In this document: positions 1 through 64,000 of the stretch, one piece after another
How positions within the stretch are numbered: the first letter of the stretch is position 1
Layout of the letters: every line of letters starts with the position of its first letter
DNA from: Bdellovibrio bacteriovorus
Lineage (GTDB): Bacteria; Bdellovibrionota; Bdellovibrionia; Bdellovibrionales; Bdellovibrionaceae
Length of the DNA: 64,000 bases
Assembly (NCBI RefSeq): GCF_001592755.1
Contig: NZ_LUKF01000014.1
Coordinates: 62,841 to 126,840, forward strand
Reading direction: 5' to 3'
Program-made: the position numbers and the translations under genes
Notes under the pieces: generated by a model
What the model saw: the letters and a program-made list of their open reading frames with translations, nothing else
What the model was told of the DNA's origin: nothing
The model's database searches: none

Positions 1-1
1 T

Positions 2-772
2 CTTGAGATTCAAGAAAGAAACAACACCATTCATCTGTCATTTAAAGATGATGGTAAGGGTTTAGATAAAGAACGCATTCTTCAACGAGCTTTGAAGAAT
101 GCTCTGGTTTCCGAGTCTGAAGTTTCGCAGCTTTCAGATGAGCAGATTTATAAGTTTATCTTTCACGCTGGATTTTCTACGAAGGACAAGGTGACGACCA
201 TTTCGGGTCGTGGTGTCGGTATGGACATCGTGTTTGCCATCGTCGAAAAATACCAAGGTAAGATCCACATTGAGAATACCCCAGGGCAAGGCGCTTCTTT
301 CCACCTTGAAATTCCCGTGCCTCAACACATTATGGTGGAAAGTGCTTTACTGTGTTCGTGGAATGATTTCCGTTTAGCCGTTCCATTGACGTCGGTCGCA
401 CACATCAGTTCTTGCCATGAGCTGCAAATGACGACTGTAAATCGTCTGCGTTTCTGTCAGTTCAGTGGATTGACAGTGCCGTTACTAAATTATCACGAGA
501 TCTTAAATCACCAAGTAGCGGCGTCGGAAGATCTGGTTCGCGGTTCTTCGGCTGTCTTTATTAAAGTCAAAGAAGGCGTATTCGCCCTTCTGGTGGATCG
601 CATCGAAGCGCAAACAGATCTCGTCGTTAAGGGCTTTGGTAATATCGTCAAAGAACAAAAAGGCTTCAAAGGCGTTTCTATTTTAGCGGATGAAAAAGTC
701 ACTTACATTGTTGATCCCGAAAAAATGATTCATTTCTTGTTTCAGCTAGATAGCATGCAGGAGGCCGCATGA
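2..772 (+). CDS. cheA: Chemotaxis histidine kinase CheA, C-terminal part (5' end outside window)
   Basis: The reading frame is open from the first codon of the window, so the gene starts upstream. What remains is the end of the ATP-binding domain (DDGKGLDKERI, then the GRGVGMDIV G-box) followed by a CheW-like regulatory domain of about 130 residues ending at residue position 772 in the DNA. CheA autophosphorylates in response to receptor arrays and passes phosphate to CheY and CheB; the CheW-like domain docks it to receptors and CheW. The stop codon overlaps the next start in an ATGA, so the two are translationally coupled. The phosphotransfer and dimerisation domains are not visible here. 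Family assignment is firm. Confidence 0.93.
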   Translation, partial: LEIQERNNTIHLSFKDDGKGLDKERILQRALKNALVSESEVSQLSDEQIYKFIFHAGFSTKDKVTTISGRGVGMDIVFAIVEKYQGKIHIENTPGQGASFHLEIPVPQHIMVESALLCSWNDFRLAVPLTSVAHISSCHELQMTTVNRLRFCQFSGLTVPLLNYHEILNHQVAASEDLVRGSSAVFIKVKEGVFALLVDRIEAQTDLVVKGFGNIVKEQKGFKGVSILADEKVTYIVDPEKMIHFLFQLDSMQEAA

Positions 773-1533
773 GTGACTTCTTTAGTGACGACTTTACGGC
801 CGAGCTGAAAGCCTATTTCCTGGATAGCGTCTGCAAAGAGGCCGACAAATTTATTGATTTGACTGACGAGTCGACATTACGTCGTATTCGTAACGAGGTT
901 GCCGAGCAAACTCGTGCCTGGGCGGTCGACGCTAAAACAAACGAGTTTTTGCATTTTTCCCAATGGCTGGAACTGTTTGAAGAACGCACACAAAGTTTCA
1001 AAGAGCCCAGAGAACTGATCAAATCGCTTAAAACTCTGAAAGCCTACGCCGAAGCGTTGATTCAGGAAAAAACAGATACAGCGGATCATCCGGTGCGCTT
1101 TGCTCTTTCGGCAGAACTTAGACAAGATGTTCAGCTTTTGCATTGTCGTTGGGGGAGCCAGGATTTCGCTATTCCGTTATTAAATGTCGTCGAAATCAGC
1201 AGTCAAATTCCCCTATACCCATTGCCGGATAAAAAAGAAGGCCTTATGGGCGTGATTCCTTTCCGTGGTGAGGCTGTTCCCGTGATTAGTTTTCATGACC
1301 ACGGCTTTAACCAATCCGAAATTAAAAACACTTTTTACGTTATCTGCGAACATCAAGGCGTCCGCTTTTCTTTGCAGGTGACTGAAACCGATGACTTGAT
1401 GAGCTTAAAAGAATCTGAACTGTTGAATGTCGAAAGCCATTCCACCGTTATTCAGACGGCCTTTGTGTCGCAATTTTTTATTAAAGGTAACAAGAGCATC
1501 ATGATTCTAGATCTTGAAAAACTGGTGGCATGA
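769..1533 (+). CDS. CheW-domain protein with long N-terminal helical extension
   Basis: This 254-residue protein is much longer than ordinary CheW (about 150-170). Residues from about 120 to the end look like a CheW beta-barrel domain (LLHCRWGSQDFAIPLLNVVEI, GVIPFRGEAVPVISF). The first 110 residues are charged and mostly helical and match nothing I recognise. It overlaps both neighbours by 4 bases and so sits in one tight operon between cheA and a cheD-cheB fusion. A scaffolding role in linking CheA to receptors is inferred from the domain and the position. The extension might add a docking or dimerisation surface. Confidence 0.8.
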   Translation: MSDFFSDDFTAELKAYFLDSVCKEADKFIDLTDESTLRRIRNEVAEQTRAWAVDAKTNEFLHFSQWLELFEERTQSFKEPRELIKSLKTLKAYAEALIQEKTDTADHPVRFALSAELRQDVQLLHCRWGSQDFAIPLLNVVEISSQIPLYPLPDKKEGLMGVIPFRGEAVPVISFHDHGFNQSEIKNTFYVICEHQGVRFSLQVTETDDLMSLKESELLNVESHSTVIQTAFVSQFFIKGNKSIMILDLEKLVA

Positions 1534-3092
1534 TGAATACCCATTATTTGTTTCCTGGAAAATTAGCGGCCTTTAAAGAAGAAACTGTGATCTCGACTTT
1601 GTTAGGTTCTTGTGTGGCCGTCGCTATTTTTGATCCGACTACGAAAATCGGTGGTCTGAATCACTATCTTTTACCTGAAGGCCTGCCTGAAGAAAGTCAA
1701 AATAGCCGCTATGGCAGCTACGCCATTCCTCAGCTGATTGAAGAGTGTGTTCGCCTAGGCGCCAACCGCAGTAAAATGCAGGCAAAAATTTATGGTGGCG
1801 GTAACGTTATCAGCGTTTCACAACTAGGTGACGGGATCGGGAAACGCAATATTGAAATTGCCGAACAGCTGATGCGTGAATTCAATATCCCTATCATCGA
1901 ACGCAATGTCGCCGGCGAAAATGCTCGCACCATTAAGATGAATACTTTCACTTTTGAAGTGATTCATAATTCACCGCGGGATACGGGCTCTGTGGATAAA
2001 CCTGTGGACGTGTCGGGCTTCAGACCCTTGTCTATAGCGAAAAACGTGAAGGTGCTTGTTGTTGATGATTCGGCAACGGTCCGTACTCTTTTCACGAATA
2101 TTTTTACAAAAAGTGGCTTGGAAGTCGTTGGTTCGGCTGCAGATCCTTATCAAGCTCGCGAAATGATCTTGAATAAAAAACCCGATGTGATCACTTTGGA
2201 TATCGAGATGCCGAAGATGTCAGGCGTGATGTTTTTAGAAAAACTTATGAAGCACCATCCAATTCCGGTGGTGATGGTGTCTTCATTGGCGAGCACGGGT
2301 GAAGCGGCACTGAAATCTTTAGAGTTGGGTGCTGTGGAGTTTGTTCACAAACCCTCGCAGTTTGATCCGGCAGTTTTAAAAGATCTTGCGGCGATGCTTG
2401 TTGATAAAGTGCGCGCCGCTGCTTCAGTGAATGTGTTGAAGAGGCTGAAGGAAGCTCCTCCGGTAGTTGAAATTAAAACCAACGCACCAGTGAAAATTGT
2501 GCGCAAAGCCGCCGAACTTAAAGTGGTGGTCTTAGGTGGCAACGCCGGTAGTGCGGATGCCGTAGAAAAGTTCGTAAAAAATCTGGCGGCAGATACGCCT
2601 CCGGTCGTAGTGGCATGCAGTACCGTAGCGAACTTTGCGACAGCGTTTATCAGTAAGTTGAAACAAGGCTCTAAAGTAACTCCCGTTCTTGCGAAGGACG
2701 GCGAGTTTTTAAGAATGGGTCATGTTTATTTTATTCCTGCAGAACATCATGGGAAAATTCAAACAGGCGGTACGGGGCCAGTCTTGCATATCGCCAAGGG
2801 GACTCCTGTATCGTCACAACTCCCGTCGGCCAACGTTCTTTTCCAGTCTGCCGCGCAGTCTTATGCGAAGGGCGTTTATGCGGTGTTATTAGGAGGCTTC
2901 GGCGCCGACGGTGTCGATGGTCTTATCGACGTGCAGAAAAAAGGGGGCGCCACTGTGGTGCAGCACCCGGAAGAAGCACAATTCCCTTACGGCCCACAGA
3001 AAGCCATTGAACTAGGGGTGGCGGATGAGATACTTAAGGCAGATATGTTAGCGCATCATCTGATGCAGTATCGAAACCAAAACTTATACTAG
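1530..3092 (+). CDS. CheD-receiver-CheB fusion with a degenerate methylesterase site
   Basis: Three modules are joined in 520 residues. Residues 1-150 are a CheD receptor deamidase with the catalytic Cys28 (LLGSCVAV) and His45 (GGLNH). Residues 172-295 are a receiver with acidic pair D179/D180, phospho-acceptor D224 and K274. Residues 330-520 align along their length with the CheB esterase domain, but the nucleophile motif GASTGG reads GGNAGS (Asn338 in place of Ser) and the catalytic His of QHMP reads CSTV (Ser364). The third triad residue, Asp460 (GFGADG), is kept. CheD should be active, while demethylation is probably lost or changed. The frame starts with two ATG codons; the first overlaps the upstream stop. 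Confidence 0.88.
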   Translation: MMNTHYLFPGKLAAFKEETVISTLLGSCVAVAIFDPTTKIGGLNHYLLPEGLPEESQNSRYGSYAIPQLIEECVRLGANRSKMQAKIYGGGNVISVSQLGDGIGKRNIEIAEQLMREFNIPIIERNVAGENARTIKMNTFTFEVIHNSPRDTGSVDKPVDVSGFRPLSIAKNVKVLVVDDSATVRTLFTNIFTKSGLEVVGSAADPYQAREMILNKKPDVITLDIEMPKMSGVMFLEKLMKHHPIPVVMVSSLASTGEAALKSLELGAVEFVHKPSQFDPAVLKDLAAMLVDKVRAAASVNVLKRLKEAPPVVEIKTNAPVKIVRKAAELKVVVLGGNAGSADAVEKFVKNLAADTPPVVVACSTVANFATAFISKLKQGSKVTPVLAKDGEFLRMGHVYFIPAEHHGKIQTGGTGPVLHIAKGTPVSSQLPSANVLFQSAAQSYAKGVYAVLLGGFGADGVDGLIDVQKKGGATVVQHPEEAQFPYGPQKAIELGVADEILKADMLAHHLMQYRNQNLY

Positions 3093-3101
3093 GATCTTTC
3101 T

Positions 3102-4481
3102 TTGGAACTTTCGAACTTTATCGGCGGGGAGTTTGTCCCCGCTGAAAGTAAAAACACGTTTGCTAAATTCAATCCTTTCACCGGCGAAGTTCTGGCGCAA
3201 GTTTCATCATCCGACGCGATGGATGTTATTAAAGCCCTGCAACCGGCAAAAAAAGCAGCGACAAGTTTTAAAGACAGTTCCCTAGAGCAAAGGGCCACCT
3301 ATCTAAAATCTCTTGCACAAATCCTTCAAGAAAACGCCGATCAAATTGCTTATGACGAGGCTCTTCATCAAGGTTTGCCTCACGCCTTCGTTCTAAAAAA
3401 CAATGTCGAAGTTTCTATTCGTATTTTGCAAGAAACTGCGGAAGCTCTTTTGCAATTGCAAGATCCAAAAATGCTTTATCAACCTTCAGGCATTGTCGGT
3501 ATCATCACGGCCTGGAGCTGCTCTTTACGTCTTGTCGTAGAAAGACTGGCGCCAGCACTGGCCGCGGGAAATGTTGTTCTGGTGAAAGTTTCCGAGCAAT
3601 CTCCGATCACGGCGAAAATTCTGGGAGAGGCTTTGCAAAAAGCTCAGATCCCGGCGGGCATCGTTAATATTCTTCAAGGAAATGCCGAGGTCGCGCAAAT
3701 CATCGCGGGTCATCCGAGTATTCGTGCGGTGACTGCGGCTGGAAAAACTTCCACGCTTGAAGCCATCGCAAAAACTGCTTTACCGCAATTTAAAAAATTG
3801 CAGTTAAGTGGGGGAGCAAAAAATCCATCAGCCGTTTTAGCGGACACAGATTATAAGAATCTGCTTCCCGAAATTCTTCGCCCTTTTTTAATCGGCCAAG
3901 GACAGATGTGTTGGAATATTTCCCGTTTGTTCGTTCTGGAATCTTTTGCTCCTGATTTCTTAGAGGCCGTGAAAAACTATTTTGCGGATCTAAAGCCTCT
4001 TAAAGATCCTCGCGGAAGTGAAGTTTGGACACCTTTGATTTCACAGAGCTCAGTCTCTCACATTGATGAAAAAATTAAGTTCGGTGTTTCTGAGCACGGA
4101 AAAGTTTTTGTCGGCGGTAACGTTGAAGGTGTGGGATTCTTCTATAAGCCAACAGTGATGTTGGATCTTCCTAACTGCAGTGTCTTGCAACAAGATGAGC
4201 TGCACGGACCTCTTTTGTTAATCACAGCCGTAAAGTACCAGCATGAAATTCAAAAGTGGGCGAACACTTCTTATGTCGCGCACTCCTCAGTGGTATGGGG
4301 GCCTTCAGAAAAAGTGATGAAGGTTGTTTCCGCGTTAGACACCGCCCATGTTTGGGTGAATTCTTGGATGAATGGTGAAACCACCACGATCTTCGGTCAC
4401 AAGCAGTCGAGCTTTGGAAATCTCGACATGTCTTGGAACGGCTCTTTTTATTCGGATGTAAAAAAATTGGCGGGGACCTAA
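3102..4481 (+). CDS. Aldehyde dehydrogenase superfamily protein, atypical active site
   Basis: The 459-residue protein has the full aldehyde dehydrogenase fold by sequence: an NAD-binding region with Lys162 (VLVKVSEQ), APALAAGN at 150-157, the nucleophile Cys270 in GQGQMC, and a C-terminal WVNSWMN segment. Two usually invariant residues are changed. The oxyanion Asn of PWNFP reads AWSCS (Ser139), and the general-base Glu of LELGGK reads LQLSGG (Gln234). It may therefore work as an acyl-transfer enzyme, act poorly, or bind cofactor without oxidising aldehydes. The start is a TTG ten bases after the preceding chemotaxis gene, with weak ribosome-binding sequence. The substrate cannot be told. 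Confidence 0.8.
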   Translation: MELSNFIGGEFVPAESKNTFAKFNPFTGEVLAQVSSSDAMDVIKALQPAKKAATSFKDSSLEQRATYLKSLAQILQENADQIAYDEALHQGLPHAFVLKNNVEVSIRILQETAEALLQLQDPKMLYQPSGIVGIITAWSCSLRLVVERLAPALAAGNVVLVKVSEQSPITAKILGEALQKAQIPAGIVNILQGNAEVAQIIAGHPSIRAVTAAGKTSTLEAIAKTALPQFKKLQLSGGAKNPSAVLADTDYKNLLPEILRPFLIGQGQMCWNISRLFVLESFAPDFLEAVKNYFADLKPLKDPRGSEVWTPLISQSSVSHIDEKIKFGVSEHGKVFVGGNVEGVGFFYKPTVMLDLPNCSVLQQDELHGPLLLITAVKYQHEIQKWANTSYVAHSSVVWGPSEKVMKVVSALDTAHVWVNSWMNGETTTIFGHKQSSFGNLDMSWNGSFYSDVKKLAGT

Positions 4482-4530
4482 CATCGTCAAGACTCTGACG
4501 AAATCAGGCGTTGGAAAATTGACAAGCCCT

Positions 4531-4737
4531 TTAGTTTAAAACGTGGGTTTTGTTGCGAGTTTTCACTTCGCATTGGGTGCAGAAAGCTTCTTCCGTGATC
4601 TCACCCGTGGCTCGATCCGCGATGTGTTTTAGTTCAAGGACAGTGCCGCAAAGTATGCAATTGTTTTGGGAAATTATAAACTCACGATGTTTGGGAGAGT
4701 CGGTTTTTTCAAAATAATTGATCTTGCTGTATTCCAT
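4531..4737 (-). CDS. Small zinc-ribbon-like protein (two CxxC pairs)
   Basis: This 68-residue protein begins MEYSKINYFEK and carries two cysteine pairs, CILC and CTQC, about 25 residues apart, as in small treble-clef or zinc-ribbon proteins. A longer frame upstream exists, but the start at 4737 has an AGGA sequence at the right distance on the minus strand, so I prefer it. It is transcribed divergently from the collagen-like lipoprotein gene. The size and charge fit a small cytoplasmic nucleic-acid- or protein-binding factor; no specific function is recognised. Confidence 0.65.
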   Translation of the reverse strand: MEYSKINYFEKTDSPKHREFIISQNNCILCGTVLELKHIADRATGEITEEAFCTQCEVKTRNKTHVLN

Positions 4738-4918
4738 GTTGTCTCGTCCTTCGAGTTCTTCGCTTACGTGCTGGCAAAGGCTCCATCCTGGAGCAAAACT
4801 CATTCACTGCAAAAGCTGTTCACAGGCCAACGTCCGGACACCGGATGCATCCTTTCGCCTGATCTCCACTTGTCCGGCTTCCGTTTTGGATAAGCCGAGC
4901 GATGAAGGAGAAACATAT

Positions 4919-5836
4919 ATGAAACATAAAATTTCTAAACTAATGTTGTTCGCTGCGCTTATTCCATTGTGGGGTTGTGTTGAAGTGAGAGATAAAGAGG
5001 TGACTATTGCACCTCCAGCGACTCCGGCTCCCAAAGTGATCGAGCGAAAGTTTTCGGATTTGGTCGTGAACCAAGATCTTTATCTCTATAAAGGCGGTCT
5101 TCGTACCAAACAAGAAATGGATGCGCTGATTGCCAACGAGGGTCTTTTAAGAGAGGTAGAAACTTATTCACTGCAGTTTCAAAAAATTATTTTTTCTGCT
5201 GAAGGACGTCTTTTTACGATGGGCAATGTGGTCACCTTGAAAGCGGAAGAACTGATTTCGGAAGAGGGACATATTTTAACCTTCCCTGAAGGACAAGTGG
5301 CTCCCTTAGGTCACGATGGCCGTCACGGCGGACACATAGCTCTCATTATCGAGAATGCAGAAGGCCTACTAAGCATCGTTCTTCGTGGCGAAAATGGTGG
5401 TCAAGGTCATCCTGGAAAGGATCCCGATCTTGCGTTGAAAGGAAAAAAAGGAAGAGACGCCAACGGAGGCTTATGCGTGAACGGAAAAATCCGAGAGGCA
5501 TGTACACCAGATCCAGGTGGACAAGGACTGCCAGGATATCAAGGGTTGCCAGGTTACCGTGGGGGAAATACAGGAACTCTGAGTCTTGAAATTAAGTCTA
5601 AGAGTAAGTTTCAACCAAAAATCTATCGTCTCGTTGGCAAGGGGGGCTCTGGTGGAGTCGGTGGCAAAGGTGGTCAAGGCGGCGACGGTGGAGATTCCAT
5701 AAATCGCAAGAAGCCTCGAGTGGGAGCTGGCAGTCAAGGCCCCGAAGGTCCTCAAGGTAAGCCTGGCCCCTATGGTCAGGACGGCATTCAAGAATCTGTG
5801 TGCGCCGTGAACGAATCCGGCGCGAACTGCATCTAA
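4919..5836 (+). CDS. Lipoprotein with collagen-like glycine repeats
   Basis: The 305-residue product starts at an ATG preceded by GAAGGAG. It has a lipoprotein signal (IPLWGC, lipid-modified Cys20), a region of about 130 residues of unknown fold, and then four glycine-rich stretches. These include Gly-X-Y collagen-type runs near 199-215 ([17 protein letters not shown]) and 270-289 ([18 protein letters not shown]), and a GG-X-rich run near 240-258. Four cysteines (186, 195, 295, 304) could form disulfides. Collagen-like bacterial lipoproteins are usually surface-exposed and often adhesive; that role here is inference. Its end overlaps the convergent kinase gene by 4 bases. Confidence 0.75.
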
Positions 5837-7836
5837 CCCAATTCTTCTTCGATAGGCGCGTGACTTAAAATAGTTTGAACAAGCGCATCGACATGCACGG
5901 GCTTTGTTAAATAGTCCGTGCAGCCTGCTTCCAAACATCTTTCCCGGTCATCCTTCATCGCGTGAGCGGTAAGAGCAATGATCGGTTTTTTATATCCGGC
6001 CTGACGTAATTTTTTTGTAGCCGTATAACCATCCATGATCGGCATTTGAATATCCATCAAGATAATATCGTAATTTTCTGCCAGCGCTTTATTTAAACCC
6101 TCTTCACCATTTGTCGCCAAAGTGAGTTTCGCGCCACGTTTGCTTAACATTCGTTGAATCAAGAGGCGATTGTCTTCGACGTCATCAACCAAAAGAATCG
6201 AAGTTTCGGAAAGCTGTTTTGCGTGGATAAAGTCTTTCTTCGGTAGCTGAAAACCTTTTTGCGATATATTTGCTGGATCAAGCCCAATGCGGACCGTGAA
6301 GGTACTTCCTTTGCCGGGGTCGCTTTCCTCCAAAAGAACTGTTCCGCCCATCATCTCTGCCAATTTACGAGACAGAACCAAGCCTAAACCTGTTCCCTCA
6401 TACTTTCTAGAGACCGAGCTGTCCACTTGACTGAACGGCTGGAACAACAAAGAGCGCTTTTCTGCAGAGATTCCTACGCCGGTATCTTTAATCGTGAACA
6501 AAAGATTAGGGCCCGAGACCTCATAAGTCATTCGCACATAACCTTGATCGGTGAACTTAATCGCATTGCCTAAAATATTTGTAAGCACTTGTCTTAAACG
6601 AAGAGGATCCGTGGTGATGGTGTCGGGAACAATCCCGCGGCGATTGAATTCAATATGAATCGGTTTTCCATGAGCTCGCGCGACCATCAAGACGTGAATA
6701 TCATCAAGTAAAGTGGAAAGTGATACCGAGCTTGGTTCAATCTCTAAGTGGCCGGCCTCAACTTTGGATAAATCCAAAATATCATTGATGATGCGTGTGA
6801 GGTTTTCGCCGGTACGTTGAATGATATTTAAGTATTGCAGTCTTTCTGATTCTGAAAGCTGTGAGTCTTTAAGAAGATCTGAAAATCCAATGATGGCCGC
6901 CAAGGGAGTACGGATTTCATGGCTCATGTTCGCTAAGAAAAGACTCTTAAGCTGACTGGCTTGTTCGGCTTGTCTGCGCTCGCCAATACTGTGGCGCAGA
7001 TCAAAGGCCATCTTATTTAAAGACTCTGCAAGCTGACCGATCTCGTCGCCAGAGCGCACAGGCACTTCGACGTTAAATTGGCCTTCGCCGATTCGTTTCG
7101 CAGCGGTATTGATCTCTTTAAGGCCTTTTGAAAGATTTCGGCTGGTCGCCACGGTCAAGGCTAAGCCCGTTCCTTCGACGATCAAAACGGCAAACAGCAG
7201 AGTGATCAACAAAACTTTTTCCAGCCAACGTGAACCTTCACCCAAGGTATAAGAAAAATTCCCTTCAAGAATTGTCAGTCGGTCATTCAGTTCATCGATT
7301 TTATCCAATGTTTGAATCACCTGCTGTTGAGAGGCATTGCTAGCAATGAGTTGATGAAGATTTTCTCCGTAAGAGATAAGTTCGTTGGTCAGGTCATCGC
7401 CTTCTCTCCAGATGCGGATGGCCTCTTTCACATAATGAAAGTTATGAAACTTCATGAGGTTGATAACGCCTGGAATATCGTCTTCGTGAATTTTTCCTTG
7501 AAGGAAACCTTGGTAAGCACCTTCCTCATCGGGAGGCACTTTTTCAAGCGCGCGACGAGCTTTGCTGTCCCCCAATGGAATCTCTAAATTTTCACGGAAA
7601 GATTGATAGAACTTCGGATCACGCGTACGTGCATACTTATGAAGACTGATGACTGCGTCTTTTTGCGCTTTGGACCACAGGCTTTCTCCCGTCACAAAAC
7701 TGCGCACCGACGAAAGCGTGTTCATTGCGAAATACAGAGAGAAAAGTTCTAAGGCGATAAGCAAAGCCATAACGCCAATCACGGCATACAGCTTATTAGA
7801 TACAGACATATATTTCCAAAAGCGTCGAAGTCCCAT
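5833..7836 (-). CDS. Membrane-bound hybrid sensor histidine kinase / response regulator
   Basis: This 667-residue protein has transmembrane segments at about 14-36 and 207-229 with an extracytoplasmic helical sensor between them. It continues with a HAMP linker (about 228-280), a HisKA domain with phospho-accepting His306 (MSHEIRTPL), an ATPase domain (NAIKF, DTGVGI, GTGLGL) and a C-terminal receiver with Asp595 (LMDIQMP). Phosphorelay to an unlinked phosphotransfer protein is expected. An alternative start at codon 10 (7809) has a weak GGA upstream. A TCCGATAA box lies 7 bases before the first ATG, so leaderless translation from 7836 is possible. The sensed signal is unknown. Confidence 0.92.
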
Positions 7837-7843
7837 GTGATAC

Positions 7844-7851
7844 TTATCGGA
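7844..7851 (-). promoter_or_regulatory. Candidate sigma-28-type -10 box (TCCGATAA)
   Basis: On the minus strand TCCGATAA ends 7 bases before the ATG of the hybrid kinase. The -10 matches the FliA box, but I see no good TAAAG-type -35 element at 11-12 bases spacing, so this is weaker than the other sites in the window. Confidence 0.3.
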
Positions 7852-7905
7852 AATTTATAACATTAGTAAACAAAAAACACTTTCGGATTTGCAGGACAAG
7901 AGATG

Positions 7906-7932
7906 AAAAGACCTTCATTTTGAAGGTCTTTT
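7906..7932. terminator. Bidirectional intrinsic terminator
   Basis: AAAAGACCTTCA and TGAAGGTCTTTT form a perfect 12-bp stem around a three-base loop, with A and T tracts on either side. It lies just past the ddl stop (minus strand). Confidence 0.75.
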
Positions 7933-7953
7933 AGACACATTGATTGCAACCGC

Positions 7954-9045
7954 TTAATCTAAGTAAGAGGTTTTAAGTTTTTGTTCCGCCTCGTGCTTTT
8001 CGAGACCGAATTGAATCAGTTTTGTAATCAATTCTTTATACGATACGCCCGTTGCTTCCCACATTTTCGGGTACATCGAGATTTTCGTAAAGCCGGGAAT
8101 GGTGTTGATTTCATTTATGAACAACTCACCATTTTGTTTTAAGAAGAAGTCAACGCGAGTCAAACCATCGCAACCCATAGTTTGATAAGTCTTCTTGGCC
8201 AAGTCTTGCAGTTTTCCCAAAGTTTCTTGGGAAATTTCAGCGGGGATCTTTAACAAGGCCCCATTGTCATCAATGTACTTAGCCTCATAAGAATAAAATT
8301 CGTGCTGCGGAATGATCTCTCCCGGCAAAGAGGCTTGCGGTGCATGGTTATGCCCCATGACGGAACATTCGATTTCACGGCCCTGAATGAATTCTTCCGC
8401 CAAAACTTTAGTGTCAAACTGGAAGGCGTCTTTGAGCTTCGTTTCGAAGTCCGCCGCTGATTTGATTTTATGAACGCCAACCGAAGAGCCTGCATTCGCA
8501 GGTTTAATAAAGAAGGGGCTTCCAAGCTTCGCCACGATGTCGTCGTAATTGTTTTTTTGAAACGGAGTTAAAAGCATGTAGCGTGCATTTGGAATTTGCG
8601 CCGCGACGAAAAGTCTTTTCATCACTTCTTTATCCATGCCGGCAGCAGAAGACCAAACTCCGCAACCTACGAACGGTACTTGCACCATTTTGAAAAGACC
8701 TTGAATCGTTCCATCTTCACCCATAGTTCCGTGCATAATAGGGAAGGCAACATCAATAGGTGTTTTCGAGTGGTCTTTCAAAGAGTAAAGAACAGGCTTC
8801 CCTTGAAATGAAATCAAAGCCACCGATTCCGCGTTAGCTGGAAGTGCAGAATCAACAATCTTTGTAGCTTGAGAAAATAAAGACATGTCAGGAAAGCGAT
8901 ACCAGCTTCCTTCCTTGCTAAGACCAATCAAGATGGGAGTGAATTGATCTTTATCCAAAGCATCTGCAACATTTTTAGCAGAGCGAAGAGACACTTCGTG
9001 TTCTGCAGACTTTCCACCGAAAATAAGAGCGACTGTTTTTTTCAT
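7954..9045 (-). CDS. ddl: D-alanine--D-alanine ligase
   Basis: Cytoplasmic ATP-grasp enzyme that joins two D-alanines for peptidoglycan precursor synthesis. The 363-residue length is normal for the DdlA/VanA type. Visible motifs are the N-terminal [12 protein letters not shown], the ATP-binding glycine loop ([10 protein letters not shown]) and the metal/substrate site ([12 protein letters not shown]). A TTG four codons earlier is possible, but that start would destroy the GGAT ribosome-binding sequence, which suits the ATG at 9045. It lies 20 bases downstream of elbB, so the two are probably co-transcribed. Confidence 0.95.
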
Positions 9046-9065
9046 TTTATTATCCAATTTTTAAA

Positions 9066-9719
9066 TTAAGCCCATTCAACCAGTTCGTGCGCCAGACCGA
9101 AGATTCCTTTAAAGACTTCGTTCGGTTTCGCATCGTCATACATGTATGCTGGAGTCGTCACGATCTTGCCTTCACGATCCGTGATGTAGTCATCAACAGG
9201 GCAGTCCTCATGAATAGCGCCCGTTTTTTGAATTTCAGCGGCCGTTTCTTTATCTTCACCGATAGTGATCGTGATTTTTTTATCACCCAGAACACGCGCT
9301 AGCAGAACAGGAGCGATGCAAATCGCACCGATGGGTTTGCTTGCCGCATGGAATTCAGTGATGACGCGTTTTACATCTGGATTGACGTCACACTTCGCAC
9401 CTTTTTCAGCCCAGTTACAAAGGTTCTTCGCGGCGCCATACCCGCCCGGGAAAGCGACTGCATCGAAATCTTTGGTTTGAAGTTTGTCTAAGGCTTGCAC
9501 CTGACCACGAGCAATGCGAGCAGCTTCCACAAGCAAGCGGCGTTTTTCACCGGAAGCTTGCCCTGCCAGATGATCCATCGCAGGAATTTCTATATCGGGA
9601 GCAAAGCAACTGACTTCGGCACCGGCTTGAGTAAGAGCAATAAGTAAACTGACAGCTTCCGTGATTTCGCTGCCATCGAGATATCCGCATCCGGAAAGAA
9701 CAACGGCGATCTTTTTCAT
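9066..9719 (-). CDS. elbB: ElbB-type DJ-1/PfpI family protein (glyoxalase-like)
   Basis: This 217-residue class I glutamine amidotransferase-like protein matches the ElbB family over its whole length: KIAVVLSGCGYLDGSEI at the start, FPGGYGAAKNLCNWA at about 90-104, and the nucleophile elbow GAICIAP with Cys134. E. coli ElbB has weak glyoxalase III activity; a physiological role is not settled. The start at 9719 is preceded by GGAGG at good spacing; an in-frame extension upstream has no such signal. The Shine-Dalgarno sequence lies in the 3' arm of a hairpin (see the separate entry). ddl follows after 20 bases. Confidence 0.9.
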   Translation of the reverse strand: MKKIAVVLSGCGYLDGSEITEAVSLLIALTQAGAEVSCFAPDIEIPAMDHLAGQASGEKRRLLVEAARIARGQVQALDKLQTKDFDAVAFPGGYGAAKNLCNWAEKGAKCDVNPDVKRVITEFHAASKPIGAICIAPVLLARVLGDKKITITIGEDKETAAEIQKTGAIHEDCPVDDYITDREGKIVTTPAYMYDDAKPNEVFKGIFGLAHELVEWA

Positions 9720-9723
9720 AAAA

Positions 9724-9747
9724 AAAACCTCCTGCAAGGGAGGTTTT
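9724..9747 (-). terminator. Hairpin overlapping the elbB Shine-Dalgarno sequence
   Basis: On the minus strand AAAACCTCC, a 6-base loop and GGAGGTTTT form a stem followed by eight T residues, then the elbB ATG. It has the shape of an intrinsic terminator for the upstream lipoprotein gene, while its 3' arm contains the GGAGG that elbB needs. It could attenuate transcription, hide the ribosome site, or both. Confidence 0.6.
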
Positions 9748-9805
9748 AGAGTACTGTCATTTAGAACTCTTGGCAATGAATCGAGGTCGATTAGGACTGT
9801 GTGCC

Positions 9806-10675
9806 TTAAGGAGTTCCTCTTTTAAAATTTTTTAATTTTGTACAAGTCGTCACCAAAACTTTTTGACTCTGAATAGGGTAAAGCTGGCGATAGCAATATT
9901 CCTGCATGCGTGAAAAGAAAGGCATGTCAGGACTCAAAGTTACCCAGTAATTCACCTTCTGCTTCTCTACGGTTTCGCCGCGCTTCAATGCGATTGTCCA
10001 ATTGAAAGCGACCTTTTTCGTTTTGATGGAGCAGTTTTCAAACCCACCGCAGTTGGGTTGAGCTTTAATCAAATCTGGAACGGGACGCATCTCTTCTTCT
10101 ACTTTAAGATTCGAACAAGTGATGTCGCAGCTATCGACTTGCAACTCTTCTTTGCAATATTTGTCTAAGGCCTCGGATTTTTCGCAAGCATAAGCCAAAC
10201 CATAAAGGCGCTCAAAGCCCAGCACCATTTGATTGTCGTCAGCCATAGTTTTCAATTCTGGCTGATAACTCATCACTCTTTGAGCATTCGCGATGGACGT
10301 ATCCAGTTTTGCGACGGATCGATGATCTTCGCGTGTGGATTCCGCTCCTTCTTGGTCGCCTTTGTAGGCTTTGCTTTGATAAGCGTAAGTGTAAAGCCAC
10401 TCATCCTCTTTTTCTTCTTTGTTGGTGATGGTGATGGCTTCCTGCAAGACATAAAACGGCTGAGGATTGGTCTCGAGCGTTTGCTCGGTTTCCTGAAAAA
10501 GAAAGTCATTCTTTGCCATGGTCAATGGATCTGCCTGGCCCCAGGCTGTTGCCAAAGCGTCTTGCACTTCGGCGACACTTGCGGGAGTTTCTGCTTCTTC
10601 TACAGGTTCTTTAATACAAGAGACAACACTGCTAAGAACTAGCAGCGATAATAAACCGTGTTTCCATGAAATCAT
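9806..10675 (-). CDS. Putative lipoprotein, function unknown
   Basis: The 289-residue product begins MISWKHGLLSLLVLSSVVSC, a lipoprotein signal with Cys20 as the lipidation site. The mature part is acidic, rich in charged residues, and has several cysteines in a CDITCSN segment and near the C-terminus. I do not recognise a family. Its ATG overlaps the stop of the acetyltransferase gene in an ATGA, so it is translationally coupled to it; this decides the start against a TTG 18 bases earlier. Likely periplasmic face of a membrane. Confidence 0.7.
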   Translation of the reverse strand: MISWKHGLLSLLVLSSVVSCIKEPVEEAETPASVAEVQDALATAWGQADPLTMAKNDFLFQETEQTLETNPQPFYVLQEAITITNKEEKEDEWLYTYAYQSKAYKGDQEGAESTREDHRSVAKLDTSIANAQRVMSYQPELKTMADDNQMVLGFERLYGLAYACEKSEALDKYCKEELQVDSCDITCSNLKVEEEMRPVPDLIKAQPNCGGFENCSIKTKKVAFNWTIALKRGETVEKQKVNYWVTLSPDMPFFSRMQEYCYRQLYPIQSQKVLVTTCTKLKNFKRGTP

Positions 10676-11763
10676 ATTGAATCCCAGCCCCAAATCCAGA
10701 GGTTTAGTGGTAATACCTTTTCAAATTTTTCGACGGTTTCGTCTTTGAAGATACCCAATGCGCGGTAGTCTACAGGGCCAAACAGAAGACGAACCATGTC
10801 AGTTTCATTTTTGATAGTGTAAAGATCCTGACCGATGCCGAAAACGAAGTGTTCAGGATGTTTTTCAAGAACGATGTCAGCCACACCCTCAGCGCGGAAA
10901 GCGCGTTTGATCTTTGCTGACAACTGATCAAAGTTCACAAGCTTAATCATACCCAAAAAACCTTGATTCATTGTGACAGGCTTTTGTTGCAACTGCTGAA
11001 TCAAATTCGTCGCGTGGCGAGGACAGATAATTGTGTAAGGCTGATTTTTTTGCGCGCGAATAAAACTGAAAAGAGCCATCAGCTTAGAAACCGATCCGCC
11101 CCATTCATGAATATAGCCACCCAGGTCCACGCCTTTGCCTTCAATGGCATAAGCGGCCAACTGACCGTTCGATTCCCAAGCGGTGTAGACTTTTGTTTGT
11201 GGAATTGAAAGAAACTTTCGAGTCTCTTCAATCGTGCGCACCGAGTTCACGGAATGTGAAGAATACAGACGATAAATAGCATCTGGAGAAACTTTAGTGT
11301 CTGTGGAAAAACGCAAGTTCACTGGCGGAATATCGAAGTTTTCTTCAACGACGAAGCTGATCTCACTCCCGGCAAGCTCAAAACCCATGCGACGATAGAA
11401 ATCGAACAGATCTGTCCAGAGGATCGCGATGTCGCAAGATTGCTCCGTTGCCGATTTTAAGCAGTCAGAAATAACCTGAGTGCTATAACCCTGTCCGCGA
11501 TGGTTATCATCCGTAACAACGGAGCCAATCGCGCCCACTTTAAAGATCACATGGGGGGACTTAATAATAAGAGGTTTCAATACCGCATGTGATAAAACCT
11601 GATCTTCATCAGCTATAATGCGCATATTGTGCAAGTTGTTAGATGAAAAGGCTGTGGGATATTCCGCAGCAATCGACCAGGAGGCTTCATTACGCAACTT
11701 TTTGTTCAAAAAATCTAAAACACGAGGCAATTCGTTTTCTGACGGCGAGCGAGGTCCTTCCAT
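10672..11763 (-). CDS. GNAT-family N-acetyltransferase
   Basis: The 363-residue protein has a GNAT domain in its first 170 residues, with the acetyl-CoA pyrophosphate loop in VTDDNHRGQGYSTQVI and the later FYRRMGFELAG motif typical of the fold. The C-terminal 190 residues are an unassigned second domain, which gives it a size similar to Eis-type two-domain acetyltransferases. The start at 11763 has a strong AAAGGAGAG site; a longer frame upstream lacks one. It is followed by a coupled lipoprotein gene. The acceptor substrate is unknown. Confidence 0.8.
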   Translation of the reverse strand: MEGPRSPSENELPRVLDFLNKKLRNEASWSIAAEYPTAFSSNNLHNMRIIADEDQVLSHAVLKPLIIKSPHVIFKVGAIGSVVTDDNHRGQGYSTQVISDCLKSATEQSCDIAILWTDLFDFYRRMGFELAGSEISFVVEENFDIPPVNLRFSTDTKVSPDAIYRLYSSHSVNSVRTIEETRKFLSIPQTKVYTAWESNGQLAAYAIEGKGVDLGGYIHEWGGSVSKLMALFSFIRAQKNQPYTIICPRHATNLIQQLQQKPVTMNQGFLGMIKLVNFDQLSAKIKRAFRAEGVADIVLEKHPEHFVFGIGQDLYTIKNETDMVRLLFGPVDYRALGIFKDETVEKFEKVLPLNLWIWGWDSI

Positions 11764-11842
11764 GAACTCTCCTTTAATTTCCTCTCTAGAATATCTGTAA
11801 AAAGGCCAGGACCCCAGCATTCAACAAAGAACGTCGTGAAAA

Positions 11843-11905
11843 ATGCGACCCAAGTCGGGAACGGGGTTTGACATCAAGGTCAAAAGTTTTATATTAAGGT
11901 CGCAT
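11843..11905. promoter_or_regulatory. Promoter flanked by inverted repeat ATGCGACC/GGTCGCAT
   Basis: TTGACA (11868-11873), a 16-base spacer and TATATT (11890-11895) form a housekeeping-type promoter for the ferredoxin-nth-thi series. It lies between two perfect 8-bp inverted repeats, 11843-11850 and 11898-11905 (9 of 10 if extended), which could be a regulator's half sites. No THI-box (thiamine riboswitch) is visible in the leader. Confidence 0.55.
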
Positions 11906-11919
11906 ATTTAGGAGACCTC

Positions 11920-12156
11920 ATGGCCGATAAGAGTCAGCAGTGGAAAGAGAATAAACCAGGCAAGATATTCGTGGATCAGTCCTGCATTGCTTGTGACGCT
12001 TGTGTTCTTACTGCTCCTAAGAATTTCTCTATGCATGAAGAAGACGGTCACGCCTTCGTAAGCAAACAACCCGACTCTCCAGAAGAAGAAGCTCTTTGTA
12101 AAGAGGCTATGGAAGGTTGTCCTGTAGAAGCTATCGGTAATGACGGTGACCAATAA
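11920..12156 (+). CDS. Single-cluster [4Fe-4S] ferredoxin
   Basis: This 78-residue protein has CIACDAC (Cys22, 25, 28) and a distant Cys-Pro (GCPVEAI), the ligand set of one [4Fe-4S] cluster, as in the short ferredoxins. It is an electron carrier in the cytoplasm. TTAGGAGACCTC precedes the ATG. Its last 17 bases overlap the start of nth, which itself encodes an iron-sulfur enzyme. Whether this ferredoxin serves the repair enzyme, or only shares its transcript, cannot be told. Confidence 0.88.
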   Translation: MADKSQQWKENKPGKIFVDQSCIACDACVLTAPKNFSMHEEDGHAFVSKQPDSPEEEALCKEAMEGCPVEAIGNDGDQ

Positions 12157-12844
12157 AAAGACCGTAAAAAAGCCGGCGAAAACCTCTAAAGCGCCGGCTC
12201 CTAAAAAGGCTTCCTCTAAAAAAGCCCCTCTTCTAGATACCCTGGCCCTTTTTAAAAGATATTATCCCGACGCCCACTGTGCTCTGAATTTTACCAATCC
12301 TTATGAGCTTTTGGTGGCCACGGTCTTATCCGCGCAATGCACGGATGAGCGGGTGAACATGGTGACGCCGGCACTTTTCAAAAAGTATCCGACGCCGCAA
12401 AAAATGGCCAAGGCGTCGGTTGAAGACATCGAGCAACTTATTCGTTCTACGGGCTTTTTTAAAAACAAAGCCAATAACCTGAAGCAAGCCGCCATTCAGC
12501 TGACAGAGAAACATAAGGCCGAGATTCCGCAGAATCTCGAGGCTTTGGTCGAGCTTCCGGGCGTGGGTCGAAAGACTGCCAATGTGGTTTTAGGAAATGC
12601 TTTTGGGATCGCCAGCGGTATCGTCGTCGACACGCATGTGACGCGTTTATCTTACCGCTTGGGTTGGACTCAGACCGACAATGCTGTGTTGATTGAAAAA
12701 GAATTGGTGAAGCATGTGCCCGAAGAAGATTGGGTGATGTTCTCTCACTATCTGATCTCTCATGGTCGGGCTATCTGTAAGGCGAGAAAACCTGATTGCA
12801 GTCACTGCTTTCTAGAGGAGACTTGCCCTAAGAAGGGTGTCTAG
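12140..12844 (+). CDS. nth: Endonuclease III
   Basis: Base-excision repair DNA glycosylase/AP lyase for oxidised pyrimidines. The 234-residue product has the helix-hairpin-helix LPGVGRKTANVV with catalytic Lys145, catalytic Asp164 (VVDTHV), and the C-terminal cluster ligands Cys213-X6-Cys220-X2-Cys223-X5-Cys229. About 30 N-terminal residues form a Lys/Ala/Pro-rich tail that E. coli Nth lacks and that may add DNA contacts. The start lies inside the ferredoxin gene (17-base overlap). Confidence 0.96.
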   Translation: MTVTNKKTVKKPAKTSKAPAPKKASSKKAPLLDTLALFKRYYPDAHCALNFTNPYELLVATVLSAQCTDERVNMVTPALFKKYPTPQKMAKASVEDIEQLIRSTGFFKNKANNLKQAAIQLTEKHKAEIPQNLEALVELPGVGRKTANVVLGNAFGIASGIVVDTHVTRLSYRLGWTQTDNAVLIEKELVKHVPEEDWVMFSHYLISHGRAICKARKPDCSHCFLEETCPKKGV

Positions 12845-12858
12845 TTCACAATGTCTTC

Positions 12859-13341
12859 ATGTTGGTTGCATTTTTTGAGAGCGTTAAATACGTAGGCCAT
12901 CTTTTACCTATTTCTTTCTTAAGAATTTTCTTAGGTTATTACTATTTAGAACAAGCCATGGTGAAGTATCGCGGCGATTTTTTAACTCGTCCGCGAATTG
13001 CCGATCAAATGGCCGAGTGGTTGCCGGCAAGCCATGCTCCGAACTGGTTTAAGATCTTCGCCAGCAGCCAGATGATTCCGAATTGGCAAACGGTGGCCTT
13101 TATTATTCTCGGCTTAGAGTTCGCTGTCGCAATTTCCTATATCATCGGTTACGTGGTTCGTCCCGTGGCCTTGTTGGGAGTTTTGTTGTGTGTGACGATG
13201 CTCTTTGTTTCGGGACCGGCAACGGAAGATCTGTATAAAACATTCTTGGCCATCCATTTGATTCTTGCCTGGGTCGGCGCGGGTCGCTGCTTAGGTTTTG
13301 ATTACTACTTCTTCAAACGTCGCCGCGGATTATGGTGGTAG
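12859..13341 (+). CDS. DoxX-family membrane protein
   Basis: The 160-residue protein has four predicted membrane helices and the DoxX-type opening LRIFLGYYYLEQAMVKY. DoxX-like proteins are small inner-membrane subunits; some are linked to quinol oxidation or thiol balance, but most have no assigned role. The start is the ATG at 12859; an out-of-frame ATG lies 8 bases before it, and the ribosome site is weak. It is followed after one base by thiB, so it probably shares that transcript. Confidence 0.75.
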   Translation: MLVAFFESVKYVGHLLPISFLRIFLGYYYLEQAMVKYRGDFLTRPRIADQMAEWLPASHAPNWFKIFASSQMIPNWQTVAFIILGLEFAVAISYIIGYVVRPVALLGVLLCVTMLFVSGPATEDLYKTFLAIHLILAWVGAGRCLGFDYYFFKRRRGLWW

Positions 13342-13342
13342 A

Positions 13343-14383
13343 GTGAAACATTTTGTCTTTTTCTTAGCAGTTATTTTCTTAGGACTTTTCTTGGCTGTTC
13401 TGAATAAAACAGATCAAGGCGGCAGCGCAAGCTCTCTTCCGACGTTGCGTGTATTTGGATATGCCTCTTTCACCGGTCGCTGGGGGCCGGGACCACTTTT
13501 AAAAGAAGCGTTTGAAAAAACTTGTAAGTGCAAAGTGGAATTCATCGAAGGCAGTGATTCAGGAATTCTTTTGCAGCGACTTAAGATCGAAGGCGAAAGC
13601 CTGGGTGCTGATGTTGTCGTGGGCTTAGACCAATTCGATATTTCAAAAGCCGTGGCGGAACAGCCATGGCGCAAACTCAGCTTGGGTCAATTGGACGTGT
13701 ATGATTCTGTTCGCCCGGCTTTGGCTAACAGTTTTTTTGTTCCTTATGACTGGGGCGCTTTAACTTTTATCGCTCGCAAGGATGAGCTGACTCGTCTGCC
13801 TTCAAGTTTGGATGATTTGTTAGCTCCGGAACTTTCAAAGCGCATTGCTTTACAGGATCCACGAACGAGTTCTCCCGGAATGCAGTTTCTTTATTGGGTG
13901 GTGCGTTCCAAGGGCGAAGAAGAAGGATTTAAGTTTTTGCAAAAGCTGATGGGGCAAGTTCATAGTTTTTCGCCAACTTGGTCGACAGCCTATGGTCTTT
14001 TCACCAATAAGCAAACAAAACTGGTGTATTCCTATGTGACTTCGCCTTTGTATCATGAACTCGAAGAAAAAAAGAGCGGCTACATCGCGCTTCCATTTAA
14101 TGAACCTTTGCCAGTGCAATTTGAATTCGTAGGAATCCCTGATTTCTGCCGTCACTGTGATCTGGCTGAAAAATTCGTGAACTTAATGCTGTCTCAAGAA
14201 GGTCAGCGCATCATCATGGAAAAGAACTATATGTTCCCGGTGATGAAAGGTGTTATGGAAGACACGGCGTTTGCCCCGTTGATGAATGTAAAAACAATGG
14301 AGCAAGTGGAAATTCTATCTTCTTCAGAAGTCGATCGTCTTTTAAAGCGCTGGACGGAAATTCGTAGGAGCGAGCTCAATTGA
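13343..14383 (+). CDS. thiB: Thiamine-type ABC transporter substrate-binding protein
   Basis: This 346-residue protein resembles ThiB/TbpA along its length: LRVFGYASFTGRWGPGP near the start, EGSDSGILLQRLKIEGESLGADVVVGLD, then QDPRTSSPGMQFLYW and SPTWSTAYGLF. These regions line the thiamine pocket in the family. The N-terminus is a hydrophobic helix that may serve as signal peptide or membrane anchor. The start is a GTG right after the DoxX stop; an upstream in-frame start would fall inside DoxX. It should deliver thiamine or its phosphates to ThiP-ThiQ. Confidence 0.87.
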   Translation: MKHFVFFLAVIFLGLFLAVLNKTDQGGSASSLPTLRVFGYASFTGRWGPGPLLKEAFEKTCKCKVEFIEGSDSGILLQRLKIEGESLGADVVVGLDQFDISKAVAEQPWRKLSLGQLDVYDSVRPALANSFFVPYDWGALTFIARKDELTRLPSSLDDLLAPELSKRIALQDPRTSSPGMQFLYWVVRSKGEEEGFKFLQKLMGQVHSFSPTWSTAYGLFTNKQTKLVYSYVTSPLYHELEEKKSGYIALPFNEPLPVQFEFVGIPDFCRHCDLAEKFVNLMLSQEGQRIIMEKNYMFPVMKGVMEDTAFAPLMNVKTMEQVEILSSSEVDRLLKRWTEIRRSELN

Positions 14384-15843
14384 ACTTGAGAAGTGCGCTT
14401 CGTCTTAGCGTTGTTATCTTTTTGCTTTTTCCGTTTCTTTTTTTGCTAGCGCAGTTTCGTATTACGGAATGGCCTGACACCGGTGAACTGTTGTGGGCCT
14501 TTAAGAATAGTTTTATTCAAGCATTCTTTTCCGCCGTATTTTCTTTGCTTATCGGCTTTTGGGTGAGCTTAGGTTTACTGTCATTGAGTTCCGGTCCCTA
14601 TAAAAAGCTGCGGTTCGCTCTAGAAATTCTGTGTCTGCTTCCCAATTTTTTACCTCCGATATTCATTTTGCTTTCGACCTTGAATGTCGTGGATCCATTC
14701 CCTATGGGTGTCATTGGCATTGTTCTTATTCACACGTTGATGAATTTTGGCTTGGTCGCCGTTTTATTAGCAGGAATTATTGAAAATAAAATGGGCGGCA
14801 TGATTGAGCTTGCCTATGTCGAAGGAGCCCGTCGGTGGCAATTTCTGACGCGCGGACTTTTCCCTTTTCTTAAAAAAGATTTCTGGCTTTTAGGACTTTT
14901 CATTTTTGTCGTTTGCTTCGGCAGTTTTGCAGTACCGCTCATCGTAGGCGGAGGCAAAGGAACGACCGTAGAAGTTTTAATCTATGAAAAAATCCGGCTT
15001 TCTAATAATTGGGGAGACGCCGTTCTTTTGGCCTTTTTGCAATCGACGTTTATCTTTGCCCTTTCCTTTGTTGCTAGTCGGGGAAAAGGTGCTTACGTCA
15101 CCCGTGAAGCGAATCTGAATCTGATCAAGTCTTGGAGTGGTGTTTTCATTATTGTCGCTCTTTCTTTCATGTATCTCTATGGTTACGTGCAAGGCTTCTT
15201 TTCCGGGCTGACGTTGATCACGAACTTTTACGAACTGCAGTCAGCGCTTTTCTGGAATTTCTTAGGCAGTATGGCGCTGGGCATTTCTGTGGGTGTGCTT
15301 TGTTATGCAGGCTTGATGCTAATTGCTTATTGTTGGCCGAAGGCTTGGTTTGAAAAATTCTTAAACGGTTATGTTGCTCCTTCAACCTCCCTGGCTTGCT
15401 TCAGTCTTCTTTTGTTGGGGCCTAATGAAGGTCTTTATCCGTTTATCAAAATTCCTTTGGCTTTAACCTTATTGAGTCTGAATAGTCTTTTTCGCATGGG
15501 CTGGGATGGAGAGCTGCACGCCCTGCAATCCCAGATTACGGTGGCCTATGCAATGGGGGCGTCTCGCTGTCAGATTTTTAAAGAGATTCTTTTCCCGCAG
15601 CTTTCAGCACGCGCCGGGCTGCTAGCGGGGATTGCTTCTATTTGGGCTTGTGGAGACTTTGCGGTATCACGAATACTTGCGCATCGAGACCTGAGCATCG
15701 CGATGATGACCGAGACCTTGATGTCAGGTTACCGTCTGAATCAGGCCATTGTCTTAAGCAGCTTGATTATTCTTGCAGGCCTGCTTTGTTTTTTCATCTG
15801 TGTGGGGGGAAGTCGTGTCCTACGTCGAAAATTTGCACCGTGA
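14380..15843 (+). CDS. thiP: Thiamine-type ABC transporter permease (fused two-domain)
   Basis: The 487-residue inner-membrane protein has about 11-12 hydrophobic segments in two halves, each with an ATPase-docking EAA loop (EGARRWQFLTRGLFPF at about 147, YAMGASRCQIFKEILFPQ in the second half). The two-half layout matches ThiP. It starts at a TTG that overlaps the thiB stop and ends 29 bases inside thiQ, so all three are coupled. Assignment to thiamine rests mainly on thiB; an iron-type (FbpB-like) permease would look similar. Confidence 0.85.
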   Translation: MNLRSALRLSVVIFLLFPFLFLLAQFRITEWPDTGELLWAFKNSFIQAFFSAVFSLLIGFWVSLGLLSLSSGPYKKLRFALEILCLLPNFLPPIFILLSTLNVVDPFPMGVIGIVLIHTLMNFGLVAVLLAGIIENKMGGMIELAYVEGARRWQFLTRGLFPFLKKDFWLLGLFIFVVCFGSFAVPLIVGGGKGTTVEVLIYEKIRLSNNWGDAVLLAFLQSTFIFALSFVASRGKGAYVTREANLNLIKSWSGVFIIVALSFMYLYGYVQGFFSGLTLITNFYELQSALFWNFLGSMALGISVGVLCYAGLMLIAYCWPKAWFEKFLNGYVAPSTSLACFSLLLLGPNEGLYPFIKIPLALTLLSLNSLFRMGWDGELHALQSQITVAYAMGASRCQIFKEILFPQLSARAGLLAGIASIWACGDFAVSRILAHRDLSIAMMTETLMSGYRLNQAIVLSSLIILAGLLCFFICVGGSRVLRRKFAP

Positions 15844-16450
15844 TTATGGCGATTTTAAAATCGACATTGATCGTTGGGAAATCCTGGATCAGGGCGTGAC
15901 CGTTCTTTGGGGGCCTTCGGGTTCTGGAAAAACTTCGGTGTTTCGTATTTTGTTGGGACTTGAAGAATGCCCGGGAATGAAATGGAGTTTTCAAGGTGTT
16001 GATCTGGCAAAGTTAAAAACCCCGGATAAAAGATTAGGGGTCGTTTTTCAAACCTTGGATTTATTTCCTCATATGACGGCGGAAGAAAATATTCTGTTTG
16101 CAGCCAGAGCGCGCAAAGTTGACAGCCGGAAAGTGGCCAGTCGCATGAAAGAGCTCAACGAAGTCATGCAAATGGAAGGCTTCTTGCAAAGAAAAGCTTC
16201 GGTTCTTTCAGGCGGAGAAAAGCAACGCGTGGCCATTGCGCGCGCCATCGTCGGAGAGCCCCGACTTTTACTGTTGGATGAACCGTTTTCGGCCTTGGAT
16301 CAAGAGCTGCGTGAAGAAAGCCGTAAGCTTTTAAAGCGTGTGATCGAAGTTGAAAAAATTCCCGCTTTGTTAGTAACGCATGACCACAGAGACGTGGAAG
16401 TGTTGGCTAATAAAGTTTCAAAGATTCGTAACGGACAGCTGCAATCTTAA
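15815..16450 (+). CDS. thiQ: Thiamine-type ABC transporter ATPase
   Basis: This 211-residue ATPase has Walker A (GPSGSGKT), a Q-loop (VVFQTLDLFPHMT), signature LSGGEKQRVAIARA, Walker B (LLLLDEPFSALD) and the H-loop (VTHD). It is short like ThiQ and lacks a regulatory tail. I chose the GTG at 15815 because GGGGGGAAG precedes it and homology begins there; an earlier in-frame ATG lies deep in thiP. It overlaps the convergent kinase gene by 4 bases. Confidence 0.9.
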   Translation: MSYVENLHRDYGDFKIDIDRWEILDQGVTVLWGPSGSGKTSVFRILLGLEECPGMKWSFQGVDLAKLKTPDKRLGVVFQTLDLFPHMTAEENILFAARARKVDSRKVASRMKELNEVMQMEGFLQRKASVLSGGEKQRVAIARAIVGEPRLLLLDEPFSALDQELREESRKLLKRVIEVEKIPALLVTHDHRDVEVLANKVSKIRNGQLQS

Positions 16451-19161
16451 ACCGTATATCGCTGAATCATATCCACTAGATAAGATTTTTTAATAGGTTT
16501 CGTGACGTGCTCGGTGCAACCGGCATCCAAAGATTTTTGTACGTCTTCTGCCATAGCATTGGCACTGACAGCGATAATAGGGATGGGCTTGCGGTGAGTT
16601 TCAATTTCCCACTGGCGTATCTTGCGAGTGGCCGCGTAACCGTCCATCACCGGCATCTGAATATCCATCAAGATCAAATCAAAAGGTTCAGAGAATACTT
16701 TTTCGACCGCTTGAAGTCCGTTTTCAGCTTGCACGACTTCAAAAGGCAATTTCTTTAAATAAGTTAAAAGCAAGAAGCGATTGTCTTCCGTGTCATCAAC
16801 GACCAAGATTCGAGAATTGCGCGTCAGATCTTTTTCTTCCATTGGTGGCGGCGTCGGTGGAGCGAGAGCTGCCGGAGCCGCCTCCACACCCGGTTCTGCC
16901 GGAATGAAAGGAATCGTGAAATAGAAGGCGCTGCCTGCACCTTCTTCACTTTCAAACCAAATACGCCCACCCATAAGCTCGACCAGATTCTTAGAGATTG
17001 TCAGACCTAAACCACTACCGCCAAATTTACGCGTGATCGAGCTGTCCGCTTGTACGAAGTTCTGGAACAAAAGATGCTGCTTATCTAAAGGAATTCCCGT
17101 GCCCGTGTCTTTGATACCGAAGCGGACACATCTTTTCGTTTCGTCTTCGAAATCCAAACTGACGGTGATTTCGCCTTGCTGAGTGAACTTGATGGCGTTG
17201 CCAATCAGGTTGAAAAGAATCTGCCTTAAGCGTGTCGGATCCCCTACAACAAGACGTGAGGCCGCACTGTCTAAGTGCATTTCTAAATTAAAGCGCAGGT
17301 TCTTCTCGGCGGCTTTCTGTTTTAAGATGTCGCAGATATTGTTCGTTGTTGCTTGCAGATCGAACGCGATTTTTTCCAAACGAACTTCGCGCGCTTCGAT
17401 CTTCGAGATATCCAGAATGTCGTTAATAAGGGCTAAAAGGTTTTCACCCGCGTTGGCGCAGACTCTGACCAATTGTTCTTGCTCGGGCTTCAAGTCCGAC
17501 TCGGTCAGAATGTCGGTGATACCAATAATAGCATTGAGCGGAGTACGAATTTCGTGACTCATACGCGCTAAAAACTCGGACTTCGCTTGCGAGGCTTTCA
17601 CCGCCGCTTCACGCGCTTCGATCAATGCATTTTCTGCGGTGATACGATCCGTGATGTCGGTGCAGACGAACACGAAAGTCAGATCTTTGCCTGTACGTCC
17701 GGGAAGAGCCGCCCAGTTCATCAGGATCGGGATGCGTCGGTTTTCGGCATTCACAATTTCGGCTTCGATACTGTGACGTGTGTGTAAAAGCCAATTGTAG
17801 TTGCTAAATTCGGGCTGTGCATGAACCAATGTTTTTAAATCGATGTGCGAAAGCTGACTGGGTGTAATTCCCAATAAATTCATCGCGGATTCATTGGCTT
17901 GAGAAACCACGTAAGAACTTTGGCGCCAATCATCGTTATGAGTTACACGGACGATAAAAAGGAAGGCCTTAATCGACTGAATCACGCTATCCAAAAATTC
18001 TTTTGATACCGTGGTGGTTTCAAGGCGATCGGCCAATTGGTTGTACTTGCTGACAAGAAGACCGATTTCATCTTTGGAATTGTAATTGATTTTTTGAGTT
18101 AAGTTGGATGTTCCCAGCTTTTCCAGGCGATCTGTTAAAAGCTGGATCGGCTCAACGACTTTTCCAGTGGCCGCGAACGTGGCGAAGAAGAAAAGGATGA
18201 AAATCAAAACGGCCGCGGCACTAGAAGCGATCGCAATACGATCCAAAACGGCGAAGGCTTCGCTTTCGTCAATCTTCGTCTGAATATACCAAAGCTCACC
18301 ATTGGGGAGATAAATTTTTCCGATAGAACGAATGACCTTTTGCCCGCGATAGTCCGTGCCAAGTTCCCGCACTTCGCTCAGATTCTCAATCTTTTTGATA
18401 TCCTCATCACCGCGATTGGAAGAAAGAATTTCGGCTTCAGAACTTTTCGCACTTTGACCACCTTCCACTCGAAAGCGTCCCGTGTTACGCAAGCTCCAGT
18501 CTTCTCCGTAAATCAAAGTCTCGCCAGTTTGGCCCATCCCATGTGTGGCCCACGCAAAATTATCACTCGTGATGCGATCAATTTCTGAAATGGAAATTTT
18601 CAGAATCAGAACACCGACCACGGTGCTACGACGGAAGATAGGAGCGGCGACAAATCCCGTGGCAGAATTGGGACTGATAGCATCTTTGTCAAAATCAAGA
18701 AACAGTGTAGAGCCTTCTTGAGCTTTCATGCCCCATTGAAAAAGATCTTTCAGTTTGTTGGCACCATTGGTGTCCTTCAAAATTGAAATACCGTCTTCAA
18801 CATCTTTGCGAGTGGTATAAACGACGACACCTTTCGGGTTCACTAGCGCCATGTCATAGATATTGAAATCTAAAACATAGTTATCGAGCAGACGGCGGAA
18901 CTCCGGATGGGATTCCATGTTGGTATCCATCATCAAGTCATCGGTTTGCTCATGAGATGAAATGAGGTTGATGGCAGTCTGTAAATCCCGAAAATAATTT
19001 TCGATGGCCGTGGTTTTACTAATACGGATTTGGGTCAGCCGCTCATAGGTGCTGTCGATGACCGTGGACTCAACAATCTTTAGACCAATCAAAGCTACAA
19101 CGAATGTCGCCAGAAAGACCGAGATGAGGTTGAATAAAAAAATCCTTAAACGTAAAGTCAT
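16447..19161 (-). CDS. Hybrid histidine kinase with Cache and PAS sensor domains
   Basis: The 904-residue protein has a membrane helix at about 8-30, an extracytoplasmic Cache-like sensor (to about 300) and a second helix at about 310-332. Inside follow HAMP, a PAS domain (about 390-505), HisKA with His536 (MSHEIRTPL), an ATPase domain (NAIKF, DTGTGI, GSGLGL), a Pro/Ala-rich linker and a receiver with Asp833 (LMDIQMP). Cache domains usually bind small metabolites such as amino or organic acids. It shares its kinase/receiver arrangement with the gene at 5.8 kb but has a different sensor. No partner is adjacent. Confidence 0.92.
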   Translation of the reverse strand: MTLRLRIFLFNLISVFLATFVVALIGLKIVESTVIDSTYERLTQIRISKTTAIENYFRDLQTAINLISSHEQTDDLMMDTNMESHPEFRRLLDNYVLDFNIYDMALVNPKGVVVYTTRKDVEDGISILKDTNGANKLKDLFQWGMKAQEGSTLFLDFDKDAISPNSATGFVAAPIFRRSTVVGVLILKISISEIDRITSDNFAWATHGMGQTGETLIYGEDWSLRNTGRFRVEGGQSAKSSEAEILSSNRGDEDIKKIENLSEVRELGTDYRGQKVIRSIGKIYLPNGELWYIQTKIDESEAFAVLDRIAIASSAAAVLIFILFFFATFAATGKVVEPIQLLTDRLEKLGTSNLTQKINYNSKDEIGLLVSKYNQLADRLETTTVSKEFLDSVIQSIKAFLFIVRVTHNDDWRQSSYVVSQANESAMNLLGITPSQLSHIDLKTLVHAQPEFSNYNWLLHTRHSIEAEIVNAENRRIPILMNWAALPGRTGKDLTFVFVCTDITDRITAENALIEAREAAVKASQAKSEFLARMSHEIRTPLNAIIGITDILTESDLKPEQEQLVRVCANAGENLLALINDILDISKIEAREVRLEKIAFDLQATTNNICDILKQKAAEKNLRFNLEMHLDSAASRLVVGDPTRLRQILFNLIGNAIKFTQQGEITVSLDFEDETKRCVRFGIKDTGTGIPLDKQHLLFQNFVQADSSITRKFGGSGLGLTISKNLVELMGGRIWFESEEGAGSAFYFTIPFIPAEPGVEAAPAALAPPTPPPMEEKDLTRNSRILVVDDTEDNRFLLLTYLKKLPFEVVQAENGLQAVEKVFSEPFDLILMDIQMPVMDGYAATRKIRQWEIETHRKPIPIIAVSANAMAEDVQKSLDAGCTEHVTKPIKKSYLVDMIQRYTV

Positions 19162-19432
19162 GAACCCTTTTTAATGCCCTTGTCTTTCAGTGATAACTTA
19201 TCCCTATTTAGTGGGCAACGAGTTGTTCTCTATCAACGTGAAAACAGGCCTTTTTTCGCTCGGACTGAAGCCAGATTTTTCATTACAAAATTCCTGCTAA
19301 AATGGGGGAAACGTTGATTACTTTTTTGACAGGCATGAAGGCTTTGCAGGTGGAGTATGTATTTTCAACGGGAGGCTCGGCCATTTCGGTGAAGTTTTGG
19401 TATAAATAAGGCCACACGGAGGCCTTTTGGAT

Positions 19433-20149
19433 ATGAAAACATGCCAGTCATTAGTCGCATTGCTATTGATGCTTCCGGTGCTCCTCGTCTCTTGTGCAGT
19501 TTCAAAATCTTCGGACGGATTTGGACTCACTCCTTCCATTTACTATAAGCCCACTATTGTGCAGTCGAATAATAAATGCAGTCTGACCCATATGCGTGAT
19601 TTGATCACTCCCCAAGGAGATACCTTAACCTCCATGTGTGAATCCGATTACAAACAATGTTTGATGCAAGGTTCTTGTTTCGTGCAAAAAGACGGAGTCA
19701 TGACTTCGTATAATTACCATTCTACGATTGAAGGCATTCCACGCTTTGTCGAGGTGGATTTAACCACATGTCCTTTTGGCTATGGCGCCTATGGCGATTG
19801 TCTGGACCCTTATTTCTCTGTTGCTGCCGATCTTAGTTATCACAAAGTGGGCGACGTGATTTTTATTCCACGTCTGGTGGATGCCATTCTTCCGAACGGA
19901 GAAATTCATGATGGCTTTGTGATTGTACGTGACTCTGGTGGAGCTATCACCGGGCGCGGCCGCTTTGACTTCTTCACGGGTTTTTATAATCACTTAGCCA
20001 AAGAAAATACGCTGGCAACCTTGGGCTTTGGCGATACGAAAAATAGATTTGATTACCGTCTTGCCACTGACGAAGAAGCCCAGGCGGCACGTGACAGAAG
20101 AAACTTTCCTGGCCTGAAACCCTCTGTATTAGCTGAAGGCATCCGTTAG
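19433..20149 (+). CDS. Lipoprotein with a 3D (Asp-triad) domain
   Basis: The 238-residue product has a lipoprotein signal (PVLLVSC, Cys21) and eight or so further cysteines. Its C-terminal half contains DGFVIVRDSGGAITGRGR followed by FDFF, the hallmark of the 3D domain found at the end of MltA and in other peptidoglycan-acting proteins. That suggests a cell-wall-active or wall-binding role. GGAGG precedes the start; a TTG two codons earlier is also at usable spacing. Confidence 0.72.
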   Translation: MKTCQSLVALLLMLPVLLVSCAVSKSSDGFGLTPSIYYKPTIVQSNNKCSLTHMRDLITPQGDTLTSMCESDYKQCLMQGSCFVQKDGVMTSYNYHSTIEGIPRFVEVDLTTCPFGYGAYGDCLDPYFSVAADLSYHKVGDVIFIPRLVDAILPNGEIHDGFVIVRDSGGAITGRGRFDFFTGFYNHLAKENTLATLGFGDTKNRFDYRLATDEEAQAARDRRNFPGLKPSVLAEGIR

Positions 20150-20234
20150 AGCATTAACTCTGGACATTCTTTTTGCTTTCAAAAAAAGGCAGTGCTAAGC
20201 AGGTCGTGTCGTCTTCATTTTCGAGGAAATAAAT

Positions 20235-21272
20235 ATGAAAACCTGGGTACTAGCGTTTGCTGTTTTATTGGTCTCTGCCGTTTCTGTCGCTGAAGTTCGT
20301 TACCTCCCATTGGGTCCCGGTAAAGTCCTGGCTTATGAGTATATTGAAAGTTCGGCAGCGGCCCCGACGTTGATTCTGTTGCCGGGAGTGAATCGCGGAC
20401 TGTCTTCTAACGACACTTCGGTAAGATTGCTTATCAAACAGGGTTGGAATCTGCTTCTGTCCTCGTTACCGGCACACCCAAAATCCATTCAAGGCTTGAA
20501 GTCGGCAGAGACTCCGTATTTCACTTTTAATAGTTCCATTCGCTCTCCTGAGTTCGCGAAGGATATTACTGAGCTGGTGCATGCCTTAGGTATCCAGCGC
20601 GCAGTGCCGGTGACTTTGTCTTACACTTCGTCTGTGGGTGTATATCTTGATGAAAAAGAATTTCCCCATATTATCGAAGCCGTCCCGATGGCGATTCCCA
20701 CTGAAAACGACCCTGATGCCGCAAAAAAAGCAGAACTTTGGGAATCCTGGTTCAAGTTAAATCCCTTCATGGCGCCGTTCTGGATTCGTCAGTTTCGTGA
20801 TCAGGCGTATACAAGTCACTGGAGTCAAACTGTCGATAAGAACTTGTCTGCTGATAATGAATTTTATGGCGAAAATCCTCGGGTAGCGGATATCAAAAAT
20901 GGCTACGTCACGATCGCTCGCGCGGCTGAAGACTTTAATTTCACGAAGTGGAATTTTAAAGCCGAGCGCAGAACGCGTGATTTTGTTTTTGCAGAAGATG
21001 AAAATCCCGAGCGATTAAAAAATCAGGTGGAAGTGTTAAAGAACTATTTAGCTACGGAAAAACCCGTGCGCGTGATTTTGGTTCAAAACGTAGGTCATGT
21101 TCTGCCGACGGAAAATCCAGAGGTGTATGCGGCGACGTTAGGACTTTTACTGCGTCAGTCTCGCAAAGCACAGACGCAGTTTGCGGTGGTCAGTACTGCA
21201 AAATCTGTTGAATCCATTGAGTGGAAAGATCGCAGTGCTTTAGAAGCTTGGATTAAAGAGAACCAACGTTAA
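20235..21272 (+). CDS. Secreted alpha/beta-hydrolase-like protein
   Basis: This 345-residue protein has a signal peptide (cut near AVSVAEV). PTLILLPGVNRGLSSND resembles the oxyanion region of alpha/beta hydrolases, and a late VGHVLPTENPE carries a possible catalytic His. The expected nucleophile elbow GxSxG is not clear (LSYTSSVG is the nearest). It may be a divergent or inactive hydrolase. GAGGAAATAAAT precedes the ATG. Its 3' end overlaps the convergent neighbour by 20 bases. Confidence 0.6.
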   Translation: MKTWVLAFAVLLVSAVSVAEVRYLPLGPGKVLAYEYIESSAAAPTLILLPGVNRGLSSNDTSVRLLIKQGWNLLLSSLPAHPKSIQGLKSAETPYFTFNSSIRSPEFAKDITELVHALGIQRAVPVTLSYTSSVGVYLDEKEFPHIIEAVPMAIPTENDPDAAKKAELWESWFKLNPFMAPFWIRQFRDQAYTSHWSQTVDKNLSADNEFYGENPRVADIKNGYVTIARAAEDFNFTKWNFKAERRTRDFVFAEDENPERLKNQVEVLKNYLATEKPVRVILVQNVGHVLPTENPEVYAATLGLLLRQSRKAQTQFAVVSTAKSVESIEWKDRSALEAWIKENQR

Positions 21273-22506
21273 GCATAAAGGTCATGCCTTCTAAAGGTTT
21301 TTCCATGTCCTTTAAAATCTCGCCCCAGGTTGGCGTCGTGTTCACTCGGAAAAGGTGTTTAAAAAGAACTTTGTGAACCGGCGTCTCGTAACCAAAGTAG
21401 CTGGAAAGACCATTTGTCAGAATATCAATTTTTCCTTTGGATTTCTGCTCTTCGAACATAGTTAAATAATACGAGTAGCTGGAGCACCCATCAAAGAAGA
21501 AGATTTGGTGCTTACGGGGATTGAATTCAAATCCCCCGGCTTTTTCTTCCAGCGAGCCGATGTCTAAGTTCCCACCCAATCCCGAATGGCCGGCATAGAT
21601 AACAACATCGGCGTTTTCGACGGCGTGTTTAAAGAACTTTGCGAATGTGACGTTCTTACTTGCTACGGCTGTCTCAGCAAGAAGACGGGTGATGCGAACT
21701 TGTATTTCAGAACCGTCCGCCTTTTTTAAATTTTTTGTAAACTGATGGATGGGGCGGTTTTGATAACGAGCCACGATTTTTTCGTTGAAACCGGATTGTC
21801 GCAGCCACTGGTTCATGTCTTCAAAGGCCGTGCGCCCTTCGTCGTCAGGATCTTTCGCGCTATCGGCGTACCCGTTAATCGTTGTGATTTCAAAAAGATC
21901 TCCATTGCCGTTATCACCACGAAGCTTTTCTAAGGCCGCGTCCGTATCAGATGAAGCATTTTTTAAAGCCGCAATTTTGATGTTCACCGTTTTTGCCATA
22001 GGTGCCTGACGAAGAAACTCACAACCCTCGCGGAAAGGATCATAGAAATACCAAAAGTCGCCGAAGCTTGTGTAATGTTCATCGGTGCATTTTTCTTCAT
22101 AGAAATTATCGAGATCACTGGGCAGGGTGATTTTCCAAGATCCCGTTTCTAGAATTTTTTTGGCCATGTTTTTATTTACGAGCATCACACCTTCGACTTT
22201 GTAAGCGATCGTGCGCACTCCTGCGGACTTGCGATTTTTTAGAACCTCGTAAGCCAAGGGGAATTTAGGGGCGCCGATGCCGGGTGTGTTTGCGTCGATG
22301 CCGTAAAAGCCTACCATTGTTGGAGATTGCATATATCCAAAAAGATGTTGGGCATGAAGGTCGGAAAGAGTGACAGCATCGGAGGTGTCTGTCGTCGTGA
22401 ATTCGGTGCTGTAAGAAAACTTAACTTCGACAGAACTGGGAGAAAAAACTGCGCCCGACGCGGAAAGCGCCGAAGCCAGAACCAAGAAAAACGCCAGGGA
22501 CTTCAT
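21253..22506 (-). CDS. Secreted protein with a caspase-like His/Cys pair
   Basis: The 417-residue product has a signal peptide (about 1-19). No family is recognised outright, but the C-terminal third reads ADVVIYAGHSGLGG (His307) and, 34 residues later, QIFFFDGCSSY (Cys341). Two hydrophobic strands, one ending in H-x-G and the other in a small residue plus Cys, form the dyad pattern of clan CD peptidases (clostripain, gingipain, caspase types). The first 300 residues are unassigned. Peptidase activity is inference from the pattern. AGGAGG on the minus strand supports the start. Confidence 0.6.
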   Translation of the reverse strand: MKSLAFFLVLASALSASGAVFSPSSVEVKFSYSTEFTTTDTSDAVTLSDLHAQHLFGYMQSPTMVGFYGIDANTPGIGAPKFPLAYEVLKNRKSAGVRTIAYKVEGVMLVNKNMAKKILETGSWKITLPSDLDNFYEEKCTDEHYTSFGDFWYFYDPFREGCEFLRQAPMAKTVNIKIAALKNASSDTDAALEKLRGDNGNGDLFEITTINGYADSAKDPDDEGRTAFEDMNQWLRQSGFNEKIVARYQNRPIHQFTKNLKKADGSEIQVRITRLLAETAVASKNVTFAKFFKHAVENADVVIYAGHSGLGGNLDIGSLEEKAGGFEFNPRKHQIFFFDGCSSYSYYLTMFEEQKSKGKIDILTNGLSSYFGYETPVHKVLFKHLFRVNTTPTWGEILKDMEKPLEGMTFMLNVGSL

Positions 22507-22641
22507 ACTAAGGACCTCCTGTTTTTTTACCGGAAGCCCTTTTTATGTGAGGCTATAAGAACCGTCAATACGAGGTAAACAAGCCTTGTTATTCTTTCAG
22601 AGGGGCGGGTGAGAGAGTCCCCTCTAAACGCATATACTCTT

Positions 22642-23616
22642 TTAGAAGCTTCCCGTGACGGAAGCAGAAATCCAATAAGGCATGTCTAAGCGAATGTCGT
22701 CTTTATTGATGGCGTCTCTATAGAAGGAAAGGCCGCCTTCAAGCGCTGCCGTCGCCCCATAGTAAGGCGTCGGAGTTGAAAGTTTCCCTACGAGCTCTGC
22801 ATCCCAATTGATTTGCGGAGCATGATAATATTGGTGGCCATCGCCATGAGCGACGTTATTCCAGTTGTTGTTTTTTTCGTAACCTTCGTCGCGCCCTTGA
22901 ACGGCATCGCGGGCTTTATAATTTCCGACAACACCAGCTTCGAAATAGGAAGTCACACGATACTTGCTAGAAAGCTGAGTGAGAAATTCATTTCCTAAGG
23001 CCCAACCTTTGGCATTTCGTCCTCCGCGCACGGTCAGTTGTCCTCGTGCCGAATTCACCCACTTTGCAAGATTGTAGGAGTACGCCGAACCTAGAATTAA
23101 ATCCGGAGTACCTGAACCTAACTGCATATTGTAAGCGGCGGTTTGAGACGGGTTCGAAGTGAAAGTTTCGTCAATGCTTCCCGTAGGCAGCGTGACACTG
23201 ATGTCGGAAAGAACAAGGTGGGCTTCTTTAGCATAGGTTGGCGTCATCGCCATCAAACGAACATCACCCAAGCCTTCCGTGTAGTCGCGCGTTTTAAAAT
23301 TCAATCCACCAGGAATAGGTTCGTATTTTGTCTCTACCATGTTTTTGATGTGTGGAAGAAAGGCGAGCAACGTCCACGTCGGGCTATAGAGCCACGTCGC
23401 AGTGATCATGTTCACATCCACTGTCGAAGCATCAAATCCGTAAATGCGGGTGTTTGCGTTGTTTGTACCTTGAAGATCGTATTTGTAATAGCTGTAAGTC
23501 AGAAAAACCGATGGAGGCTTCGGTGCCGGTGTGATGGAAGTGCCGGTAGTTTCAGTTTGTGCGAAACTAGAAATCGAAAAAGACATCGTCAGAATGAGTC
23601 CCAAAATTTTCTTCAT
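22642..23616 (-). CDS. Outer-membrane channel-like protein (phenol-pathway MetA type)
   Basis: The 324-residue protein has a signal peptide (cut near SSFAQT) and many short alternating strands, and it ends in Phe (SASVTGSF), as outer-membrane barrels do. The pattern TRDYTEGLGDVRLMAMT followed by a LPTG segment resembles the family named for MetA-pathway phenol degradation, which are outer-membrane channels of unknown substrate. It has AAAGGAG before the ATG. No metabolic genes flank it. Confidence 0.6.
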   Translation of the reverse strand: MKKILGLILTMSFSISSFAQTETTGTSITPAPKPPSVFLTYSYYKYDLQGTNNANTRIYGFDASTVDVNMITATWLYSPTWTLLAFLPHIKNMVETKYEPIPGGLNFKTRDYTEGLGDVRLMAMTPTYAKEAHLVLSDISVTLPTGSIDETFTSNPSQTAAYNMQLGSGTPDLILGSAYSYNLAKWVNSARGQLTVRGGRNAKGWALGNEFLTQLSSKYRVTSYFEAGVVGNYKARDAVQGRDEGYEKNNNWNNVAHGDGHQYYHAPQINWDAELVGKLSTPTPYYGATAALEGGLSFYRDAINKDDIRLDMPYWISASVTGSF

Positions 23617-23882
23617 GAAAAGTTCTCCTTTGCTCGAGCATAAAACTCGCGAAGGTGATTTTCAGTCAATGGAATTCGTTCGAAAAAATCTAGAGTAATT
23701 GCTTTAATCTGCGAGTGAAAAACAGAAAGATCTGACGGTATTTTCTGGCAAAAGAAGAAAGGCTTTTTGTCCCTAAACTGTCGCCGTGTCAAATTGATAC
23801 ACACCGCTTAAAGCTTATATCGCGCTTCACGCTGACCTACTTCTTGCTTAAAGGAAGTCGGAATAACTCAGGGACGTTTATT

Positions 23883-24839
23883 ATGAAATTAGTTGTGAAG
23901 CCTTTAATGATTATTTTATTCGCCGGAATGGCGGCTCCGCATGTGATGGCGCAGGTTTCTTCCTCTGCGGCTTCAGCCGTGATTGAGCGTTCTGCTGAAA
24001 GTGATCTTCACAAGCTCTTTAATAAAGCTCAAGAACAGGGTGTGCTTTTTAAATCCCTGCGCGATCGCGTGGATTTCTTTTCTTCCCAGTTTTTAGGAAG
24101 ACCTTATCTGGGAGGCGCTCTTGGAGAAGGCAGTAATTCATCCTTTGATAACGATCCGCTGTTTCGTTTTGATGCTTTTGATTGCACAACTTATGTTGAA
24201 ACTGTCGTCGCTCTTTCTTTGGCTTCGTCAGAAGAATCATTTAAGAATTTACTCACCCAGATTCGCTACATGAATGGCCAGATCAGTATTTTCACACGCA
24301 ATCATTTTACAAGTATCGATTGGAATCCTAATGCTGAACGCTTGGGCGTCTTAAGAGACATTACGACTGACGTTGGTTCTTCGCAGACTTCGACATTGGA
24401 AACTCTTATTGAAAAGGACACTTGGTTTGCCCGACAAGCTTCAGAAATGGTGAAGGCGAAAGAAAACGAAGCAAAGAAGATAGAGTATATTCGCGCAAGC
24501 ACACAAAATTTTTCGAAAGAAACGGCTCGCTTAAACTTCATTGATAAAAAGACCTTGGTTTCAAATACCCAGTTGCTTCGTTATTTCCCCAAAGCCGGAG
24601 TGATCAATATCGTTCGCGCCAACTGGAAAGTGAAAGAGGCTATCGGAACTGCTTTAGATATTTCTCATCAAGGAATTTTCTTTGAGAGAAATGGGCAGAT
24701 TATTTTCCGTCACGCGAGCTTTAAGCGCGGGTCGCAGTTTGTCGTCGAAATCCCGCTAATTGACTATGTGAAGAACAACTTGGGCGATTCTACTTTTGCG
24801 GGAATTAATATCCTGGGTTTAAACGATCTTCGTTTCTAA
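23883..24839 (+). CDS. Secreted DUF1460 / NlpC-P60-like protein
   Basis: The 318-residue product has a signal peptide (MAAPHVMAQ) and a papain-like core typical of DUF1460: FRFDAFDCTTYVE with probable nucleophile Cys101 and a later DISHQGIFFE with the His. Relatives are amidases acting on cell-wall or N-acyl amino acid bonds. A periplasmic or secreted role on peptidoglycan would suit a predator, but this is inference. The start at 23883 has AGGGA upstream; the earlier in-frame codon gives no signal peptide at the N-terminus. Confidence 0.75.
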   Translation: MKLVVKPLMIILFAGMAAPHVMAQVSSSAASAVIERSAESDLHKLFNKAQEQGVLFKSLRDRVDFFSSQFLGRPYLGGALGEGSNSSFDNDPLFRFDAFDCTTYVETVVALSLASSEESFKNLLTQIRYMNGQISIFTRNHFTSIDWNPNAERLGVLRDITTDVGSSQTSTLETLIEKDTWFARQASEMVKAKENEAKKIEYIRASTQNFSKETARLNFIDKKTLVSNTQLLRYFPKAGVINIVRANWKVKEAIGTALDISHQGIFFERNGQIIFRHASFKRGSQFVVEIPLIDYVKNNLGDSTFAGINILGLNDLRF

Positions 24840-25317
24840 AAATACGTAACATAAGCATTGAGATTTACTTGCGTTCAATCCTTTGGTCGAGGCTTGCCTA
24901 GACCTTCGTCTTAAAATTTTTTGGTCCTAATATCCAGTCTTTTCAATACTTAAGCGCGGTCTTGAGAAAATTCCTAGACCTAAGCCCTAAAGTTTCCTGG
25001 ACCATGGTCCGAAGAGTTTCTCGTACACGTTGGTGCAAAGCTTCAGACGCTCGGACCCCTCCAAAACTCGAAAGAGTTCCTAAAGGCAACCTTCTCTGAT
25101 GGCTCGGTTCCTCGAAGATCGGGACAGTCACCCTGATCCCGAGGGACCCTCCAACCTAATTTTAAATTTTATTTTTTAGTGAGTTAGCAAATTTAAATAA
25201 CTGATCATCGTACGTTGGTGGGATTCAAGATTGTTCTGATGGCAAGTGGTGCTGCCTAGGTCCATGAATAGTTCCGTAAAATCAGCGCACGAGATCTCAA
25301 TCCCTTAGGAGGTTCTC
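24840..25317 (+). promoter_or_regulatory. 478-base leader of the first flagellin gene
   Basis: No convincing gene lies here. It holds a FliA-like promoter (24988-25015), the palindrome GGACCATGGTCC (24999-25010) and several related CTAGACC/GGTCC words. A possible hairpin, TCGGGA with TCCCGA, lies near 25115-25135 and is followed by a T-rich tract. The ribosome site TTAGGAGG precedes the flagellin ATG. A transcript from the promoter would have about 300 untranslated bases. Confidence 0.5.
24988..25015 (+). promoter_or_regulatory. Candidate FliA (sigma-28) promoter of the first flagellin
   Basis: TAAAGTTT (24988-24995) matches the FliA -35 box exactly. After 12 bases comes TCCGAAGA (25008-25015), a partial match to GCCGATAA. 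The spacer contains most of the palindrome GGACCATGGTCC, so a regulator bound there would block RNA polymerase. Confidence 0.55.
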
Positions 25318-26142
25318 ATGGGCTTAAGAATCGCAACAAACACTGCATCAATCGCAGCACAACGTGTGCTATCCAAACAACAAAAACGAGCGGAACACTC
25401 TGCGCAAGCTCTTGCGTCGGGTTCGCGTATCGTAAACGCCGCCGACGACGCTGCCGGTTTGGCGATCTCAGAAAATTTCAAAGGACAGTTAAAAGGTATT
25501 GCGCAAGCGCGTAACAACGCGAACAACGCGATTTCATTCTCGCAAGTGGGTGAGGGTGGATTGAGCGAAGTTTCAAATATCCTGATTCGTCTCCGCGAGC
25601 TCGGAGTCCAAGCGGCCTCAGACACTGTCAGTGATACGGAGCGGGGGTTCCTCAACAACGAAGCCCAGCAATTAATCCAAGAAGCAGACCGTATTGCTAA
25701 GACCACTACTTTCGGTAACACGAAACTCCTTGATGGTTCCGGTGGTAAATTAGAATTCCACGTCGGCGCCTACGGTGGAGAAGAAAATATCATCGCCTTC
25801 GACTTCGATGCCGACGCGACAACCAGCTCGCTGGGAATTAGCGGTATCGATGTGGCGGATAAATCGGGAGCGCGTAGCACTCTAGAATCCGTCGACGAAG
25901 CCATCCAAAAAGTCGGTTCACTGCGCGCCAGCTTCGGTGCGATGCAATCACGACTTGAATCAACAGTAAGTAACCTCGATGTTTCTTACGAAAACTTGTC
26001 ATCAGCCAACTCTCGTATCCGCGACACTGACGTGGCGAAGGAAACAGCAGAAATGGCGTCAGCAAGTATCTTGCAAAACACAGCGGTATCGGTTCTGGCT
26101 CAAGCCAACCAATTACCAAACGTGGCAATGAAACTAGTATAA
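25318..26142 (+). CDS. fliC: Flagellin
   Basis: The 274-residue protein has the conserved flagellin ends: N-terminal LRIATNTASIAAQRVL with ASGSRIVNAADDAAGLAIS, and C-terminal SRIRDTDVAKETAEMA. It is short, so it keeps the D0/D1 core and almost no variable outer domain, as in other small flagellins. It forms the filament after export by the flagellar secretion system. It begins GLRIATNTAS rather than the GMRISTNVSA of its neighbour. A strong TTAGGAGG site precedes it. The gene has a long untranslated leader and a structured 3' end with a strong terminator. Confidence 0.97.
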   Translation: MGLRIATNTASIAAQRVLSKQQKRAEHSAQALASGSRIVNAADDAAGLAISENFKGQLKGIAQARNNANNAISFSQVGEGGLSEVSNILIRLRELGVQAASDTVSDTERGFLNNEAQQLIQEADRIAKTTTFGNTKLLDGSGGKLEFHVGAYGGEENIIAFDFDADATTSSLGISGIDVADKSGARSTLESVDEAIQKVGSLRASFGAMQSRLESTVSNLDVSYENLSSANSRIRDTDVAKETAEMASASILQNTAVSVLAQANQLPNVAMKLV

Positions 26143-26257
26143 TAAAAAAATCAAAAACCATATTCGTACACTACGATATCGGGTGGGATCTTACTGGGAT
26201 AGGATCTCATTCGAGAATGAGGGGTCGCCCACATATACCTCTCGTGTCTTAAGCCCA
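26143..26257 (+). other. Structured 3' untranslated region of the first flagellin
   Basis: Between the stop and the terminator are several complementary segments: GGGTGGG (26181-26187) with CCCACCC (26254-26260), and a small hairpin CTCATT-CGAG-AATGAG (26206-26221). The outer stem shares bases with the terminator, so the two may compete. Confidence 0.4.
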
Positions 26258-26286
26258 CCCTGGGAGCACCCGCTCCCAGGGATTTT
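26258..26286 (+). terminator. Intrinsic terminator after the first flagellin
   Basis: CCCTGGGAGC and GCTCCCAGGG form a perfect 10-bp stem with an ACCC loop, followed by ATTTTC. It ends one base before the left inverted repeat of the transposase element. Confidence 0.75.
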
Positions 26287-26287
26287 C

Positions 26288-26339
26288 AAGGTGCCTGCTT
26301 CTTTTTTGCACTGCTGGGCGTAAATTAAGATTTTTTCGA
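26288..26339 (+). repeat. Left inverted repeat of the RAYT element
   Basis: The outer 33 bases pair with 27100-27132 on the other strand with three mismatches; an inner ATTTTTTCGA also pairs. Confidence 0.8.
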
Positions 26340-26417
26340 AGTTCGGACTTTGTATTTTCCCAGAGTCACTCTCTTTTCAAGTTTGTCCTGTTATTGCGCT
26401 TGCATCGATTTACTTAA

Positions 26418-27056
26418 ATGGGACGAGAAATATTCCAAAATCACACCGAAATTCCGTATCACATTACTGCTCGATGTATTAACCGTGACTGGTTTTCTTT
26501 AGATATAGAGGACGTCTGGGAAGTAATGACTCGGCAGCTTTACTTTATCAATCATGCATTCAATTTACGAATTCATGCCTTTGTTCTCATGAGTAATCAT
26601 TTCCATATGATCGTGAGGACACCGGATGCCAATCTCAGTGATGCCATGAAGTATTTCATGCGAGAAACAAGCAGAGAAATTACTTTCCTCAGCGGAAGAA
26701 TCAATCAAACTTATGGATCACGATTCCATCGTTCGTTGATTCATTCACCTCTATATTACCTACATGCGTATAAGTATGTTTATCGTAATCCCGTGGAAGC
26801 TGGATTGTGCGATCACGTTGAAGACTATAAGTATTCCTCCCTGCAAGGCCTTTTGGGGGAAACTTGGCTGGATGTTCCTGTGAGTGAAGATGATAACTGG
26901 AAAGACTTTTTGAGCAGGCAGAACACTTTAGAATGGCTCAACAAAAAACCATCGGCTGAACATTGGAATCAAGTTGCAGTCGCATTGAAAAAAACAAGTT
27001 TCAAACTTCCCCGTGAAAAAGGAAAGAGCTCCTGCCTCGAAGAGCAAGTTCTTTAA
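26418..27056 (+). CDS. REP-associated tyrosine (Y1/HUH) transposase
   Basis: The 212-residue protein has the family order: an N-terminal YHITARCINRDWFS segment, the metal-binding HUH motif in VLMSNHFHMIV, and the helix with the catalytic Tyr in YLHAYKYVYRNPVEAGL. Such enzymes bind and cut hairpin-forming single-stranded repeats and are usually single-copy housekeeping relatives of IS200/IS605. Here the gene is full length with no frameshift, and is flanked by paired inverted repeats. It could be active; no accessory gene is present. Confidence 0.9.
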   Translation: MGREIFQNHTEIPYHITARCINRDWFSLDIEDVWEVMTRQLYFINHAFNLRIHAFVLMSNHFHMIVRTPDANLSDAMKYFMRETSREITFLSGRINQTYGSRFHRSLIHSPLYYLHAYKYVYRNPVEAGLCDHVEDYKYSSLQGLLGETWLDVPVSEDDNWKDFLSRQNTLEWLNKKPSAEHWNQVAVALKKTSFKLPREKGKSSCLEEQVL

Positions 27057-27080
27057 GGACTGCTTCGCCACTTTAAATAA

Positions 27081-27132
27081 TCGAAAAAATTTTGTTGGAC
27101 GCTAAGCAGTGCAGAAAAGAAGCAGGCACCTT
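27081..27132 (-). repeat. Right inverted repeat of the RAYT element
   Basis: Reverse complement of the left repeat, with 44 of 52 positions matching. It begins 24 bases after the transposase stop. Confidence 0.8.
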
Positions 27133-27459
27133 TTGCCTTTTGGTCGGGGGGATTTTCGTCGGGGGCTGGACTTTGGTTTGGGTTTTGGATGGATTTTGGG
27201 CTTGGTTTCAGGATGTTGGTCTAGGTTTATCTGGATGATGGTCTAGTTTTGCAGGACGCGACTAAAGGCTTCACAGACCTCGCCGAAAGGTATGTCAGAA
27301 GCAACGACGGAACTTAAGTCGAAGTACTCGAGAGACTCGGATGGAGTGACTGCCTGAAGAGAATCGTTAGCAGAGGAACTCGACAAAAGTGAAGTCACTA
27401 ACGTGTACAACAGGTAAGCCTAAGTAGGTATAAGGCTGCCGCAATTATGGGGGTCCCAC
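27133..27459 (+). promoter_or_regulatory. Leader region of the second flagellin
   Basis: No gene is seen. The first 110 bases (27139-27250) are strikingly rich in G and T, with runs of five and six G and repeated GGTCTAG words. The FliA promoter follows at 27263-27289, then about 165 untranslated bases. No strong ribosome site precedes the ATG (GGGGGTCCCAC is the nearest). Confidence 0.55.
27263..27289 (+). promoter_or_regulatory. FliA (sigma-28) promoter of the second flagellin
   Basis: TAAAGGCT, 11 bases, GCCGAAAG. This is the best match in the window to TAAAGTTT-N11-GCCGATAA, with the standard spacing. Confidence 0.75.
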
Positions 27460-28293
27460 ATGGGAATGAGAATTTCTACTAACGTATCAGCGATCAACGC
27501 ACAGAGAACTATGATTACTTCTCAGCGTTCAATCGGTAAATCCATGGAGCAATTGTCTTCTGGATCACGTATCAATAAAGCGGCAGATGACGCTGCGGGA
27601 TTGGCGATCAGTGAAAACTTGAAATCGCAAATCAGATCATTGAGCCAAGCAGGCCGTAACGCCAACGATGGTATCTCAATGGTACAAACTGCAGAGGGTG
27701 GCTTGAGTGAAATCTCGAACATCTTGACTCGTATGAGAGAATTAGGTGTTCAAGCTTCATCTGATACTGTTGGTGACACTGAGCGTGGCTTCTTGGATAA
27801 AGAGGTTCAACAATTAAAAGCTGAAGCTCAACGTATTACTCAAACAACTAAATTCGGAACTACAAAACTTCTTGATGGTTCTGGTGATAAGTTTGACTTC
27901 CAAGTTGGTATCAACAACAACGAAGAAGCAGACAGAATTTCGTTCAATGCAGGTGAAACAGATTCAACAATTGCAGCGCTTGGAATTGATTCTTTCGACT
28001 TCTCTTCCAAAGCGGGTGCGCAAGAGGCTCTTGAGCTAGTGGATAAAGCACAATCTCAAGTGAACGGTTACCGCGCAAATCTCGGTGCCCTTCAAAACCG
28101 CTTGCAATCCACAGTTGATAACTTGGGTGTGCAACATGAGAACATCTCTGCTGCGAACTCTCGTATCCGTGACACTGACGTAGCTGCGGCTTCTGCTGAG
28201 TCGACTCGTAACTCAGTACTGTTGCAAGCAAATACTGCGGTGTTGGCGCAAGCGAATGCGATGCCAAACTCAGCATTGAGATTGATTGGTTAA
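27460..28293 (+). CDS. fliC: Flagellin
   Basis: The 277-residue flagellin opens GMRISTNVSAINAQR and closes SRIRDTDVAAASAESTRNSV, the conserved helical ends that form the filament core. Like its neighbour it lacks a large variable domain. The two are clearly related but diverged, so they are older paralogues rather than a recent duplication. Bdellovibrio carries several flagellin genes that contribute unequally to the sheathed polar filament. Transcription from the FliA promoter at 27263 is expected. Two hairpins and a terminator follow. Confidence 0.97.
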   Translation: MGMRISTNVSAINAQRTMITSQRSIGKSMEQLSSGSRINKAADDAAGLAISENLKSQIRSLSQAGRNANDGISMVQTAEGGLSEISNILTRMRELGVQASSDTVGDTERGFLDKEVQQLKAEAQRITQTTKFGTTKLLDGSGDKFDFQVGINNNEEADRISFNAGETDSTIAALGIDSFDFSSKAGAQEALELVDKAQSQVNGYRANLGALQNRLQSTVDNLGVQHENISAANSRIRDTDVAAASAESTRNSVLLQANTAVLAQANAMPNSALRLIG

Positions 28294-28320
28294 TTAATAA
28301 GAAAATAAAAAGTTTGATCT

Positions 28321-28384
28321 GGGAGGGCACCTCCGTTCCCTCCCGGTACCAACCTACCCAAGGAAGCTGTAACGCTTCCTTGGG
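28321..28384 (+). other. Two strong hairpins after the second flagellin
   Basis: GGGAGGG (28321-28327) pairs with CCCTCCC (28338-28344). CCCAAGGAAGC (28357-28367) pairs with GCTTCCTTGGG (28374-28384). Neither has a T tract, so they may protect the message 3' end rather than terminate. Confidence 0.55.
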
Positions 28385-28394
28385 GTACTAACAG

Positions 28395-28414
28395 GCCTTG
28401 CAAGAAGGCTTTTT
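28395..28414 (+). terminator. Intrinsic terminator after the second flagellin
   Basis: GCCTT, loop GCAAG, AAGGC, then five T residues. Confidence 0.65.
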
Positions 28415-28446
28415 GTATTTGTCCTTACCGTTACTGCAAATGTCGT

Positions 28447-28528
28447 CGGTCAAAAAAGTTCCTCGATAGTATTCGAATTACCAGAAAAATTTTAAGTGAT
28501 CAGAACGTAATGGCGGTTTTTTTGACCG
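28447..28528. repeat. Inverted repeat CGGTCAAAAAA upstream of a small secreted protein
   Basis: CGGTCAAAAAA (28447-28457) and TTTTTTGACCG (28518-28528) are exact inverted copies 60 bases apart, in the region that should hold the promoter of the next gene. Confidence 0.5.
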
Positions 28529-28578
28529 TTGGTTCGTGTCGTATTTTTGTGAATGCCTCACAGAAAACGGAGGTATTT

Positions 28579-28881
28579 ATGAAAATTCTTTTAGCGTCTC
28601 TTTTACTAATGGCTTCTTCATCTGCTTTGGCTCTTGAAAGTCACTATGGCCAAGTTTCAAGATCAGGTCATGTTTGGCACTGTTCTTTAAGCAACCAATC
28701 AGATGAAACATTGAGCATGAAATATGTTGAGTTTGGTTTTTCTCGCCTGGGATCAAAAGGAGAGGATCTAGAAGTTCGCAAGCAGATTGATGAACAGGTT
28801 TATCCAGGCGAGACTTTGACTTCATCGGTCAGAGAGTCTCGTGCTCACGGCGCTTACTTTTGCCGATTCTGGGCTCGCTAG
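28579..28881 (+). CDS. Small secreted protein, function unknown
   Basis: The 100-residue product begins MKILLASLLLMASSSALALE, a clear signal peptide, leaving a mature domain of about 80 residues with two cysteines (WHCSLSN and YFCRFW) that could pair. GGAGG lies 6 bases before the ATG; the longer frame has no such site. I recognise no family. It stands alone between terminators, directly followed by an AGTT repeat tract. Confidence 0.7.
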   Translation: MKILLASLLLMASSSALALESHYGQVSRSGHVWHCSLSNQSDETLSMKYVEFGFSRLGSKGEDLEVRKQIDEQVYPGETLTSSVRESRAHGAYFCRFWAR

Positions 28882-28884
28882 TTA

Positions 28885-28917
<33 letters not shown>

Positions 28918-28940
28918 GCTGCGACGATTTAATAAAAAAT

Positions 28941-28977
28941 AAAAAAGAGCTCTTCAATTCACGAAGAGCTCTTTTTT
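28941..28977. terminator. Bidirectional intrinsic terminator
   Basis: AAAAAAGAGCTCTTC, loop AATTCAC, GAAGAGCTCTTTTTT: a 15-bp perfect stem with A and T tracts, between convergent genes. Confidence 0.85.
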
Positions 28978-29043
28978 ACTGTCTTTCTTTCTATGCAGCA
29001 TGGGTTTCACTTCTGAAACAGAAACCATCCAAAGAACGAAGAG

Positions 29044-30252
29044 TTATTGTGGCTCTACTTTCCAAATTTGACCGCCATCGGTTGCGATGTAAAGATTGCT
29101 ATCGGGACCGATTACCAAAGAGCGCATGCGTGCTGAAGGTAAAGTCGCTGTTGTGGTGGCCTCTCTTTCGCCTGAGCTATTTAGATAAAACACGTCCATA
29201 CGCTGAGCGGCCATCATACCCACCGCCAAGTTTCCTTCCCAAGCGCGCCACTTAGCACCCGTCAAGAAAGTCGCAGGTCCCATACCTTGAGAGTCTGCAT
29301 AAACAACAGTAGGTCGCAAAGCGTTCGGAAATTTTTCGACGTCGGTCATTGGCGTAGGAATACCGCTGGGTTTATTCGAGATGTATCCACAATAGTTGTC
29401 AGCGCAAGTCACGCCAGGCTCTGGTTTCGGATCCCAGCCACCGTTGCCTCCGGGAGTCAAGCGAGTGACTTCATCGCTGTGGTTCGGTCCATGCTCTGCA
29501 ATATATGGCTGACCTGTGGCTGGATGAAAAGTGATGCCTTGAACATTGCGATGTCCAAAAGTGAAGATGCGTGGATCACCTCCCGAGGGCGAGTTATTGC
29601 CGGGGATGCCAGTGCCATTAGTATCAACGCGCAAAACTTTTCCACCCAGTTTCGTGACGTCTTGAGGAAGCGGGCCATTGTGATTATCTCCGGTCGTTAC
29701 GTAAAGATATCCGTTGCCGTCAAAACGAATCCGTCCACCGCTGTGAGATCCCGCGCCACCCCAGTTGTTCGCGGCATTTTTATAGGAAATATCGGTGATG
29801 ATGTCAGTGCGGTTTAAGGCGGTTGATAAATCTTCTGACAATGTCAATTTCACCACCCGGTTGGTGCGCGGGCTAGAAAGATTTGAAGCCATGTAAACGT
29901 AGATCAAACGATTGGAAGCAAAGTTTGGATCTAAAGCCACACCATGCACTCCGGATTGTCCCTCACAAAAAAGATCGTTCGCGACCAGAGAAGATCCCGT
30001 CGTGCCAAAAAGACGAACAATGCTTCCATCGGTTTTACGCATTGAAAGCCCACGGCACTTTTCCGTGAAGAACATGGTTCCGTCAGGAAGGAACGTCAGA
30101 TCCCAAGGATTCTGTAATCCCGTCATGAAATTGGTCTTTACCAACGTGGGTTCACGGGAAGACCCCAGTGATTCTTCCCCACCATTAGAGCTGCCATTCG
30201 CACAAGCCGCCTGCAAGACCACATAGGCTATGAGTAGCTTCTTCAAAGACAT
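29044..30252 (-). CDS. PQQ-dependent sugar dehydrogenase-like lipoprotein
   Basis: The 402-residue protein has a lipoprotein signal (VLQAAC, Cys17) and a six-bladed propeller of the glucose/sorbosone dehydrogenase family: LQNPWDLTFLPDGTMFFTEK, GVHGVALDPNF, GRIRFDGNGYLYVTTGD, HRNVQGITFHP and YIAEHGPNHSDEV. In this family the His in the HGVAL- and HRN-type motifs and nearby Arg residues contact PQQ and sugar. It would oxidise aldose sugars at the cell envelope. No PQQ synthesis genes are in the window, so cofactor may come from the medium or prey. Confidence 0.87.
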   Translation of the reverse strand: MSLKKLLIAYVVLQAACANGSSNGGEESLGSSREPTLVKTNFMTGLQNPWDLTFLPDGTMFFTEKCRGLSMRKTDGSIVRLFGTTGSSLVANDLFCEGQSGVHGVALDPNFASNRLIYVYMASNLSSPRTNRVVKLTLSEDLSTALNRTDIITDISYKNAANNWGGAGSHSGGRIRFDGNGYLYVTTGDNHNGPLPQDVTKLGGKVLRVDTNGTGIPGNNSPSGGDPRIFTFGHRNVQGITFHPATGQPYIAEHGPNHSDEVTRLTPGGNGGWDPKPEPGVTCADNYCGYISNKPSGIPTPMTDVEKFPNALRPTVVYADSQGMGPATFLTGAKWRAWEGNLAVGMMAAQRMDVFYLNSSGEREATTTATLPSARMRSLVIGPDSNLYIATDGGQIWKVEPQ

Positions 30253-30442
30253 CTATCACCTCCATGATTTTTGATAACGAAGCAAGGGTACACAAGGCGA
30301 AGAATCGGTTCAAAGAAATCGCATATGTATGTTGAAGGATGCGTAGGCACAGAAACTGAAAGAGAAGAGCGCTCATAAGAACGAAATAAAAAAGGGAACT
30401 AGCAACCGCCAATTCCCTTGCGAAAGTCTTAAGTCTAAAATC

Positions 30443-30778
30443 CTATTTCTTTTGGCAAGTCACTTCGATAATGTCGCCATCTAACGCCAAACCACCGCGC
30501 CCGTTGGCTTCATAGATCAAAGCCACGCCACGACGAGAGGCTCCGCCGTCAAGATCATTATCTTTGATCGCGATTACACTGCCGTGGTTGTTGTGAGTAA
30601 CCAGGAAACGCTCTTTTGATTCGCTCAAATGATGAATCGTCAAAGTCTCTTCGCCGCCGTCGCGGTCTACAGTAACAAAGTCAAATCGATTCGTTTGAGT
30701 AATACACTCAACACCTGCCGAAGCGGCTTGAACGGAAAAACCGATTGATAAAGCCAGTAACGTAGCCGTGATTTTCAT
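30443..30778 (-). CDS. Small secreted protein, function unknown
   Basis: The 111-residue product has a signal peptide ending AASAG and two cysteines (VECITQ, VTCQKK) placed to join the ends of a small beta-rich domain. AAGGAGAG precedes the ATG. No family is recognised. Confidence 0.68.
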   Translation of the reverse strand: MKITATLLALSIGFSVQAASAGVECITQTNRFDFVTVDRDGGEETLTIHHLSESKERFLVTHNNHGSVIAIKDNDLDGGASRRGVALIYEANGRGGLALDGDIIEVTCQKK

Positions 30779-30975
30779 AAATTCTCTCCTTTTTTTTAAC
30801 GTAAAGATCCGTCTTGAAGAGTGCGAAACCCGTGCCCTTGTTTTAATGCTTTCAATGAGAGCTGGCCTCTGTCAAAGTGCTTGGGAGCAAGACAGGTGAC
30901 GGGGAGGGGCGCTGGACCTTGAAGTGCTGATGTCTCAGATTGAGACGGCTCCAAGAGAACTCGACGGGGTCGTGA

Positions 30976-31003
30976 TAAAGAGATCCAAGGTGAACTCCGA
31001 TAA
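30976..31003 (+). promoter_or_regulatory. Candidate FliA promoter, near-leaderless start
   Basis: TAAAGAGA (30976-30983), 12 bases, TCCGATAA (30996-31003), then 9 bases to the ATG of the papain-like protease. The expected transcription start falls 3-4 bases before that ATG. Confidence 0.55.
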
Positions 31004-31012
31004 GTCTTCATC

Positions 31013-32059
31013 ATGAACGTCATGGGAATACTCTTAATTTTAGCAATGGCTTCGACAGCATACGCCGGTGAAAATTGTTCCACGGTCGATTACCGCAAGG
31101 AACTAGGTCCTAATCGAGACCAAGGCGAACTTAGCTGGTGTTTTGCTTACACCTCTGCCGATCTTATTTCTCAAAGAGTGAAAACCCGGGTTTCCGCAAC
31201 CGATATCGCTTCGACTTTTATTTTGGCCGATCCCTATAAACTCGAAGAGTCGACACAACCTGAAGTGAAAAACTATCTTCAGGAAAATCCTGAAATTTAC
31301 ACACGCCTTCAAGGAATTCGTCTGGCTTCAGCAGGCAAATATGATCCGGAACACATTCTGCGCAAAGAAGGCTTGATGGATACCGGAGGTCAGGAGGACG
31401 CAGCTATCATTCTGGCGAACACCAAAGGTATGTGCACAGAAAAGAATTTTCCGTCGACGGAATCTCACCAGACAAAGTTTTTCAGCCAGATAACGAAACT
31501 CTATAAAAAAAGAAACGAAGCGCATGTAAAACAGAACAACTGTGGTTTGTTTCAGTCCCAAGCCGATTTCACTTCGGCGGTCGTGGATCCTTTTTCTGTT
31601 GCAATCACAAGTGTGTACGAGGATGAACGGGATCGTCGTTGTCAGCGTAAGCCGTGGCCCGTGCCGTTAGTGCCGGTCATGACGAAGTTCGGTGACAGTC
31701 TTGAAGAATATGAAACGCGCATCAAGAAAGGCGAAATCAATAAAGATGACGGGGCAAAAAAACTCTTCGCAACTATTGATCACGCCTTAGAAAATGGTCG
31801 CATCGCAGGTATCGGCTACAATGCCTATTCGCTGATGGCTCCCGAAGAGGGTGAAGATAACAAGCATGGCGATCACTCCAGTGTCATTGCAGCCCGCAAG
31901 ATGATTGCGGGAAAATGTCAGTACTTGATTCGAAATACCTGGGGTAGCGATTGTTCGATCTACTACGCGAAATTTCACAAGCGCTGTGAAAAAGGAAATG
32001 TCTGGGTGACCAAAGAGGAATTGAAAGAGTCCTTGTATAGCGTCGTCTATATGAAATAG
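31013..32059 (+). CDS. Secreted papain-family (C1) cysteine protease
   Basis: The 348-residue product has a signal peptide (cut near AYAGEN). It keeps the C1 active site in order: oxyanion Gln37 and nucleophile Cys43 in DQGELSWCFAY, His288 (GDHSSVIAAR), and Asn308 in the YLIRNTWGSDC segment, which matches the KNSWG motif of papain. There is no pro-region, so it may be made active or be held by another factor. It could degrade prey protein after secretion; that is inference. There is no ribosome site and a FliA-like -10 box ends 9 bases before the first ATG (a second in-frame ATG is at 31022). Confidence 0.85.
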   Translation: MNVMGILLILAMASTAYAGENCSTVDYRKELGPNRDQGELSWCFAYTSADLISQRVKTRVSATDIASTFILADPYKLEESTQPEVKNYLQENPEIYTRLQGIRLASAGKYDPEHILRKEGLMDTGGQEDAAIILANTKGMCTEKNFPSTESHQTKFFSQITKLYKKRNEAHVKQNNCGLFQSQADFTSAVVDPFSVAITSVYEDERDRRCQRKPWPVPLVPVMTKFGDSLEEYETRIKKGEINKDDGAKKLFATIDHALENGRIAGIGYNAYSLMAPEEGEDNKHGDHSSVIAARKMIAGKCQYLIRNTWGSDCSIYYAKFHKRCEKGNVWVTKEELKESLYSVVYMK

Positions 32060-32081
32060 GCCTCGACGAAAGTGATGAAAT

Positions 32082-32109
32082 TCAAGTTCTCTCTCTGAGA
32101 ATCCGATAA
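32082..32109 (+). promoter_or_regulatory. Candidate FliA promoter of the flaG-fliD series
   Basis: TCAAGTTC (32082-32089), 12 bases, TCCGATAA (32102-32109), then 9 bases to the ATG at 32119. No ribosome site is present in the gap. Confidence 0.6.
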
Positions 32110-32118
32110 GAACCTCGT

Positions 32119-32493
32119 ATGAATATCAAAGGAATGATTTCAAATATTCTGCCCAACACTGAGGTTCGCTCTGTCGACCGCACGGGGCAGGCTATTAAGT
32201 CAGATCAGACCAATGATCGCGACGCCAACGGACAAGAGATGTACGGTGGCAATCAAGAACAGCGCGAGCCCATGACCGATGAGCAGCTTGAAAAAGCGAT
32301 GGAGCATCTGCGCAACCTACCCGCAATGAAAGAACACAAGTGGACGGTAGAGCTTGATGCTGATGAAAAAGGTCGCTTCGTTCTCGTGAAAGACAATCTG
32401 GGAACGGTCATCCGTCGCATTCCTGAACTGGAATTGTGGACTCTTCCCTCTGACAACTCTCATCGCGGGCAGTTGTTGAAGCGTTCTGCTTAA
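32119..32493 (+). CDS. FlaG-like flagellar protein
   Basis: The 124-residue product has a variable polar N-terminal half and a C-terminal domain LDADEKGRFVLVKDNLGTVIRRIP, the pattern of FlaG (a beta segment ending in D-x-x-G-x-V-I-R-x-I-P). FlaG proteins affect filament length and are usually found beside fliD, as here. The start is near-leaderless behind a FliA-type promoter. Confidence 0.8.
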   Translation: MNIKGMISNILPNTEVRSVDRTGQAIKSDQTNDRDANGQEMYGGNQEQREPMTDEQLEKAMEHLRNLPAMKEHKWTVELDADEKGRFVLVKDNLGTVIRRIPELELWTLPSDNSHRGQLLKRSA

Positions 32494-32665
32494 TTATTTT
32501 TGTAGTCACAGCAATTGCTTCCTAGATCGACGTCCAGAGAAATCTGCTTCCGTCAAAATCCCTGCCGTCTAAAATCCATTAGAGCCCGGAAATGCACTCC
32601 ACTGGCCCTTTCGAGAGACATTTAATTGACTCACGATTCCTGCCTCACTTTGACACAATGAATTC

Positions 32666-34033
32666 ATGGCAGGAATACGTTTTTCAGGGATGGCCTCTGG
32701 CTTACCACCAAATATCGTTGAGCAGCTGATGGAAGCTGAGCGTATTCCTGTGAAACAAATGGAAGTGCAGAAGACCAAGCAGGAAGACAAATTAAAACTT
32801 GTCACTGAGTTGGAAACAAAAGTCAGCGACATCACCAAAAATCTGGGTGAGCTGACTTCGACAAGCGGATTTATCGACAAGAAATTTGTCAGCGGTGATC
32901 CGAATGTGATCGAGGGACAAGTAGATCCCAATTCGGCAATTCCCGGGGACTATTCGATTGAAGTGGTGCAGTTGGCACAAAAACCAGCAGCGATTTCAAA
33001 CGGTTTTCCCGATAAGAACGAAACGCAAATCGGTGTGGGCTACATCAAGTTCGATACACCCGAAGGCGTGAAAGAAGTTTATATTAACGGCAAGAATTCG
33101 ACGTTAGAGGGCGTGATGAAACAAATCAACGCCGCCAACGTGGGATTGAAAGCGCAAGTTTTGGAAGACCGAAAGGATGCGGATAATCCTTTTAAACTTT
33201 TGATTTCCGGTCTTTCCACAGGAAAAGACAGCCAGGTGACTTTCCCGAAGATTTATCTTTTGGATGGCGACCAGGATATGTACTTCGATCAATCTCGTCC
33301 GGCGCAAAACGCCAAGGTGAAAGTCGACGGGTTTGAAATCGAGCTTCCTGATAATAAATCCACGGATTTGATTCCGGGAGTGACGTTGGATTTTAAATCG
33401 GCGGCTCCAGGACGAGAAATCCGTATGAGTGTGAAAGAAAACTTGGAAGTGATCAGCGGAAAAATCAAAAGTTTCGTTGATTCTTACAATGCGGCCTTGG
33501 ACTTCATCCAAAAGCAAAACAAATTGCAAGCGGGTGACGGGAAAAATCCAAAGCTGGGCCCCTTGGGCGGTGATGGAATGCTTCGTTCCATCGAGAACTC
33601 ACTTCGTCGTGTGATTTTAAATCCGACGATGGGGGTTGATACTCCGATCCGCCGTGTGGGTGAACTAGGTATTGAGTTTAATAGAAACGGTACTTTGAAC
33701 TTCAATCAGGACAAATTCAACAAAGTGTTGAATGCGAACCCGGCGGGAGTCGCCGCCTTCTTCCGAGGCGACGGTTTCAATACGGGCTTCGTGTCGGGAT
33801 TGAAAAGAGAAATCGGAAATCTGTTAAACGGTCAGTTTGGTACGATTGCCAATCGCAAGAAGGGCCTGACAGATCGTATTAATCAGGTCAACGGACGTAT
33901 CGAAACCAAAGAGCGTCAGTTGGAAAGAAAAGAAGAAAGTCTGCGACGTAAATTCGCGGATCTGGAATCGAAAATGTCGGACATGCAGGCGCAACAGGCA
34001 CGTTTCGCGGCAATGGCTCCGAAAGCAGGGTAG
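32666..34033 (+). CDS. fliD: Flagellar filament cap protein FliD (HAP2)
   Basis: The 455-residue protein opens IRFSGMASGLPPNIVEQLM, close to the FliD N-terminal motif, and has a C-terminal coiled coil (about 410-450) needed for export and cap formation. It caps the filament and helps flagellin subunits fold into place. It is followed after 40 bases by fliS. The 170 bases before it hold no clear second promoter, so it is probably read from the promoter at 32082. Confidence 0.95.
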   Translation: MAGIRFSGMASGLPPNIVEQLMEAERIPVKQMEVQKTKQEDKLKLVTELETKVSDITKNLGELTSTSGFIDKKFVSGDPNVIEGQVDPNSAIPGDYSIEVVQLAQKPAAISNGFPDKNETQIGVGYIKFDTPEGVKEVYINGKNSTLEGVMKQINAANVGLKAQVLEDRKDADNPFKLLISGLSTGKDSQVTFPKIYLLDGDQDMYFDQSRPAQNAKVKVDGFEIELPDNKSTDLIPGVTLDFKSAAPGREIRMSVKENLEVISGKIKSFVDSYNAALDFIQKQNKLQAGDGKNPKLGPLGGDGMLRSIENSLRRVILNPTMGVDTPIRRVGELGIEFNRNGTLNFNQDKFNKVLNANPAGVAAFFRGDGFNTGFVSGLKREIGNLLNGQFGTIANRKKGLTDRINQVNGRIETKERQLERKEESLRRKFADLESKMSDMQAQQARFAAMAPKAG

Positions 34034-34073
34034 TTAAGTTAGGAACTTTTTAGAGTTTTAGGTGTGAGGGACT

Positions 34074-34469
34074 ATGAACAAGAATGCGTATCAGAAATAT
34101 AAAACGACGTCGGTACAAAGTGCCAGTCGCGAAAAAATTCTTTTGATGCTCTATGAAGGAGCTATCAAATTCACTAAGCTTGCAATCAAAGCTGCCGAAG
34201 AAAAGAAGATTGCAGACCGTGGAATGAATATCGGCCGTGCTTTCGATATCATCATGGAATTAAACAACACGCTGGACCACAAGGTCGGCGGTGATGTCGC
34301 TATTCAGCTGGAACAGCTTTATATGTTCATGATGGAACAATACACCAAAGCCAACATCTCAGGCGACCCAGAACCTTTAAGAGCCAATCTGAAGCTTCTG
34401 AACACGCTTTATGATGGTTGGGTGCAAGCAGTTGAAAAATTAAAAAAAGAAACAGATAAAGCAGGCTAA
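34074..34469 (+). CDS. fliS: Flagellin export chaperone FliS
   Basis: The 131-residue helical protein has the FliS opening NAYQKYKTTSVQSASREKILLMLYEGA. It binds the flagellin C-terminal helix in the cytoplasm and prevents early polymerisation. Position between fliD and a FliT/FlgN-like gene is the usual order. Confidence 0.95.
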   Translation: MNKNAYQKYKTTSVQSASREKILLMLYEGAIKFTKLAIKAAEEKKIADRGMNIGRAFDIIMELNNTLDHKVGGDVAIQLEQLYMFMMEQYTKANISGDPEPLRANLKLLNTLYDGWVQAVEKLKKETDKAG

Positions 34470-34488
34470 AAATTCCCACGGAGGGGAC

Positions 34489-34914
34489 ATGACTAGGATT
34501 ATCACGTTGTTGAACGAAAAGAATCACTACCTCGAGAAGTTCTATTCACTGAACGAAGTAGAGTTGGCGAATTTTGCTCAAGGGCAATTCGATAACTTGG
34601 AACACTTCTATCAGACTCGTGAAAGAATTCTTGAAGTTCTAAAGTACGTTGATGCACAAATTGAAAAAGTGCACGACGAAGAAGCTCAACAAAACGCAAT
34701 CACTGATGGCGAACGCCGTGAAGTGAAAGAGGCGTTGGCAATCAAGGATGAATACGTTGCCCGCATTATCGAACAAGATATCCAAGTCTTGGCCTGCATC
34801 GAGATGGCGAAAAACTCTATCATCAAAGAATTGCAAGAAGTTCGACGTTCACGCAAAGCGGTGGGAAGCTATAAAAGCAAGACCTTCACTAATCGCTTGA
34901 ACGAAGAGGTCTAG
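34489..34914 (+). CDS. FliT/FlgN-like flagellar export chaperone
   Basis: The 141-residue protein is almost entirely helical and coiled-coil-like, acidic, with the size and place of FliT or FlgN chaperones (after fliS). FliT holds FliD, while FlgN holds the hook-junction proteins; sequence alone does not decide which. A good ACGGAGGGGAC site precedes the ATG. Confidence 0.72.
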   Translation: MTRIITLLNEKNHYLEKFYSLNEVELANFAQGQFDNLEHFYQTRERILEVLKYVDAQIEKVHDEEAQQNAITDGERREVKEALAIKDEYVARIIEQDIQVLACIEMAKNSIIKELQEVRRSRKAVGSYKSKTFTNRLNEEV

Positions 34915-34941
34915 GAAAATATTTCCTGACAAAATCATGAC

Positions 34942-34984
34942 GGCGAGTTCAGGCAAAGAGTCAAATCTCCCTGCTGAACTTGCC
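34942..34984. repeat. Hairpin in the gap before the TPR gene
   Basis: GGCGAGTTCAG (34942-34952) and CTGAACTTGCC (34974-34984) pair at 10 of 11 positions around a 21-base loop. There is no T tract; it may slow transcription between the chaperone and TPR genes. Confidence 0.45.
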
Positions 34985-35059
34985 TCAAATCTAATAGAAA
35001 TGAAATAAAGCTTTGGCATCTGTGTTGCTCCTATCAATCTTTCGAGGAGACCTATTCAG

Positions 35060-36109
35060 ATGTTGGAAAATCAGATCGTTCAAAAGTCCAGTGAAGTTTC
35101 TGGAAGCATTTCAAATACCGAATCCCTAATCGAAGAGTCCGGTAAAATCTATTTTGACCCGCAACAAGCTATCGCGGAATTTGAAGCCGAATCACAAACA
35201 GAAAAAGAAACTTCTGTTCAAGATCCTCGCGTCGCTAAATTTATCCAAAATGCAAAATTGTTGATGAAGCACAAGGAATACGCATTGGCGATGAACCTTC
35301 TTCGTCAGGCCAGCAATGTGGATTCAAAGAACCCTGCCACTTTGCATCTTCTAGCTTCGTGCTTAGAGACAACATCTCGTCTGGGCGAAGCGTTGATTGC
35401 TCGTAAGACTTTGGCAAAAGTCGACTATAATTTCGAGAACATGTGCCGTTACGCCACGACACTTTATAAATTAGGTCGCGATCAGGAAGCTCTAGATAAA
35501 TACTTCGAAGCTTTGGCTATTTTGACTGAAGAAAACGACTACCTTTTCGAAGTCTACAAGAACATGGGGAATATCTTCGTTCGCCAAGGCGATTTTGATG
35601 GGGCGGAAGAGTACTATAATAAGGCCTATACGATGAATTCACAAAGTGACGTGTTGTTGGTGAATTTCGGCACATTGGAAGTTCAAAGAAATGATTTCGA
35701 AAAATCTTTGTACTGTTTCCGTAAGGCCGTAGAAATCAATCCTGAAAATGATAAAGCTTGGGTTGGTCTGGCGATGGTTCACAACCAATTCGGTGACAGC
35801 GACCTTGCCTGGGCGAATATTGAATCTGCGTTAGATATCAATCCCCAAAATCGCACAGCCGTTCACTTGGCGGCAAACTGGGGCTTGCGTGATGGTAAAA
35901 TCCAGAAAGCCATTGATGCCCTTCAAACTTATCTTTCTTCGGTCGAAGAAGACGAGGACATGTCTTTAGTGCTTATCAATCTTTTCTGCTCGGCGGGACA
36001 GGTAGACAAAGCTTTGATCGAGATGGAAAGAGTTCTTTTGTGGAACCCCGATCATAAAGAAGTCCGTACTTTGAAAAAGAAAATTCTTCAGTCGCAAAAG
36101 GTGGCTTAG
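35060..36109 (+). CDS. Tetratricopeptide-repeat protein
   Basis: The 349-residue protein has a polar N-terminal segment of about 60 residues, followed by at least seven TPR helices pairs (for example FVRQGDFDGAEEYYNKAYTM and LAMVHNQFGDSDLAWANIES). There is no signal peptide. TPR proteins scaffold complexes; in many flagellar glycosylation loci a TPR protein sits beside glycosyltransferases, as here. GAGGAGA lies at a slightly long distance from the ATG. The next gene follows after 2 bases. Confidence 0.82.
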   Translation: MLENQIVQKSSEVSGSISNTESLIEESGKIYFDPQQAIAEFEAESQTEKETSVQDPRVAKFIQNAKLLMKHKEYALAMNLLRQASNVDSKNPATLHLLASCLETTSRLGEALIARKTLAKVDYNFENMCRYATTLYKLGRDQEALDKYFEALAILTEENDYLFEVYKNMGNIFVRQGDFDGAEEYYNKAYTMNSQSDVLLVNFGTLEVQRNDFEKSLYCFRKAVEINPENDKAWVGLAMVHNQFGDSDLAWANIESALDINPQNRTAVHLAANWGLRDGKIQKAIDALQTYLSSVEEDEDMSLVLINLFCSAGQVDKALIEMERVLLWNPDHKEVRTLKKKILQSQKVA

Positions 36110-36111
36110 TC

Positions 36112-36720
36112 ATGTCGATCACATTTTCTGAAAATCACGAATCATCTTTAGTGGCATTTGAGTCGGGCGAATCTTTGGCATCTTTGCGCGATCCCCGTGG
36201 AGAGGCTCTTAAATGGGTTTATTCTTTAGGCGCTATCCCCACGTCTCATGTCGTGGTGGTGGGATTGGGCTCGGGATTTCATATCGCGGCCTTGGCAGAT
36301 GTAGACCCAGGCTTAAAAATCAGCGTGGTGGAGTCTCGCGAATCTTTAATTCCTGTCTTTCGCTCGCAGTTCCCTGATCTTCAGGACCGCGTTGAAATCA
36401 TCGTGATTCAAAATGTCCAAGATATTTATAAAGGTGAGTTCTTCCAAGAAATTCTTGATAACCGCTCCTACGTTCTTTCTTTTAAGGAATGCTGGGGGCA
36501 AAACGTGCAGTTCTTTTCGGAAGTGTTCGCAGGCTTGACGGGCCGTTCGGTGGAGTCCGTGAAATATCACTTTGAAGAATTCAGTATCAATATGAAGGCA
36601 CTTTACCTAGAGCAAAATAAGCTTTTGTCCATCAAGGATGTGATTCCGGTGGTGGAAGCTTCTGTGGTGCCAGAGAACAAAAAACAGATTTTCCGTATTC
36701 TCGGTGAATTGGTGAAATAA
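36112..36720 (+). CDS. Rossmann-like protein resembling the Maf (DUF115) N-terminal domain
   Basis: The 202-residue product has SLRDPRGEALKWVYSLG and then HVVVVGLGSGFHIAAL, which recall the N-terminal part of motility accessory factor glycosyltransferases (DP-x-x-E-A followed by a hydrophobic strand and GLGLGYH). The catalytic DUF115 domain is missing, so it is a stand-alone N-domain or a diverged methyltransferase-like fold. Maf proteins sugar-modify flagellins. The stop overlaps the next start (TAATG). Confidence 0.6.
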   Translation: MSITFSENHESSLVAFESGESLASLRDPRGEALKWVYSLGAIPTSHVVVVGLGSGFHIAALADVDPGLKISVVESRESLIPVFRSQFPDLQDRVEIIVIQNVQDIYKGEFFQEILDNRSYVLSFKECWGQNVQFFSEVFAGLTGRSVESVKYHFEEFSINMKALYLEQNKLLSIKDVIPVVEASVVPENKKQIFRILGELVK

Positions 36721-38297
36721 TGAAGATATTAGTTTTGTCGCTCTTAAGATTGGGCGACATCATTCAACAAGCTCCTTTGCTTAAAGGATTGCGTGAGAAA
36801 AATCCTCACGCCGAGATTCATTTGCTCTTAAATCGTCAGTTCGCCAATGTCGAAAAGATCTTGGATGGAGTTGTCGATCACTATATCTATTTTGAGCGTG
36901 AAACTTTGCAAAAAAGCTTGGGTGACGCTTCCGCGAATATTTTATGGTCCTACCAACAAGTGGAAAAACTTGTGGAAAGCCTTAACAGTCAAGGGTTTGA
37001 TCAAGCCATCAACCTGACTCACAATAAGCTGAGTGCCTATCTTATGGGGACTCTGGAAATTGCGGATAAGCGTGGTCTGTACCAAGCCGATGGGCGTTTT
37101 CAAGGTTTGTCCAATCGTTGGCTAAGATATTTCAACGATCGTTTTTCAGGAACGCAAAAATCCCTATTCCACTATGTGGAACTTCTGGGAAAAGCTTTTG
37201 ATATCCCGGTGCAAACTGAAAGTGCCACGACGCCACGTAAGAAAAGTAAACTCGTATTGTTGCAATGTCTTACAAGTGACAAAAAGAAAAACTGGGGTCT
37301 GGAAAGATTCTCTCAGTTAAAACGCACGATAGAAATTTCCTTAGTTGATTACGAGGTGATGGTTTTAGGAGCTTCTTTTGAACGAGAATCCTTGTTGGAG
37401 TTTTTCTCTGAAAAAGATCTTTTGATCTGCGACCTTCCTGAGGCGCGTAAGCATTTGCAAAGTGCCGCGCTCTTGGTGACGGGTGACACCAGCATTAAGC
37501 ACATGGCAGCGCAAATCGGAACACCGATTGTAGAAATCGCTATCGGAAGCAGTGACCCATCTAAAACCGCGGCGTATTCCTCACAAGCGGTGGTAATTCA
37601 AACTCAGGCAGGTTGTGCTCCTTGTGTGCATTCGCAAGCCTGCCCTCAGCCGACTCATGTTTGTGCCGAAGATGTTTCGGTCGAGCAGGTTTTTGGCGCC
37701 GTGTGGGATCAATTGAGCGGAGAAAAAATGGCGCAAAGAAGTTTGCAACTTTCTTTGGAAAAAGCCGTATGGACTTTGTATTTGGATAAAGCCAATGCTC
37801 ACGTTGAACCTTTTTATGCTTTGGCGGCAGCAGAATTTTTGAACTCTCATCCGACGGAGGCTTTACAAAATGTATTGGCCGCTTGGAATGAAAAATCTGA
37901 GCAATATCGTCAGTGGCTTAAGAAAGCCTTTGCCGTCTTACCAACGCGCGAAGAACTGGCTGTGAAAAGAAGCTTTCAAACTTCTGACATTTCAGACCTG
38001 ATTCTTTGTGCTCAGGATATTTTGAAATCTAAAAAAGATGAGGTCGGCTACTTCCAAGTTTTTGTGGAAGCTTTGTTGTCTCGTTTTAATCAGCCCGTGC
38101 AGATCTATGACCGTGTGTCAGCGGCTTTGCAGGAAGTTGAAGAACTATTAACTATTCGTGAATCATTCACTCGTCATTTGCAAACAATCTCCATGGAAGG
38201 GGCCTACTATGCAAAAGGAATTGGACAACTATCTATCAGTGGCTTTGAAGAGACTCGAAAAAGCCTACAGCCAAATCCTCAAAACGCAGAGCTATAA
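36720..38297 (+). CDS. GT9-family glycosyltransferase (heptosyltransferase-like)
   Basis: The first 350 residues are GT9-like: MKILVLSLLRLGDIIQQAPLL at the start and TGDTSIKHMAAQIGTPIVEI at about 257, the nucleotide-heptose site of WaaC/WaaF-type enzymes. A CAPCVHSQACPQ cysteine segment follows. The last 175 residues are an additional helical region of unknown role. It might add heptose or a related sugar to LPS or flagellar protein. The location after flagellar genes supports the latter, but this is inference. Confidence 0.78.
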   Translation: MKILVLSLLRLGDIIQQAPLLKGLREKNPHAEIHLLLNRQFANVEKILDGVVDHYIYFERETLQKSLGDASANILWSYQQVEKLVESLNSQGFDQAINLTHNKLSAYLMGTLEIADKRGLYQADGRFQGLSNRWLRYFNDRFSGTQKSLFHYVELLGKAFDIPVQTESATTPRKKSKLVLLQCLTSDKKKNWGLERFSQLKRTIEISLVDYEVMVLGASFERESLLEFFSEKDLLICDLPEARKHLQSAALLVTGDTSIKHMAAQIGTPIVEIAIGSSDPSKTAAYSSQAVVIQTQAGCAPCVHSQACPQPTHVCAEDVSVEQVFGAVWDQLSGEKMAQRSLQLSLEKAVWTLYLDKANAHVEPFYALAAAEFLNSHPTEALQNVLAAWNEKSEQYRQWLKKAFAVLPTREELAVKRSFQTSDISDLILCAQDILKSKKDEVGYFQVFVEALLSRFNQPVQIYDRVSAALQEVEELLTIRESFTRHLQTISMEGAYYAKGIGQLSISGFEETRKSLQPNPQNAEL

Positions 38298-38382
38298 CCA
38301 GGAAGCTGAAAGAGTTCAGTTGCTAAAAGAACTTATTAAGGAACAAGTGAAAAATGAAAATACTCGTCCTACAACTCGCTAG
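38209..38382 (+). CDS. Small coiled-coil protein overlapping both neighbours
   Basis: This 57-residue frame begins MQKELDNYLSVALKRLEKAY and is charged and helical. It overlaps the end of the first GT9 gene by 89 bases and the start of the second by 29, and fills the gap between them. GGAAGGGG lies about 7 bases before the ATG. Translation is plausible from its composition, which is typical of a short coiled coil and unlike a chance shadow, but it needs proof. A role is not known. Confidence 0.5.
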   Translation: MQKELDNYLSVALKRLEKAYSQILKTQSYNQEAERVQLLKELIKEQVKNENTRPTTR

Positions 38383-39820
38383 ACTTGGCGACATTTACAT
38401 GTCATGGCCTGCGATGCGCGCGCTTCGTCGGGCGCATCCCGAGGCGGAAATTCATTTCCTCACTCGTCCTCGTTTTGAAGGCGCCATAGAAGGATTAACG
38501 GCGATTGATAAGCATCTTTCTTTGCCGGTCAGCTCGATTCTTGCGCCATTAGTGCAAGAGAACGCGGATATTGAAGCCGCGATGGCGACCTTGAATGAGT
38601 CTGTCGACGCCCTTCGTGATGAAAATTATGATTGGATTGTCAATCTGACTTTTTCACCGGCCTCGAGCTACCTGACTCATGCGATCACAGGACCGACGGC
38701 GACCGTCACGGGTTACACTCGCTATAATGACGGCACTTTGTGTCTTCCCGATGAAGTCAGTTCTTACTTCTATGCGCAAGTGGGTATTGATAAGCCCAAT
38801 CGTGTGCACGTTGTGGATGTGATCGCATCGATGTTGAATTTGGAATACATAGAGGCTGATTTTGCAGCTCCACAAGTGGGAGATTTCGCAGCGGCCCTGC
38901 CAGAGACTTATCTGGTTTTACACGTGGGTGCGAGCGAAAAGCAGAAGTCCTTGTCCCCTGAAAATTGGGCGAAGGTTCTGAAGCCACTCGCGGCGACGCA
39001 AATCCCCATTGTTTTAATCGGGGCGGCGGGTGAAGCCGGGCTTGCAGAAGAAATTCAAGCGCACGCGATTGAAAATGAATTCGTCAACCTAGTAGGGCAA
39101 ACGAAGATCTCTGACATCTTCGCGATCCTTCAAGACGCGGAACTTTTGATTGGGTGTGATAGTGCTCCGATCCATATGGCTTCACTGACGGATACACCGA
39201 CATTCAATGTCAGTATCGGGGAAGTGAACTATTGGGAAACGGGGCCAAAATCCACATTGGGATTTATTTATCGCGCTGAAAATGAACAAAGCCTTAATGC
39301 TACTCGTGTGGGTGAATGCATTTTGGGTCTTTTGCAAGGTCAAGCCGCGCCAGAGCTTATCACGCGGGCGGCGGGCTTGGTCAGTTATGAAAAAAATGAA
39401 ACTGCGAATGAGCGTTTTCAATGGGATTTAGTTCAAGCTCTTTATTTGGGTGCGGCTTATCCTTTAGCGGACCGCATGGAAATCCTTCAGGGAGCCACTC
39501 AACTAGCGGATATCAATAAGTTCGCGATAGAGCAAATTCGTCTTATTCCTGAGAAAGGCTTACAAAATGTAGGTCCTTTCTTGGATCGGGCCGAAGAAGT
39601 GATCGAAAGTATTAGCCGAATGGTTCCGGAACTGAGTCCTCTTATTAGCTGGTATCAAGCGGAGAAGGTCCGCGTCGGTCCCGGCACTTTAGAGGAGATC
39701 TGTACCGCAGCTTTAGATGTGCATGAAAGATTGGCTCGCCATGTTCATGCCTACGTTCCTCAAGAAGCTCTGATCGAACAAGAGCAAGAGCGCAAGGAGG
39801 TCTGCGATGGAACGCTTTAA
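38354..39820 (+). CDS. GT9-family glycosyltransferase (heptosyltransferase-like)
   Basis: The 488-residue protein begins MKILVLQLARLGDIYMSWPAM and has LVLHVGASEKQKSLSPENWAKVL and IGCDSAPIHMASLTDTPTFNV, the GT9 signature. As in the upstream paralogue, the last 140 residues form a helical extension. Two related GT9 enzymes in one operon suggest successive sugar additions. AAGGAAC precedes the start. It overlaps the next gene by 14 bases. Confidence 0.8.
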   Translation: MKILVLQLARLGDIYMSWPAMRALRRAHPEAEIHFLTRPRFEGAIEGLTAIDKHLSLPVSSILAPLVQENADIEAAMATLNESVDALRDENYDWIVNLTFSPASSYLTHAITGPTATVTGYTRYNDGTLCLPDEVSSYFYAQVGIDKPNRVHVVDVIASMLNLEYIEADFAAPQVGDFAAALPETYLVLHVGASEKQKSLSPENWAKVLKPLAATQIPIVLIGAAGEAGLAEEIQAHAIENEFVNLVGQTKISDIFAILQDAELLIGCDSAPIHMASLTDTPTFNVSIGEVNYWETGPKSTLGFIYRAENEQSLNATRVGECILGLLQGQAAPELITRAAGLVSYEKNETANERFQWDLVQALYLGAAYPLADRMEILQGATQLADINKFAIEQIRLIPEKGLQNVGPFLDRAEEVIESISRMVPELSPLISWYQAEKVRVGPGTLEEICTAALDVHERLARHVHAYVPQEALIEQEQERKEVCDGTL

Positions 39821-40490
39821 GGTGTCTGGCCAAGAACTACGCGATTTCTATAAAGAGAATATCGTCTTGGGAAAGGTCTTTACCGACATTGAAAACGACC
39901 TGCGTTCAACGAACCAGGTTGTCTGTCGCTATATCGTGAATGGCTTAGAAATCAACGAGACGGAAGAAGCTCGCTTTGCCACAGTTCCCTTAGAGCAGAT
40001 CGACACGTTAGAATACCTTACGGAAAACAGTCGTGATCTGACTTCGATCGTTCTTAAAGGATGGATCGATGCTTTGCCCGAGTTAATCCAAAGCACTGAA
40101 AACTTGGCAAAAAGAATGCGCGTTCAAGGCCTCAGCGGTCTTTTAAAGCCTATTCACGATTTGGTGCAAAACTGCGAGTTCCTTATCGACAGCACAATGA
40201 CGGTGAAGGAGATGATGGGGGATCAGTTCCTGGTTTCCAGTCCAGTTGATTGGTTTAAAGCGGAGCAAGCCAGCAAGAATACCGTTTTGCAGGCACTGCG
40301 CGCCTTAGAAAATAAGGATTTTGTTCTTTTAGCGGATGTCCTAGAGTATGATTTGAACAATGTTCTGCAAATGTGGTTAGATCATTTGCGAGTGTTGGAG
40401 AAGTCACTGAATGGCGAATACACAGGATCTCATATCCATTCCGAACAAGCTGGATCCCATCCTGTGGATCGGAAACGTTTCGCCAATTAG
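39807..40490 (+). CDS. Helical protein, function unknown
   Basis: The 227-residue protein is helical and acidic, with no signal peptide or membrane segment and no family I recognise. An AAGGAGG site precedes the ATG, inside the upstream gene. It overlaps the kinase gene by 80 bases at its end, and its C-terminal 30 residues are less regular, so the shared stretch may be tolerated extra tail. The operon position suggests it works with the glycosyltransferases or the kinase. Confidence 0.65.
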   Translation: MERFKVSGQELRDFYKENIVLGKVFTDIENDLRSTNQVVCRYIVNGLEINETEEARFATVPLEQIDTLEYLTENSRDLTSIVLKGWIDALPELIQSTENLAKRMRVQGLSGLLKPIHDLVQNCEFLIDSTMTVKEMMGDQFLVSSPVDWFKAEQASKNTVLQALRALENKDFVLLADVLEYDLNNVLQMWLDHLRVLEKSLNGEYTGSHIHSEQAGSHPVDRKRFAN

Positions 40491-42447
40491 ATTGCCCCAT
40501 TTCTTCCCCTTCCAAAAACGGGAAGTGGAGATTGTTTTCAAGGCCTCCTGTGGTGAGGCCTTGTCTCTTTTAAAAACTCAGAAATTTTCCTCGATCTTAG
40601 TCCAGAATACATCCGGCGATGACAGCCTGGAGTTCTTAATGCAGGCCCGGTTGTTCCAACCGATGGCTCCACGTCTTTTGATTGCCGAAGATTTAAGTGA
40701 AAGCGAAGTCCGTGAAGGGATTAATAAGGCGCAAGTCTATCGCTTCATGCGTTGGCCTCTTTCGGAACGTGAAATCTGGGCGCAGTTAGAAAGTGCCTTA
40801 CAGAAACACTCAATGTATTTGTCGCGCTCTTTGCTTTTGCGCGAATCTTCGCATCAAAATAAGCAGTTGGAGGCTTTGACGCATTCCCTAGAAGCCATGG
40901 TTGAAGAGCGCACGCAGTACATCGAACTTTCCCACCACGAAGAATCAGAAAAACTGAATCGGGAAAGACAGCTCGTTCGCTTTATCAAAGATCTGGCCAC
41001 GCAAACTTCGTTTGAAGATATCTTGGGTATCTTACGTAAAGAATTGCGCAAGTTTCACAAGATGGGTGATCCCATCTTAGCGTATCGCTTGGGTGGCAAT
41101 AAAACTTTCTTTTTAAGTTTTCAGTTGGGACACTTTACTCAGACGGAATCGTTAACTCCCTATGAGTTTCCCAAAACTCCGCAAGTCCCTAGCGCAGAAC
41201 TCATTCGCTATTTTGCAAACCACTTCGGTCGCCCTTTTATTAAAGCCTACGTTGTTCCGTTGGAACTGCGTTTGACAAGTCACTTTGTCGGCGGCGAAGG
41301 GGAGGCGATCTTATGTATAGAGAACTCTCTTTCCGATAAAGAGATGGGACCTTTCATCGACTTTATGAGCGATCGCATGCGCCCCTTAAGCATGGCGCTG
41401 GATCGTGTTCTTTTGGAAAGTCAGCTTTCCAGCTTCTCTTATCGTTGGGAAAAAACCTTCGATGGGATGCGCGACCCCATTGCCATCGTCGATGTCGATT
41501 ACAACGTGGTTCGCGCGAATAGAAAATTCTCGGATCGGTTTCTGCAACATAAGTGTTATGAAAGCTTCGCGCATCGCAAGTCACAGTGTGAAGGTTGCCC
41601 TGTTCCTCAAGCTATGAAAGAGGGACACCCTCAAGCAGGACAGATTCAGGTTGATGGGCGTATTTATCAGGTTCATAGCTATCCTGTGCTCTTAGATCAG
41701 GGAACACGCCCTACAAATGTGGTAAATCAATACGTCGACATCACGCAGTCTCGCGAGCTTTATTTGCGGATGTTACAGAATGAAAAAATGGGTGCGATCG
41801 GCATGCTTGCGGGTAACATCGCGCATGAACTGAATAACCCGCTCACGGGATTAAGAGCTTTAACTCAAGTTCTTTTGCAAGAAGCGCCTCAAGAGGGAAA
41901 TCTTCACGCCGACTTGGTCGAAATCGAAAAAGCCACGGCTCGCTCACAAAGAATTATTAAAAACCTTTTGGACTTTTCAAAAGGCGAAGATCAGCCTTCA
42001 GAGTATATCAGTGTTGATGAAATCATTGAACGTACTTTGCCGATGCTGAAATCAGCTTTGCGCACGCATCGTCTAGAAGTGGATTTGCAGACACTGGGGC
42101 AAACCGTCTTCGTAGAGCCCCATCTTTTGCAACAGGTGGTCTTCAATCTGATTAACAATGCTTGTCAGGCGATGAAAGATCCAGGTCGTCTGAAAGTGAC
42201 GACACACTCTGAAGGAAAACTTGTTATCGTGGAGATCGAAGACACGGGGGCGGGAATTCCTTTGGAAATCCAACGTCGCATTTTCGAACCTTTCTTTACG
42301 ACAAAAAAAGAAGGACATGGAACCGGTCTTGGGTTAAGTATGTCTAAGTCCATCATTGAAAAATTTGGCGGCACTATTCAGTTCCATAACGTCGAACCTC
42401 ATGGGAGCTGTTTTACAATCGAGCTGCCCCGCAAGGATTCGGAGTAA
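40411..42447 (+). CDS. Cytoplasmic histidine kinase with pseudo-receiver and PAS domains
   Basis: The 678-residue protein has no membrane segments. Residues 15-130 resemble a receiver fold, but the phospho-acceptor Asp is Gln65 (SILVQNTSG), the N-terminal acidic pair is lost (ILWIGNV) and the Lys reads Arg114. A coiled coil follows (150-190), then an unassigned or GAF-like region (190-335), a PAS domain with a CEGCP pair (about 345-445), a HisKA domain with His472 (IAHELNNPLTG) and an ATPase domain (NNACQAM, GTGLGL). It probably senses an internal signal and phosphorylates the single receiver encoded next. GGAG precedes the ATG. Confidence 0.88.
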   Translation: MANTQDLISIPNKLDPILWIGNVSPIRLPHFFPFQKREVEIVFKASCGEALSLLKTQKFSSILVQNTSGDDSLEFLMQARLFQPMAPRLLIAEDLSESEVREGINKAQVYRFMRWPLSEREIWAQLESALQKHSMYLSRSLLLRESSHQNKQLEALTHSLEAMVEERTQYIELSHHEESEKLNRERQLVRFIKDLATQTSFEDILGILRKELRKFHKMGDPILAYRLGGNKTFFLSFQLGHFTQTESLTPYEFPKTPQVPSAELIRYFANHFGRPFIKAYVVPLELRLTSHFVGGEGEAILCIENSLSDKEMGPFIDFMSDRMRPLSMALDRVLLESQLSSFSYRWEKTFDGMRDPIAIVDVDYNVVRANRKFSDRFLQHKCYESFAHRKSQCEGCPVPQAMKEGHPQAGQIQVDGRIYQVHSYPVLLDQGTRPTNVVNQYVDITQSRELYLRMLQNEKMGAIGMLAGNIAHELNNPLTGLRALTQVLLQEAPQEGNLHADLVEIEKATARSQRIIKNLLDFSKGEDQPSEYISVDEIIERTLPMLKSALRTHRLEVDLQTLGQTVFVEPHLLQQVVFNLINNACQAMKDPGRLKVTTHSEGKLVIVEIEDTGAGIPLEIQRRIFEPFFTTKKEGHGTGLGLSMSKSIIEKFGGTIQFHNVEPHGSCFTIELPRKDSE

Positions 42448-42450
42448 GCG

Positions 42451-42804
42451 TTGAAGATTCTGATTGTAGATGATGAAGCCCTGGTCCGTCGTTCATTAAG
42501 CCGTGCTTTAAAAAGTAAAGGCTTTGACGTCATGGAAGCCACCAATGGCCACGAGGGATTGCAATCTTGGAAAAGCTGGGCGCCAGATTTGGTCTTCTTG
42601 GATGTGTTGATGCCAGGAATGACGGGCCCAGAAGTTTTAAAAGAGATGGGCACCAGCAACACAGCTAAGGTCATCTTAATGTCGGCCTTTTCGGGCGAGC
42701 ACAATATGCAAACCGCTCAGCAGATGGGGGCGAATCTTTTTGTTCCCAAACCTTTTGAAGATATTTTCGCCGTCGTAAAGATGGCTGAGGACCTTTTAGC
42801 ATGA
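42451..42804 (+). CDS. Single-domain response regulator
   Basis: The 117-residue receiver has VDDE, phospho-acceptor Asp50 (FLDVLMPGM), Ser/Thr (LMSAFS) and the Lys of VPKPF. There is no output domain, so it must act by protein contact (CheY- or Spo0F-like). It starts at TTG three bases after the kinase stop and is the likely partner. Its end overlaps rsmD by 4 bases. Confidence 0.88.
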   Translation: MKILIVDDEALVRRSLSRALKSKGFDVMEATNGHEGLQSWKSWAPDLVFLDVLMPGMTGPEVLKEMGTSNTAKVILMSAFSGEHNMQTAQQMGANLFVPKPFEDIFAVVKMAEDLLA

Positions 42805-43376
42805 GAATTATTTCAGGTAAGTACCGTGGTCACCAGCTTGTGGCCTTTAAAGCTGATCATATTCGTCCCACCACAGACCGCGTAAAAGAAACGCTTTTTA
42901 ACAAAATCCAGTTCCAAATCGATGGTGCGAACGTCGCAGATTTGTTTTGTGGCACAGGCAATCTGGGTATTGAAGCATTATCTCGTGATGCTAAGTTCTG
43001 TACCTTCGTAGAAAAAAATCCCAAATCTTTGACCATCACTCGTCAGAACTTAGAAAAGCTTAAAGTTCCTAATTCGGAATATAAGATCATCAACATGGAC
43101 GTCATTGCTTTCTTGAAATCGTACCAGGGCGAAGCTTTCGATATTATTTTAGCCGATCCTCCCTTCACCGAAAAAATGGCTCATTCAGTCATGGAGGCTG
43201 CGAGTGTGAGCGCGGGCTTTGCCGAACACACGATTATGGCGATAGAATCTGAAAAGAAAGAGCGCATGGAGGAGCGTTATGGTTCCTTGGTGCGCTACGA
43301 TCAAAAAGATTACGGCGACAAATACTTAAATATGTTTTGTCACGAAGCGGCCCTGAAGGAAGAGAACAATGAGTAA
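42801..43376 (+). CDS. rsmD: 16S rRNA (guanine966-N2)-methyltransferase RsmD
   Basis: The 191-residue protein starts MRIISGKYRGHQL and has the SAM site ADLFCGTGNLGIEAL and the catalytic ADPPF (Asp119). It modifies 16S rRNA. It overlaps coaD by 8 bases, a conserved pairing in many bacteria. Confidence 0.95.
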   Translation: MRIISGKYRGHQLVAFKADHIRPTTDRVKETLFNKIQFQIDGANVADLFCGTGNLGIEALSRDAKFCTFVEKNPKSLTITRQNLEKLKVPNSEYKIINMDVIAFLKSYQGEAFDIILADPPFTEKMAHSVMEAASVSAGFAEHTIMAIESEKKERMEERYGSLVRYDQKDYGDKYLNMFCHEAALKEENNE

Positions 43377-43851
43377 GATTGCAGTTTATCCAGGAAGTTT
43401 TGATCCAATCACTATGGGCCACGTGGATATCATCAATCGTATTGCGGCCGTGTATGATCAGGTCATTGTCTTGGTTGCACAGTCGTCACAAAAATCCTCT
43501 ATGTTCAGCGCAGAAGAACGTAAAGTCTTGATTGAAAAATCTTTGTCTCATGTGAAGAATGTGAAGGTCGATATTTTCGGCGGTCTGACTGTCGATTATA
43601 TGAAAAAGGCTAAAGCTCAAGTCATCGTGCGCGGTCTTCGTGCCGTCGTGGATTTTGAGTACGAGATGACCATGGCTAACATGAATAAGAAATTGGCTCC
43701 GGAAATTGAAACGCTTTTGGTGTTCGCAAGTCCTGAGTACTATTACATCTCTTCTCGAGGTGTGAAAGAAGTGGCCGTCAATGGCGGCGCTTTAAAAGGC
43801 TTAGTGCCCGACGTGGTGATAGAGGCTTTAGAGAAAAAGATCAAAAAATAA
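43369..43851 (+). CDS. coaD: Phosphopantetheine adenylyltransferase
   Basis: This 160-residue enzyme makes dephospho-CoA from phosphopantetheine and ATP. It has the nucleotidyltransferase motif PITMGH (T15, H18) and the ISSR motif near 129. Length and both motifs are normal. Confidence 0.97.
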   Translation: MSKIAVYPGSFDPITMGHVDIINRIAAVYDQVIVLVAQSSQKSSMFSAEERKVLIEKSLSHVKNVKVDIFGGLTVDYMKKAKAQVIVRGLRAVVDFEYEMTMANMNKKLAPEIETLLVFASPEYYYISSRGVKEVAVNGGALKGLVPDVVIEALEKKIKK

Positions 43852-43863
43852 AAGGAGTGGGCT

Positions 43864-45066
43864 TTGCTTCAACTTTCTAAAAGAGCACAAAACTTAAAGA
43901 CGTCTCCTACTTTATTTCTCGTCGCTAAAGCCAGAGAGCTGGCATCTCAAGGTCACGATGTGATCTCACTAACGGTGGGTGAACCTGATTGGCCCACGTT
44001 TAAAGCTCCTTCCGAAGCCGGAATTGAAGCTATTCAAAAAGGTATTACGAAATACACGCCCGCTAATGGAACTCTAGAGCTTCGTAAAGCTATCACAGAA
44101 AAAATGAAGCATGAATTGGGCTTTGAGTATACGCCGAAAGAAATCACGGTGGCTTCGGGGGCGAAGTACATTATCTTCGCAGCTTTGCAGATGCTGTGCT
44201 CTCCCGGCGATGAAGTGATCGTGGCGACTCCTTACTGGGTCAGTTATCCAACAATGATTGAACTTGCCGATGGCGTGCCTCATATCGTGGAATGTGGCGA
44301 GCTTGAGAATTTCAAAATCACTCCAGAAAAGTTAGAAAAAGCGATCAATCTTAAAACGCGGGCTTTCTTATTCTGTTCTCCAAGCAATCCGACAGGATTG
44401 TCTTACACGGCGGACGAGTTAAAAGCTTTGGCCGAAGTGTTGCGCAAACATCCGCATGTGGCGATCATCTCTGATGATATCTACAACCGTTTAGTTTTTG
44501 ATGGCAGTAAAGTGGCTCCGCATATTCTTTCGGTCGCTCCAGATCTTCGTGAGCGCACGGTTTTAGTGAATGGCGGATCGAAAGCTTACTCGATGACCGG
44601 GTGGCGTATTGGGTGGGCCGCGGGCCCTGAAAAACTAATTACAGCGATGGCCGATTATCAAAGTCAGTCGACGGGTTCTCCTTCAAGTATTTCTCAACAC
44701 GCTCTTCTTGCGGGTCTTCGCACCAGCGAATCTGACATTAACGGCGTGGTTGAAAAGCTGATCTCAAGAAAGGTTTCAGGACTTAAAGAGCTGCAAGCGA
44801 TTGAGCACTTCAAAGTCGCTGAGCCTCAAGGAGCTTTTTATTTCTGGGTCGACATTCGTAACTGTCTTGGTAAAACCTATCAAGATCGCATCGTCAGAAC
44901 TTCCAAAGATTTCTGCGATATCTTATTAGAAAAATTCTTCGTCGCGACCGTGCCGGGTGCAGAATGTGGAACCGAAGGTTTCATGCGCCTCAGTTTTGCC
45001 GTGTCTGAAGACACCATGAAACGCGCCGTCGGCAGAATGCGCGATTTCGTAGGGCAGTTAGTTTAA
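43864..45066 (+). CDS. aspC: Aspartate/aromatic aminotransferase (class I, PLP)
   Basis: The 400-residue enzyme has the class I fold: LTVGEPDWPT, PSNPTG with Asn175, Asp204 and the PLP lysine Lys240 in GGSKAYSMTGWR with Arg248. It most resembles the aspartate aminotransferase Ib group. It starts at a TTG behind AAAAGGAGTGGGC. A strong terminator follows the stop. Confidence 0.9.
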   Translation: MLQLSKRAQNLKTSPTLFLVAKARELASQGHDVISLTVGEPDWPTFKAPSEAGIEAIQKGITKYTPANGTLELRKAITEKMKHELGFEYTPKEITVASGAKYIIFAALQMLCSPGDEVIVATPYWVSYPTMIELADGVPHIVECGELENFKITPEKLEKAINLKTRAFLFCSPSNPTGLSYTADELKALAEVLRKHPHVAIISDDIYNRLVFDGSKVAPHILSVAPDLRERTVLVNGGSKAYSMTGWRIGWAAGPEKLITAMADYQSQSTGSPSSISQHALLAGLRTSESDINGVVEKLISRKVSGLKELQAIEHFKVAEPQGAFYFWVDIRNCLGKTYQDRIVRTSKDFCDILLEKFFVATVPGAECGTEGFMRLSFAVSEDTMKRAVGRMRDFVGQLV

Positions 45067-45086
45067 GCAAATCCACATTTAAGAAT

Positions 45087-45118
45087 AAAAAAAGGAGAGT
45101 TTGAACTCTCCTTTTTTT
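45087..45118 (+). terminator. Bidirectional intrinsic terminator after the aminotransferase
   Basis: GGAGAGTT and AACTCTCC form the stem, flanked by seven A and seven T residues. Confidence 0.85.
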
Positions 45119-45138
45119 ATTTCAATTGTCTGATGTTT

Positions 45139-46350
45139 CTAGAAAAGGTTTTTAAAGAAAGAAACGATCTTAGCAAAGAAGCCTTGCTCTGCTAGTGGAG
45201 TCGCTTTAGTCGCAGAGCTAGGGGCGCGACCGTCGTCAGGGCACGAGTATTTTAAATCAATCGTGCGTCCTGCTGGAACCGGCGTATCAAAGACCAAGTT
45301 CATACCTTCGATGCGCGAAGAGATAACTCCGGCAGAAGGAGTGATCGTCACCGTGATGTTTCCATCAACCGGAGCACATTCCAAAGGAACAGAGCTTAAT
45401 GAATCTTGAATGCGATCTAAGAACAGATTTAGGTTCGTTGAGAAGTCTGATTCGCAGATGGAACCAACACCACCGCCGGTCATCTGAGAAAGTTCCGCGT
45501 ATTTAAATCCGTAGTGAGATTTTGCTCCACCCGCATCTTGAGAAGCTTTGCACGAGCTGTCGCCTGGTTTCACGATGATAGAATTCACTGTGAAACGGCG
45601 ATCGGCTCCGAATGTATCGCGGAAAGACTGAACGAACACTTCAGGTTTATCTTCATCTTCCAGTGGCTTTAACTCGCCAGAGTAAACTTGTTGAGAAGAA
45701 TCTCCACCAATGCTGCGCTCATCTTCATCCGAAATAATGATATAAGCCACTGCAGAATCAGGACGATAACAACCATTGTTGCCTGAATAGCGAAGGTCCC
45801 CGTTATAAACGTGGCGCCACATAGCTTTAATGGCGCGTTCGTCGTCAGAGCCAACCCAACCGGCGTTGATGTAGTTGATTGTGTTAGAGAAAATTTGCGA
45901 AAGATTCGATGTTCCTCTTTGCAAAACCATTCCTAAAGAAGTGGAAGCCGTAGAAGAGCTTTGCCAGTAGATCGATGCACCCCAAGCCGTCTGCGTGGAA
46001 GAAACGGGAAGAGCACGAGTCACCGTCGCACACATTTGCCAATCAATATTGGAATTCTGAAGCTTGGTTACGAAAGGGGCTAAATTCGCCGCAAGCTTTT
46101 GGTTATCAGGAAGCATAGAGTTTGAATCATCGACAACAAGAACGATATCCAACTTGTTATCGCGGGCGCTGACGGTATTTGTATAATTTACTTCACGAAT
46201 CGAACCGCCAGGAACTGGGCCGGGATCGACATTGCTATCATCCACATCTCCTGCTGACTTCGAAGAAAATTGCACAGGTCCACAAGCGGTCAATGACAGC
46301 ACCGCCGTCAAAGAGGCCCACACCAACCCCTTAGATAATTTGAGCAACAT
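45139..46350 (-). CDS. Lipoprotein with von Willebrand factor A domain
   Basis: The 403-residue product has a lipoprotein signal (SLTAC, Cys23) and a VWA domain with a metal-ion adhesion site DDSNS (Asp74, Ser76, Ser78) in LDIVLVVDDSNSM. A later Asp is in IIISDEDERS. It has several paired cysteines and a C-terminal immunoglobulin-like stretch. VWA lipoproteins usually mediate binding at the cell surface. The start chosen has GGGGAG upstream; an earlier in-frame start gives no N-terminal signal. Confidence 0.8.
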   Translation of the reverse strand: MLLKLSKGLVWASLTAVLSLTACGPVQFSSKSAGDVDDSNVDPGPVPGGSIREVNYTNTVSARDNKLDIVLVVDDSNSMLPDNQKLAANLAPFVTKLQNSNIDWQMCATVTRALPVSSTQTAWGASIYWQSSSTASTSLGMVLQRGTSNLSQIFSNTINYINAGWVGSDDERAIKAMWRHVYNGDLRYSGNNGCYRPDSAVAYIIISDEDERSIGGDSSQQVYSGELKPLEDEDKPEVFVQSFRDTFGADRRFTVNSIIVKPGDSSCKASQDAGGAKSHYGFKYAELSQMTGGGVGSICESDFSTNLNLFLDRIQDSLSSVPLECAPVDGNITVTITPSAGVISSRIEGMNLVFDTPVPAGRTIDLKYSCPDDGRAPSSATKATPLAEQGFFAKIVSFFKNLF

Positions 46351-46414
46351 ATCCCACGCTCCCCTTTGTTGCATAATAACACACCATTTTTTGTGTACCA
46401 AAGCAGGGCGGAGT

Positions 46415-46425
46415 CCAGGTCCTGG
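46415..46425. repeat. Near-palindrome CCAGGTCCTGG between divergent genes
   Basis: An 11-base palindrome with a central T, in the 160-base gap between divergent genes at 46350 and 46510. It recalls the GGTCC words upstream of flagellin genes in this window. Confidence 0.4.
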
Positions 46426-46509
46426 TTTGATACGATTGTGACCTAAGTCTCGTTGTGAGACGGACCTTCGGCAGTTTAGAATTTAATTAATGTTCGGCGG
46501 GGAGGCCTA

Positions 46510-47442
46510 GTGAGTTTCTGGTTCTTACTACAAGTGCTTGTGAATTTAATTCTATTAGCAGGTGTTGTTGGTTTGTGGGTTCGTTTAAACCGTCCTCCTA
46601 AAGATGATCCAAGACTCAGCAAGGGTTTGCAGCTTTTGCAAAGCAAAATCGCCGTGCTAGAAGATCTTTCAGACCGAACTGAAACTCAGGTTAATCAGTT
46701 AACGGCTTTGCTGGAACAAAAAGTAAAAGACATTCAAACCAAGATTCAGGCTTCAGATAAACAACTCGCAAAAATCGAACAGAGCATGCAAAAGAGTTTG
46801 GAAGTCGCAAAGATCTTCCAAGATCGCATTCCTCATAACGAAATCTTAGAACGCAAAAACACGATTAAATACGTTAAGGCCGCTCGTTTAGCGCATCAAG
46901 GTCACAGCATTGATGATATCGCGGCTCAAGTGCCCGAACTTTCTCGCGGTGAAATTGAATTCATTGCCAACGTGAACCGTGAGCAATTGATGTTCTGTGA
47001 AGACAGTTTGCCTGAATGGGCGCAGGGCGAAGCCGATATGCAAGATTCTTCAGCGGATCTAAGTGACGTGGATAACATGTCCTTCATGGCGCCTTTACAA
47101 AGAGACTCTGCGCACGACATGAGTTCTGTATTTGAAGTTCCAAAAACAGACAATGAAGCACTTAAAAAATTAGGTGAAGCTTTTAAGGCCGCTTGTATTG
47201 AAGTGGAAGAAAAAGAAACCGCCGCCCAACAAACGGCGAACAATGTTTCTGCTCTTTTCAATGTAACTCAGAATATTGCGCAAACTTTCTTAAGTGAAAA
47301 ACCAACGCCAGTGGCACCAACGGCTGCTCCGAAGGCTCAGACTTTGGCAACGACCGCTCCAACATCGGCGAATGGAAAAAAAGACAATGTGATTCGTCCC
47401 GTAGAATTCCGTCGCTTAGATATGACGAAAGATTTGGGATAA
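46510..47442 (+). CDS. Membrane-anchored coiled-coil protein with DUF2802-like domain
   Basis: The 310-residue protein has one N-terminal membrane helix (about 5-24), a coiled coil (about 40-115) and a helix-turn-helix-like segment, KAARLAHQGHSIDDIAAQVPELSRGEIEF, that matches DUF2802 proteins found in flagellar loci. The rest is acidic and disordered, with a Pro/Ala/Thr-rich tail. The GTG start has GGGGAGG upstream. It is followed after 4 bases by a FliK-like small protein, supporting a flagellar link. Confidence 0.7.
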   Translation: MSFWFLLQVLVNLILLAGVVGLWVRLNRPPKDDPRLSKGLQLLQSKIAVLEDLSDRTETQVNQLTALLEQKVKDIQTKIQASDKQLAKIEQSMQKSLEVAKIFQDRIPHNEILERKNTIKYVKAARLAHQGHSIDDIAAQVPELSRGEIEFIANVNREQLMFCEDSLPEWAQGEADMQDSSADLSDVDNMSFMAPLQRDSAHDMSSVFEVPKTDNEALKKLGEAFKAACIEVEEKETAAQQTANNVSALFNVTQNIAQTFLSEKPTPVAPTAAPKAQTLATTAPTSANGKKDNVIRPVEFRRLDMTKDLG

Positions 47443-47446
47443 GACT

Positions 47447-47689
47447 TTGGCTTCGCGGAGCTTTATAAAATCTTTGCAGAAAGGTCAGATTCTTCAGGCG
47501 GTGGTCGAAGAAGTGACGTCTCCAAAGGAAGCTCTGTGCAACTTTCAAGGTGATCTTTTGCTCGTCGGTAATCACACGGGTTTGCCTTTAAAAAAAGGCG
47601 ATCCGATCAAATTACAAATCATCAGCACTCAGCCTTTGCAATTTCAAATATTCGACGCCAAGAATATGCGATTTCAACGAGTCGTCTAA
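47447..47689 (+). CDS. Small FliK N-domain-like protein
   Basis: The 80-residue product starts at a TTG and reads SLQKGQILQAVVEEV, LLLVGNHTGLPLKKGDPIKLQI, then LQFQI. This alternating pattern resembles the short beta domain that recurs in FliK-type flagellar hook-length proteins. The match is by eye and weak. It is the second gene of a pair with the DUF2802-like protein. Confidence 0.55.
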   Translation: MASRSFIKSLQKGQILQAVVEEVTSPKEALCNFQGDLLLVGNHTGLPLKKGDPIKLQIISTQPLQFQIFDAKNMRFQRVV

Positions 47690-47748
47690 TATTTCTAGGG
47701 CCCCTGACACACCTCCTTTATCCTGAAAGAACAGGAAGAGAGGTGCGT

Positions 47749-48186
47749 ATGGTTACAAAGATTGAAAAAACAATCTCCCTTAAAGCTCCGCGCGAAGATA
47801 TTTGGCGAGCTCTTACCAAGAAGAATGAACTCTCTCAATGGTGGAATGAAGGGGTGATTCTTCAGCCCGATATTGGTGGTATCTTTCAAGAACCGTGGAT
47901 CGATAGTGAGGGCCAGAAACACTTAGCTTCGGGGCGAGTCGTTTATTCCCGCGAAAATCACGACATCGTCTTTACCTGGCATGAGCACGAATGGCGCCCG
48001 GAATGGGAAACTGAATGCATGCTGAAGATTGAAGACAAAGGCGAAGAGCGTACGGTGACTTTGCAACACTATGGCTGGGAGCACTTTCCAGATGCCCAAC
48101 GCGAATCCCTGCAAAAAGAATTCGATGTGGTCTGGGATATACATCTTAAAGATCTCAAAAATTACATCGAGTCAGGTCCCCATTAA
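47749..48186 (+). CDS. SRPBCC/AHSA1-type protein
   Basis: The 145-residue cytoplasmic protein has the START-like fold opening TISLKAPREDIWRALTKKNELSQWW and ends in a long helix. AHSA1-like proteins bind hydrophobic ligands or assist folding; the ligand is unknown. The ATG at 47749 has AGAGG upstream; a GTG two codons earlier would be too close. The ribosome site lies in a weak hairpin (CCTG-AAAGAA-CAGG inside ACCTC/GAGGT). Confidence 0.82.
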   Translation: MVTKIEKTISLKAPREDIWRALTKKNELSQWWNEGVILQPDIGGIFQEPWIDSEGQKHLASGRVVYSRENHDIVFTWHEHEWRPEWETECMLKIEDKGEERTVTLQHYGWEHFPDAQRESLQKEFDVVWDIHLKDLKNYIESGPH

Positions 48187-48228
48187 TTAAATCAGCGGCG
48201 CCCACAGCTCCGGATGGTCAGCGCTAAT

Positions 48229-48262
48229 AAAAAAAGCGCTGCTTTGTGGGCAGCGCTTTTTT
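48229..48262. terminator. Bidirectional intrinsic terminator
   Basis: AAAAAAGCGCTGC and GCAGCGCTTTTTT form a 13-bp stem between convergent genes. Confidence 0.85.
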
Positions 48263-48285
48263 GAATTCTTTTTTAAATTTTAAAA

Positions 48286-48798
48286 CTACTTCGAACTTTC
48301 TTTGATGAACAAAGTCAGATAGTGGCGAACCATGTATTCCAGTTTCACTGGCAAACCTTGGTACATCCATACTAGCTCACCGAACGCGCCCCATTTCGCT
48401 TCGACAATATGCTCATCCATAACATTCGTCGCCGTTTGTTGAGCTTCTGAAGAACCTGGAGTTGGGATGTAGTTAGTTCCGATAAAGTTGAAACGAATGC
48501 TGATTTGTCCCGGGGCTTTTAAAGAGAAGATCATTTTAAAGCCGTTACGGAAAAGCATGAAGTCCGCGTGAGTTTTTGCGATACCGTAAATTTTGATACG
48601 ACCTAATGCCGAAGGTTTCAATTCATTGAATGAAGTGGAGGCATCAACAAATTCGGTTTTTAGTTCTAGCAGGAATTGAATGCTTTCGTTGATCAGAATT
48701 TTTTCTGAATCAAATCCGAAGCTCATATCCACGAGGCCAGACTCTTCCATTTGTTGTTCAGCTTTCACAAGTTCTTTAATCCAGCTGATTTTTTCCAT
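48286..48798 (-). CDS. Conserved-looking cytoplasmic protein, function unknown
   Basis: The 170-residue protein has no signal peptide or membrane segment. It is a mix of helices and strands (LGRIKIYGIAKTHADFMLFR, GQISIRFNFIG) that I cannot assign. A GGGAGGG site precedes the ATG. A weak FliA-like match (TAAAGTAA, 12 bases, GGCGAGGA) lies about 50 bases upstream on the minus strand. Confidence 0.7.
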   Translation of the reverse strand: MEKISWIKELVKAEQQMEESGLVDMSFGFDSEKILINESIQFLLELKTEFVDASTSFNELKPSALGRIKIYGIAKTHADFMLFRNGFKMIFSLKAPGQISIRFNFIGTNYIPTPGSSEAQQTATNVMDEHIVEAKWGAFGELVWMYQGLPVKLEYMVRHYLTLFIKESSK

Positions 48799-48921
48799 GA
48801 ACCCTCCCGGTTGACAGCATAACGCAGCATCCTCGCCGCTAGTTGTCGATTACTTTAATAATTTCGAGGGCCTGGGTCTTTGTCAAGACTGGTAAGTTTG
48901 GCTCGGCGCGAAAGGGGGACT

Positions 48922-48960
48922 CCCATCGCCCGAGGAGGGGGATCCTTTGTGGGCGATGGG
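48922..48960. other. Perfect 10-bp hairpin between two minus-strand genes
   Basis: CCCATCGCCC (48922-48931) and GGGCGATGGG (48951-48960) pair around 19 bases. The T tract is poor on both strands, so it may be a terminator or a transcript-stabilising element. Confidence 0.5.
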
Positions 48961-49005
48961 GCTTTTCAGCACTCATTAGTAAGACGCTGAAGAGCCCAAA
49001 GAGGG

Positions 49006-51948
49006 TTAAAACCCAGTGATCTGAAAGGCGCTTCCAATAACTCCCTCGGAACCTGTGGGGGTGTTGAAAGCCACGTAATATCCGACGACCAAGCTCACGG
49101 GGATGACGTAACCCAAAGTGGTTTCCAATTTAAGCTCGACCCCGGAACTCCAATACCAACGTTTCATGTCGGTAGTTTCATAGACGGAACGAACATCGTT
49201 AACAAAAAGTCCATCCGCCGCGGCGCCATCGGCAATAACGGCTGCTGAAAGACGACGTAAGAAAAGAGGATCCGTTCCTGAACCGCGATAAAAATCCATC
49301 ACGGGCAAGCGGTATTCTGCATTCACCACTGCCAGGTTTTTTCCGAACAGCTGACCTCGTTTGTAACCGCGCAAAATATATTGGGGTAGTGGGCTGTCTG
49401 GAACGAAAACCAAAGGCTCTGTCGCGACACCGTAAACCGCGGAAACACGGTCTGGCGTGTACACACCATTCGTTCGTAACATCAAGACGTGATGTTTTGG
49501 CAAATAATGAGAAAGATAAATTTCTCCACCGGCTAAAAACTGCGTGTGACTTAAGTATCCGTCTTGAGCAATGTAATCATAAGCTCCCAGGTAAGCGCCG
49601 CCGCCACTTTCCGGAGAAATCTGCGCTCCCGCTTTTGAATAATTCGCGTGACTCAACATCGCATAGGGGCCAGTGCGTTTGGTGTTTGTATTTACGGTTT
49701 CGCGTTCTAGATATTGCCAGCCGATTTGCAAATTCGTGTATTTTGAAACCCAGAACATACTTGGTAAGACCGCGGCGGCAAGCCCGTAATCGTTCAGCTC
49801 GTTCGATACAGTTCCTAGATAAGAACTGCGTTTATAGGCCAAAGCCGTCCAAGGAAGAGCGGTGGTTTGATTCAAATAAGTTCCCACCAGACTTCCACGA
49901 TTCAGTCCCGTATCCCACGAGCCAATCAAGGTGTAGCTATGCTTTTTTAAGGGGTCAAAACCTGAAGTCTGCGCCGTCAGAATGATGCCGGTTTCACTCG
50001 AAGAACCCGATACAAATGGCATCCAATACTGAGGCCACAGATAACCATAGGGAGAATAATCTTCAAGCGTTGACTGATTTAAAGCGGAACGAGCCTCTTC
50101 GATCTTTTTTTCATCAGGTTTCACATCAGGATAACGATCCGCCATCAAACCTTTGATTTCTGGAAGTTCTGAAGGGGCGTTTCTCCATTCTTCCGATTTG
50201 ATTGCGACAACTTTCGGCCCTTGCGATGTCATATGGGTCGCAAAAATATCTTTACTGATAGGATCAAAATCGGCCGTAAAGAAGGCGGTCAAAGTATTCG
50301 AGACAGGCCGCACTTTTTTTAAATCAGGATCGGCGAGATACAGGTTCAAGACTCCATTTTGACCGGAAGTGAAAAGCAAACCTTCAGGAGTTTTCTTGGC
50401 AAAACGAACGTTTTTATATTCTGGAAAAAGGATTTCCGCTTTTTGCGAAGACACGGAGTAGCTGTAAAGATGTTCAGAGCCGTCCACTTTGCGTAAGGAA
50501 AATAAAAGAAGATCCTGATCCCAGAAAAGCGGATAAGAAATTCTTTCTTGAATGGCTGGTGAATAGAGGATCTCTTCTTTCCATTCTCCCTGACTGTTAT
50601 TCAGGATTCCCAGGTGAGTTTTACCGCCTTCCAACTTCACAAAGACGATAGAGTTGCCATTGGGGGCCACAGAAGGTTCACGACCCCGCAGGTTTTGGGT
50701 CAAGCGTGTGGTTTTTTTAGTGATCAGATCATAGACGTGTAAATCAGAGAAGCGTTCAATCCGGTTCACGTAGTCAATTTTGTCATAGACGATCTTCTCA
50801 GAATTAGGAAACCAACTGATTCTTTGGATACTTCCTGTTGGTGGGCCATCACGTTGGGATGCGGGTTCAAATTCTTGATTGAACTTCTCTACTGTGTCTG
50901 CACTTTGGGCATCTAAAAAGCTTTGTGAGTCATTGGCACGAGTGATGATTTTGACAGAGCGGGCGCTGGCATCATCTTCGGTGACAACTGCCAAGTGTTT
51001 CCCGTCTGGAGAAATAGAGGGGGCCGTGACGGAAATAAAACTATTTTTTGGAATGATGACTTCAGTGATTTTGGCTTCACGAATGGTCTTAAGCTGCGAC
51101 TGCGCGCGAACAACGACTTCATCAAGCATCTGGTTGTATTGAGCCGTGTAGTTCATTCCCAGAATTTCTTTGGCCGGAGTTTCGATGAAATAAGGAACCC
51201 GCCCGCCTTGTCGTTCGTTCAAGTCTTTAGCGACGTGCAGTCCATGCTCCGTGAACATCTGACTCCACATAAGGGAGCCAAACAAATAAGCTCGCATGCC
51301 TTCGGGCCAAGTGGGAATGTACTCGTTGGCTTCGGCGATGTCGTAAGAGTAAAAAGTTTTGTCTTCGACCATCGCGCGAATCGTTGCATCCTGATAAAAA
51401 GATCGCAGACGCCCATGATTCCCCAAGCGGGTTTCCATTTCGACGGCGACACCCTCCTTCCACCAGGTTGGCAAAAGAATATTCGGTGCGATGATATTTC
51501 CAAAAACGAAACGCAAAGGCTTCATAATTCCGTTGGCGGGTTCAAAATTGAGAATGTGAGTGTATTCGTGGGCAAGCAGCTCAAAAGCCCAATCTCCGGT
51601 GTCCGCCAAACTCTCTTCCGGGCCCGGTAAAACGGGATAGGCCATAATGTGAGGGTACGGAATGCGAGTCGCATACCCATTTGTGACGTCAGTTTTATCG
51701 TTTATAATGACGATGGTTTTTTCCGGCAATGAGTGAAAATAAGAACGAAGTTCGGTGTAAGCCTTTTCTAATTTTTCGGCATAGAGGAGACCAAGGTCCT
51801 GCTGCTTGGCATTAAAGATGATTTCAAAATGAGGGGTTTTTAAGGTCTTCCATTTTAGGTCGGGCGGAACCTCAAGTTGCGCAAACGACGAGAGAGAAAA
51901 AAGAAAAATGAAAGAGAACCAAAGATGTAAAACACGCTGTCTGTGCAT
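49006..51948 (-). CDS. Outer-membrane protein with predicted zinc metalloprotease, propeller and barrel regions
   Basis: The 980-residue product has a signal peptide and four regions. Residues 25-270 carry a gluzincin site: HEYTH (His127, His131) and Glu165 in WWKEGVAVE. Residues about 290-600 look like a TolB-type propeller (repeats such as SPDGKHLAVV, SVAPNGNSIVFV). The region from about 640 to the end has alternating strands and ends in Phe, like an outer-membrane barrel. It would thus be a surface- or periplasm-facing protease anchored in the outer membrane. Substrate and topology are unknown. It may help a predator act on prey envelopes, which is inference. Confidence 0.8.
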   Translation of the reverse strand: MHRQRVLHLWFSFIFLFSLSSFAQLEVPPDLKWKTLKTPHFEIIFNAKQQDLGLLYAEKLEKAYTELRSYFHSLPEKTIVIINDKTDVTNGYATRIPYPHIMAYPVLPGPEESLADTGDWAFELLAHEYTHILNFEPANGIMKPLRFVFGNIIAPNILLPTWWKEGVAVEMETRLGNHGRLRSFYQDATIRAMVEDKTFYSYDIAEANEYIPTWPEGMRAYLFGSLMWSQMFTEHGLHVAKDLNERQGGRVPYFIETPAKEILGMNYTAQYNQMLDEVVVRAQSQLKTIREAKITEVIIPKNSFISVTAPSISPDGKHLAVVTEDDASARSVKIITRANDSQSFLDAQSADTVEKFNQEFEPASQRDGPPTGSIQRISWFPNSEKIVYDKIDYVNRIERFSDLHVYDLITKKTTRLTQNLRGREPSVAPNGNSIVFVKLEGGKTHLGILNNSQGEWKEEILYSPAIQERISYPLFWDQDLLLFSLRKVDGSEHLYSYSVSSQKAEILFPEYKNVRFAKKTPEGLLFTSGQNGVLNLYLADPDLKKVRPVSNTLTAFFTADFDPISKDIFATHMTSQGPKVVAIKSEEWRNAPSELPEIKGLMADRYPDVKPDEKKIEEARSALNQSTLEDYSPYGYLWPQYWMPFVSGSSSETGIILTAQTSGFDPLKKHSYTLIGSWDTGLNRGSLVGTYLNQTTALPWTALAYKRSSYLGTVSNELNDYGLAAAVLPSMFWVSKYTNLQIGWQYLERETVNTNTKRTGPYAMLSHANYSKAGAQISPESGGGAYLGAYDYIAQDGYLSHTQFLAGGEIYLSHYLPKHHVLMLRTNGVYTPDRVSAVYGVATEPLVFVPDSPLPQYILRGYKRGQLFGKNLAVVNAEYRLPVMDFYRGSGTDPLFLRRLSAAVIADGAAADGLFVNDVRSVYETTDMKRWYWSSGVELKLETTLGYVIPVSLVVGYYVAFNTPTGSEGVIGSAFQITGF

Positions 51949-52068
51949 AAAGTCTCTTAGCCGTACAGCAACACAATATCATTTAGGAAATCTAAGGTTT
52001 GACAATGAGCCGCTATAAATTAAAGTTTTTATCTAATGATAACTATTGGATCTTCATAGGAGGACATC

Positions 52069-52575
52069 ATGTTTCGTAAATTAGCTCTTGGTCTTGTTGC
52101 CTGCGCGGTTGTTGCTGGTTGTAAAGGAAAACAAACTCAATCGGATCAATCCATTGAAACTTTGCCTGCAGGTGGCCAATCTACTGCCATTGACTCATCA
52201 CCTTTGAGCTATGATCCAATGGGTTCTGACTCTGGCAAAATCGCGGGTCTTGAAACAGTTCACTTCGGTTACGATAAATCGAGCTTGGATGCGGCTTCTA
52301 AAAAAGTGATCGCTTCTAACGTTGAGTGGATGAAATCAAACCCAGGCGTGAAAGTTCAAATCGAAGGTCACTGTGACAACCGCGGTACTATCGAGTACAA
52401 TGTGGCTTTAGGTGAAAGACGCGCTAACGCCGTGAAAGCTTATATGGTAAGCTTGGGTATTGCTGGCGATCGTTTGAGCGTTATCAGCTACGGTAAAGAA
52501 AAACCACTTGATATGGGTGACACTGAAGCAGCATGGGCGAAAAACCGCCGTGCGAACTTTGTTCCTGCTCAGTAA
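52069..52575 (+). CDS. pal: Peptidoglycan-associated lipoprotein (Pal/OmpA-like)
   Basis: The 168-residue lipoprotein has VVAGC (Cys19) and an OmpA-like peptidoglycan-binding domain: VHFGYDKSSLDAASKK, QIEGHCDNRGTIEYN and ALGERRANAVKAYM. It ties the outer membrane to the wall through the Tol-Pal system. TAGGAGG precedes the ATG. Two lipoproteins follow in the same direction, the second resembling CpoB, as in tol-pal loci. tolB/tolQRA are not in view. Confidence 0.9.
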   Translation: MFRKLALGLVACAVVAGCKGKQTQSDQSIETLPAGGQSTAIDSSPLSYDPMGSDSGKIAGLETVHFGYDKSSLDAASKKVIASNVEWMKSNPGVKVQIEGHCDNRGTIEYNVALGERRANAVKAYMVSLGIAGDRLSVISYGKEKPLDMGDTEAAWAKNRRANFVPAQ

Positions 52576-52597
52576 TTTAAGTTAAGAAAGGTGTGCA

Positions 52598-52909
52598 GTG
52601 AGACTACAGAGACTTTTCATCGGAGTTCTACTTTTTACGGTGATTGTCAGCTGTCAAACAGTCCCTGCACCCGTTGAGGATTACTCCCTCGCACGAGCTG
52701 CACTAGATGCGGCTCGTTCTGTTCAAGCGGCCCGCCATTCCCCTGGTTATTGGCACCAAGCTGAAGAAGCTTACCGTAAAGGCCGTATCTATTTTGAAGA
52801 TCGTGATTATTCGAAAGCTAAAGAACAATTCGTGCGCGCTCGCGTTTCTGCGGAAAAAGCGGAAAACTCGGCACGATTGATTCGTCAAAGAACAGGAGAT
52901 GTTCTATGA
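52598..52909 (+). CDS. Small lipoprotein of DUF4398 type
   Basis: The 103-residue product starts at GTG, has a lipoprotein signal (VIVSC) and a mature domain of helical repeats (YSLARAALDAARSVQAA, YWHQAEEAYRKGRIYF), as in DUF4398. Such proteins accompany OmpA/Pal-type genes. Its stop overlaps the next start (ATGA). Confidence 0.75.
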   Translation: MRLQRLFIGVLLFTVIVSCQTVPAPVEDYSLARAALDAARSVQAARHSPGYWHQAEEAYRKGRIYFEDRDYSKAKEQFVRARVSAEKAENSARLIRQRTGDVL

Positions 52910-53580
52910 AGAAAATCCTAGTGGCTCTTGTTGCCACACCTCTATTCCTGACTGGTTGTTTGAAAACGCGCAATGAAGTTCGTGAGACAGAACAGCGCCA
53001 AGTCATGCAGCAACAAGTAACGACTCTGCAAAGAAGCAATGCCGATGTTTCAAACCGCTTTGCAGACCTCGAAGAACAAATGAGAAATCTGAATGGCCGT
53101 GTTGACGTGGTTGAAAACCGCGTAGGTCAAGGCAACTCCGGCATGGAAACAGCCGTAAGAAATACTCAACAGCAGAATCAAGATTTGAACCAGAAGGTCA
53201 CGCTTCTTCAAGAGGCTCTGACAAAGATGGAAAAAGACATTTACACTTTGAACGCCGAAATCCAATCCCTGAAAGCCGAGCGTGTCGCGGGCCAAGCGGA
53301 AAGATCTGCAAAGCAAGCTAAGAAGAACGTTTATGAAGTTGGCGAAGAGTTCTTCAATAAAAAAGATTGGAAACAGGCGATCTTAAACTACCAAAAATAC
53401 CGTGACGACAATCCAAAAGGATCGAAGTTCGCGGATGCGACTTATAAAATCGGCGTGTCCTTCCAAGAGTTGGGCATGAAAGACGAAGCAAAAACTTTTT
53501 ACGACGAAGTAGTTAATAAATTTCCGAAATCAGATGAAGCTCGTCGTTCTAAAACTCGCTTGAAGGGTTTGAAAAAATAA
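52906..53580 (+). CDS. CpoB/YbgF-like lipoprotein
   Basis: The 224-residue product has a lipoprotein signal (FLTGC), a coiled coil (about 25-125) and two or three C-terminal TPR motifs (YEVGEEFFNKKDWKQAILNY). This is the layout of CpoB, which couples Tol-Pal to wall synthesis, but CpoB is normally a soluble periplasmic protein without a lipid anchor. It is coupled to the DUF4398 gene and lies after pal. tsaD follows after three bases. Confidence 0.8.
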   Translation: MKKILVALVATPLFLTGCLKTRNEVRETEQRQVMQQQVTTLQRSNADVSNRFADLEEQMRNLNGRVDVVENRVGQGNSGMETAVRNTQQQNQDLNQKVTLLQEALTKMEKDIYTLNAEIQSLKAERVAGQAERSAKQAKKNVYEVGEEFFNKKDWKQAILNYQKYRDDNPKGSKFADATYKIGVSFQELGMKDEAKTFYDEVVNKFPKSDEARRSKTRLKGLKK

Positions 53581-53583
53581 TTC

Positions 53584-54621
53584 GTGATTGAACGTGTATT
53601 AGCCATTGAAACCAGCTGTGATGACACTTCCGTAGCGATCGTAGATCGCAGTGGTTGGGTGCACTCTGTTGTCGCGGCTTCGCAAGATTTAGAACACGAA
53701 ATCTATGGCGGTATCGTCCCTGAAATCGCCGCTCGCAATCACTCCATCGCTCTGATTCCCTTAATTGAAGAGGCTTTTAAAAAAGCCGGAATGACTTGGA
53801 AAGACGTCGAGGGAATTGCCGTCACCAATCGTCCTGGTCTGATTGGTGCTTTGATTGTGGGGCTTGTGACGGCGAAATCCTTGTCGCAAGCAAAGGGTCT
53901 TCCCTTTCTAGGAGTGAATCACTTAGAAGGTCACTTGTTAGCACCTTTCTTGCGTGACTCCCAATATGCTCCACCTGAAGACTTCGGATATCCTTACGTA
54001 GGGTTAGCCATCAGTGGCGGTCACACCAGTCTTTATCAAATCAAAGGTTTGGGTGATTACAAAGTTCTGGGCGCCACGAAAGACGACGCAGCCGGAGAGT
54101 GCTTTGATAAATTTGCGAAGATGGCGGGTCTTGGTTTTCCCGGCGGTGTGCGCATTGATCAAATGGCAAAGACGGGAAACCCCCATGCTTTTGAATTTCC
54201 TCGCAGTATGATTCACGACGAAACTTTCGATATGAGCTTTTCGGGTTTAAAATCCTCGGGCCAGCGCATGCTGGAACAACTAGGTCCTGAGTTAGTTCAA
54301 GAGCAGCTTCCCGATCTTTGTGCTTCTTTTCAAGAAGCTATTGTCGATGTTCTTATTGCTAAATTAGATCGAGCGGCCAAAGTATTTAGATCCAAGCGCG
54401 TGATTTTAACCGGCGGCGTGAGTGCGAATTCTCGTCTGCGCGCGCGTGCGGAAGAATGGGCCGCGAAAAAAGGTCTGACGCTCGTAGTTCCACCGATCCG
54501 CTATTGCACGGATAATGCGGCGATGATCGGGTACGCAGGTGTTCTAAGAATGAATGCCGGGGAATTTTCAAACATCGACCTCGGACCTTCACCTCAAGTT
54601 TTGACAACGGATTTTAGATGA
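53584..54621 (+). CDS. tsaD: tRNA N6-adenosine threonylcarbamoyltransferase
   Basis: The 345-residue protein has the Kae1/TsaD opening IETSCDDTSVAIVD and metal ligands His113 and His117 in HLEGH, and the GGHTSL and TGGVSANS motifs. It makes the t6A modification of tRNA that reads ANN codons. The start is a GTG. The stop overlaps the rsmA start (ATGA). Confidence 0.97.
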   Translation: MIERVLAIETSCDDTSVAIVDRSGWVHSVVAASQDLEHEIYGGIVPEIAARNHSIALIPLIEEAFKKAGMTWKDVEGIAVTNRPGLIGALIVGLVTAKSLSQAKGLPFLGVNHLEGHLLAPFLRDSQYAPPEDFGYPYVGLAISGGHTSLYQIKGLGDYKVLGATKDDAAGECFDKFAKMAGLGFPGGVRIDQMAKTGNPHAFEFPRSMIHDETFDMSFSGLKSSGQRMLEQLGPELVQEQLPDLCASFQEAIVDVLIAKLDRAAKVFRSKRVILTGGVSANSRLRARAEEWAAKKGLTLVVPPIRYCTDNAAMIGYAGVLRMNAGEFSNIDLGPSPQVLTTDFR

Positions 54622-55445
54622 GCCAATCACGCGAACGCTTAGAGCACACACTGCAAGAGTTAGGCATTCTTGCTAAAAGATCTTTGGGTCAAAACTTCTT
54701 GGTCAGCGATGTCGTCATTGAGCGCATCATCAACCAAGTGAAAGAGTTTAATCCCGAAGAGTTGATTGAGGTGGGTCCAGGGCCTGGCGCTTTAACTTAT
54801 TTTCTAAAACAAATGAATGTGCCTTTGACTTTGATTGAGCTGGATCGCGTGATCGCGAACTACTGGCGCGAGCAGGGGCAGAATGTCCTTGAAGAAGATG
54901 CTCTGAAATTAGATTGGTCGCGCTTTTATTCAGACAAGAAAGTCGTTTTCGTCAGCAATCTGCCTTATCAGATTTCTTCAAGCATAGTGATTGAGCGTTC
55001 GATGGAAGAAAAAGGTGTTGAGCACATGGTTCTGATGTTTCAGAAAGAAGTGGCGCAAAGAATCCGTGCGGTGGCGAAGTCAGAGCATTACGGACTTTTA
55101 AGTGTTATTGCTCAAGTCTTCTGGAAGACGGAAATGGTGACTGAAGCGGGGCCGCGAGATTTTTCGCCTCCTCCTCGTGTCGCCAGCCGAGTGTTATGCT
55201 TTTCGCGTCTGCAAAGTGAAGTTAAAAACCGCCAAGCTTTCCTGACTTTCGTGAAAGCGGCCTTTGCCCAACGCCGCAAGCTTTTAAAGAAAAATTTGTC
55301 TGGTCTTTTAAGTCAAAAGAAGCTAACTGAAGAGCAATTGGTGGGCTGGATCACCGGCATGGGTTTTACAGAAACGGCTCGTGCGGAAGAACTGAGCCCT
55401 GCGCAGTTTGTGACTTTGTATAAGCACTTTGGATTTGAAGCATGA
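54618..55445 (+). CDS. rsmA: 16S rRNA dimethyladenosine transferase RsmA/KsgA
   Basis: The 275-residue enzyme has GQNFL, the SAM motif EVGPGPGALTYFL and the catalytic NLPYQISS. It dimethylates two adenosines near the 3' end of 16S rRNA. It is coupled to tsaD and smpB by 4-base overlaps. Confidence 0.96.
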   Translation: MSQSRERLEHTLQELGILAKRSLGQNFLVSDVVIERIINQVKEFNPEELIEVGPGPGALTYFLKQMNVPLTLIELDRVIANYWREQGQNVLEEDALKLDWSRFYSDKKVVFVSNLPYQISSSIVIERSMEEKGVEHMVLMFQKEVAQRIRAVAKSEHYGLLSVIAQVFWKTEMVTEAGPRDFSPPPRVASRVLCFSRLQSEVKNRQAFLTFVKAAFAQRRKLLKKNLSGLLSQKKLTEEQLVGWITGMGFTETARAEELSPAQFVTLYKHFGFEA

Positions 55446-55894
55446 GCATTTTAATTGTTCAAGAGAACAAAAAAGCCCGATTCGATTACACGATCGTAGA
55501 AACGTACGAGGCGGGCTTGCAGCTTATGGGCAGCGAAGTGAAATCCTTGCGCAATAAAGATGTGCAGCTCAAAGACTCTTACATCTCTTTTCGCGGAGAT
55601 GAAGCCTTCTTGCAGAATGCTCATATCGCTGAATACAAAGCCTCCAGTTACAACAATCATGCCCCTGAAAGACTTCGCAAACTTTTACTGAATCGCAAAG
55701 AGCTGGACGAGATTTTTGGTGCGTTGAAAGAAAAAGGCTATTCCTGCGTGCCGCTTAAAATCTATTTTAAAAACGGCCGTGCGAAATTAGAAATTGCTTT
55801 GGTGAAGGGTAAAAAGACTCACGACAAGCGTGAGGCCATTAAGAAACGCGACGTTTCTGATCAAATTCGCTCAAGTCTACGACGGAATCGTTAG
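55442..55894 (+). CDS. smpB: SsrA-binding protein SmpB
   Basis: The 150-residue protein shows the SmpB motifs: DYTIVETYEAGLQLMGSEVKSLR and KLEIALVKGKKTHDKRE. It binds tmRNA in rescue of stalled ribosomes. No tmRNA gene is in the window. The end overlaps the convergent membrane protein by 56 bases. Confidence 0.96.
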   Translation: MSILIVQENKKARFDYTIVETYEAGLQLMGSEVKSLRNKDVQLKDSYISFRGDEAFLQNAHIAEYKASSYNNHAPERLRKLLLNRKELDEIFGALKEKGYSCVPLKIYFKNGRAKLEIALVKGKKTHDKREAIKKRDVSDQIRSSLRRNR

Positions 55895-56498
55895 TAATAA
55901 ACTCTTCACGAATACCTAGACGCGCGCGCTTTTCTGCCAGCAAATGTTTCCAAGCGGCATAAGCTTCGCGGTTTTGCGGATCAATGCTTAATTTTTCTAA
56001 CAGCTTCAGCTCAGTCTCTGTATTCGCTTTTAAAGCGCGATAGAAATAGTCATACGTCATCGCTAGATCGCGATAATCGTCTTCTTCTGGCAAGTGATAA
56101 TCAGGAATATGCCACTGACCCAACATCAATTGGTGCATGTGTCTTTCCATCGTCACTAATGGAGAAAGAAGATTCTTCGTCATACGAATTCCCAAGAACA
56201 AAGTAACTCCCATAAGGAATAGGAAACTAGCGCTTAAGAAAATTTTAAGCCACGTCACTTCACGCTCTAAGTGTTCTACTAAGTAGGGATGTGTGTCGTA
56301 AGCAAGACTTTTGAAGAGATCATAATTCTGTACGATGAAGTAATAGGCCGGAAGAAGAAATAAAACCGCGCCACCCGCAACAGCCGTCACCATATACCAG
56401 CAGTATTTGTACTGAAAGCTTTTATTTAAAATAAAGCGGCGAGGACCTTGTCCATGGGGCACACGCTGGGGTTCGATAACTCTTCGTCCGTATAACAT
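55839..56498 (-). CDS. Two-helix membrane protein with HAMP-like segment
   Basis: The 219-residue product has two membrane helices (about 33-56 and 84-107) and an intervening loop, then a HAMP-like stretch (MTKNLLSPLVTMERHMHQL) and a helical C-terminus. It lacks kinase or methyl-accepting domains. It resembles small HAMP membrane proteins that may modulate signalling or secretion. Its last 56 bases overlap smpB, so the tail may be dispensable. ACCGATAA ends 8 bases before the ATG and no ribosome site is present. Confidence 0.7.
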   Translation of the reverse strand: MLYGRRVIEPQRVPHGQGPRRFILNKSFQYKYCWYMVTAVAGGAVLFLLPAYYFIVQNYDLFKSLAYDTHPYLVEHLEREVTWLKIFLSASFLFLMGVTLFLGIRMTKNLLSPLVTMERHMHQLMLGQWHIPDYHLPEEDDYRDLAMTYDYFYRALKANTETELKLLEKLSIDPQNREAYAAWKHLLAEKRARLGIREEFITNDSVVDLSEFDQKRRVS

Positions 56499-56506
56499 AT
56501 GACCTC

Positions 56507-56514
56507 TTATCGGT
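56507..56514 (-). promoter_or_regulatory. Candidate sigma-28-type -10 box (ACCGATAA)
   Basis: The box is 8 bases before the ATG on the minus strand. There is no clear -35 match, so the call is weak on its own but fits the other near-leaderless sites. Confidence 0.3.
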
Positions 56515-56583
56515 CTGTTGTGTTTTCAAAAGAGTCCAATTATTCTCAAAAGTATACATTCGCTGAAATAAAGAGGAGTCTTC

Positions 56584-57357
56584 ATGCGTGGTCCGGTTCA
56601 AGATACAAAGCGCCGTTGGATTTTTACCGTATTCCTGACAACTCTCCTGGTATTTGGTGCTGAAAAACTCTGGGCCTTGGATGAGCCGACAAATCGCCCT
56701 GACAATGACACGACCTTGGTCGATGAAAAGTATTCTTTAAAAGCCGACCGCGAAGCCTTTGATAAATTGCGCAAAGATATTCCGCCTGAACGCCAAAAAG
56801 AAAACGATGAAAAAGCTTTTATGGATCAATTGATGTCGGACTTTTCGCGCTCTCCTTCCGAAGTGCGCTCGAAGTTCTCTAGCATCATCAATAAAAAGCG
56901 TGAGCTCTTTAACAAAGACATGACGAAAAGCCGCGAGCAGTTTAATAAAACCCAAAAGAAAGAGCGCGACGAGTTTTCAAAAAAACAGGCCGATGCACGA
57001 AAAGACTTTTCAAAAAAGAAGGTCACTTCTGACGAGCGCAAAGAGTTTTTCGAAGAGCTTGATGGCGAAAGAAAAGACTTCTATTCGAAACAAAAAGAAC
57101 AGCGCGATGAGTTTGAAGCCGATATGCGCGATAAAAGAAAAAACTTTGACGATTACGCTCGCTCTAAAACCGACGAGTTTAATCAGTTACACCGTGATTA
57201 TACGAAACGCTATGACGAGAATAAAAAAGCACAGTCGGACTTGAAAAAACAAGCGGAAGAAAAACGGAAACAGCTACAGAAAAGTATTGATCAAGAGTAC
57301 GAGGGCATTCGTCAGAAAGATCCTACGATCCTGGAGCCAGCGACCCAAGGTCAGTAA
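56584..57357 (+). CDS. Secreted highly charged coiled-coil protein
   Basis: The 257-residue product has an N-terminal hydrophobic helix (about 13-30, signal or anchor) and then over 200 residues of Lys/Glu/Asp-rich, nearly unbroken coiled coil, with recurring RKxFxKK, KxRxEF and DERKEF words. The repeats may reflect internal duplication. AAAGAGGAGTC precedes the ATG. Function unknown; an extended periplasmic rod or wall-binding protein is possible. Confidence 0.7.
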   Translation: MRGPVQDTKRRWIFTVFLTTLLVFGAEKLWALDEPTNRPDNDTTLVDEKYSLKADREAFDKLRKDIPPERQKENDEKAFMDQLMSDFSRSPSEVRSKFSSIINKKRELFNKDMTKSREQFNKTQKKERDEFSKKQADARKDFSKKKVTSDERKEFFEELDGERKDFYSKQKEQRDEFEADMRDKRKNFDDYARSKTDEFNQLHRDYTKRYDENKKAQSDLKKQAEEKRKQLQKSIDQEYEGIRQKDPTILEPATQGQ

Positions 57358-58041
57358 TCACGACGGTCTTTTAAAGACTTCTTTATGAATCTCCATTGTC
57401 AGAGCGAAAAGTTTGTTTTCGATCATCGTAGACAGTGGACTGAATTCAATCCCGAAGGTCTGAATCACTTTGTTGCCTTCATCCACTTTGATGTGGCGAA
57501 CGACGCCTTGAATTTCAATCGGCGATCGTTTCCCAATCACCAAGTGTCCTGTCACTTTATCGCCGATCTTCATTAATGGCGCATCCATTCGATAAATCAC
57601 ACGACAACCTTGGCTGCTAAGGTCGGCCAATTGTCCGATGATTTTCTGCGGTTGCTCGTTGACTAGAACAATATTGTAAAACGCTTGGTAACCTTCAGGA
57701 ATGCGCACGCGGTAATTTTGGCGACGTTGCAGATGATAGAGTTCTTCTGCGACCGGGACGACGACTTTTTCCTGATGAATTTGTGCGAAGCCCTGGAAGT
57801 AGTATTTCTCTCCGCCTAAGAAGAAATGACCTAGGTATTCTTCTTGGGGTTTTAAAGTCGTGATGGATTCGACAGTGCACTCAAGGCATTTAGTTTTAGA
57901 ATTGTAAAAGTTCACGCGCAGTTTACAGATAGACTCTTCTTTACCCTTACAAAGAAGCTCTCCTTGAGCTTGAGCAAGATCCTGCCAAAGCTTGATCTTT
58001 TCGTCTTCGCGACCTACTAAGGTGAAGATGTCTTTATCCAT
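57358..58041 (-). CDS. PilZ-domain protein (c-di-GMP receptor)
   Basis: The 227-residue protein has an N-terminal region like YcgR's and a PilZ domain from about 100, with both c-di-GMP motifs: RRQNYR (RxxxR at Arg107/Arg111) and DLSSQG (D140, S142, G145). It should bind c-di-GMP and act by contact on flagellum, gliding or secretion machinery. Its start lies within the methyltransferase gene (25-base overlap). Confidence 0.88.
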   Translation of the reverse strand: MDKDIFTLVGREDEKIKLWQDLAQAQGELLCKGKEESICKLRVNFYNSKTKCLECTVESITTLKPQEEYLGHFFLGGEKYYFQGFAQIHQEKVVVPVAEELYHLQRRQNYRVRIPEGYQAFYNIVLVNEQPQKIIGQLADLSSQGCRVIYRMDAPLMKIGDKVTGHLVIGKRSPIEIQGVVRHIKVDEGNKVIQTFGIEFSPLSTMIENKLFALTMEIHKEVFKRPS

Positions 58042-58916
58042 ACCGTGACCTCGTGCTTGTTGTGATGCAGATGTTGCACACGTGCATTTTCTAAGGACTG
58101 GAACTTTTTGAGAGTCGCAAAGTCCGTCTTACCTTGAAATTTTATCGTGCAAACGAAGTTCGAGCATAGTCCTGAACTCTGCCACATCTGAACAAGTTCC
58201 AGAAGTTTTTCGGGGTAGCAGATGATATCAGAGAAAAACCAATCGATGGCCCCAATGTCCTCGGGCTTCACCGTGAAGGCATTGGTCTTCATAAAATGAA
58301 TGCGCGGAAGTTTGGCGATATGAGGTTCTAAAGGAGCGCGATCAATACTGACCACCTCACAACCGATTTGCTGAAGCACCCAAGTCCACCCTCCGGGACA
58401 GCTTCCGAAGTCGACGACCCTTTGGCCCTCTTTAGGAACAATCCCATAAACCGTGAAAAGTTCCCAAAGCTTCAGATAAGCCCGGGACGGAGGATTCTTT
58501 TTATCTTCGTTGAACTGAACTTCCCCTAAAGGAAACGGGGAGTTCGTTTTGCTAGAGGCTAAAAGTGTATTTTTATCGATCAGGGTCCAAGCTCCCAGGT
58601 TGTCTTCAGGAAGTTCCCCCAAAAAATCCACCACGCGAGGCTTTACCTTCGGCAAGAGCTCTTGGATAAGTTGCGCGCGGCGATGATTATCGAAAGTGTA
58701 AGGCACCCACAGCTTACCCAAACCCTTTAAAGCTTTTGCGGCCTGGCTGATGGATTCAAAAGAAATGATTTCGGGGTTGAGCCAAATATTTTGGGCCCAG
58801 ACAGAGTGCTGCAAGGGCCCATCAGTAAGAACCAGGCTTCCGTGAACTGAGCGAACGTTTTTAAGTTCCTCGAGAAGCTCTGGCAGAAATTGTTCTGTGG
58901 TTAAGTATGCGATCAT
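58017..58916 (-). CDS. RlmM-like SAM-dependent RNA methyltransferase (FtsJ fold)
   Basis: The 299-residue protein has a C-terminal FtsJ-type domain with the SAM motif VDFGSCPGGWTWVL and a DWFFSDIICYPEKLL segment, like the 23S rRNA C2498 2'-O-methyltransferase RlmM. The N-terminal half is a divergent RNA-binding region. Exact target is not proven. It is overlapped by the PilZ gene. Confidence 0.8.
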   Translation of the reverse strand: MIAYLTTEQFLPELLEELKNVRSVHGSLVLTDGPLQHSVWAQNIWLNPEIISFESISQAAKALKGLGKLWVPYTFDNHRRAQLIQELLPKVKPRVVDFLGELPEDNLGAWTLIDKNTLLASSKTNSPFPLGEVQFNEDKKNPPSRAYLKLWELFTVYGIVPKEGQRVVDFGSCPGGWTWVLQQIGCEVVSIDRAPLEPHIAKLPRIHFMKTNAFTVKPEDIGAIDWFFSDIICYPEKLLELVQMWQSSGLCSNFVCTIKFQGKTDFATLKKFQSLENARVQHLHHNKHEVTVWIKTSSP

Positions 58917-58939
58917 TAATTAAAAACCAGTCCAGCTGC

Positions 58940-58955
58940 GCGGCCCGAAGGCCGC
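58940..58955 (-). other. GC-rich hairpin with TTCG loop
   Basis: On the minus strand GCGGCC-TTCG-GGCCGC forms a C(UUCG)G tetraloop hairpin between the small gene at 58978 and the methyltransferase start. A T run follows only 13 bases later, so it is probably a processing or pausing element rather than a full terminator. Confidence 0.45.
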
Positions 58956-58977
58956 TGCGCTTCCTCGGCAAAGCCGG

Positions 58978-59280
58978 TTAAGCTGCTTTAGTTGCCACAG
59001 CTGGAGTCAGAAGTCCACGACTGTTCCAAGTCGTCATGCAATCATTCCAGAATTTTTCTTTTAGTTTGATATCTGCAGGGCCCATTTTCACTTTTGGGAA
59101 ATCCTGTTTTGTGAAGTGCTCAGTGAAATGAGCTTCGTCACATGCGCGTACGATCTTCAACATCAGGTTGAAGTGAGCCTCTGTCATTGGCTTATTATCC
59201 ACGAGCATTTTTCTGAGACCAGCCTCTGGCGTGTGCAATAAAAAATTATAGAGGTTTGGTACATCATAAGTTTGACTCAT
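58978..59280 (-). CDS. Small cytoplasmic protein, FliA-type promoter
   Basis: The 100-residue product starts MSQTYDVPNLYNFLLHTPEAGLRK and has no signal peptide. I recognise no family. The start at 59280 has GGGAG at good spacing; a longer frame does not. A sigma-28-like promoter lies just upstream, so it may be expressed with motility genes in the free-swimming phase. Confidence 0.7.
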   Translation of the reverse strand: MSQTYDVPNLYNFLLHTPEAGLRKMLVDNKPMTEAHFNLMLKIVRACDEAHFTEHFTKQDFPKVKMGPADIKLKEKFWNDCMTTWNSRGLLTPAVATKAA

Positions 59281-59312
59281 TTTGAAACTCCCTTTGTTTT
59301 GTTTCATTCCTC

Positions 59313-59340
59313 ATATCGGCGAATCAAAAGGGGAGCTTGA
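59313..59340 (-). promoter_or_regulatory. Candidate FliA promoter of the small protein gene
   Basis: On the minus strand TCAAGCTC (59340-59333), 12 bases, GCCGATAT (59320-59313). The -10 matches at 7 of 8 positions and the spacing equals that at 30976 and 32082. Confidence 0.55.
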
Positions 59341-59350
59341 ACGATTATTT

Positions 59351-59364
59351 AGGACCATGGTCCT
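59351..59364. repeat. Palindrome AGGACCATGGTCCT between divergent genes
   Basis: A perfect 14-bp palindrome. Its 12-bp core GGACCATGGTCC is also found in the first flagellin's promoter (24999-25010). Confidence 0.6.
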
Positions 59365-59385
59365 AGTGTGGCTGATTAATAATTT

Positions 59386-59411
59386 TTCAGTTTATCCAGA
59401 CTTGCCGATCA
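59386..59411 (+). promoter_or_regulatory. Candidate FliA-like promoter of the lysozyme-fold gene
   Basis: TTCAGTTT (59386-59393), 10 bases, GCCGATCA (59404-59411). The spacing is one shorter than standard. Confidence 0.4.
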
Positions 59412-59481
59412 TCCAGGAAAAATGGTCCAGGTAAAGTCTAGGTTCCCTTAAGTCCTAAGACCTAGCTCCGATCTAGGAGGC

Positions 59482-60693
59482 ATGAAAACACAAAAAATCA
59501 ATACAAACATCTTGGCAGCTTTGATCGCAACAACACTTTTCTCTAGCTCAACATACGCAATGGCTAAAAAGCCAGTTAGCGGTGGCGGAGGCACGAAACC
59601 TCCTACGACGACTCCAAGCAATCCGACGACACCAACACCGCCTACGCGTGAACCTGCGGCTGTCACGGACTCTATCACTCCAGAAGGTTTCAATGTCTTT
59701 ACTGAAGTTTCTTATCCGGTGGGTTCGGTTGTTGATACCAACTACAAAAACTACCGTGAATTGATCCCGACAAGAAATGCGCAACAAGCGCATGCGACGG
59801 ACATGTGTGATACGAACCTAGACCAAAACGATCGTTTCTCTGATCGCATTTCTTATGCGGTGGAACTAAAAATGCAGCCGGCGAAAGCGCAACTTGGTTA
59901 TGTCGCTTCTTACTTCGGTTTGAACAGTGACGTAAATACTTACCTGCCAAACAGTTTGATTTCACACCCATTGTGTAATGTGACTTCATCGACTTTGAAC
60001 ACGACTTTGAACGGCAAGAATGTTCCCGGCGCTTCAACGATCAAAAAAATCAATGAGTTTGCAGACCGCATGAACTCGTATCGTCGTGAAGCTTTGTCTG
60101 GAAACAGAGAAGGTTACGTGAAAGCTTCTAAGCTTTGGTCAAAATTCATGATGTGTCTTTCTTATATGGAATCTTTAACGACAGCGGACAACTCAAAATC
60201 TCAAAGCGTGGCAGCGAAGTATGCTCCATCAGGCTATCGTCGTCCTGCAGGCGTGAACTTCTACGAAGACCCTTATCAACCGGCAGAGTCTCGTTTGAAC
60301 ATCGGTCTATTTCAATTCACTCCGGATGCAGGTGGCAATATCCAGGCTTGTATTCGTGAATGGAATGCTCTTTATCCAAAATGCGGTATCTCTCAAAAAG
60401 CCAGCCAGTCTGAATTGATCCGCATCTTGGGAAGCTCGCTGCAAACATTCAACTCATTCTGTGCCGCTTCGAAGGTGACAGGTTCCTTTGCGGTGCAAGT
60501 GAATACGACGAAGTCGGCGAACACTCATCCATATAATGTTAACTCTAATGGAAAATTGAAAGCTCCGGCAGAGCGTTGCGTGAGCCCGCACATGGCCGTG
60601 GGTCGCTCTTACAACCACTTCGGTCCTTTCCAAAATACTTCGGGCTATACAACTGAAACCATCATCAACTGTGCGTTGACGGGTGAATACTAA
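59482..60693 (+). CDS. Secreted protein with a lysozyme-like (SLT-type) region
   Basis: The 403-residue product has a signal peptide (STYAMA), a Gly/Pro/Thr-rich linker (about 30-58) and a domain with seven or more cysteines. SKLWSKFMMCLSYMESL (probable catalytic Glu230) and, after 40 residues, LNIGLFQFTPDAGGN follow the pattern of transglycosylases (E-S-x, then G-L-x-Q-x). It may cut peptidoglycan, perhaps of prey. The match is weak and unproven. TAGGAGG precedes the ATG. A terminator follows. Confidence 0.68.
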   Translation: MKTQKINTNILAALIATTLFSSSTYAMAKKPVSGGGGTKPPTTTPSNPTTPTPPTREPAAVTDSITPEGFNVFTEVSYPVGSVVDTNYKNYRELIPTRNAQQAHATDMCDTNLDQNDRFSDRISYAVELKMQPAKAQLGYVASYFGLNSDVNTYLPNSLISHPLCNVTSSTLNTTLNGKNVPGASTIKKINEFADRMNSYRREALSGNREGYVKASKLWSKFMMCLSYMESLTTADNSKSQSVAAKYAPSGYRRPAGVNFYEDPYQPAESRLNIGLFQFTPDAGGNIQACIREWNALYPKCGISQKASQSELIRILGSSLQTFNSFCAASKVTGSFAVQVNTTKSANTHPYNVNSNGKLKAPAERCVSPHMAVGRSYNHFGPFQNTSGYTTETIINCALTGEY

Positions 60694-60720
60694 AAAGCGG
60701 GTCAACAGGCCTCAAAAAGA

Positions 60721-60753
60721 AAAAACCCTGATGTTTCCATCAGGGTTTTTTTT
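60721..60753. terminator. Bidirectional intrinsic terminator
   Basis: ACCCTGATG, loop TTTC, CATCAGGGT, with five A before and eight T after, between convergent genes. Confidence 0.85.
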
Positions 60754-60755
60754 AT

Positions 60756-61271
60756 TTAGTCTTGTCCAAGTTTTGGGATACTGCGAATCATTCTTTCTAA
60801 AAAGCCGTTGATTTGCGGCTTTTCATTTTCGTTGAATTCGCTCCAGAACTGCGTGATGCGCTGATGGTAATGCGGCATAATTTCATCGCAAAGAGCACGC
60901 CCCTTATCTGTCAAAAGGATCACGAAAGAACGTCCGTCTTTTTCATGCGTCGTTCTTTTTACGATGTCGGCTTTTTCTAAACTATTAATCAATCCAGAAA
61001 TCGTCGCTTGAGTGACGCCCACTTTTTGCGCCAGCTCTGAGGGCATCATACCTTGAGTGGCTCTTTGAAGCAGAATCATCAAAGTAAAACGACCCGAAGA
61101 CAGACTGTAGCGAGAAAAGAAGCTGTCCAAGTTGATTTCCATTTCCGTTGTCACCTTGCGAAGCAAGATGTGTGAATACAACGTCAATGAATCCATATCA
61201 GGATAAAGAGGACTTTCAGATTTTTCGAGGGCTTCCCGAGTCGGAATCTCGGTAAAGTAGAGCTTTGCCAT
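60756..61271 (-). CDS. MarR-family transcriptional regulator
   Basis: The 171-residue protein has the winged helix of MarR: MPSELAQKVGVTQATISGLINSLEKADIVKR and a KDGRSFVILLTDKG wing. MarR proteins repress nearby genes until a small ligand or oxidant binds. The N-terminal 25 residues are an extra segment. A palindromic site upstream may be its own operator. Confidence 0.88.
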   Translation of the reverse strand: MAKLYFTEIPTREALEKSESPLYPDMDSLTLYSHILLRKVTTEMEINLDSFFSRYSLSSGRFTLMILLQRATQGMMPSELAQKVGVTQATISGLINSLEKADIVKRTTHEKDGRSFVILLTDKGRALCDEIMPHYHQRITQFWSEFNENEKPQINGFLERMIRSIPKLGQD

Positions 61272-61312
61272 AGTGAATTCTCCGATCTGTGAGGTTAAGC
61301 GGGCCTTAGTAG

Positions 61313-61334
61313 TTTAATTAGGGGTCTAATAAAG
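61313..61334. promoter_or_regulatory. Candidate MarR operator
   Basis: ATTAG (61317-61321), GGGT, CTAAT (61326-61330), with T-rich and A-rich flanks, lies about 45 bases before the MarR start. The arms are AT-rich and short, as in MarR boxes. Confidence 0.4.
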
Positions 61335-61413
61335 CGCAAGGAAAAGGACGCAATAACAGCACAGATTCTAATTTAGAGTCGCATTCGCAAGCTAAATGAG
61401 AAGAGAATTGACG

Positions 61414-61444
61414 AAAAAAAAATGGAAGGACGAAATCCTTCCAT
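61414..61444 (-). terminator. Intrinsic terminator for the secreted protein gene
   Basis: On the minus strand ATGGAAGGA, a 5-base loop and TCCTTCCAT are followed by eight T residues. Confidence 0.8.
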
Positions 61445-61471
61445 TCCCATAAGTTTTCCTAAAGACGAATC

Positions 61472-61867
61472 TTACTCGAGAGTGTAAACAACCACTTTCA
61501 CAGAATCTTTAGCTGCAAGAGAACGTCCCAAGCAAGCGCGAGATGCTTCGAAAGTTGAAGATCTTTCTTTCGTACCGAAAGTGATCAACAATACGCCGTT
61601 CATTGTTTCGCCATAAACTTGGCAACGCTCATCATCCAATCTGAAAGCGCGACCTTTGCTCACAGGAATTTCACCAGCAGCCGTGTACTTGATTGCGCAA
61701 GAAAAGAAGCTTTGAGGTTTGTCTGTTTCACCAGACACGTTTTTCAAGCAAGTCGCGTTAACGTCGTTGATCTCTCTTTCAACAGCGATCACGTTTCCAA
61801 CTTTGCGATCATTAGCTTGAGCAGAGAAAGCCAAAAGCATAGAAGCTACAACAAAAAATAATTTCAT
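61472..61867 (-). CDS. Small secreted protein, function unknown
   Basis: The 131-residue product has a signal peptide (AFSAQA) and several cysteines (ATCLKN, FSCAIK, DERCQVY, RACLGRS) that could form two disulfides. CGGAGGGATTT precedes the ATG; a longer frame lacks such a site. No family is recognised. Confidence 0.7.
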   Translation of the reverse strand: MKLFFVVASMLLAFSAQANDRKVGNVIAVEREINDVNATCLKNVSGETDKPQSFFSCAIKYTAAGEIPVSKGRAFRLDDERCQVYGETMNGVLLITFGTKERSSTFEASRACLGRSLAAKDSVKVVVYTLE

Positions 61868-61948
61868 AAATCCCTCCGTAAATAGACAACGATAGCCTTT
61901 CACCTTTTCAGGGAAGCTCAAGGTCTTTGGCACCGTGTCTATAAGAAA

Positions 61949-62065
61949 TTATTCCGCGTCAGGATGAGTGGATTCGAACTTCAGGGCCCCGATAGACCAC
62001 AATACGGCCTGGTGAGCCACCCAGCAGAGCAGAATTATGAACGAGATAGAAACTTCGTAGGGCAT
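61949..62065 (-). CDS. 38-residue single-pass membrane peptide
   Basis: A short gene not usually called by annotation software. It encodes MPYEVSISFIILLCWVAH and 20 more residues, with one hydrophobic helix (about 7-29) and a polar tail ending in STHPDAE. CGGAGG lies 5 bases before the ATG, and the frame stops at TAA. It sits between map and the secreted protein gene. Small membrane peptides often modulate transporters or kinases; here no partner is known. Confidence 0.55.
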   Translation of the reverse strand: MPYEVSISFIILLCWVAHQAVLWSIGALKFESTHPDAE

Positions 62066-62143
62066 AAAACCTCCGTGGAAAGCAGTCCTACAGAGGATTT
62101 TAGGCTTTAAAGGCATGGGGAATCAAAGAGACCGAATTTGTAT

Positions 62144-62902
62144 TTAGACAGGATCAGGAATGGTCACAATCAAGGCGCGGTCTTTCAAAACCACCATCGT
62201 GTGTTCAAATTGAGCTGTGCGATATTCGCGCCCTGCAACCAGCGTCCAGTGATCTGGCTCTTCATCAACGACACGGGCCCCGGTAGAAACAAACGGCTCA
62301 ATCGTGATGACGTGGCCTTCCTTCAATTTTCTTTTGTCGCGCTTGTCATAATAAGCCGCGATGAATTTCGGTTCCTCGTGCAGACCGCGACCCACACCGT
62401 GACTTCCCAGATTCTCAATCACCGTGTAGCCGTTTTCAGTCGCCACTTTTTCGATTTGATAGCCGATCATGTTGATATAAGCGTCGGCTTTCACAATGCT
62501 GATCGCCGCTTCCAAGGCTTGTTTTGTAACATCCAACAAACGTTGATCTGCGGATTTACCGGGAGGAATAATAAAAGAGCCGCCGTTATCAGCGTAGTAA
62601 CCATCCAACTCAGCGGAAACGTCGATGTTAATTAAATCGCCTCGTTGAATTTGCTTTTGAGATGACGGAACGCCATGCGCGACCTCGTGATTTAAGCTGA
62701 TGCAATTGTAACCGGGAAAATTGTAAGTCAGCATAGGGCCCGAGCGTGCGCCATGCTTTTCTAGGAATTTTCCACCTAGCTCATCAAGCTCTTTGGTCGT
62801 CATGCCAGGCTCGATAGAGCGCGCCATGTAATGCAGACAATTTGCGACGACCTTGCCAATTTTTTTTAGACCTTCGAGATCTGCTTCCGTCTTTACGATC
62901 AT
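62144..62902 (-). CDS. map: Methionine aminopeptidase, type I
   Basis: The 252-residue enzyme removes the first methionine of new proteins. Motifs in order are NHEVAHGVP (substrate His), the metal ligands in NIDV and YYADNGGSF, HGVGRGLHEEP with the His ligand, TIEPFV and QFEHTMVV with Glu ligands. It is a normal-length type I enzyme and lies divergent to nnrD. Confidence 0.95.
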   Translation of the reverse strand: MIVKTEADLEGLKKIGKVVANCLHYMARSIEPGMTTKELDELGGKFLEKHGARSGPMLTYNFPGYNCISLNHEVAHGVPSSQKQIQRGDLINIDVSAELDGYYADNGGSFIIPPGKSADQRLLDVTKQALEAAISIVKADAYINMIGYQIEKVATENGYTVIENLGSHGVGRGLHEEPKFIAAYYDKRDKRKLKEGHVITIEPFVSTGARVVDEEPDHWTLVAGREYRTAQFEHTMVVLKDRALIVTIPDPV

Positions 62903-62928
62903 GCAAGGCTAGTTATACACTGATCCGG

Positions 62929-63774
62929 ATGAAAAAAGCCACTGCGCAAAGATATTTCCTGAAGAAACACGGGGCTAAGAAACTTTTACCTAAGGTTTCC
63001 ACCTCGGATAATAAATCTTCGCGCGGTCGCAGCCTGATCTTAGCGGGAAGTAGCGAGTATCCCGGTGCGGGTGTCTTAGCGGCGAAGGCGGCGCTTCGTA
63101 CGGGAAGCGGTTACGTCACGTTAGCGCAAAAAAACATCGCCGTCTCTTCGTTAGAAAACCCAGATTTTTTGCTTTGTGATCTTAATAAAAAATCGTGGCA
63201 GGAAATAAATTTCGATGTGGTTTTAGTAGGACCGGGTTTTGGAGTAAATAGCTTCACGGCCCAGATCATTCGCGAACTCAAAAATAAACAAATAGAGAAA
63301 GTCATTCTAGATGCCGACGCTCTTACGGTGTGTGCAAATGAAAATCTATTTCCTTTGCCGTCTTCGTGGATCGTCACTCCACATACGGGAGAACTTGCGC
63401 GCTGTTTGAAAATCAGTGTCGAAGAAATCAATGCCGATCGCTATAAAGCGGCTCGCCGAGCTCAGGATCTTTTTCAGTGTGTGGTGATTTTAAAGGGACA
63501 TGAAACTTTGATCGCGAATCGCCAAAGAATCTATACCAATAAAACCGGGAACGCGGCCTTGGCAAAGTCAGGGACGGGGGATGTGCTGGCGGGAATATTA
63601 ACCGCTTTACGCGGGCAGGGACTGACTGCCACTCAGGCGGCCGTTTTAGGGGTTTACATCCATGGGGCGACGGCCAATCTTTGGGCTTCGCGCAAGAAGG
63701 ACCTTCTCTCGATGATGGCCTCGGATGTAATCGAATATATCCCATCTGTACTGCGTATTCTTCGAGGTAATTGA
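62929..63774 (+). CDS. nnrD: ADP-dependent NAD(P)H-hydrate dehydratase
   Basis: The 281-residue protein belongs to the YjeF C-terminal (ribokinase-like) family: GRSLILAGSSEYPGAGVLAAKAALRTGSGYVTLA, VVLVGPGFGV, and the nucleotide site GTGDVLAGILTAL. It repairs damaged NAD(P)H. The N-terminal epimerase partner is not fused. The ATG at 62929 is preferred over an earlier in-frame codon within the map gene. Confidence 0.92.
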   Translation: MKKATAQRYFLKKHGAKKLLPKVSTSDNKSSRGRSLILAGSSEYPGAGVLAAKAALRTGSGYVTLAQKNIAVSSLENPDFLLCDLNKKSWQEINFDVVLVGPGFGVNSFTAQIIRELKNKQIEKVILDADALTVCANENLFPLPSSWIVTPHTGELARCLKISVEEINADRYKAARRAQDLFQCVVILKGHETLIANRQRIYTNKTGNAALAKSGTGDVLAGILTALRGQGLTATQAAVLGVYIHGATANLWASRKKDLLSMMASDVIEYIPSVLRILRGN

Positions 63775-63863
63775 AAAAAGTTCTCACTAGCGGGACTGAC
63801 ACAACCTTGTCTTTCCTTTTTGCGGGCTCCTAGGTAAAAACGGCCGCAAACAGGGAGAATTTC

Positions 63864-64000
63864 ATGAATAAAGGGCTTTTGCTCGCAGCTCTTGTGACTT
63901 GGTCTTTCGCGGCCCAAGCACAAACTTCTACCACGACACTTTCAACGACTTCTTCAGCTTCCAGCTCTGAAGTAGTGAACCAAGAATCCACGATGAAAGT
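63864..64000 (+). CDS. Secreted protein, start only (runs off the window)
   Basis: The frame begins MNKGLLLAALVTWSFAAQAQ, a signal peptide cut after AQA, followed by a Ser/Thr-rich stretch. CAGGGAGAATTTC precedes the ATG. The rest is outside the window. Confidence 0.65.
   Translation, partial: MNKGLLLAALVTWSFAAQAQTSTTTLSTTSSASSSEVVNQESTMK

Follow-up and report, generated by a model that had tools for sequence, protein, structure and literature searches.

A CheD-receiver-CheB fusion of Bdellovibrio bacteriovorus with a CheB domain lacking the catalytic Ser and His: a candidate control unit of the CheD deamidase

What role is left for a CheB domain that has lost two residues of its catalytic triad and stands behind a CheD deamidase in the same protein? 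This question is raised by a gene of Bdellovibrio bacteriovorus, located in a 64,000-nucleotide stretch of contig NZ_LUKF01000014.1 (the window), in which CheD, a receiver domain (REC) and an altered CheB domain (designated CheB*) are joined. The initial annotation of this DNA had read the three domains as parts of a single 520-residue protein, and the ORF and the Pfam matches (CheD at residues 54-145, Response_reg at 175-278, CheB_methylest at 333-511) agree on this point. It had also suggested that the REC-CheB* part is a regulator of CheD rather than an esterase, an idea to which the comparative evidence presented here lends support.

The fusion gene and its domains

The genes of the window cluster are arranged in the order cheA2, cheW2, fusion gene, aldehyde dehydrogenase gene, and the che genes overlap pairwise by 4 bases (Table 1). 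Only the 3' part of cheA2 lies in the window; the complete gene (581 aa) has its start at C14:61867, further upstream. Genes for a receptor, CheY or CheR are absent from the cheA2-cheW2-fusion cluster. The aldehyde dehydrogenase gene was used as a synteny marker and is not claimed as a part of the system. CheW2 carries an N-terminal extension of ~115 residues (longer in L006), for which no confident Pfam match was obtained, a weak GSIII_N match being below the cut-off.

Table 1. Features of the chemotaxis cluster (window coordinates)
Feature	Position	Strand	Basis and remarks
cheA2, 3' part (HPt, HATPase and CheW domains)	1..772	+	Pfam
cheW2, 254 aa, CheW domain at 122-253	769..1533	+	Pfam; 4-base overlap with cheA2
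cheD-REC-cheB* fusion gene, 520 aa	1530..3092	+	ORF list, Pfam; 4-base overlap with cheW2
CheD domain, residues 1-150	1530..1979	+	Pfam; 2f9z_C structure match
Receiver domain (REC), residues 172-290	2043..2399	+	Pfam; structure alignment
CheB* pseudo-esterase domain, residues 329-515	2514..3074	+	Pfam; model aligned to 1chd
Asn338 codon, nucleophile position (Ser164)	2541..2543	+	Alignment to CheB
Ser364 codon, catalytic His position (His190)	2619..2621	+	Alignment to CheB
Asp460 codon (Asp286), sole triad residue left	2907..2909	+	Alignment to CheB
Aldehyde dehydrogenase gene	3102..4481	+	9 bases downstream of fusion

REC and CheB* together have the fold and the domain order of CheB (PF01339; 1a2o, 6ymz), with Z scores of 40-41 over about 330 residues, and Pfam together with the alignments to 1a2o, 6ymz and 1chd places REC before the CheB C-terminal fold. 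Asp286 and the REC acid pocket of CheB are also kept, whereas Ser164 and His190 are replaced by Asn and Ser, and CheD is added in front. The CheB_methylest score is far above the Pfam cut-off (122.6 versus 24 bits), while that against the NCBIfam CheB model NF001965 is below the cut-off of that model (258.9 versus 293 bits). In the phmmer alignments, which are collinear with 6ymz and with 1a2o (Salmonella CheB, the reference for the 164/190/286 numbering), GASTGG is changed to GGNAGS, TQHM to ACST and GMGNDG to GFGADG.

An AlphaFold model of the fusion has a mean pLDDT of 85.9, with unreliable placement of the domains relative to each other (pTM 0.63; linkers with pLDDT < 50). Residues 328..520 of this model superimpose on residues 154..348 of 1chd, the isolated CheB domain, over 193 residues at 1.6 A. 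The structural offset at the start is 174, which puts Asn338 on Ser164, and the offset of the sequence alignment is identical up to the pairs Ser364/His190 and Asp460/Asp286; therefore the Ser and His have not been displaced to other positions. Both alignments thus uphold the initial assignment of Asn338, Ser364 and Asp460 to the three triad positions of an otherwise collinear domain. A sequencing or assembly artefact is excluded by the identical state in 28 species-level genomes. Judged by these residues, CheB* cannot be a canonical Ser-His-Asp esterase.

The N-terminal domain has the fold of CheD (PF03975; 147 residues aligned to 2f9z chain C at 1.9 A, Z 21.9), a Pfam score of 81 bits against a cut-off of 25, and intact Thr23, Cys28 (1611-1613) and His45 (1662-1664); these three residues are present in all 27 related proteins of class B (see below) whose rows cover the site, the remaining row being incomplete. 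By fold and catalytic residues it fits a CheD deamidase, and the corresponding activity is predicted. CheD proteins are normally free-standing, and those of B. subtilis and T. maritima are controlled by CheC; in the fusion, CheD is instead covalently joined to REC-CheB* and no CheC is evident. The receiver domain has the residues expected of a CheB-type response regulator, i.e. an acidic pair (Asp179, Asp180), a predicted phospho-acceptor (Asp224; 2199-2201), Ser251 and Lys274, the first four being invariant in 27/27 class-B proteins and Lys274, as aligned, in 28/28. Foldseek matches beyond CheB, CheD and REC, such as PleD, reflected shared receiver domains.

Two classes of fusion in the Bdellovibrionota

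CheD is present in 94 of 369 Bdellovibrionota genomes, many of the 94 being long fusions. Class B, to which the protein of the window belongs, comprises 28 proteins from the genus Bdellovibrio, three further genera of its family (g3, g9, g20) and families f7, f9 and f13. Alignment of these relatives revealed that the altered active site is no oddity of one genome: the nucleophile position is occupied by Asn in 28/28 species and the His position by Ser (25), Ala (2) or Thr (1), while the triad Asp is kept in all 28. With the catalytic Ser and His gone and their loss fixed across the clade, the early reading of the domain as something other than a canonical esterase is supported. No replacement nucleophile is apparent, since Cys363 and Ser341 are each found in 22/28 proteins and neither is conserved in class B; an invariant His or Cys is lacking in CheB* across the 28 sequences. 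Other changes are specific to class B, i.e. Phe at the position of Met283 (27/28), Gln at position 430 (28/28) and Pro at position 480 (28/28).

The CheB* domains form a single clade with 100% support, apart from class A (see below) and from intact CheBs, and have 18 residues invariant over order- and phylum-level distances. Mean identity within the genus amounts to 90% for REC, 81% for CheB*, 77% for CheD and 60-69% for the linkers. The dN/dS of CheB* is about 0.05, compared with about 0.02 for the canonical CheB domain (Bdellovibrio CheBs chosen by their intact Ser and His motif), but dS was saturated, and for this reason we set the per-domain ratios aside and relied on amino-acid identities. 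The dead domain is at least as conserved as the adjoining active-type CheD, which argues that it is not decaying. The esterase residues were lost long ago, and their absence is fixed and strongly constrained.

Class-B loci vary in other respects. The CheA of three more distant clusters (L119, L123, L159) has an extra receiver domain and a length of about 710 aa. A 393-aa class-B protein of G217 (L131:6213-7391) consists of CheD and CheB* without REC and adjoins an intact REC-CheB; phosphorylation control is therefore not needed in every class-B member.

Class A (26 proteins examined) has the same domain order, CheD-(REC)-CheB, and occurs in the same phylum, yet the Ser, His and Asp are intact in 26/26, and its CheD and CheB domains form clades separate from those of class B. 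Fusion by itself thus did not cause the catalytic loss and is ruled out as its explanation. Descent of class B from class A was rejected on the CheD and CheB trees (built by a quick method and containing long branches), both of which separate the two classes; in the CheD tree, CheDs of other phyla fall on the class-B side. Read most simply, these trees imply that fusion took place twice and that catalysis was lost in only one of the two cases; given the quick trees and long branches, the clade is more secure than this count. The one-off fusion implied at the outset would accordingly be one of two in the phylum, the other of which keeps its triad. Fusion and catalytic loss are thus separate events. 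Class-A genes also differ in context, being usually located right after cheR with no neighbouring second cheB. Two class-A members (L151 of G159, Cys to Ser; L148 of G129, His to Gln) have an intact CheB and a damaged CheD, mirroring class B.

Outside the Bdellovibrionota, neither a fusion nor the Asn form was found among the best 80 matches. In Pseudomonadota, Campylobacterota and Bacteroidota, cheD and cheB are adjacent in the same order as in the fusion, but encode separate proteins with intact triads, unlike class B; such adjacent free-standing genes are the likely starting point for fusion. Two further arrangements were encountered within the phylum: a second family of CheD (L176, L177, L234, L235, L237, L239-L241, L243, L247), whose cheR-cheD cluster includes a three-CheW-domain protein, and a 406-aa frame of G047 (L140:6086-7303) that matches CheD and CheR and suggests a CheD-CheR fusion.

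The fusion is built from known Che parts and is not a new kind of system. A literature search for CheD-CheB fusions or pseudo-CheB proteins, covering only a minority of the subscription journals, returned nothing on point, and the class-B fusion is apparently undescribed in the literature searched.

Intact CheB, candidate receptors and joint absence of CheA2 and REC-CheB*

The genome of the window encodes one CheD (the fusion), two CheBs, two CheRs, 18 receptors and two CheX proteins. A second, intact CheB, whose existence had been posed as a question by the initial annotation, adjoins cheA and cheR on contig C1. A further CheB-family match was detected in 27/29 class-B genomes, the two exceptions (G141, G148) being drafts, and the triad was intact in every extra CheB inspected (seven read directly). 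Intact cheB is the next gene after the fusion in six clusters outside genera g1/g9 (L123, L131, L136, L152, L159, L167), and Bdellovibrio's own intact CheB groups with these tandem copies (94%). The window's genome gives two weak CheC-motif matches, both located within its two CheX genes; there is thus no evident CheC, the classical regulator of CheD, apart from CheX. A Gln-containing methylation-type site is present in 15/18 receptors, which provides CheD with plausible candidate substrates. Six of the 18 (L212, L213, L215, L216, L221, L222) share a C-terminal KVGxxxGF-like tail, mostly VG[ST]TDGF, which follows a low-complexity linker and may be an enzyme tether. These six tails do not fit the xZxxZ pentapeptide rule (PMC7698151).

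A free-standing CheD occupies the corresponding locus in two Bdellovibrio genomes (G134, G140) and in four of genus g19 (G189-G192). The locus was recognized by adjoining marker genes (HIT, diheme or dehydrogenase; HIT only in G191) that border the cluster in the genome of the window, and neither cheA, cheW nor REC-CheB* is found there. In whole-genome searches, a CheA2 ortholog was absent from nine genomes (G134, G140, G150 and six of g19), whose best matches had ~30% identity with E no better than 4e-54; the CheA2 proteins of fusion-bearing genomes have 49-100% identity, with E of 2e-166 or better. REC-CheB* was not found at the loci of the same nine genomes. The CheBs retrieved from G134 and G140 have Ser at the nucleophile position.

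The lone CheDs of G134, G140 and g19 nest within the class-B CheD clade, and the fusion is present in class-B members at greater distance; the lone state therefore represents loss of the module. On the dehydrogenase tree this pattern takes three changes, of which two are imposed by well supported branches; the number of independent losses is accordingly two or three. Since CheD is kept in these genomes, the module is not essential for it. The joint absence, with CheD mostly retained, is the pattern that would be expected if REC-CheB* were a CheA-driven control module. Single deletions taking neighbouring genes together could explain each joint absence, yet each loss spared CheD while removing the part fused to it.

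A candidate control unit of CheD and its alternatives

Given the loss of the catalytic Ser and His across the whole clade, the most probable role of the dead domain is control of CheD in place of receptor demethylation. CheA2, coupled by CheW2, would be the probable donor of the phosphoryl group to Asp224. It is well established that phosphorylation of CheB opens the interface between REC and the C-terminal domain, and by analogy the REC/CheB* interface may open in the same way. The freed CheB* could then dock on chemoreceptors, or cease to mask CheD, without hydrolysis, whereupon CheD would modify receptor glutamines, its activity presumably rising rather than falling on phosphorylation; demethylation would fall to the second, intact CheB. 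The receptor tether is reported to be bound more tightly by a phosphorylation mimic of CheB, and an S164A form was among the proteins measured (PMC8609364); the nucleophile therefore seems dispensable for this binding. An interaction between CheD and CheB has been reported in Halobacterium (PMC3579733). Contact of CheB* with CheD or receptors is putative, the domain arrangement being predicted without confidence. Taken as a whole, the model in which REC-CheB* is a phosphorylation-driven control unit of the CheD deamidase has, in our judgement, a somewhat better than even chance of being correct.

Several other explanations have to be considered. REC-CheB* might be a phosphate sink or a binding partner of CheA2, draining phosphoryl groups or occupying the array, with the fusion to CheD being incidental. 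The high conservation of REC, with its invariant residues, and the absence of REC-CheB* together with CheA2 while CheD stays would agree with this; nevertheless, REC would then suffice, whereas CheB* is itself highly conserved and has invariant residues particular to the clade, its fusion to CheD has lasted throughout the clade and the G217 protein lost precisely REC, and we consider a sink unlikely. Distinctly unlikely is a role of CheB* mainly in regulating the second, intact CheB, as its partner or as its competitor for the same receptor sites, while CheD rides along: although intact CheB directly follows the fusion in the six class-B clusters, that of Bdellovibrio proper is encoded in a different cluster that has a CheA and a CheR of its own, and CheB is not known to act as a dimer.

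The remodelled pocket might also belong to an enzyme with other chemistry (e.g. an amidase or an esterase that relies on Asp460 and a bound water), acting on receptors or another substrate. The Asp kept in 28/28 and the change of positions 283 (Met), 430 and 480 to fixed Phe, Gln and Pro, not at random, could be read in this manner, but within the domain neither His nor Cys is invariant at any site, the nucleophile position never carries Ser or Thr, the invariant Ser433 and Ser440 lie in a PSxxVLFxS segment also found in solved CheBs, and almost every genome has an intact CheB as well, which makes this very improbable. That CheB* is a decaying leftover of duplication, tolerated thanks to the intact CheB, appears scarcely credible: the catalytic loss does accompany a second, intact CheB, and the canonical domain evolves more slowly, but the retention of Asn and the 18 invariant residues over such distances, a dN/dS of only about 0.05 (saturated dS) and the full-length fold largely contradict it. 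A tentative and rather doubtful elaboration of CheD control by REC-CheB* is that the pocket, in which Asn, Gln, Phe and Pro are fixed, may be a non-cutting reader of methylated or amidated sites, which, phosphorylated by CheA2, hands the receptor to CheD. If so, receptor adaptation would be the main output of CheA2, whose operon lacks CheY, CheR and a receptor, and CheA2 would tune arrays of the main chemosensory system.

A conserved pseudo-enzyme in the core of bacterial chemotaxis is unexpected. Matches to CheB are routinely taken for methylesterases, as in a survey of the Bdellovibrionota (PMC8067016). If REC-CheB* does steer CheD, adaptation in Bdellovibrio would be wired unlike that of E. 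coli or B. subtilis, with phosphorylation acting on deamidation and a second CheA feeding into receptor modification. The species with CheD alone constitute a natural control experiment, so this idea is open to direct test in a predator amenable to genetics.

Follow-up and report, generated by a model that had tools for sequence, protein, structure and literature searches.

Putative FliA promoter boxes placed just before start codons point to probable leaderless attack-phase messages in Bdellovibrio bacteriovorus

Introduction

In a stretch of 64,000 nucleotides from Bdellovibrio bacteriovorus, referred to here as the window, four genes carry the heptamer CCGATAA a few bases before their ATG, which raises the question of where their messages begin and how ribosomes find the start codon. 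A preliminary description of the window had proposed near-leaderless messages driven by sigma-28 (FliA). FliA is the sigma factor of the swimming phase, whereas leaderlessness is mostly associated with genes read by the housekeeping sigma factor.

Materials and methods

The genome containing the window comprises 3.66 Mb in 20 contigs, and the relatives found with FliD belong to Bdellovibrio, with identities of at most 91% (85% for B. bacteriovorus kdesi). Sequence was taken as stretches around every match and as a systematic, unbiased genome sample of 1.48 Mb. Genes were predicted with a simple, crude gene finder, and a plausible gene had at least 60 codons, a coding score and an upstream stop within 70 codons. 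The gap is the number of bases between CCGATAA and the start codon, and genes with the box at gaps 6-10 are called box-led. The four window proteins were scanned with Pfam separately from a set of 20 of the 40 box-led proteins.

Results

The features of the four window genes are listed in Table 1, and CCGATAAG stands upstream of each of the four ATGs at the gaps given there. The preliminary description had placed CCGATAA 7-9 bases before these ATGs, and this was borne out: CCGATAA-N7..9-ATG was observed four times in the window, compared with a mean of 0.26 in dinucleotide-shuffled windows. CCGATAA alone was not enriched in the window (10 observed vs 7.0 expected), and four of these ten sites are the ones preceding the four ATGs; when 10 boxes are placed randomly against the 62 predicted starts, four matches at gaps 7-9 have P ~9e-10. 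The enriched feature of the window is the placement of CCGATAA, not the number of boxes.

Table 1. Positions of the putative FliA promoter elements and of the genes that follow them in the window
Feature	Positions	Strand	Remarks
-35-like TAAAG, protease promoter	30976..30980	+	16 bases before CCGATAA; TTAAG-N16-CCGATA at 4/5 bases
Candidate FliA -10 box CCGATAA, protease	30997..31003	+	gap 9 to ATG 31013
Exported protein, signal peptide from ATG	31013..32059	+	papain-like protease in the preliminary description; no Pfam hit
-35-like TCAAG, flaG promoter	32082..32086	+	16 bases before CCGATAA
Candidate FliA -10 box CCGATAA, flaG	32103..32109	+	gap 9 to ATG 32119
FlaG-like protein	32119..32493	+	PF03646, E 2e-4, just under Pfam cut-off; conserved start MNIK
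Candidate FliA -10 box CCGATAA, kinase	7844..7850	-	gap 7 to ATG 7836
Hybrid histidine kinase	5833..7836	-	HAMP, HisKA, HATPase_c and Response_reg domains
Candidate FliA -10 box CCGATAA, HAMP-like gene	56507..56513	-	gap 8 to ATG 56498
Membrane protein, 219 residues	55839..56498	-	HAMP-like in the preliminary description; no Pfam hit; conserved start MLYGRR

The -10 sequence CCGATA is exact in all four window genes. A good -35 element had been described for two of them and is present there, the protease and flaG promoters each matching TTAAG at 4/5 bases; the spacing of 12 bases given with it has to be corrected to 16, since 12 is obtained only with 8-base elements. No good -35 was found at N16 spacing from the box in front of the kinase and the HAMP-like gene. 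The description had also seen no ribosome site in any of the gaps, which does not strictly hold for the HAMP-like gap GAGGTCAT; this contains GAGGT, a motif that most orthologs do not keep and that would lie upstream of the predicted +1.

A genome-wide count against a control, which had been proposed along with the description, gave a sharp peak at gap 7. CCGATAA-N5..12-ATG occurs 91 times in the genome, compared with 20 times for the pattern read backwards, and the counts for gaps 5 to 12 are 10, 7, 31, 11, 11, 8, 11 and 2, so that 31 of the 91 fall at gap 7; for CCGATAAG they are 5, 2, 21, 5, 8, 1, 2 and 1. Because CCGATAA is about twice as frequent genome-wide as its reverse (558 vs 285), the gap peak is a cleaner test than the reversed control. 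At gaps 4-12, 43 of 101 unique matches open a plausible gene (gap 4, 1; gap 6, 1; gap 7, 22; gap 8, 5; gap 9, 10; gap 10, 2; gap 11, 1; gap 12, 1), and 37 of the 43 are at gaps 7-9.

The same placement was seen beyond this genome. In B. bacteriovorus kdesi, 15 of 30 CCGATAAG matches are at a gap-7 peak, and in the genus CCGATAAG-N6-ATG was counted 340 times, compared with 19 for the reversed pattern (hand sum over 24 genomes). In hand sums that leave 25 of 191 genomes, from small families, outside the totals, gap 7 exceeded gap 13 by 428 to 131 sites in the genus (3.3-fold, 16 genomes), by 168 to 90 in other genera of the family (about 1.9-fold, 16 genomes), by 233 to 121 in other families of the order (about 1.9-fold, 26 genomes) and by 684 to 346 in family f14 (2.0-fold, 54 genomes). 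Families f13 (170 vs 122, 28 genomes), f16 (80 vs 59, 13 genomes) and f9 (92 vs 82, 13 genomes), 54 genomes together, had an excess of only 1.1-1.4-fold. This arrangement is most pronounced in Bdellovibrio and fades or disappears in more distant groups.

The region upstream of the boxes resembles a FliA promoter. The base at -21 before the box is T in 78% of the 40 box-led genes and in 34% of the 58 other matches; in the box-led genes this T is followed by a weaker T/A-A-A-G at exactly N16, and the remaining 58 matches show nothing there. TTAAG-N16-CCGATA occurs in 92 of 140 attack-phase promoters with mapped transcription starts in B. bacteriovorus HD100 (Karunker et al. 2013, PMC3627812), and flp1 promoters are reported to be driven in E. 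coli by the FliA of two Bdellovibrio species (PMC5430801). The genome of the window encodes its own FliA (TIGR02479, 281 bits vs a cut-off of 189.6). The boxes thus appear to be sigma-28 promoters of the attack-phase type, and we infer that these particular genes depend on FliA.

A scan with an outside consensus (TTAAG with at most two mismatches, N16, CCGATA) gave 12 sites at gaps 7-12, none at gaps 13-19 and 10 at gaps 20-59, and a scrambled consensus yielded 0.07 at gaps 6-9. The spacing is bimodal, and in the empty range a leader would be too long for a leaderless message yet would leave too little room for a ribosome site. Ordinary leadered promoters make up about half of the FliA-like ones that lie within 60 bases of a start; among the leadered rows at longer gaps, 8 of 13 have a Shine-Dalgarno sequence, which is a lower bound because 3 of the 13 (L070, L103 and L120) are leaderless genes whose starts were called too far downstream.

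GGAG peaks 5-8 bases before starts in the unbiased 1.48 Mb sample, indicating that a Shine-Dalgarno sequence is the rule in this genome. A Shine-Dalgarno match of at least 4 bases was present in 53.8% of 1303 genes, in 22.5% of the 40 box-led genes and in 22.5% of 2160 random places; in front of box-led genes it is at the random level. The start codons of gene-opening matches at gaps 7-9 are ATG in 33 cases, GTG in one and TTG in none, compared with 1272 ATG, 118 GTG and 86 TTG for all predicted genes.

A related signal was found for the sigma-70 box TANNNT, whose counts are highest at distances of 6 and 7 bases from the start (40 and 29 of 1296, about 20 elsewhere). Only 14-17% of the genes led by this box have a Shine-Dalgarno sequence, and TTG is commoner at their -35 place than at other gaps. 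Leaderless translation is thus probably a general ability of the species, with about 3% of genes served by sigma-70 and about half of the FliA promoters near genes being of this kind, although the sizes of these classes are rough because the gene finder is simple. In the window, TANNNT lies 7 or 6 bases before the predicted starts of genes 62929-63774 and 3102-4481 (the second starts with TTG), which are candidate sigma-70 leaderless starts or mis-called starts.

The position of the first transcribed base was considered from the bases between box and ATG. The usual initiator is a pyrimidine at -1 and a purine at +1. Among the matches listed for the genus, C or T directly precedes the ATG in 136 of 150 CCGATAAG-N6-ATG sites, and in 100 of 112 when only distinct spacers are taken (P ~2e-11 vs 0.61 genome-wide); in the genome of the window this holds for 21 of 22 gene-opening gap-7 sites. 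Because a pyrimidine at -1 and a following purine form the usual initiator, the A of the ATG is the likely +1 in gap-7 genes, and their leader is probably 0 rather than 2 bases. For gap-8 and gap-9 genes a start signal at base 7 or 8 was judged by eye and not counted as evidence.

The preliminary description had computed that transcription starts 2-4 bases before the ATG. Placement near the start codon was upheld, and for gap-7 genes the pyrimidine at -1 suggests the A of the ATG instead. A leader of 2-6 bases that never shrinks to zero, in line with that computation, is nevertheless the alternative that survives best, although we consider it rather unlikely. Transcription of E. coli aer begins 6 bp downstream of the -10 octamer (PMC2859248), and with the same distance gap-7 genes would have a leader of 2 bases; the gaps of 9-11 among the protease orthologs also agree with such a leader. 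In the listed gap-7 sites, however, bases 5 and 6 after the box do not form a pyrimidine-purine signature (pyrimidine at position 5 in 47%, purine at position 6 in 58%), and it is base 7, directly before the A of ATG, that is a pyrimidine in 90%.

Orthologs were compared for all four genes. With up to three box mismatches allowed, and with orthologs of one genus not being independent events, a CCGA(T/C) box at gap 7-9 precedes the MNIK-type start of flaG in 12 of 12 readable rows, the window's included (exact CCGATAA in 7 of 12; the count omits two fliD loci where no flaG start is readable, L141 with no match and L143 whose match begins at residue 23), and a CGA-type box at gap 6-9 precedes the conserved start of the HAMP-like gene in 29 of 30 loci (19 exact; L201 boxless; in-frame ATG picked by eye for L194, L198, L202 and L203, which are unaligned at residue 1). 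TTTAAG or TTCAAG is found at the -35 place of flaG in several orthologs, and both the letters and the length (7, 8 or 9) of the HAMP-like gap vary freely within the genus. The protease box is kept in 5 of 5 ortholog rows, the window's included, with TAAAG at about the same distance in L227 and L229.

A separate observation concerns the block GAGAATAATTGGACTC, which is strongly conserved about 30-50 bases before the 56498 start (minus strand) and also in orthologs L174-L190. It spans the -35 area and beyond, and could be part of the divergent gene 56584 or a site for a regulator.

For the kinase, a CGATA-type box is kept at 14 of 21 loci (gaps 5-10). The seven most diverged orthologs are boxless, and five of the seven have GAGGA before the start and five of the seven a GTG start. 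This swap suggests that the box and the ribosome site are alternatives, with the seven loci being related and representing few events. The diverged clade (L218-L224), with purine-rich leaders, mostly GTG starts and no FliA box, looks like a natural promoter switch.

These comparisons also bear on whether the FliA promoters are real but the true starts lie downstream, behind ordinary ribosome sites, giving normal leaders. Some genes do have a second ATG nearby (31022 in the protease, codon 10 in the kinase), and the kinase start at 7836 was not chosen by the gene finder. Against this, the 7836 start is supported because it is conserved among orthologs, codon 10 is not Met in L208 and L209, and protein conservation begins at the proposed ATGs of flaG and the HAMP-like gene. 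Most of the flaG and HAMP-like orthologs keep the gap at 7-9 bases even though its letters drift. In addition, a hydrophobic N-terminus follows directly after the ATG in 28 of the 40 box-led genes, compared with 411 of 1292 among all genes, which argues that the box-led starts are right. Downstream starts are therefore very unlikely.

Another possibility is that transcription comes from far upstream and that the CCGATAA close to the ATG acts in translation or as an RNA element and not as a promoter, as its location at the usual ribosome site position might suggest. We regard this as highly improbable, since TTAAG at N16 accompanies only the gene-opening boxes and the pair equals the attack-phase promoter with mapped starts, and since CCGATAAG has no match to the anti-Shine-Dalgarno sequence. 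E. coli FliA genes also carry the same box at least 33 bases before the start codon: 33 bases for flgK, 43 for fliD and flgM and 76 for fliC, with a leader containing AGGAAGG after the box in tar (contrast drawn from tar, motA, fliC, fliD, flgM, flgK and fliA only, with motA and fliA as poor matches given little weight). That a common heptamer merely happens to fall near start codons, which would suit the unenriched total in the window, has practically no standing, as none of 100 shuffles reached four matches and the peaks in genome and genus are far above the gap and reversed controls.

The kinds of genes led by the box were considered with Pfam. The scan of 20 proteins gave S74 endosialidase chaperones at the ends of large exported proteins, propellers of the RCC1-like and BNR types and one protein with an HD domain, and several proteins matched no family; a content of surface and exported proteins is consistent with the attack phase. 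L106:2142-12822, L070:6399-10142 and L103:2457-5000 represent a set of large exported proteins whose N-termini are alike (M-R/K-x-G-T..., AP..LTYQ); their genes follow FliA boxes at gap 7 or gap 9, several of them are adjacent to one another, and some of the proteins have a C-terminal S74 endosialidase chaperone.

Discussion

The reading we favour, and hold to be very probable on these sequence patterns, is that FliA promoters of the form TTAAG-N16-CCGATAAG are placed with the predicted transcription start on the start codon and yield leaderless messages. FliA polymerase would begin about 8 bases past the box, so that in gap-7 genes +1 would be the A of the ATG and the message truly leaderless, while gaps 8-11 would leave a leader of about 1-4 bases. 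Since no Shine-Dalgarno sequence could be in such a message, ribosomes would have to begin on the 5'-terminal AUG, and one short DNA box would set both the transcription and the translation start. Both the exact +1 and initiation on a 5'-terminal AUG are predictions of this model. The near-leaderless sigma-28 messages first proposed for the window thus gain in silico support from the gap-7 peak, the lack of Shine-Dalgarno enrichment and the spacing conserved among orthologs. A point against the explanation is that a good -35 is missing in two of the four window genes.

Reporter fusions in B. bacteriovorus give a mixed picture (PMC12622784). Removal of the ribosome site strongly lowers expression from Pbd0064 and Pbd0149, which speaks against easy leaderless use of these promoters. 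In the same work, an optimised ribosome site outperformed the native upstream regions in three of four cases and raised expression of bd0064, bd0149 and bd1981, and native ribosome sites were called short; this gain would fit native sites that are weak or absent, without proving it.

If messages of this kind are made, whole 70S ribosomes might replace Shine-Dalgarno-guided 30S subunits on them. We put forward, as a speculation that is more likely wrong than right, that the attack-phase programme is set apart in translation too: about half of the gene-near FliA promoters would give AUG-starting, 70S-dependent messages, which could favour these genes in non-growing attack cells and help to switch them off when growth starts in the prey.

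Should leaderless FliA messages be real, leaderless genes would be undercounted, since a large survey looked for the housekeeping box only, attack-phase genes of these predators may carry mis-annotated starts, and Bdellovibrio expression tools should include fusions without a ribosome site. The arrangement also suggests that FliA could recruit new genes easily, as one small box just before the start codon would suffice.

Compared with known systems, the closest likeness is to the attack-phase FliA promoters of HD100 (PMC3627812), which have the same -35 and -10 elements and the same kinds of genes (surface proteins, proteases); in that article's main text the word leader is absent and UTR occurs twice. 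In the leaderless genes surveyed by Zheng et al. (2011, PMC3160421), a sigma-70 TANNNT box lies about 12 bp before the start, so that, as here, the -10 adjoins the start codon and no Shine-Dalgarno sequence is present. That survey covered Pribnow-like boxes only and judged many leaderless genes from other sigma factors unlikely, whereas the box here is a sigma-28 box. Leptospira interrogans likewise combines many leaderless messages with a sigma-28 in its transcription start map (PMC5243855), but in the passages of that report considered no link is drawn between sigma-28 and the leaderless class, in which motility genes are under-represented at 37 C. In the open literature on Bdellovibrio, leaderless messages and sigma-28 or alternative sigma factors, as far as its text was accessible, no report joins FliA regulons with leaderless messages. 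A direct precedent is whiH of Streptomyces coelicolor, described as leaderless with the -10 GCCGACAA read by sigma-WhiG (in PMC3160421). That case is one actinobacterial gene, whereas here 37 exact-box genes are found in one genome and the genus as a whole keeps the spacing; both FliA promoters and leaderless genes are already known, and the element that seems new is their proposed joining across a regulon.
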